DNA from: Haliclystus octoradiatus
Taxonomy: Eukaryota; Cnidaria; Staurozoa; Stauromedusae; Haliclystidae
Assembly: GCA_916610825.1 (NCBI GenBank)
Contig: OU744450.1
Span: forward strand, 14,330,489 to 14,394,488
Direction of reading: 5' to 3'
Length of the DNA stretch: 64,000 nucleotides
A program made the position numbers and the translations under genes. This document shows positions 1-64,000 of the stretch, one piece after another. The first letter of the stretch is position 1; every line of letters begins with the position of its first letter. Below the pieces are notes generated by a model. That model did not search any database. It was given only the letters and a program-made list of their open reading frames with translations, and was not told the origin of the DNA.

Positions 1-244
1 AGGCAACAAAAAAGGCCATTTCTTGGTACTTTCCACTTCATTATGTATCATAAAAAATGTTAGCCTTGACCCCGTGTGGTTTACAAGTGTAATGTGAAAA
101 AGGGCTAAGAGTTAAGAGCTAAGAGACGCTAGCAAATCATATAAATATTAATATATGTGCAAAATTTGATTATTAGCTAGACTGGGATCAAATTGGAGAT
201 TTGAGCATGTGATATTTTTTTCTACTATAGTATACGTAACGTAC

Positions 245-445
245 AACGGTAGATCCAATAGCCACTCCAGCTGCTGTTGAAGCCATTTGTGCCATTAATC
301 CAGGAGATCTTTGTTGGGGAGCTGCTGCTGCTGCTTGGGTTGGTGGTGTGGCAACTTTACTTGCAGGTCTTTGAGCAGGAAGATTTGATCGACGAGGTGG
401 CGGCCTAGATCCTAAAGAGCTCCTTTCACCTGATCTTCGTGGCAT
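245..445 (-). CDS. CHCHD2: CHCHD2/CHCHD10-type mitochondrial protein, first coding exon (partial gene)
   Basis: The family has twin CX9C proteins of the mitochondrial intermembrane space; CHCHD2 acts in respiratory-chain and cristae (MICOS-linked) function. Seen here: 67 codons from an ATG at 445, with an Arg/Ser/Pro-rich N-terminus (MPRRSGERSS) suited to mitochondrial import, an Ala/Gln/Pro linker, and the hallmark helix GLMAQMASTAAGVAIGSTV, nearly identical to vertebrate CHCHD2 and CHCHD10. The exon ends in phase 0 at a GTACGT donor (244-243), where the family continues with a Gly-rich stretch and then the CHCH domain. Those exons lie beyond the left edge, so the CX9C motifs are not visible. 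CHCHD2 and CHCHD10 cannot be separated from this exon; invertebrates usually have one ancestral gene. A TTTGTAG acceptor-like site lies about 17 bases upstream of the ATG on the coding strand. Confidence 0.88.
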
Positions 446-1490
446 TGTTGCTTTGTTCCGAGCTACAAATCAAGGAAAAAAAGGCAAAATGTGCCAGGTT
501 TGAAGAAATTTAGAAAATACTGGAAAAAGTGATGAAATTTCAACTGATAGACTGGGAACTAGTTTACCAGCCTCGAATTTTGGATTAAAAAGCCTATGCA
601 CAGACTTGAATCTGTAGGATCATAATATGGTAGGATACTTTCTTAGCTGACAAGCTCTGGCTCTGGAAATTTTGGAAAGCAAAAGAGGAGCTAGTTTGAA
701 TTTAATTTTATGAGTGAACATTAGTTGATGCAATATATTATAATAGAATCAAGATAGTCTAACTCAGATTTGTGTTTTAAATAGTTTTAAACATGCCATA
801 TGATATTATCTTACCTTTGTGAAAATCAACCAAATAAGATGTATTTAAATCCTCAAGTATTGAATAATTCAAGTTTAAAAACCACATCTTCATCCGACAT
901 TAATAACATCCTCAAAAGTCTATCTTTGTTGACCCAATATCGATCATTTCCAAACATTTCGATCCCTTTGACACGGCAGAATCACTGAGAATTGGCCTCA
1001 GAAGCTATTTTAAGATCATCTCGTTTTGATGCTTGAAAAATCCCGGGATACAGATTATCAAACAAACAAGCTTAGTTTCTTGTGAAAAGTTAAACATATA
1101 TTAAATATTGTTGATAATCATCAATATGTTTCGAAATGTCACGCGTGGCAAAAATCAAACAGAACCGGGTTTCATGATTTCATCTGAACCGCGCGAATAA
1201 ATGTGTATATGTATAGTTGACACTTTATATTATAGTGTAATTGTGTTATTTTTTGCCAGTACAGATGACGGGGAGATAACGAAAGGCGCCTATCTTCTAA
1301 GCACCCTCTTCAAATACCTTGGTGTAATATGTTACCTTATGGCCTCTACCAGCGTTGATATTCCTACTCGTCGTGATATCGCCAGCTAGGGGAACGAGCA
1401 CTCAAGCCTTTGAATGAGCTCTCGTCATCTAACTCCACATGTCTTCTAATCAAAGAGATCTTAACATTACGCCTGATCTTAACAGAGATC
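446..1490. other. Upstream of CHCHD2: no gene recognised
   Basis: AT-rich sequence with only short, composition-driven open frames. It should hold the CHCHD2 promoter and any 5' untranslated exon, but I see no TATA box or other recognisable element. No repeat match to the rest of the window was noticed. Confidence 0.4.
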
Positions 1491-1494
1491 TTAA

Positions 1495-1811
1495 CATACC
1501 ATCGAGTCAATATTTCTATATGGATCTGAATCATGGACTTTGCGTCTGAATCAGCCCAAAAACATCTGAACCAATCATACGATACTATGCTTCACAACAC
1601 CCCTGGTTGTCACTGGCCAAATAAATTGTCCACAGAATCATTAAAGCTCTCTCTCCATCAGCGCATCAGCCATCACCGCAGTGAAACACAAAATAATGAA
1701 ATTTATTGGACACCATATAGGTCCAAGGAGCCGAAGAGAGATGCCCTTAACCGTTACAAGATTTTCTACACTATCCCCCAACTGGCAGCAGAAGACGACA
1801 CTCATCAATGA
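1495..1811 (+). mobile_element. Degenerate LINE remnant (C-terminal end of a reverse-transcriptase ORF)
   Basis: Across changing frames the plus strand reads a segment ending in YGSESWT, then a YDTMLHNTPGCHW stretch, then a basic KEPKRDALN tail. This order is typical of the region after the RT domain in RTE/BovB- or CR1-like LINEs (a YGSE-W motif followed by a T-LR-LG-W block). The frame breaks between blocks, so it is dead. It lies between CHCHD2 and the minisatellite. The clade is not resolved. Confidence 0.45.
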
Positions 1812-2102
1812 TAACTATATTTTCAACATTTTGTCATTTTATGTAATGATCTGTTAATTGCGATCTAAATTATTAGTGCTGGCTGTACATAATCGTAAAG
1901 TAATTAAATACATGTTTTTAAATGTAATTAAACTTAAGACGAACGAATTGTTGAACAAACATTGAGCATTATACCGTCCTACCAATATAGGGCTTAATTG
2001 AATTCAAAATAGAGCTCGTAGCGACCGTCGGTTAGTGTTGCCCCTTCAACTCTAAACACAGTATTTATATAGAATTAGAAGATACAGAGAAATAATAGAG
2101 TA

Positions 2103-3095
2103 CGTTTTCTCATGCTAACTCTGACTTTTCATCTTCCTGATTCTGACCTTTTCCCGTCTTCATTCTGACTTTCCTCTTCCTAATTCTTACTTTTCCTCAT
2201 CTTCATTTTGAGTTTTCACCATCTTCATTCTGACTTTTCCTCATCTTCATTCCGACTTTTGCTCTTCCTAATTCTGACTTTTCCTCATCTTCATTTTGAG
2301 TTTTCACCATCTTCATTCTGACTTTTCCTCATCTTCATTCCGACTTTTCTTCTTCCTAATTCTGACTTTTCATCATCTTCATTCTGACTTTCCTCATCTT
2401 CATTCCGACTTTTCCTCTTCCTAATTCTGACTGTTCATCATCTTCATTCTGAATTTTCCTCATCTTCTTTCTGACTTTTCCTTATCTTCATTCTGCCTTT
2501 TCCTCATCTTCATTCTGACTTTTCCTCTTCCTAATTCTGACTTTTCATCATCTTCATTCTGACTTTTCCTCATCTTCATTCCGATTTTTCCTCTTCCTAA
2601 TTCTGACTTTTCCTCATCTTCATTCTGAATTTTCCTCATCTTCATTCTGACTTTTCTCATCCTCATTCTGACTTTTTCTCATCTTCATTTCGACTTTTCC
2701 TCATCTTCATTCTGACTTTTCTCATCCTGATTCTGACTTTTCCTCATCTTCATTTTGACTTTTCCTCATCTCCATTCTGACTTTTCCTCATCTTCATTCT
2801 GACCTTTCCTCATCTTCATTCCGACTTTTCCTCTTCCTAATTCTGACTTTTCATCATCTTCATGCTGACTTTTCCTCATCTTCATTTTGACTTTTCTCAT
2901 CCTCATTCTGACTTTTCCTCATCTTCATTCTGACTTTTTTCATCCTCATTCTGACTTTTCCTCATCTTCATTTGACTTTTCCTCTTCGTAATTCTGACTT
3001 TTCCTCACCTTCATTCTAGCTTTTCTCATCCTCATTCTGACTTTTCCTCTTCCTCATTCTGACTTTCTCTAATCCTCATTCTGACCTTTCTTCGT
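2103..3095. repeat. Polypyrimidine minisatellite, unit about 22 bp, about 45 imperfect copies
   Basis: The plus strand is a run of near-repeats of TGACTTTTCCTCATCTTCAT plus a TC, alternating with variants containing CTCTTCCTAATTC and 21-bp versions. The pyrimidine bias is extreme (the minus strand is correspondingly purine-rich), so it could adopt triplex (H-DNA) structure. The open frame on the minus strand with repeating MRKxQNED-like peptides is a product of the repeat and is not counted as a gene. Confidence 0.92.
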
Positions 3096-3579
3096 GTTTA
3101 TTTGAATTCTACCACCTCCACTCAACTTCCCTTCCTCAGTATACTTAAATTCCCCTTCATTGCTTAAAAAATATTGCATTTTTGGTTTGCGTTCCGTTAT
3201 TTTGTATTTCTGTCTTTACTGCTGACATGCTCTGCATACATTAATAATCAACTTTGGGCTTCATCCTCATCCAAATTCGAAATCTCCCCGCTTACATTCC
3301 ATCTCTTTTTCTAGTCTTGCCTTTCTCCCATTTTGTTGTGCAATTGTTACGGTTATGTATCATGCTCTTCAATCATGTACTTCATATTCGTCATCCTCAT
3401 TGCTAAATAAAGCTGTCACTCTTAAAAGTGTGTGCTGATACATTTCTTTAGATACAGAAAGCGTTAGTAACATGACCAATAGGGTCAGTACATGAAATAT
3501 CAAGTTAATTTTAATAAGTTGACAGAAGCTATTCATAGTTTGAAATAATTACACAATAAAATGGTCACACATTTTCAAT
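3096..3579. other. Minisatellite flank, nothing recognised
   Basis: T/C-rich decay of the minisatellite grades into AT-rich sequence. An AATAAA (about 3405) is present, but no gene ends here. Confidence 0.35.
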
Positions 3580-3761
3580 AAAGAGTTACCACACCGGCAG
3601 CCTCACCCAACAACGTGGAATGCTGAGAGACACGAGAAAGCATCAGAAAATATGAGCCTGTAAGGCGAGTGTTTTTAGTTTTCCGACTTTCGAGTGTCTA
3701 CCCAACATCCCAAGTGTTTGGATGAGGCGATATAATCACGGCTGCCGTGTGGTAACTCTTT
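3580..3761. mobile_element. MITE with about 20-bp terminal inverted repeats
   Basis: The left end reads AAAGAGTTACCACACCGGCA and the right end is its near-perfect reverse complement (GGCTGCCGTGTGGTAACTCTTT), about 182 bp in all with no coding capacity. A target-site duplication could not be settled, so the superfamily is open. It sits just in front of a SINE copy. Confidence 0.75.
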
Positions 3762-3784
3762 GTAAAACAAAGCAGACTTCTCAG

Positions 3785-4090
3785 TGGTGGCAAATAGTTG
3801 TGGTCAAGGTCACCTCAGCCTTGACTTTATCTGAAACATCAAATGAGTACCATCTGAGGATGGCGGATGGAATGGTCCTGAGGGAATTACATTTTGAGTA
3901 GCTGCGGTGCATCGTTGCGCATTGACAATCGAAACCTATCTGCCATGCAATCTGTTGAAATTGATCTGCAGTGTTGCGGCTGGGATCAACAAAGGGCGTT
4001 TAAAATCATTGCTCTAAGCGAAAAAAGCCACTCCTCTAGAAATACAGGAGTGTACGGGTGATTTCCGTAGGGTGACACCGTCTACATTAC
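3785..4090 (+). mobile_element. SINE copy A (body only, tRNA head not recognisable)
   Basis: The body from CACCTCAGCCTTGACTTTAT onward aligns along its length with the SINE at 60680-61005: the shared blocks are ACATCAAATGAGTACCATCT, GCCACTCCTCTA and a final GTAGGGYG-CAC block. It also shares with the minus-strand copy at 13262-13485 a segment (GCGCATTGACAATC to TGCCATGCAATCTGTTGAAA) that copy 60680 lacks. The first 30 bases do not look like a tRNA, so the copy is 5'-altered or truncated. Confidence 0.8.
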
Positions 4091-5918
4091 TTTTTTTATT
4101 ATATCCCTCCAAATGTTCACAAGATATCATTTGTGTGATTCAGAGCGCATCATTCTGATTTCGAATGTCGATTTGCTGTCCTATTTTCGGGCCTATTTCC
4201 CCTGCGATTTGTAATTTCCTATAAAAAAATAGCTCCGCTACGCTCGGACTCATGGTGAATAATATAATAATCAAAATAAACCAATTGAAATCAAATTCAA
4301 TAGAATATCAAATCAATCAAATCATCATGCAAAGAAATATCAAATCAAATTCAAAAAAATAAATCAATCCAATCGAATGATATAAAAATGACGTAACCAT
4401 GAGTCAAAAATGTTTGATACAAATAACGCTAATGAAAGATTTCAGAAGCAATAAATTAATCAACATGATCATAAAGCCAAGAAACTGCAGAGGTGTATTG
4501 TTTTCACTCTTGTCACATTGACCTCAGTACTGTTTTATTTTATATATTTATTGAAATTCAAATGCCCCTACAATTAAATCTAGACGTAAATTACATTTCT
4601 GACCATTTGTTTGGAATACAATTAAACATAGGTAGGAGATATTTACTGCTGTTCTAAGCTGCTGTCGGACTGTTTCTTTATGAAGGAGTGTTTATAAGCT
4701 ATATTAATTAACTGTAAAAAGGAAAATGTTAAACTGTAGCAAAATTGCAATATTTTTCCATTTTTTTTTTATGATCGTCATTCTGCAAAATAATTTGAAG
4801 TTTCAATTTTTCTGTGTTTTAGTTGCGTGATGCAAACATCGCCGTTAGCGAATCAAATTGCTGGAACAACATTCGCAGTTTTGCAAAATCGCGTGTGTGT
4901 GCAAAGGAGACACAAAGGCGGGCCGTGTATCATGAAAACGAGTGATTGAAATCTGGGTCCAGATTTCAAAGACAAAAATATGCAAAGGCTGCTGGTCATT
5001 TTATGGTCTTCAACTCTTGATCTCAAAACTTCTCATTCATCCCGAAAAAAGTTAAAAACCATGCCATAATAAAGGCGTTTATTCCAACGATTCAGTGTAA
5101 ACATTTATACTGTTTTATCTTTTTTTTTACTACCTTTATTGATTGGTTGGCAATGTTTACACTTTAAAATTGCATTTGTAGTTTTCATTCATGGTTTCTT
5201 TGGCATGAAACTTTATCTCTGCTACATGTTTCGAGGAGTGCTTTGCTTTGTTCATGGTTTGTTTGTTTATGCTTTGTTCATGCACACTTCTTTATAATAA
5301 ACTCTTTTACAAGAAATAGAGTACTAAACTTTGCTACTTTTTTAAGAACTTTTTTCCTAATTTACAGCTCCGAATATCAGGAAACTTTTTTGCTAAAACA
5401 CCATGAAATTAAAGACATTTTTGGTCCTACATACTTGACCTGGTTTCTTATAAAAGGATATGTGTATATTATTAAAAGATAAGCATAAAGTTTTCAATCA
5501 GTTCTAGATTAATTACACAGTTCAAGGTTTTCTTGAAAAGCTCAAAATGCAATCGTTCTGTAATCTCACTGGGTGCAATTACTCTCAAATTGAACTGAAA
5601 AATGTATGATTATACACGAATCAATTAAAAACATAAAAACCAATACAACTAGATCATAGTTTAGATTGAGTAGTAATTACTAAATTTCTGTATCAAGTAT
5701 GATTGTGTAATTATTATATTCAAGTATCATGAATATTAAGTGTAAACCATCATTCATACGCAATGCTTCATACACGCATTCAATCACACAACATCATGAT
5801 CCCACCTATGTCATTATAAACACTATAAAAGGGCTCATACTGTGTTATTGCATACTATAAATGGTGATTTAAAAACTTTATAATTATATAAATTATTGAT
5901 ACATTACTATAAACATAA
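4091..5918. other. Intergenic, nothing recognised
   Basis: Very AT-rich sequence downstream of BOLA2. Includes a stretch of ATCAAATCAAAT-type near-repeats at about 4265-4385. The only sizeable open frame (5243-5482, plus) has a composition-driven Phe/Leu/Tyr-rich product and no family resemblance. Confidence 0.4.
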
Positions 5919-8900
5919 CTATTTATTCTTTTGTTTTGCATACTGTTCAGGTGTCCATGTTTTCATTTGGAATGCGTGAATGACGTTTAATTCTTCTTTG
6001 AGAAGATCATTCACCATCCGATGTCTATTCAATAGTGATACACCCTCAAATTTCTTTGATACAATTATTACATAAAATTTTGCACCACATCCACCAGATT
6101 GATCTTCAATTTCCTGTATTAAAATAAAATACACATCACTTTGATGACTAATTTGAGAATTTGCACGGGAGAATGGGAAATTGGAGTCAGTTTTTGTTGG
6201 GATATTAAGCAAGGCGGGACACTTAAGAGGAGACAGATTGGATATATAGGTTGAGTGAAAATACTTAAATGGCGGTAAATCGAAGATTTTAATCGGCATA
6301 GTTGTTGAGCCTGTCCACGAAGGACGTATGTTGAATGCTTTGTAATACAAAATGTTTCATGCTGAAGGTCAACCGCATGGATGAGGATCTTGAATACCAT
6401 GACAATGTCATTAAAAACTGCCTATATTCTAGCGGTTGCAGATAAACATAATTTGTATGAGATGCGTAAATTTCATACTTTAAACCTAAATGTTTGTTAA
6501 GTCTGCTTGTGAAATATCTTTGGATAGACTAGATACTTTGATATCTGTGTTGAGATATGGCCTCCAGACTGGTGTATTTGAATCCATTCATGGTCTCACA
6601 TAAACTTTAAAGCAAGAAGGAATGTTTCTACATCAGTGGAGATAAATGTTTTGATTTAAGATAACATCTTGAAATTGCTTTTCTAGCTATAGGTTTGAGC
6701 GATGCAAGCAGAAATTTTATAGTTGGTAAAAACAATATGCCCAGGTCTTAGATATTTCTAGCTTCTAGTTTCGATGTCTATGAAGGTAGCAATCTGAGAT
6801 TTATTACTGTGGCATTTGAAAGTCTATTGGATGAAAACCTATGCCAAAAACTGGTGCTTCAAAGTAATGAATATGAATGTATTCCACTGTCTGTGATTGT
6901 GACAGATTAAGCGCTACGATTTTGGTATAATATTTTTTTGCTAGATGCCAACTTTCTGATTTCTTAAAGCATACATTTTTATTTTGTAGGGTTAAACTTA
7001 GGAACAAAGGTATCATTACAATATTTGAACATATACTGTATGCAGGATATTTCAGGACCAGTACTTATCTACAGAAAAGGACGTCAGGACGACAATCTCA
7101 AGTGAATCCAATTAACAGAAGAAATATACGAAGAGATAGACAGATATTCTGACTTACTAAAGTTTTGAACCAAAGTTTATTCCCTATTCCGTTCAAAGAT
7201 TTTTCCATAAAAATGGCACAAACATCTCTTGATGTTCATGCTTTGACTGACGCAAAAAAGAAAAATTTGAAACAACAAAGCCTGTTAGGTACAACTATTA
7301 GCAATTATTTATCAGATGATATGCTATTTGCTTCATTTGGTTTTGAAATGGCAGAATTGTGAAAAACCACTGCAAACACACATACACAAAGACATTTGCA
7401 TTTATAGGTATAGACGTAGGCCTATTATTGTAATGATGCAATTAATTGTTACGCACATTGCTTAGCTGTATTTACGTAAATCAGTCCTGTGTAAAAAAAA
7501 GTTATTGTAAAACTTATCAGGTTTCTGAAAAATTGATGATGATGATCATGATAATTTCTTGAAATTATTAGAAATTTGGGAAACTAAGAGAAATAATTGA
7601 AGTATTAAGGACAATAATGTCAAATTTGGGATTTACTTTCTATCTGGTGTATTTTATCGCGTGACTGACCATGCAATTGTTGCTAAATGGGTGAAGTCAG
7701 ATAGTCCTTAAAAGTCGACAGAAAGATCATCAAATCCACTGTATCCACAATCCCAGACATTTTCAGTATTCCCTAATTCCATGGGGATTTATTTTAGATT
7801 TAGGCATACTATTACTATGATCACTGCATTTTTAATACGTATTCAGAGATGAGCTCTAACAGTGAACAGAGTTTTTTGCAAAGACCTATGTAAGTTATCA
7901 ATGCGATCCATCAAAATCATGCAGCTCATGAGACGTGAATTGTGCTTTTAAGTGTGCGTGAAACGTGAAATTAGCGATTTCAAGATGCCAATTTTCCGCA
8001 ATTTAAACATTATAGTGAAGAAACAATATGCTGATCAGATCTTCTGCATTTCGAAAACTTTCCGGGCGACATCCGATTTAAAGTCCAAAAGTTGAAAGTT
8101 TAATGTCAAAAAAATGTTCCTTGTTTGGCCCCCAAGGATCTCAATGATCTTTACCAAACCATACTATAATCATTTTTATGTTTCAACACAAGTATTGAGC
8201 ATTTCTTATAAATGATGATTTTATGAATGGTTATACAAGACTTAAATGTTTATTCCATATCATTTGGTTGACATAGACATTTTAGACCTACGGGTACTGG
8301 AACATCCATATAGTAGGCCTACGTTGCAATCTAAACTTCCAAATTTCACGATTTTGATCAGGCTATTTAGCTATAAATAATATGAAAATCAACTTATCCT
8401 GTTATGTAGGATTGAACTAATAAAGTTTGAACTACAAGTGTATTTTACCACAATATTACATTATGTTCCGATCCTCTCGAAGCACTCTCATGCAAACAGC
8501 AAAAGAGTCAAGAAAGTTTTGTTTACTCCACAGTGTGACGCTTGATTGAAAATACTTTTATAAGCAAATTAGTTGGCCACTCATCAGCATTTTTGGCGGG
8601 AAATATTGACCTTCTAGTAAACCTCGTGCTTTAAAGCGATCTGATTGGCCCATAGAAATTTTATACAGCCATTTACGATGCAAGCGCAAGTGTTGGCATT
8701 CCAAAGCAAATACCGCATGGGTCACAAAAACAAAGAAGCCATGCGTTTGCATGTCCGCTGGAATTAGACAATTCACACCACATGCTAATCTATTGTCGCT
8801 GTTGTTGGGATTAGGAAGCATGTTTTCGATTTTGTCGCTGTTGTTGGGATTAGGAAGCGTGTTATTACAATTGCGCGGGGGAAAACTTTCATAACAGCGC

Positions 8901-10010
8901 AATATCTGTGTTTTTGAAGAAAACGTATAGGTCAGTCACAAATGCTTTCGGGACTCGTGGTAGAGTTAAAGTTAGAGCACAAATCGTTGAAGGGTCAGTC
9001 ACAAAACATATTGGTCCATTACCGTGAATTGTTTGAGAATTCCAAGTCAACCTGATTATATACTTACATTTACATCTTTAAAGAATTGGAAAGCAACGAT
9101 TTTGTTTTAATTTGTGACTACACAGAATTTTGCAAATGTTTGTATACGATTGAAAAAATGGTGAGGGTTTGTGTGGGACAGTCACACCCCTGAATCTTCT
9201 TCTAATTTATATTATTTAGCAGATATTTGTTATTTATTCAGTCAAAAAGAGTCCTTTCATTGTTTTTAGTCTCTAGGAAACACATGTATCAAAGTTTGCT
9301 TCAAGTCAAAGCACTTGACCAGTATGCCAGCTGCGCCCCTGAGACCAAAAATTTTCTTGTGATTGCCATCCCTGAAGTTGCAATCTTCACCGATAATCGG
9401 CTGTTAAATTTGAATTTTTGCCATTTTCTTCCTAATTTTAGCTGAAATGATGGATTTTGGCACCACTGAAGTCAAATTTGCTATGTCCCCACCCCTGCCC
9501 CCAACTTTTTTTGGCGCTGCCGCCAGATCTCGGCAAAAGTTGCCATACTTTGCAAACTAGGTTTCTGGAACAAATTTTTTGGGGGCCACTCGAGATGCTG
9601 AAAATATTATCTTGGGGCGGCTCTGCCGACTGCCGCCATGGTGGAACCCATGTATGTTACGTCGGATATATCCGGCGTAGAAATGAGTTGATTTTACGCC
9701 AATTTAGTTTCTTTGGGGTGGAAATTTGATAATTTCCTATAGTTTTCCACTAAATTTGGCAGTGGACAGACCAGAGTTCAGACTGGGTTCCAATGTTCCA
9801 ATCTTGATTAGGCTATCTTGCATCTTTCTATGAATCTTCCTATGATCTTCCTTATTGAACAACCTTCATACTTGAATTGGTAACGTACTTTAAATGTCAT
9901 ATTACAATGACATGTACATTCTACATAACCGTATCAAAACTACTACTTACGAAATGTTCTGTTTCGAAATGATCTATTAACTTTTTAGCAAGCACCTCTT
10001 GGGAAGCCAT
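5919..10010 (-). CDS. BOLA2: BolA-like protein 2 (complete, two coding exons)
   Basis: BOLA2 is a cytosolic/nuclear partner of the monothiol glutaredoxin GLRX3; the complex carries a [2Fe-2S] cluster and serves iron-sulfur assembly. Exon 1 is 9951-10010 (MASQEVLAKKLIDHFETEHF, phase-0 donor GTAAGT). Exon 2 is 5919-6113 (acceptor TTTTAATACAG), starting EIEDQSGGCGAKF. The product is 84 residues, against 86 in human. Family landmarks are present: Cys in SGGCGAKF, the FEGVSLLNRHRMVN segment, and the conserved His in NVIHAF, followed by the usual TPEQ basic tail. The 3.8-kb intron holds only AT-rich sequence and a 39-bp duplication. The last codons AAT AAA TAG themselves contain AATAAA. The start codon lies 190 bp from that of the divergent GTPase gene. 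An acceptor-like TTTACAG lies 8 bases upstream of the ATG. Confidence 0.95.
8793..8862. repeat. 39-bp tandem duplication
   Basis: TTGTCGCTGTTGTTGGGATT followed by AGGAAGC occurs twice with a 39-bp period inside the BOLA2 intron. No coding role is seen. Confidence 0.75.
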
Positions 10011-10200
10011 TTTGAAAGCTGTAAATCAAATTTTTTGAATAGAAGAGAGGTTTCCACTTTTAATGCGAGGCTAATTTCGGAATGAGACGTGGAACAAAAA
10101 AAATTTGCGGACTTTGAATTGAAAGTTGAAACAGACGAAAAACAACGTTGTTACTGATCATATAATATAGAGTGAAGTAGCATCGTTATTTGTTTCCAAG
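10011..10200. promoter_or_regulatory. Short shared upstream region of divergent BOLA2 and GTPase genes
   Basis: Only 190 bp separate the two start codons, so both promoters must overlap here unless 5' exons or trans-splicing are involved. It contains a perfect 12-bp palindrome AACAACGTTGTT (10141-10152) and an AT-rich ATATAATATAG (about 10160). The plus gene has TTTGTTTCCAAG abutting its ATG. No experimentally known motif is recognised. Confidence 0.6.
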
Positions 10201-13200
10201 ATGCCAAGTTCGGGTGGAAAAGTGCGCTCATCTGCTAATGCACCTGATTCTTCAGGTGTCAGTACAAATGAAAAAATCTTACGTGATTGTCACTCGTTGT
10301 ACATTGACGAAACCAAAGGTAAGAAGCGGCCTGAGCTTGCTAAATAGATATGACACGATTTCAAATTACCAGTTACTTTGCTACATTGATTTCGGAATCA
10401 GCTTGCCTGTGTTACGAAATAGATTCCTATATCACATTAATCATACTGTGTTACATTTGATCTTAAGTTAATCACACTAATAGAATAGGCCTTGCGGCAA
10501 TAGCTAGCTGTTAAGCATCAACAGGCCCTGAACCGGGGCTACTAACAAACATAGCATGCATCAGCTAGAGAGTGGGCATCAGCCATCACATGTTACGTTA
10601 ATTTTAAATCACTGCATAGAACATTTGAATATGTTTCTCCATTTATGGGATATCCTATTTATGCACGATTTATCAAATACTGATTTTTCTTCCAGGTTTA
10701 ATTTCAATTGCTGATTCTGTTGGCATAAGTTTGCTGGCCCCAAGAAAGAAAATCACTGTCATGTTGATGGGGAACCATTCTGCAGGGAAAAGTTCGTTCA
10801 TCAACTGGTTAGTTCCACGACCTCTCACTCTCTCAGTCTGCAGAGTGATACATAATCAAAATTGAGCAGCTCACTTAAATTTCACTATAGACCTAAGTTA
10901 TATGAATGATCAGATCTTATTGCTTGATAATATAAAATATAGAATTGTCACAAAGATGAGGCAAAGCCTTTTCAAAAGAGTTTCATGCGTTTCAACTGAC
11001 TGATGATCGCAAAACAAATGTGTGAAGAAACTCTGAGTTTCGGAAAAGGCTTTTGCCTCATCTTTGTGTCATTTCTATATTCTGCTCTGTCTCAACAAAC
11101 ATTGAGCACTCTCACATACCTGTGTTCAGTTCACCTCATATTATATTGTATAATAAACGTTGATGTAAGTCTGTTTGTTTGTATCTACTGTATTCGAGAT
11201 TCACGCTGCACATGGTAAACATATCGAAACCAAACTTTCCGTGGGGGTGTGTTATCATTATTTCTGGCAACATGGGCCATGTTTCATGTTCGTATTTTTA
11301 TATTCCTTTAATTGGCATCCCGAAGCGTATTTTTTCGTATGACTTTCTCTCTTTCTCAATCATATAAGGGACAGCAAACAGCAATGATTGTTTGCCAGAT
11401 TCTATTCTCTATTTTGATTTTATAGTCATGGAAATGGTTAGGCCTACAGATTTAAACATAATATTAATTATCCTGCATGCCATGCATAGGCCTACCCTAC
11501 ATGTACAGTAGCTGCCAGCAGAGTTAATAAATAGTAAGTCAGACTCAACACAGAACGACAATCTACATATACAAAATTCCAATTCACAGGTAAAATAAAT
11601 AAGAAATACTGAATATAAAGTGTTTTATTAAAAAAAAGAAACTTTAATTTATCAATGTCAATCAAATTGGATATTTAAGAAGAATGAGAAAAGAGCCTGT
11701 TATCGTTATTCCCATTGCCATTGTAACAATTGATTGCATTTCTTTGCTTACTCATAAGTCAGGAATAGTACAGTCAATATCGCATAATATATTATGATTT
11801 TGTTTGGCTGGAATTATTCATAAAATATTTGAATGTTGACATTGCAAGAATCGCAATTTGTACGTGTGATGTCTGATTTTGAATTACAATATTTAAATCA
11901 AGAATTTTCTGGAAAAGGCAGCAAGGTGATTTAACTTTGCAAGATAAACTTGAGACTTACATAAAAAGGGTATTCGTTTCTTTGTTTATATAGTAAATCA
12001 ATTAGAAAGATGTTATTGTAATGTAGTTTGAGCTAGTTTTATAGAGTCAGTGATATTCATGAACAGCGATTTTGAATTAAATACGTTATTTTCCCCGGTG
12101 CGGGAAGCAATAACGTACTATGCGATATTAATCTGGAAAGCAATGACAATTCATTATTGTAACTTTTTCAGGTACATAGAGGAGCATGTCCAGAAAACTG
12201 GTGTTGCCATTGAAACACAAGGCTTTACAGTTGTAACCAGCGGCAAGAAGAAGGAATCCTTAACGGTATGCTATGGGCTTGCTATAATCAACTTTATATA
12301 GGCCTACATATCTTAGTTTTCCTTAAATTTCTATAGTGATACGTTTTTGTGAAAATGTCGTCAATAAGGTCAACAAAAACACGTTATTGAGGATGTTATT
12401 AATATCGGCCGGAAAAACTGTTTTTAGATTTGAATTATTCAATGTTTGAAGATGTTAGTTATAGTTTAGTTGAATTATTTACATGAAGCATGGCCTTTTT
12501 AAAACTCTTGAAAACGCAAATTTGAGTTGCACTATCTTAGTTCTTATAATATCATTTTGTTATTACCTACAATCATTTGGCACTATTGCACATAGGCCTA
12601 GCTATCATGAGTCTTTATACTTCGCAATATATCTGTTTCTCTGATGATATTTTGACAACTTTAGCATGCAGTAATGTATTGCTCATTGTATTTCTATAGG
12701 GAAAACACACTGACACTTGGCTTTGAATTTTTTTGTTAACAGGGGAATGCGACATTTCATCTTTATCAACATCTGAAACCATTGCAAGATATATCAGGTT
12801 CATATCAGTTGTTAATTAATACAAACTTTCAACTTGGCTCCCACTCTAAAGCTGTAGTGTATTAGCTAACAGTGTTTCTATTATTAATTAAGGCGTTGGA
12901 GAATATGTAACGACAGAAATATCAACATCAAAACAGAAACGCTTTAATTTGGTAATGTTTGTTGACACACCTGGGCTTGTTGATGGCGACATGCTTTATC
13001 CATTTGATGTGAACACTTCAATTGAATGGCTTGGTAAGATCATTTTCAATTTATCATGCATTATTTTCTTATTTGCTTCAATTCTGAGAAAAAAAATCAC
13101 TAAGTTCATGAACTTGAATCTTGATATTATTCATGAACACTTTAACAGTTCACAAGCAGATAATGAAAATGAAGTCATTTAGTGTTCACTAGCAGTTTTC

Positions 13201-16200
13201 ACAAGGGCTAAAAGGTCTAGCTTGTTTTTATGTAACGTGTTGTTCGCCCAACTATTGGAAGTAAGTAATTTACCCAGTATCCCCTTACTGAAAGTGCCAT
13301 ACCGTACCACTCTTCTATTTTTAGATTAGTGGCTCTCTTCGCTAAAAGCAATGATTTTAAATACTATTTATTAATCTCAGTCGCAACACTGCAGATCAAT
13401 TTCAACAGATTGCATGGCAGATATGCCTTGATTGTCAATGCGCAACAATGTGCCATAGCTATTTACAATGCAATCCCCCTTGGACCTAACTAACTATTGT
13501 AGACCTTAATTAATCTGTTTGATATGTGTTTGCTGTATTTTTAATATTAGGTGGACTCTGCGATTTGATCTTTGTCTTCTTTGATCCTATTGGACAAGCC
13601 CTCTGCAAAAGAACCCTCAACATTGTTGGTGAGATCAATATCTTGTTTATAGTCAAACTCAATTTTCAAAATACACTGGAAGATGTGCTACTCTTTCACA
13701 ATCAATAACTTATACAAAATATTTGTTTTATTATTATTATTTTTATTACTGTCCAATCCATTTTACTGCTTTTGTTGACATCTCACCATCAGTTGTTTTC
13801 CAAGAAAATACCAACAAATAAGTTCTAGCAGCAGAAATGAAAAACATCTGAGAAAAAAAACATGACTTAATTTTATTTCAACTAAAATCAAGTGCCAGGA
13901 GGATTATATATAGTCCTTGTAACATGAATCACTTGATTGATCTGATAAAGACTTTTACTTTTGTAAAACAAATCAGCAGACAAGGAATCATTTCAACAGA
14001 AAGTAAATGCTATACAGTCAAACCTGTTATAACGGTCACCTCTATATAGCAACCATCTGTCTATAGTGGTCACTTTTGCAATATCTAAAATAGTATTTTC
14101 TATTGAATCAAACCTGTATATAAAGGCCATGTGTCTTTAATGGTCAATTTATCTACCTCTCGTGGCTGGCTGTTATATACAGGTTTCACTATATCTATTT
14201 CACATATAATTAGTCATTTCTTAACTGATTGTTGTCTGCCATTAGTTAAAGTGGGAATAAACCCCCAGACTATCTTTACACATGTAGTAGAACCCGACGT
14301 GAAAAAAACAATGGCGTAATTTTTTTTTCGATCTGGAAATTATTTCTTGGTGAAAAATGCCTTAAAAGTGGTGTTTTGACCCAAATGTCCCTGAGGAAAA
14401 AAAAGGGATTGGATCTAGCTTTATGACGACAAAGTCACAAGTCGTGTGGTTTTTCTAATAGACTTTAGATCGGATTAATCACGCGATGTTATGTTTGAGA
14501 TGGCGTAGCTCTGTAACGGCAATCTATTATTCTCTCCCACAAAACTGAGGTAAGGAAGAACATATAAACTCAAGAGTAGCAAAATTCCAGATGATTTAAT
14601 GATTTTAAAGTTCACGAATTTGAAGAAAATAAAAATCAGAAAATATTTCATTCGTAGCGCGCGTTATACATATTATATTTTGACATATCATTCTCACACA
14701 TATTTAACACATATCAAAAGATTCTCTGGTGACCACAAAAGCTAGCTAAGTAGAATTTATTGTTTGTAAGCATATGTCTGGACTGAAAATTGAGTATTCT
14801 TTCAAAGTTGAGCGTAAATATCAAAATGTACGGTGGGAAACGCTATTAAAGGTTGGTTTATAGTCCTCTTTTCACAGAAACGAAATCTGTCCATCTGATT
14901 TATCGTATCTGTAGAAAGGTATTTTGTGCAAAGTAGCTTATGCACTGTATTACTGCATCCTATAATTAACTACAGATTGTGACATGATGCTAACATATGT
15001 TCTACTTTCTTGCCAAAGGAATGAATACTAGCTAGTATGGTAAAAAAAATTGGTGGCGTATGTGTAATCAGGAACGAGACTTCACATTGCAAAACCCTAA
15101 TTTTGTTAATCAGATAACGTTGATAGAGAGGGTAACAATTTATGCAATGAAGATATACCGCAAAACCGAAAAATGATAGAATATGCATTACTGTAGTTCT
15201 AGTATATGGCTGTAAACTTGAATAAGAACGTCCAAGCCCTCATATCATGTTTGTACTATTTTCCGATATTTTATAGAATTTTACAGTGTAATGTACTGAA
15301 GAATTTTCGATGGACTGTATTGATGATGGATGTACTGAAGAATTTATAATAATTGAATGCTTGGTAAATAAATGATGAACACTTTGTTAGACTATTGGAT
15401 GTAATATATCTATCTACAGTCGTATAAACTATACGATTACATGGTTTAAGTTTTACTAGACAAACATCGATTTCAAACTTAAATTTTGAAATGATAATTG
15501 AAAAATGTCTATTTAATAATTTGGTAATAGTTAAATAAATCCGAAAAAGTACAATTAATACTTTGCAGTACCATCTATCTTGAGGAAAAGTCGTCTGTGC
15601 ATGACTGTGCAAATCGAGTCAGTTTACATTCACATCTAGATCATGAAAAGGATATCTTATAGAAATATTTACTCGAGAACAACTTGCAGATAGAGTTAAA
15701 AATAGCTATATAACTTATATAGCGTAGGATAAAGCTATTTCGAAGGGTACGTGTCTACTAATTAAGATTTGAGAAGTACTGCGGTCACCCAGAATACGTA
15801 ACTAATATGTGTCACTAGACTAGTCACAAAGGAACACTCGCACCGCCTGACATTTGTGTTAATCCGCAATCTATATCAGATTCATCGCGCTTAATGACGC
15901 TACGAGAAATTATTTCGACTGAGCGTTTCAATAGATTTTATTCTGCTCCTGAAATCACAAATTGTATCTTTTTTACGTAATTCGCGAGTTTATATGTTTG
16001 TTCATGGCTCAGCCTTGTCAGAAATTTTTTTTGTGTGACTTCTCGGAGCTAGGTCACCTCAAAGATAACGTCGCGTGATCAGCACACTCTTAAGTCTGTT
16101 AGACAAACCGCACGACTTGTGACTTTGTCGTCATAAAGCTAGATCCAATCCCTTTTTTTTCTCAGCGACATTTGGGTCAAAACACCACTTTGAAGGCGTT

Positions 16201-18710
16201 TTTCGCCAAGAAATAATTTCCAGATCGAAAAAAAAATTACGCCATTGTTTTTTTCACGTCGGGTTCTACCACATATGTAAAGATAGTCTGGGGGTTTATT
16301 CCCACTTTAATTTTGAAAGAAAAAATGTCATTTTATAAATGAATAATGATAACCATAATTTTGTTGAACAATCTAAAAGAAATAACACTGTAATGTTATG
16401 AAGTATCTATATTCTGGATAAAACGGTTTGAAGTGTTCTGGTGATGTGATTTTGCCATATTAATTTAGCATTTTCAATTTGTTGAATTTTTATTTTTCTA
16501 TTGCAGAAATCCTCAACGAAAAAAACTCAGACAAATTGCGTTTCTATTTGACAAAGGCAGATACAGCTGGAACAGAAAGTGACCGTCAAAGGGTGTTGAT
16601 GCAAATCACACAAGAACTATGTAAACGCCCAGGCCTCAACAAATGTGGATTTGATATGCCCACCATCTTTGTACCTTCTCTTGTTGATAAGGTATGTTGG
16701 CTATGGTGTCAATCAGGGTTTTCTCAGGTCAATGTTGGTTTGACCTAATGTCCTTTATATACAGTAAATATTAGCCAAATATATAATTGTCCACTTGGGC
16801 TTTCCAATTACCCTCGAACCTCTGCAGGGATTGGGCAGGATAACATTATTCATTTATCTGAGATATTGTTATTTTTCCAAGTTTTCAAAATCTTTTTCAG
16901 CCTCCACGATGTGAAAATCAAATTGAGTCTCTGTGCCGCACAATTGAAAAAACAATCACTCAAACTATTCAAAATACTTTGAATACTTTAGAAAAAGACT
17001 GTGGAGAGATTGCTGATCGCATTGATGCTGTCTTGCTTTCTGATAGGTTAGTTCATTTTTTCCAATTTCACAATCAGTGTGCTATATATTTCTAGGTAAA
17101 AATATACAATTAATTTCAATAACTGCCTAATTCCGTTGTACTATTGACAGTCATGCTATTTTGAAAGCTACATGAGTATTGTACGATTTTCAGGAATTTT
17201 CCATCCAAATATTTATCTAATTTCATTATTCCTTGCATACGTCCTGTTTATCTAGAAAGAACTTGCAAGTGTTGAATAATCACACATATTCACAGACCAA
17301 TTGATGTCAACTTTTGAAGAGGACCATTTTATAATATTATTATTTTAGCTCCTGAATTTGATTTCTGGAACTGATGCAAATCTTGATTCTGAGTGCATCA
17401 TTTATAACTAGCAGAAAGGATAGATATACTGCTATAGAATATGACATATTCATCTGCTTTTGGTATACTTTTTTTATTGTATTTCTCTGTTTCTTTGGTG
17501 CCCTTTCACGTGAGTAGGCTGTTCATTCTTAATAACTTGTTCTTTTTCTACTATAATTTATTTATTTTAGAGGTCATTTCATGCATAATGATTTTGTGTA
17601 AATATTTCCAATCTTGAATTCACAGGCATTAATGTTAATTTTTGCATTTATTTTTTCTAGTAAAACATGGGGTAAGAATTTTCGCCAACGCATAGTCTCT
17701 TTTATGTTCGGTTCATTTGGAATGTTACTATTGATGTTTCTTGCAATTTCTCAATTGGCTAAACGACCCGAGTTGAATGTTCTAGAATTAGCTCCTTATT
17801 TGGTAAGTGCTCACTTTTCCATTTTTGAAACAATAATATGGTAATAAAGCTGAAAGCATTTTCATGTTATTTGTTGGGTTTAAAAATTAAGCCTTATTTT
17901 CTATTCCTAGGCGATGAAAGGGGCTAAGGGTCCCCTTTAGCTAGACCTAGAGGTATGGGCATGCTTTCCCAGAAATTCTTTGAATTCAATCATAGCTACT
18001 GTATTAAATAGCTTGCAAATTATTCAGGCTCAAAGACAACTGTTGATTCTTTAAGTCAATAATTCCTGAGGTCTATCTTATTGTATTGAAAATTATTTTT
18101 GTTTCTTACATCGTCAGGAGTCAGTTGATTTGGTATGGTCTAACGTTCCTTATGATTATGTTTGGCATACAACCGTTGCTCTACTTGTTTCCTCGTTATT
18201 AGCAGTTATAATTTCAAGGGTGTTTTGGAGGTATGAGTGAATTGAAGATTTTAGTCTCAACAATTTAATATATTATTGGGATCTATTATACCTTACAATG
18301 CAATTAATTTTTGTTTATCAGAACAAAACAAACTTTGTCAAGAAAGCAACGTCGTCTACTAGAAGAAAAAAAGAATTATGTCCAAACTCATGTCAAACCG
18401 CAAAAGGTGAATTGATTACTACTTGATAACTTCACCTCAACTTCACCAATGGCATCGTTTTTGTCATGCTATTTGTGTTACCATGGTGCTATGTGATCAT
18501 TAGAGTTAAGATTAACTTGAAAAACATAAACTTGAGTTACAAAGTGTGGTACAACATCTACTTGTAAAGCGATAATCAATTTCATCCATTTATTTTTTGA
18601 AACCAAATCAATTGAATAACTTGTTTATTAACTGATGTCTTGCTGTTATTTTCTAGGAAAAACTCTACAGCGAATATCTTCAACAAAGTGTTGCAGAACA
18701 TGACTTATGA
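10201..18710 (+). CDS. Membrane-anchored dynamin/EHD-like GTPase, uncharacterised (complete, 12 exons)
   Basis: Exons: 10201-10318, 10696-10807, 12172-12265, 12743-12797, 12893-13033, 13551-13628, 16507-16691, 16901-17046, 17661-17802, 18118-18230, 18322-18406, 18657-18710. All introns are GT-AG and the phases agree, giving 440 residues. GTPase motifs: P-loop GNHSAGKSS (65-73); a putative switch I in the block TGVAIETQGFTVVTSGKK (86-103); G3 DTPGL (151-155); G4 TKAD (215-218). A helical segment (about 262-310) is followed by two hydrophobic segments (about 322-340 and 375-394) and a basic, Gln/Glu-rich tail, suggesting a membrane hairpin. The large-GTPase layout recalls EHD, dynamin-like or FZL/mitofusin-type proteins, but it has no EH domain. 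I do not recognise a named orthologue. Membrane remodelling is only an inference. Confidence 0.88.
10933..11081. repeat. Hairpin-forming inverted repeat (arms about 50 bp) in GTPase intron 2
   Basis: The left arm contains TCACAAAGATGAGGCAAAGC and then CTTTTC; the right arm has GAAAAGGCTTTTGCCTCATC then TTTGTG. Arms match with few differences and enclose about 45 bp. Looks like a small foldback MITE; no target duplication identified. Confidence 0.8.
13262..13485 (-). mobile_element. SINE copy B, minus strand, partial
   Basis: The reverse complement matches the body of the copies at 3785 and 60680: GGGGATTGCATTG, then TTGTTGCGCATTGACAATCA, TGCCATGCAATCTGTTGAAA, TTGATCTGCAGTGTTGCG, the block AGAGCCACTAATCTAAAAAT, and a terminal GTGGTACGG. 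The 5' head is missing. Lies in the GTPase intron 13034-13550. Confidence 0.78.
14015..14191. mobile_element. pogo/Tigger-like MITE (TA target)
   Basis: Begins CAGTCAAACCTGTTATAACG after a TA and ends with ACAGGTTTCACT, giving inverted termini of the CAGT-AAACCTGT type. It is closely similar along its length to the element at 58377-58546, and shares the internal block AAAATAGTATTTTCTATTGA. No ORF. Confidence 0.78.
14250..16306. mobile_element. TTAA-flanked non-autonomous DNA transposon with about 216-bp inverted repeats
   Basis: A TTAA precedes (14246-14249) and follows (16307-16310) a 2057-bp unit. The left terminal repeat (14250 to about 14466) begins AGTGGGAATAAACCCCCAGA; the right one (about 16091-16306) is its reverse complement with only a handful of mismatches over about 216 bp. 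The TTAA duplication is that of piggyBac-type elements, although the terminal bases are not the usual piggyBac CCY. The 1.6-kb interior carries no transposase that I recognise; its only open frame (15271-15612, minus) resembles nothing. It sits in the 2.9-kb GTPase intron 13629-16506. Confidence 0.88.
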
Positions 18711-18757
18711 TGACAGTCTATTTAGGTCATAGCTAGTTACCATGGTTACATACATTT

Positions 18758-18763
18758 AATAAA
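18758..18763 (+). terminator. Candidate poly(A) signal of the GTPase gene
   Basis: AATAAA 48 bases after the TGA stop codon at 18708-18710; first canonical signal downstream. Confidence 0.6.
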
Positions 18764-20146
18764 GGTGCACACCATATGCATGTCGTGGTATCCACCAGCA
18801 CAATTCATAAATTTATATTAAATAGATAAAACAATAGCCTTTGTAATTGAAATATAGGAGGGTATAAAATAATATGTGATAATTTTGTAACAGCATTAAA
18901 CTCTGGGTTTGGAGTATATGTTGGTTTATATTTCTTGCTATTGAACTAACACGCGAAAAGCCCATTATTTATCTTTCTGGAATCATACCACAAACTGATT
19001 TTACTACCAGACCTGCTACAAAGGTCACCCAGTTTTATTTTTAATTGATACATAACATTATCCTTGATTCTCACAAGCGTAACTGAATATTTGAACCCAG
19101 CTAGACAATCATCCTTAGAACTTAAAATCTATAACATCTGGGTTTTATTGCAATTCAGTAATTACTAAACTAGCTCTCTTGGAGTAGTGAAAATTGGAAG
19201 TTTCTTTTCAATCCTTGGATTACCAGCCTACTCATGATACTCAGCGTCCTGCAAAACTCTGTTTTATGCGCTGGTTGTTTATCTGCTAATGTCCCGGTGC
19301 AGGGTTATCTTGTCACTGCTATTTGCATGATATGCTTTATGCAATGGGATACTTTCTGATGATGCTCATACGTGGAAGACATTGCTTATGCTTACTTTGT
19401 TTGAAGTGCCTATTTGAATTTAAAAAGGCTGCGTTAGGGAGTTGACCCCCCTCTCTTCTGCCTTAATATTGATAAATGTTGCATATTGTTACACTTCCCT
19501 TCCAGCCATCAATCTATCCAAAATATCCCCTGTGAAAAGTTGGAAACTGTTCATGAACAGACCATAGAAATCATGCTTTTTAACATGAACTGCTCATAAA
19601 AGTTCAAAAAAATCATCAGACGTTCATGAACAATTCAGGTTCATGAACTCAATAGATTTTTGAGCGGGGGGATCCATTGCAAGTTTGCCCGGAGAAGTAT
19701 AAAAGAATGTACTTTTTAAACCAGATTTTTAAATTAAGATTAAAGCATAACATTATGCAAAGCAAAGAAGACAAGAGGAAATATTTAGTATTTAGAACCT
19801 TTCAAATTTTAAAACAGAAGTCTCTTGTTACGATAATAATTGTAGTATTTGTTTTGATTTGATAAATCGCATCTATTACCTACTGTTACCTATAATATGC
19901 ATGTAAGAGACATGTTAGCCTTTTACAATGTTAAATATGAAATTTATTTACCGTATTAACTAATACAAATATGCACATCTATCCCATTGCAGCATGTATT
20001 TATCCACCCAAATGTACATAAAGTTTATGTGATATTCTTTGATAGTTTTTAGCGTAAGTTGCAGCATAATACAGTTAAAACTCCAAAGTCAAATGAATAT
20101 GCAATTGAAGAACTATCTTCTATAGCATGTAAATTAAAATATTCTA
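18764..20146. other. Convergent intergenic region between the GTPase gene and TMED2; palindrome-rich repeat at 19530-19670
   Basis: No gene recognised. At 19547-19560 there is a perfect palindrome CTGTTCATGAACAG, with two more GTTCATGAAC cores at 19622 and 19639, ending in a G-run. Similar clusters occur at about 35381-35460 and 60008-60065, so this is probably a dispersed repeat. TTTATT at 19943-19948 (AATAAA on the minus strand) is the first plausible poly(A) signal for TMED2. Confidence 0.5.
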
Positions 20147-23100
20147 TTATACAACACGTCGCACTTCAAAAAATCTTTTAAGATAATAAACTTGACCAAG
20201 AGTCATAGCTACAAGAATCAAACTTTCAAAGAATGCCCACCAGACGACACGGCTGTTGGTGCTGTCATTAACTGTAAATAAGACACAGAATGGTCAGGAA
20301 GTTAATTTTCACATTGCATTAAATACCAGGGGGAATCAAGAAAAATATAGAACTAGGACAAGCAAGTATGTAGGATCCAGAAATGGACACACCAACTAAG
20401 GGGTTAATGTGCATGTCAAGCAAACATTTTTGAGCAAATAAAACACTCCAGGCACCCTCATGCATGAGAGCAATGTTCAGTAAAGGAAATAAAATCCTAG
20501 GAGGAAATCAGCTAATTAAAGCAACTCTCCTGTGCCTGATTCTCTGATTAAATTAATTTCACCAAAAAATTAGCATGCGATTTGCCAGTCTCTTGTTATT
20601 GCCTTGTAGAATGTGTGAATATAATATGACAGTTAATAAGCATCTTTCAAAACAATAAAAATTGGGTTGGCTCATGACAGGAAACCACGCATCATGAATT
20701 CAGTATTAACATCTGGTACATAATTTTCTCTGTTAGTGAGCAGACCGAGCAGTAAATCAAACACTTAATTTGCTTGTACTTCAGTCCTGTGCAACTACTT
20801 ACTAGATCGATGGACTCTGTCTCTGACTTCCATGTATTCTTGTTCATGTTTGACTCCAGTTAAAGCCATAGAAAGTTGATGTACCATGCCATTGAGAGCA
20901 TCATGACTTGCTGCACATTTAAATATAAATAACACAGGTTAGAATAAATTATAGAATAGAAACCCCACTACTCCATATTAACATATAATTGATTAGACAT
21001 TCGCACAAATCAACAAGAGGGGAGTCTAGAAATATCAATCATATGCTTGTCAACTGCACTGCTGTACAACATCCCTAATTGGCAATCTAATGAGAAGTTT
21101 TGTTCAGGACATCCTTGGACAGGTACTATCATATTGTAATGTTTGATCTCTTTACTAGTTTCTTCGTCAGCTATATATATGACTGTGACCTGTGGGATTT
21201 TTTGTGATGGCAAAGATATTAGGCGATTGTGCGATGGCAGATTCCTATAATGTAACTGTGTATACTATTGCTATTACAAAAAGATAATATTGCATTCAGT
21301 TGATGAGTGACTACTTGTTTGTCATATTATTATTGTGCAAAACAAAACAGCTGGCAAACTTTCAATCATAATATAAGAAGTAGAGGTCAGCATCGGATCG
21401 GATTAGGCATTAGTATAGTAATTCGAAAGTATGCACAAAATCTTAATCTGAATCCGATCTGACTGCTGTTTTTGTTGAAAAAATTCGACATTGTCGGATT
21501 TTATATTTTTAATCCGATCCAATCCGACATAATCCGAATCCAACCATTGAAAATGGTTGAAATTTTCAGGATGTGAAAAGTACAAAGCATGTCTAAAAAT
21601 CAGTCGTGAATATGTAGCTGATCACGATGAAACAAGTAACAATGATCCCAAATCTGACAAAAATCTGATCGGAGCGGATTCGCAGACCTCTAGTAAGAAC
21701 AAACCTGCATCATCTTTGCCCAGGTCTTTTGGTGCTTCACCAACATCCATGCTGAATTTGACAATCTTAGGCGTTAATGTTGACATCTTGTTGCTAAAAC
21801 AATATGTATAGATTCCTTCCATGTGTGCAGCAAATGTATATTTTCCACTTGTTTCCCGTTCTCCAGAGTAGATAACTTTTTGATCTGGACCTACGATCTG
21901 AGAAAGAGATAAATAGTGCCATTTAAGACAATATAAGGCTCTTTTGACTATAAATTATAGAATAATTGGTTCCAAAAAAATGTACCAATATTTATAATTA
22001 TGATGTTTTCCTGACTCAATTTCCACAAATAAAATTGGAGAAATCAAATGAAGAAATAAAAGTGATCAGAAAGCAACATCTTTTGTTGACTTGCCCAAGT
22101 CTCACTTTTACCATGATGATTTTGATATGTTGGTAAGCGAGACTTGTGTCCTTTGGCAATTCTATTGTTTTCTAAAACAAAGAAACCGCCAACAAAATCT
22201 CGTCGGTGACGTAGTTTTACTTGAGTATTCCAGGGTGTCAACAGTCAACAGCGATAGAATCGTAAAATATATTAGCACCGGCCAATTTCAAAGCAATTTT
22301 CAAAGCTGCTAAATTATTTGACAGAAAAAGTGTCTATAGATTTCAGGGTATTGAAGCTGATTAAACTGGATAACCGATTTTATTATGCTAACTGACTGAT
22401 TGTTGCAAGTCATTGATTTATTGAATGCTCCTGTTCACTGCAAACTTTTTGAGCGCTCGATGGAGATCGAAATACAGGTTGAAAAATGATTCCTTGTGGA
22501 AACCGGAAATGATAAACATTACACTTAAATGTTGCTATATTATGAAATATTCTTTCCCTTGTTCTTGAACTTTTTGTACACGTGGAACTGCTAAATTTTT
22601 CGATGGTAATCCCAAAGCATTCATGACCATTCATGAATATTAAACAAGATTATCCTGAAGGGTAAAAAGATTTTTAGATAATTTCACCATCGGTATTTTA
22701 TGAATGATGATGTTGAAATAAGTTTGTAACTTTCTACAATCATCAGCTATTCGACTTGATTAACCATATACGCTACCAGCTAGATTTAATTAATTTTATT
22801 TTGGCTTGCATGCTGCATCTTTCATTAATTTACGTAATGTTGGACTGAATAAGTCCCACTTACCACTCGTCAAATTGCGGTATATCAAAGCGGGACTTAT
22901 AGATCAGTCAACATCTTTTGTAGTCTGCGTTACAGACCGCGATTCATTCACAAAAGAATAGGGTCTGTGTGATTTGCTTAGTTCTCTGTCCCACTGCTAC
23001 ACGAAAACCTGGGGCGGAAGTTCCTGATCGATGCATGGTAAATCTATTGTTCTTAGAGAACAAATTCATCACCTCTGCTCGATCAATTAATTGTCATAGC

Positions 23101-25373
23101 TACAAAGCCTAAAATAGAATTAATAGCATGTAACTTATGATTTTATTTGTTATGAAAATTAGCGGGAATCCGCTAGATCAGGATTCAAACACGCAAAAGT
23201 ACAGCATTTCTGGATTTTATTCATGTTGGTGTTTGTACATTATCGACAAACAGAAAATTATAGATTTATATAAAGTTTTCAAAGAAAGGTTGCATTTGAA
23301 AACAAGTATATTTTAAATGTGTTTTTAAATCACAGTTTTTACACTTTTGAGTCATTTCAACCTAGTAAACAAAGTAGTGTGAAAATCACCTTAATCATAC
23401 ATAATTATGCAACATCAGTCTGATTCTGATACGAGGCCCGGATGGAGAAACCGAGCAATTCACACAGACCCTATTCTTTTGTGAATGAATGGAGGTCTGT
23501 GACGAAGGCTACATCTTTTGTGCATATATCTGTTATTGTTTGCTCATCAATTGACATCCTAATTTTAACATTTCACTTTACCTATCTATAATATACGTGT
23601 GGCCCCAGTCGTCCTCCACGGAGTTAAATAATCGACAAGGGTCATAAATCTGTTGTTCAATAAGCCAATAAACATTGCAGCTTTAATATTTAATCACATT
23701 CTCAACGATTCCTAGCAATTTGATTGGCCAAGATGTGTGCACACGTTTTCAAATGAAGTAGCGGGAAGTATGATCAATTGGTTCAACGAAACACAAAAAT
23801 ATAAACAAGTAAAATGTGTTTGCAGCATCACGTTTTAATGTTTGATTCAAAAACAATTAAAAAAGGCTTGAAAATAAAACAGGAAGCTCATGAATTATAT
23901 ATTACATCAGAAATTGTTGCCGTTTAATTAACTCATTTTTGATGGATATCTAAGACCAATAAAATTATCACTGTGTGCAGTTTCAAATGTAACCGCTTTA
24001 AAGCATTTAAAATAGCTAAAAATTAAAGTTTTCAAAGGGTGCTAAACTTTCAACCTGGGTGTAAGCCTTTGGTCAGGAACTTCAAGCTTCTCCGCGCTGC
24101 GAGCCTTTCTACTCTTCATTTCAATGATTCAAAATTTAAAACAATAAAACATTCGGAAATTTGATAGAACATCAAAAGAAGCTAGTTGTCACGGTAATGA
24201 AGGAAGCTCATTGAATTTTGCGTGAAAAATAGGATTTTTATGTGTGAAAAAACAATTTTTTGAATAGGCTCTTCTAAGTGGTGAAAACTCTATACACCAT
24301 TGATGATTATATAACAATTTAGTATATGTAAAGGGTGTGGATATTTTTAAGATTCTTAAGTACCAATTGTGATTCAGGAATAGGGGCTGTAAAAATACAA
24401 ATCAAAGTCTTTCCGACAGTCAGGATATATATCTGTGATCCAATACTTGCAGAGCACATCTGAGTACTGATCCCAGTTACTAAATCCAGTTACAGCTTGC
24501 AAAATGTCTATATAACGTCACCCCTAGGGAACTTCCAAAAAGTATGTTTTAGGTGATATGCCGTTCCGTTAACAGTTATAGCCAATTATTTAAGAAAGAT
24601 ACCAAATTTTACCAGGAACATCAATTAAATTCAGTATTTTATGAACAGTAATCCGCTATAAAGGAATAGGAATAAATTAAAAAAATAATTATATTGAGTG
24701 TAGACTCAGATACACGCATGGTTGCATGCATATGAAAGTGTTCAGTCTTGGATAAAACAGAGCATCATATAATAGGAGACAAATATGAGGCAAAGGAGAC
24801 GTTATAAACAGTTTCTACTGTATTGAATTTGATTTTCAAGAAATATGGGTAATCATTGCAATTTGTCTAACATGCTCCAATAAACTTAATTAAGACCTTA
24901 TAAAAATCAGTGGTTTGTAATTCTATTTGTTTATACATTATGGCTATCATTTAGTTGTTTTAGTAACGCATGCGGATCTCATAGATACTGTACATACTAT
25001 TTCAAAAATTGACTAAATATTTTTTATCAGATATTTTGAAAGAGGAAGACTTTGTATCATCAAACTATATGAGTGATCTTCTAGCAAATTAGTGAGTTCA
25101 CAAGCGGGAAATGACAACGAATATATACTGCACGTATGACGTGCGTATACTAGTCAATGACGTGAAATCCTGGTCAATGTGAGAGTTTAGGAAGAACTAT
25201 ACCTTCACATCGATATCTAAGAAACCTCCATCTGCAACCTCGAACATCAAACCCATTTTAGTTCCAGGTGAAACTTTATCATGAAAGCACTCCTCTCCAT
25301 GAGCATCAATGCTAACAAAAAATGCACTAGATGATGATATACAACATAAAGCAAATACTAGCGTTAAAAACAT
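20147..25373 (-). CDS. TMED2: TMED2, p24-beta cargo receptor (complete, four coding exons)
   Basis: p24 proteins cycle between ER and Golgi and help load COPI and COPII vesicles. Exons on the minus strand: 25203-25373, 21705-21897, 20803-20910, 20147-20271; phases agree, giving 198 residues (human 201). Seen: a signal peptide ([17 protein letters not shown]), then [13 protein letters not shown] opening the GOLD domain, whose second Cys lies in [11 protein letters not shown]; a C-terminal coiled segment ([16 protein letters not shown]); a transmembrane helix ([15 protein letters not shown]); and the cytosolic tail [10 protein letters not shown] with the di-Phe COP-binding motif. The ATG at 25373 is chosen because the longer open frame begins at GTG. 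Intron 1 (3.3 kb) carries a Mutator-like element. Divergent from RNF10, 577 bp between start codons. Confidence 0.97.
21390..21545. repeat. CGGAT/ATCCG-rich repeat in a TMED2 intron
   Basis: Repeated GGATCGGATT, AATCCGATC and AATCCGAATCC words on both strands, giving multiple possible hairpins. A similar cluster (CCGATCCGATCCGAAG) occurs at 48708-48783. Family unknown. Confidence 0.5.
22922..23510. mobile_element. Mutator-like non-autonomous element with 11-bp target duplication
   Basis: Direct repeats ACATCTTTTGT flank the unit exactly (22911-22921 and 23511-23521). The termini are inverted repeats of about 75 bp: left starts AGTCTGCGTTACAGACC, right end reversed starts AGCCTTCGTCACAGACC, and both continue with CATTCACAAAAGAATAGGGT then CTGTGTGA. 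A 9-11 bp target duplication with long terminal repeats is the signature of Mutator-like elements. The 589-bp unit has no ORF. It lies in TMED2 intron 1. Confidence 0.85.
24437..24655. mobile_element. Degenerate MITE, same family as 56658-56815
   Basis: The segment GTCTATATAACGTCACCCCT-AGGGAACTTCC through GCCAATTATTTAAGAAAGAT to an AACAGTAATCCGCTATAA end aligns with 56658-56815. The terminal CAGT motif is not evident here, so this copy is truncated or diverged. Confidence 0.55.
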
Positions 25374-25950
25374 TTTGATGAATACTAGAAATGCCACAAA
25401 CGGCCAAGCAGTATAAATAATTAGCCTGTGAAGATGCTACAAAATAAATCTGTTGACAAAGAGGCGACACGTTGGCTTTCCAAAATTGTACGCATGCGTA
25501 CAAGTACGGCCCGACGAAAAGATCACGTGATACATATGAACACAAACTGTTGCTTGCTGCCTTCCATGTTTTGTTTTTCAGTGACTTGCTTGGCGAAGAG
25601 ATAACATTTATTTCAAGCTCTCTGTTGTGGATTCTCCTCCGCAACTTTTTTTCCTCGGGAGCAATTTCTCCCGGGTTCGCCTTACGTTTTCATTTTCTTA
25701 TTTATTCTACTTGTCTTGGATTACCTTTCGTAAATTTTTGACTTCATTTATCTGGTTGGTTTCAATTATGGCTTTCTAAACATGAATTGTAATTACGAAA
25801 ATAACGTCGCTGTTCCTCGACACGTTTCGTCGTTTCCCCATCTAACACCCAATGTGCAACATTGGTTTAGCTTATTGCTAGTAAAAAAGACAAACACATA
25901 CTATCTTGAAGACTGTAGATTTGGCCTTCGTGCAGATAACTCAGAGAGTT
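25374..25950. promoter_or_regulatory. Divergent TMED2/RNF10 promoter region
   Basis: 577 bp between the two start codons. It contains an 18-bp perfect palindrome TTGTACGCATGCGTACAA (25486-25503), whose GCATGCG core resembles part of the NRF-1 site, and 18 bases further a 10-bp palindrome ATCACGTGAT (25522-25531) with a CACGTG E-box of the USF/MITF-TFE kind. This stretch is visibly richer in CpG than its surroundings. Factor identity is inference from motif resemblance. Confidence 0.65.
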
Positions 25951-28900
25951 ATGTCTGTGGAAAGCCACAGACCGAAGACAAAGTTACGCAAAGGCTCCAA
26001 ACTGGCGACGATTAGAGCGTCATGCATTGGTAAGTTGAATAAGAAACTGCGTTTGATCTTTAATAATTTTATGACATTTAGTTGCTAGTTTGCTGTACTC
26101 TTGTTTTGTTGTAGATGGGAGTCCCACCTCCTCATCTCCATCTCCAAGAAGAGACTTAAATGGCGTGGATGCACAGCGAAAACCTCGTTGCCCAAAAGCC
26201 AATTGGAAATCACACAGAGACAATCGAAACAGTGACCGTAAACCATCAGATAAATCAGATAGTGATAATGTATTGGTGAGAGACTTGTAAATCCAGAAAC
26301 AATAACTTCCTAAATCTAAATATGCAAACTTTATATTAGGTCTTAACTTAGTATAGAATGTCCTATCATGTCCTACCAAATACTGCAATTAACAGCGTAA
26401 CCGACAGATTCATGTTCAGCATGCCTATCAAGCTGTAGGCCTACTACAGGAGAAGCATATGCCTCATAATGTAGTCCTCAGTTATTTTGCTCGAGGGTCA
26501 GTCGCAAAGTACATAAGACTGTGTGACGTTAGAATTTCCATCCACCAGTTCTTTGGTCATGTCAATACAACTAATATACAGGCATAAAATGTCTTCGAAA
26601 ATACTAATTGAACTGCAAACATCACGGTCAAGGCATGAATATCATGAAAATCAAGAAAATTTGGAAAATACATTCCCGTTTGAAACTATTTAGGCCTATC
26701 CATTTCGGCGACAGGATTTAATCATATATGCTTATAACTCTTGATAAGGCCGTTAAATCATACCCGGTAGTTACGATAGTGATGGAAGCATAGAAGGAAA
26801 TTTTTAAATCAACATTGTGTTTCTAATTATCAGATTGTTGACTCCAAAAATGTACGCGATAGTACCAAGGCAAGGTTCAAGACTGGCAAGTTCAACAATG
26901 AACTACTCAATTTCAGCTATGATGTTCCATCCTCAAGACAAACTCACCAACATGTTGGTTATGGCAGGAGTCGTCATTACAGTTTTTCTAGTCATTCTAA
27001 AGAAGTTTTCCTGCAAGCTAAGTAAGTGATGCAACATATTTCACTCCATGAAACAACAAAGATTACAAGTTATAAGAATGTGTATCAAATATAACCAAGC
27101 TGCTAATAAACGTTGTTTTTGAAATCGTGAATTCCATGATTTTTATCGAATTGCTTAATATCTGCATCATCAACAGAACATACCCAGTCATTGTCCATTT
27201 TGCCCAAGACAGGTATTTGTGATAGGATATCTAGCTGATAACCAAAAAGTATGCAGGTCATTTATAGGGATCAGGAACTGTTACTTGCCTCAAAAAAGTT
27301 GTTTCATTTCATATGATTCATTAAGCATCAGTAACAAGAGCTAATTTCGTCTAAATTCTAGATTCTTGAAATTAGTTGTTATTCGGTTAGATTCTAATTT
27401 AATCTGGTTCTTTTCAATTGGCTTTCTTTTTTCCAAGCATCTCTGGATATTATTATAGAGTAGAATAGGTTTGCCTGCGGGTTGAATCGATAATGTGCAC
27501 CATTGCTGACAATGCTGAGTGTCTTTGCTATGAATCACATTGTATCGCTCTTGTCTATATATATTATGTACAGTCTAACAACCACCTCTATACAATGGCC
27601 AACTGTCGATAGTGGTCAATCTTGCAATGACAAGAATACCTTTTTCTATTGAATCAACCTGTGTGTGCTCAGTTTTATGTACTCTGATATGATGCGAGAC
27701 TCAAAAATCACGAACGGCCAGGCGAGAAATTTTGGCCTCTTGAATGTATCATGGTACCCTAAGTGTTTGTATCAGAGAACTTAACACAAATAACCATTTT
27801 CTGTTTCTGTTTGTTTTATAAAATAAATGAGCTGTTTATTTTGGCATTAAAAAGCCCACAAAAACGATCACATGTAAATTCTCCCAAAATGACTTCATCG
27901 TAGAAACTAGAATGAGTGCGGATTTGCTATAGAAACACACTGTGTCTTTGATAAAATCTACAACAGGCTATAAGAATTGAAGAAAATAGATTGAAAATAG
28001 TTGTTCAATTCTGAAACTGTATTTATATGGATAATTTAGAGAAAAAATAGAGTCTTATTTCACTATTCGTATACAGGATCCTATGCGTTTATACTTTTAA
28101 AGCAGTGAAATGCTGATTGTTATCGTAATGTAACCTGCCGCTTGGAATTTGTCAACAACAGCAAAAAATTGCTGTTAGAGCTTCGGACATAAACATTGAA
28201 TGAGGTAGTTTTTTAGGCTATGGCTAATTTCTGATTGGTGTAATAGTAACGTAACTGTATTTCTTGTTTCTGATTTGAATTTGGAGGGTATATTTTCAAG
28301 CGCTCTATCAACCAAAGATATTGCTTCGTATATACACCATTTTGTTTCTGTTGCTATTTTGTTGCATTTTAGGGCTTCAAGCCAAAAACCGTAATTTCAT
28401 GATTTTACGTATCCTGACACAAATATCAACAATAATAGGTGGCCTATACAAGGTCACCTGCATACAGCGTTCAATTTCTCAACATAGCTGGATGTCACTT
28501 GCAGGTGTCACTGAAGGCTTATAATAAATTAAATCCTGTTATTTTATTCTAAATGACTCACTTTTCTCAATTCTTTTTCTTTAGTTGTCGATTTGTGGTT
28601 AGAAGCAATGAGAACTACTCAAAGCATATGATTGATCCAGATCTTCTAGTTGACTGGGATCTTATTGAACAAGTGGTAAGCTGTAAAAATATTTAAATTG
28701 CAACTTGGTTTAATGTTTACAACATGAACTGTGAACATATATAATGATCAAGGAAATGTTCATTAAACTGTCTAATATCTGTCTGTATGCACAAAATGAA
28801 AAATAGTCTTGACTTTATTCAATCTATCTATCTATGGTACGTATTATAGATCTCATCAACCTGTAGCTCTATTGTATGATTAGTATAAAACTTTTGTATT

Positions 28901-31900
28901 TTCAGCGCCTCTCAAGTGACGAAATCCCCAATTGTCCAATCTGTTTGTATGTACCAATCGTTGCACGGATTACAAAGTGTGGTCATGTGTACTGTTGGTC
29001 ATGTATTAATCATTATCTGAAGTTGGTGAGTTTTAATTGATGCTAGTAAAAATGTCAATACTGTATTAATGAATGATAGTGATTAATACTTTATTGTTAT
29101 TGTTGTTTTGATTCCAAAGGGTACAAAAAAATACAGAAAATGTCCCATATGCTTTGATGACATCCAGTATGAAGACCTAAGAAGGTAAATAATGTTTTCT
29201 TGGTATATAAATCTGTCTAATATGAATTGTGTCAAATTTTACAATAGATTGAATTTTTCAATTTACAATAAGTGTTATGAAGACGCAAATGTAAAATAAA
29301 ATGAATTATATATAAATATGGGTCACTACGTTAGATAAGATGAATTCAACAATGTGTTCATGTTTTTAAGCCTTCAAATTTGAACTATTTGCAAAAACAA
29401 ACTAGGGTCTTGAAACTTGATTTTTATTGAATTCATTAGGGGTGTGACAATTGTTTTGAAAATTTGGTTCTGCCGAACATCTGCGCCAATTTTTGCTAAT
29501 TAAGTAAATAAATATAATATAAAATAATTGGCATTGACATATCAACCAATTTGAAAGATATATGAATCACGGAAAAATGTCGCTTTGTTGTGTGGACAGG
29601 TACACTTCTGCTTAACCATATTTCCATTTATTTTATTGAGCTAATTGCAGAATTTATAATTTTATATTGTTTGATCATTATAAACCAAGTATATTCGTGT
29701 TATCTCCTGCTCTTTTGTATTGATTTGTCTGAATTGGAAACAATCGGCAAAAATCGATCAATCGCCCGATTGTTATGACTGATCGGCGTTGAACATCGGA
29801 AATTTCATTATCGTCTCACCCCTGAAATTCATCTGGAACAGGTGTAGACAAAGTAGAATAATATACTACTTGGGGAAGGAAAGAAAACTCCTGAGGGGAA
29901 ATAAAACTCACTATTTCCTGAGGCAGTCATGCATTAAGTGCTTTAGTATATTCATGGTTTTAACTAGACAAGAAAGACGCAGCCAAAAGTAATAATGTAA
30001 TTGAATTATTCATATTACAGTAGGGTCTACTGCGAAACGCAACAATAACAATGAAACGTAAAAGAAATGAGAATTACGCATAATTAAAACTTAAACATTT
30101 TTAACTCACTTGAAAGGTGACATGATCTCAAACATTGGATTGGTTTTATTTGCTTGATAAATGCTTATTGCTACGTTTGCTTCGGTAAAAGCCCCTGCGG
30201 CTTGCGTTTAACCAGGAGCAGTAGTGCAACGAGAGATCCAACGTTTCTTTCTGTTTGTACTAGCCTTGAAAACTGTATGAGAGATTGAGAGTATGCTACT
30301 TACATTACATTTCCTCTATCAACGCTGTGATAGTGCTAAATGCATTCTTTACATTACACAATTCTTTATTTTCAACGTATGAAAGATTGAAAAATCGTTG
30401 TGAACTTTTTAATTTGTCATATTGTTGCAATGAAGAGTTTCGTTGGTAACAGCGACAGGACATAACAACTTATTTCCTGCTCTTGGAGGGATATAGTCGA
30501 TTTAATGTACTTCACGTGACCAGCAATCAACCAATCACAAACATGGTTAAAAGCCATGAAAATACTAATTAATTTTATCTCATTTTTCCGGTATCGAAAT
30601 CATTGTATTTTTTTCAAGCTCTTAGGCAGGGTGTCACAAAAGTTTGATCTTCCAGGAACAATTGTAAACCTTCTGGGATTGAATTTATAATGCTTCATAG
30701 TTTTGAAGAGTTGATTAAAGTTTCAGAAATTTGACTTAGCTTGAAGCAAAATGCATGGATTTCAAAACACAAAAAATATGAAATCCAAAAATAATAAATG
30801 TTGGATAAGAAATAATCGTGATAAGATTGGAAACCTTCTGAATTTGTGCTGGCCTTCCGGGAACCAGGTTCCCAGGATCCCGCACTTTGTGACAGCCTGC
30901 TCTTAGGTTACTGTTAACCCAATTCATATTTTTGAAATTTGGGTGTGACATTGGTAGGCTCATTAATATTTTGCTTTGTTCTTTTACCCAAGTGCTGTGT
31001 CTGAAGCTAAGCACAAATTCACAGTTGGCGACAAGATTACAATGGTCTTGATGAAAAGGGAAAAGGTTCTTGGAGTTACTTTCAGACATTTCAATTATTA
31101 ATTCTAATTTTGTTGCAGATTTATTTAACAGTTTTTATCTTTTCTCAGGGTTCATCTTGTGCCCATCCAGTCAATCAGCCAGGTAATTTATATCATCATC
31201 TACAGTATGTATATTATATCACACATTGAATGTACATACAACCTTGTCCCAGTAACAATCACCTACTGTATCATTTTATTATCAGATGATATGAGTTATG
31301 CAAAACTAATCCCTGCATCTAATGAAGCAATTTTGAATGACATTGTTTTGCCAGAGAAGACAGAATTAATGAAACAGCTTGAAAGCGCTATAATTGAGCA
31401 GGTGAACAAAAATTGCATTATTGTTTGATAATTTGTGAAGTATTCAATTATTGTTGTTAATATTATATTAAATATTAAATATTAATAAATATTATATTCT
31501 AGAATGACGAAATATGCTTCATTGAGAATGCAATTTCTGCACTTACGGTAGGTTTGTCATTATTATTATTGATCATACAGTGAACCTGTATATAATATAC
31601 AGTATATTACAACCATCTTTGAGATGTACAGCAATTGACCACTGTACACAGATGGCCTTTATATACAGGCTTGATTTAATAGACAGTTTTATTTTAGACA
31701 TACCAAAAGTTACCACTATAGATGTGTGACCATTTGACTGTATTCATTTGATCAATTGGGCATAAGAGTACGAGATATCTTTTAACAACATCAAACATAC
31801 AGTGAAACCTTTATATACAGTACCAACCAACTTTGAGATACAGAAATTAACCACTATCCTGGTGATACACACATGGCTACTGTATAGAGGTGACTGTTAC

Positions 31901-33998
31901 AACAGGTTTGACCATGGTGGTATATTGCTAAATGAAGATTTAACACTAATCAGAATGACATTTTTTTTATTTAAGGAGAAGGAAACCATTTTACGTCATG
32001 TGTTGAGTGAAAATGTGAGCTGTTTATCAAATTTTTCAACGTCAACAATTGATGATACAGATAATGAAATAAAACATGATGACAATCAAGTTAGTACAAA
32101 TAGAACTTATAAGCAAGCAATGTCAATGTGTGATCAATAGAAAAGGTAACATTTTTAATCTTGATCTTCTGTATCCAGGTGGTTGATGGCTGTGATAGTA
32201 TTGTGAATCTGGTTGATGGTCGTAATGCAACCGACGACAAACAATCAAATTACTACTATTTTTACCAAGGTATGATACAGTTGTCTCAACGCAGCATTAT
32301 GCATTTTCCACAGTTGATGATTTTAAAAACAGGATAATTTCCAGAATGTAATCATTGGCAAATTTCTGTATGGATTGTGGAAGCTCACCCACTGAGCTAA
32401 CGGTTTAGTTTATGTACTGTTAATGTGACTGTGCATGTAATATTTATAGTGTACATTGTACAACACTGTTATTTCATATCTCTTGGTTTCCTTTCAGCTC
32501 AAGATGGTCAGAATCTGTTTATTCATCCAGTCAATGTCCGTTGCCTCGTTAGAGAATATGGTTCGTTAGAGCAATGCCCTGAAATGATCACAGCCAGTAT
32601 CTTGAACATTGAGAGTCTATCTGTTAACGAGGTAAATTAGACAGCTGCAGTCAGTTTGGCTCAATATCCATGGCTCAATATCCATTATGCAGTTCAGAGC
32701 TGGATATTTTAATTTATAATACATTGTATTTGCATTTGTTCACTTGACTTGCTGTATAACCAATCAAGCATTAGTGGTTTGCTGTTTCATACATGTTTAC
32801 TGTAACTGTGAGATAAATTAAGTTCCCTTTAAATTCTGTTCCAGGAAACAAGAAAGAAATTCCGCTACATTAGCCATCTGCCAAAGACATGTGAATTTAC
32901 AATCTGTGAGCTGATGCTTAGACCACCATACGTATCCAAGGCAACACTTACATTCTTTGCTGATGAATTCCGTAAAAGAAAACAACAAAGACAACAGAAG
33001 AAAAGAGAAGACAGGAGGAGCGAAAGAAGATACGAGGCAACTAATAGATTTGATGATTATGGCAGAGGTATAGATTTTGACTAATATACAATCCATTTGT
33101 GAATATTTTGAACATTGTCAATCCTTGAGCTACTAATTATTTATTTTATTATCAATTGTTCTAGAAACTATTAAAGCTGAGCCCTATGAAGATATTCGAT
33201 TAACCAGCTTAACGGAATTCCCAGAGCAGTTGAATATACCATATAATGGTGCTTTTGGCTGTGATAGTCCACTTTCTGAAGCATCTGATTCACCTCTTTT
33301 ACAATCACCCAACTATGAAGTATCAAGCGCAATGAACCTAACCATGTCATTTGCACAGACCCTTGGAAAGTCAGTGGGCAACAGCAAGGAATGGAAACCT
33401 CTCATGAAAAAGAAATCACTTGCAGCCTCAACTGGTAAGTAATTACACATGGATATAGTGATCTCCAAAGGGATTCCTATGAAATTCTGAATTTTATTTA
33501 TCAAATGGTATATTGCAGTTAACATATTGTAAAAAGCTATAGTGGATATTTGCAGAATCCTTTTAATGTTGTCATAGCTACATGTCCAGAAAGACAAGAG
33601 GGAATAGAAATATCTGTCATTTTTATTGGATTGACTTATATTTTGAAATGTATTTGACTTATGATTCTGATATTAAACATCAACTATACCGGTAACCATA
33701 ATGGTAACAGCCTTCAAGGCAGTTAATTTGAGGCGAAACATTCAACATCTTTATTATTTATCTTGTTTCAGATGAGAATGGCTGGCCATCACACGTCGAA
33801 TGTAATAGTAGTGACGATGCTAATTATGATTCAGATGCAACACCTGTGCCGTCATACGCTGACGCATTTGTAATGGCACTTCAACTGCCAAAAGAAAGTA
33901 GAAATGCTGATGTTGAGCAACCACTCAACTTATCTAAGAAGCAGAAAAAGAAATCAAAACATGTTTTATTTTCAACTGGTTCAACCAGGAAATACTAG
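25951..33998 (+). CDS. RNF10: RNF10, RING-finger protein (complete, 16 exons)
   Basis: RNF10 is a RING E3 ligase reported to act on 40S ribosomal proteins and, in vertebrates, in myelin and synapse-to-nucleus signalling. Exons: 25951-26029, 26115-26275, 26834-27021, 28585-28675, 28906-29025, 29120-29184, 30993-31065, 31149-31182, 31286-31401, 31503-31547, 31976-32089, 32179-32269, 32498-32631, 32845-33067, 33165-33434, 33772-33998. Phases agree, giving 676 residues (human 811). The N-terminus is Ser/Arg/Lys-rich and disordered, then [10 protein letters not shown] and VFLQANCRFVV. The C3HC4 RING has all eight ligands (C183, C186, C198, H200, C203, C206, C221, C224). The conserved [31 protein letters not shown] and SHLPKTCEF blocks follow, then a basic Arg/Gln/Lys helix and the family's C-terminal [11 protein letters not shown]. 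The start codon (25951) is the first in-frame ATG; a longer frame would need TTG. Confidence 0.96.
27571..27665. mobile_element. Partial pogo/Tigger-like MITE in an RNF10 intron
   Basis: Begins CAGTCTAACAACCACCTCTA after TA and shares GATAGTGGTCAATCTTGCAA and TTTTTCTATTGAATCAACCT with the copies at 14015 and 58377. The right end is lost. Confidence 0.6.
29437..29824. mobile_element. hAT-type MITE
   Basis: Termini are inverted: left TAGGGGTGTGAC, right reversed CAGGGGTGAGAC. Both have the A-G-GGTG form typical of hAT elements. Flanking 8-bp sequences GAATTCAT and AAATTCAT match at 7 of 8 positions, as expected of a hAT target duplication. 388 bp with no transposase. A related fragment (ACTAATCGGC to ATCGTTATCGTCTCAC) occurs at 63020-63131. 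Lies in the RNF10 intron 29185-30992. Confidence 0.75.
31578..31740. mobile_element. pogo/Tigger-like MITE (TA target) in an RNF10 intron
   Basis: CAGTGAACCTGTATATAATA at the left and CATTTGACTG at the right, flanked by TA on both sides. Diverged member of the family at 14015 and 58377, in opposite orientation (the internal TGGCCTTTATATACAGGCTT reads inverted). Confidence 0.7.
31800..31912. mobile_element. Second, truncated pogo/Tigger-like MITE
   Basis: Starts CAGTGAAACCTTTATATACA after TA and ends near ACAGGTTTGAC, where the terminal CTG is altered. Only 59 bp from the preceding copy, in the same intron (31548-31975). Confidence 0.62.
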
Positions 33999-34150
33999 AT
34001 ACGTGATTACTTGTAATTAGGAATATTATCTTACTAGTTAGTTGTTGTTTTTTCAAGTATTCAATGTTAAAATATAACATTTTCAACTGTAAACTAACTA
34101 TTGATTTATAATTGTATGTTTCATCTGATGTATTGCAGTACTCTTAAAAA

Positions 34151-34156
34151 AATAAA
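34151..34156 (+). terminator. Poly(A) signal of RNF10
   Basis: AATAAA 152 bases after the TAG stop codon at 33996-33998, the first canonical signal. Confidence 0.6.
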
Positions 34157-34184
34157 TGAGACATTGAAATCGATCTACGTAGAT

Positions 34185-34190
34185 TTTATT
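34185..34190 (-). terminator. Poly(A) signal of HPD
   Basis: TTTATT on the plus strand is AATAAA for the minus-strand gene, 144 bases after the HPD stop codon (34334-34336). It lies only 28 bases from the opposite RNF10 signal. Between them is the perfect palindrome ATCTACGTAGAT (34172-34183). Confidence 0.6.
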
Positions 34191-34333
34191 TGATGTAAAA
34201 TTGCAACTCTGTTCATTTCATCTTATATTCTACCAATAAAAATGCTACTTGCGGTCATACAGGCAAATATAAATATCAGGCAAATCCTGTTTTAAATAAT
34301 TCACCTATCATTTAGAATTGATACTGAATGTAT

Positions 34334-63958
<29,625 letters not shown>

Positions 63959-64000
63959 CTACATCTTTATAATTCTACATACTAATACACCAGTCAATTG

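Follow-up and report, generated by a model that had tools for sequence, protein, structure and literature searches.

A predicted hairpin-anchored NTPase, probably of the EHD/sarcalumenin branch, in the staurozoan Haliclystus octoradiatus

The 64,000-nucleotide stretch of Haliclystus octoradiatus contig OU744450.1 analysed here (hereafter the window; assembly GCA_916610825.1) carries a real and apparently intact gene. Its product, as judged by sequence comparison, probably belongs to the EHD/sarcalumenin branch as a divergent protein with a hairpin anchor, akin to a group of bacterial proteins with the same order of parts. We consider it fairly likely that this is an intact, single-copy gene for a membrane-anchored NTPase of that branch, built of a G domain, a linker, a transmembrane hairpin and a basic tail, and that the protein mediates nucleotide-driven membrane tethering, bending or fusion.

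Twelve exons on the plus strand (Table 1) join into 1323 nt including a TGA stop, or 440 codons, with GT..AG boundaries at all 11 introns, and the in-phase model of 12 exons and 440 residues proposed in the first-pass annotation was thereby reproduced. The joins of exons 2–7 are spanned by homology (residues 43–255), whereas exons 8–12 are supported by their open frame, splice signals and hydrophobic pattern, and not by sequence homology. Over the 179 codons of exons 8–12 the probability of a stop-free frame by chance is about 1.3e-6, assuming 34% GC and taking the splice sites as chosen. The presence of a 2-kb inverted-repeat element inside intron 6 might point to a decaying or unexpressed gene, but we regard this as very improbable given that all exons are open and that the splice dinucleotides and the G1, G3 and G4 motifs are intact.

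Table 1 Features of the predicted hairpin-anchored NTPase gene (window positions).
Feature	Position	Strand	Content and basis
Exon 1	10201..10318	+	Start codon and hydrophilic N-terminus, residues 1-39; no N-terminal hydrophobic window
Exon 2	10696..10807	+	P-loop G1 GNHSAGKSS (10770-10796); aligns with bacterial and EHD G1
Exon 3	12172..12265	+	Switch I region, EHVQKTGVAIETQGFTVV; matches bacterial VQ-TG-A...FT
Exon 4	12743..12797	+	G domain
Exon 5	12893..13033	+	G3 DTPGL (12964-12978)
Exon 6	13551..13628	+	G domain, LIFVFFDP
Exon 7	16507..16691	+	G4 TKAD (16551-16562); possible G5 SLVD (16677-16688), by position only
Exon 8	16901..17046	+	Linker from G domain to hydrophobic segments, supposedly helical; basis is the open frame
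Exon 9	17661..17802	+	First hydrophobic segment, residues about 321-341 (~17692-17754)
Exon 10	18118..18230	+	End of acidic loop (loop charge -3); second hydrophobic segment, residues about 371-395 (from ~18157)
Exon 11	18322..18406	+	Basic part of tail (charge +6 over the 15 residues past the second window)
Exon 12	18657..18710	+	End of tail and TGA stop codon
AATAAA	18758..18763	+	Possible polyadenylation signal, read in the sequence; starts 48 bases past the stop

The joined product contains the G1 (GNHSAGKSS, residues 65–73), G3 (DTPGL, 151–155) and G4 (TKAD, 215–218) motifs listed in the first-pass annotation, together with a possible G5 (SLVD, 257–260) that is assigned by position only. 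Pfam Dynamin_N matches the G domain at 2.5e-9 (37.8 bits against a curated cut-off of 27), which bears out the initial description of a dynamin/EHD-like G domain, and MMR_HSR1 also matches at 1.1e-6. In the PDB, only chains of EHD2 and EHD4 reach E 0.001 or lower (4e-8 to 2e-7, residues 58/60–224). However, the protein gave no Pfam match up to E 10 to EHD_N, which scored 6.9e-17 in the EHD of the same genome used as a positive control, or to the EH domain, to which the control did not extend; a tail of 45 residues follows the second hydrophobic segment. Since EHD_N and EH are lacking and a true EHD with EHD_N is encoded separately in the same genome (a further frame of which is read as its EH domain), we do not regard the protein as an EHD. 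The first-pass annotation had set its reading against a best match to a well-studied family; such a match was found, to EHD2/EHD4, but membership in the EHD family is unsupported with both flanking domains missing.

Mitofusins carry a family-specific domain beyond the G domain, and neither this domain nor a GBP/atlastin-type domain appeared among the Pfam matches up to E 10. NCBIfam searches with the protein, and NCBIfam and PADLOC searches with three of its bacterial relatives, returned only weak matches to generic GTPases or LeoA. Searches of the 262-Mb, 33-contig assembly turned up other Dynamin_N matches, which we read as mitofusin and dynamin/DRP1. The EHD and a doubtful stretch of 40 residues aside, the protein search indicated a single copy of the gene, and exons 2–7 were not found in any second spliced copy.

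That doubtful stretch lies on contig 4 (locus L050, 4749–4868), is 45–48% like residues 50–88 across the join of exons 2 and 3, and has a broken P-loop and a stop. Its match (45% over 40 residues) reached E 0.048 genome-wide, and 5.9e-6 (DNA E 0.006) when only the two loci were compared. Decay of a processed copy was considered as its origin; however, when the genome was searched with exons 2–7 joined, only the hairpin protein's own locus matched, so we treat the stretch as a probable chance resemblance.

Bacterial relatives were recovered from a collection of prokaryote genomes, scanned with the protein and the Haliclystus EHD in alignment. This gave 106 pattern-matching stretches, three of which were supported by tblastn (5e-16 to 2e-15; one labelled Lentisphaerae and two labelled uncultured bacterium), a number that is no measure of abundance because detection hinged on short peptide patterns. 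A profile search within one bacterial phylum found matches in 12 of 387 sampled genomes, 11 of them of hairpin type by score (ten read whole and one, L035, in part), the twelfth (L040) being a generic dynamin-like protein of 721 residues. Within one class of this phylum, in a sample overlapping the 387 genomes, 45 of 345 genomes matched, although at least seven of these matches are fragments by profile range, one of the seven being only a C-terminal piece. GNHS(S/A)GKS is present in all 30 class loci fetched from the 45 (29 with S, one with A). The P-loops of L035 and L066 read GNHSAGKSS, the same letters as in the Haliclystus protein, whereas GNHSSGKS stands in the remaining bacterial frames that were read.

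Hydropathy profiles point to a common architecture. In the Haliclystus protein the best 19-residue hydrophobic windows past the G domain lie at residues 321–339 (KD 2.35) and 375–393 (KD 2.06), 35 residues apart, as the first-pass annotation had noted for its two segments near the C-terminus. Two windows of KD 1.5 or more follow the G domain in 25 of the 28 full-length class frames scored (67–71 residues apart in two of the 25), the second window reaching KD 1.29–1.44 in the other three. Nine bacterial relatives, which overlap the class set, all have both windows (71 residues apart in L032), and the EHD pieces compared, consisting of G domain plus linker, have no window above 0.5 past the G domain. 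The predicted order of parts is thus common to the Haliclystus protein and its bacterial relatives.

Further correspondences are the GNHS(A/S)GKS P-loop, a VQ-TG-A switch I, D(T/S)PG, KxD in G4 and a length of roughly 440–460 residues with two hydrophobic segments past the G domain. Unlike the bacterial proteins, the Haliclystus gene has introns and its product has an acidic 35-residue loop between the hydrophobic windows, and its tail of about 45–47 residues is approximately half the length of the bacterial tails (79–88 residues). No hint of function came from the gene neighbourhoods of the bacterial relatives: nine regions were fetched, the target was picked out in six, and in three it is followed by a gene that we take to be tsaB. 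Viral contigs queried with the protein or with alignments yielded 1, 164 and 26 pattern-matching stretches, none of which was confirmed as a relative, and a tblastn search of plasmids and phages with the bacterial relative L024 gave no match.

To place the G domain we compared profile scores. A profile of nine bacterial proteins scores the Haliclystus protein at 85.0 bits, L040 at 26.6 and EHDs at 148–153, with 200 shuffles of the protein reaching at most 1.2 bits, whereas an EHD profile gives 45.3 bits for the protein, 31.8 for L040 and 105–128 for the bacterial set. By these scores the protein appears closer to the bacterial proteins than to EHD, while the smallest distance is that separating EHD from the bacterial proteins, the Haliclystus protein standing further from both. 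Likeness to the bacterial set is favoured by its recovery with the Haliclystus protein in the query; a profile from 29 further bacterial frames gave 82.8 bits. The hhalign comparison with the bacterial relatives reached a probability of 99.5 over residues 43–255, and identity over the G domain is 24–29% to bacteria, about 24% to EHD and 22% to L040. In the maximum-likelihood tree, which has one outgroup, the protein groups with the bacterial proteins (SH-aLRT 88.5, bootstrap 87), and its branch is long.

These data also bear on whether the protein is a divergent animal EHD or sarcalumenin paralogue in which the EH domain was lost and a hairpin arose independently, its bacterial likeness being due to convergence and motif drift. 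We think this possible but unlikely: the bacterial profile exceeds the EHD profile, the GNHS P-loop and VQ-TG-A switch I are common to the protein and the bacterial set and absent from EHD, and the best topology is the bacterial one, with bp-RELL excluding a grouping with EHD under Q.pfam+G4 (0.038) but not under LG+C20+F+G4. On the other side, EHD is the best match among solved structures, and the AU test rejected neither the grouping with EHD nor the other alternative (p 0.078 and 0.215, respectively, under Q.pfam+G4; 0.213 and 0.193 under LG+C20+F+G4). Moreover, the hairpins are unalignable, the C-terminal half alone scoring 0.8 bits against its bacterial counterpart, which amounts to no sequence homology, and none was found for the exon 8 linker against the bacterial relatives; the hairpin common to both could therefore be convergent.

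Recent transfer of a bacterial gene into the host lineage would account for all relatives found in the prokaryote, viral and plasmid collections, EHD apart, being bacterial. The eleven introns and the low G-domain identity to bacteria make this improbable in our judgement, and favour an old eukaryotic gene, which may itself stem from an old transfer.

Sarcalumenin is a luminal protein with an N-terminal signal peptide; the Haliclystus protein, in contrast, has no N-terminal signal-like hydrophobic window by hydropathy, and its G domain would hence face the cytosol. According to PMC7016017, EHD and sarcalumenin clearly descend from bacterial proteins, the bacterial homologues closest to them have two transmembrane helices following the GTPase domain, and animals acquired sarcalumenin later by transfer, likely from kinetoplastids. 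The two-helix plan was therefore already known from bacteria. The paper names a proteobacterial source, whereas our seed loci are labelled Lentisphaerae (one) and uncultured bacterium (two); they may correspond to the proteins of that paper. The likeness to sarcalumenin, an EHD-related G domain, is taken from the description given there. Compared with the EHD family (EHD1-4, RME-1), to which it is most similar among solved structures over G domain residues 60–224, the protein differs in lacking EHD_N and in having a hydrophobic pair absent from the EHD pieces compared.

Atlastin, RNF112, mitofusin and FZL also have a G domain followed by a membrane hairpin. The Haliclystus protein resembles them in this arrangement, but kinship is an analogy only: it has no GBP/atlastin-type Pfam domain, and a separate match in its own genome is read as the mitofusin. 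The G domain and the hydrophobic pair of the initial interpretation stand, as does a position outside EHD; its appeal to mitofusin, FZL and atlastin holds only as analogy. The G4 motif of dynamin is TKLD, and the TKAD of the Haliclystus protein could be compatible with GTP. EHDs, in contrast, bind and hydrolyse ATP (PMC13282721).

Based on this layout, we propose that the protein is likely, by analogy, an NTPase that faces the cytosol and tethers or bends the membrane in which it is anchored. The charges around the hydrophobic segments (+3 before the first, -3 in the loop and +6 after the second) suggest a cytosolic G domain and tail and a luminal loop. The tail itself is mildly basic, at +4 over 45 residues, its excess lying in the 15 residues directly past the second window, which agrees with the basic tail described in the first-pass annotation. 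Against this topology, in the bacterial relatives the flanks are net basic before the windows in only seven of nine and after them in only seven of nine. By its charges, the hairpin would be inserted in the membrane so that its two ends lie on the cytosolic side and a short acidic loop faces the lumen. The G domain is separated from the first hydrophobic segment by only about 58 residues, a layout closer to that of atlastin than to that of the long-stalked dynamins, and together with the charge topology this led us to favour nucleotide-driven pairing of G domains as the mode of action. G domains on one or two membranes would pair upon nucleotide binding, and hydrolysis could then drive tethering, bending or fusion of the membrane holding the hairpin, as in atlastin or mitofusin.

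Several other features were recorded in the window and genome. The intron 6 element (window 14246–16310, 2.06 kb) has 161-nt terminal arms that are 95% complementary, and the best 40 scored of 1340 first-look genome candidates for these arms are 98–100% identical; it is an abundant inverted-repeat transposon and probably a young one. A 22-bp pyrimidine-rich tandem array of 44.5 copies at 2120–3090 explains the strong strand skew at 2–4 kb. A retroelement remnant at 38078–39601 encodes a reverse transcriptase (RVT_1, 5.8e-26) with an integrase match (rve_3) below the cut-off, and contains a 337-bp tandem duplication at 38078–38749; adjoining frames from 36728 gave no Pfam match. A DDE_Tnp_4 transposase frame lies at 42966–43613, and a frame at 51797–52498 appears related to it by eye but has no Pfam match. 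The minus-strand frame at 191–469 and the plus-strand frames at about 31100–33440, which we take to be CHCHD2/10-like and RNF10-like, respectively, gave no Pfam match when tested as single frames. No tRNA or Rfam family was detected in the 64 kb.

On the mitochondrial contig (C33, 18,316 bp), the COX1 frame contains eight in-frame TGA codons and is equally open under codes 4, 13, 5 and 9; under code 4 it keeps residues that are conserved in COX1 at AGR and ATA positions, and COX1 runs opposite to most of the other long frames to which we could give a likely name. ARAGORN finds only tRNA-Trp and tRNA-Met. The contig fits the linear, 17,922-bp medusozoan mitochondrial DNA with Met and Trp tRNAs described in PMC3519871.

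No paper on such an animal hairpin protein was found in the literature searched, which covered few subscription journals. As far as this search extends, what is new is an apparently intact animal gene with the two-segment plan beside a true EHD; unnamed relatives in other eukaryotes may well exist. We tentatively suggest, at less than even confidence, that the gene represents an old eukaryotic lineage of EHD-type NTPases anchored by a hairpin, with the anchor inherited from the bacterial stock of EHD and sarcalumenin, and that this lineage survives unstudied in cnidarians. If so, the protein would exemplify the membrane-embedded ancestral state that gave rise to the soluble EHDs. Endocytic recycling membranes are shaped by EHD proteins; with the hairpin protein encoded beside a normal EHD, a membrane-embedded and a peripheral form could be compared in one cell. 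The Haliclystus protein is also a further, so far unstudied candidate for membrane remodelling in animals.
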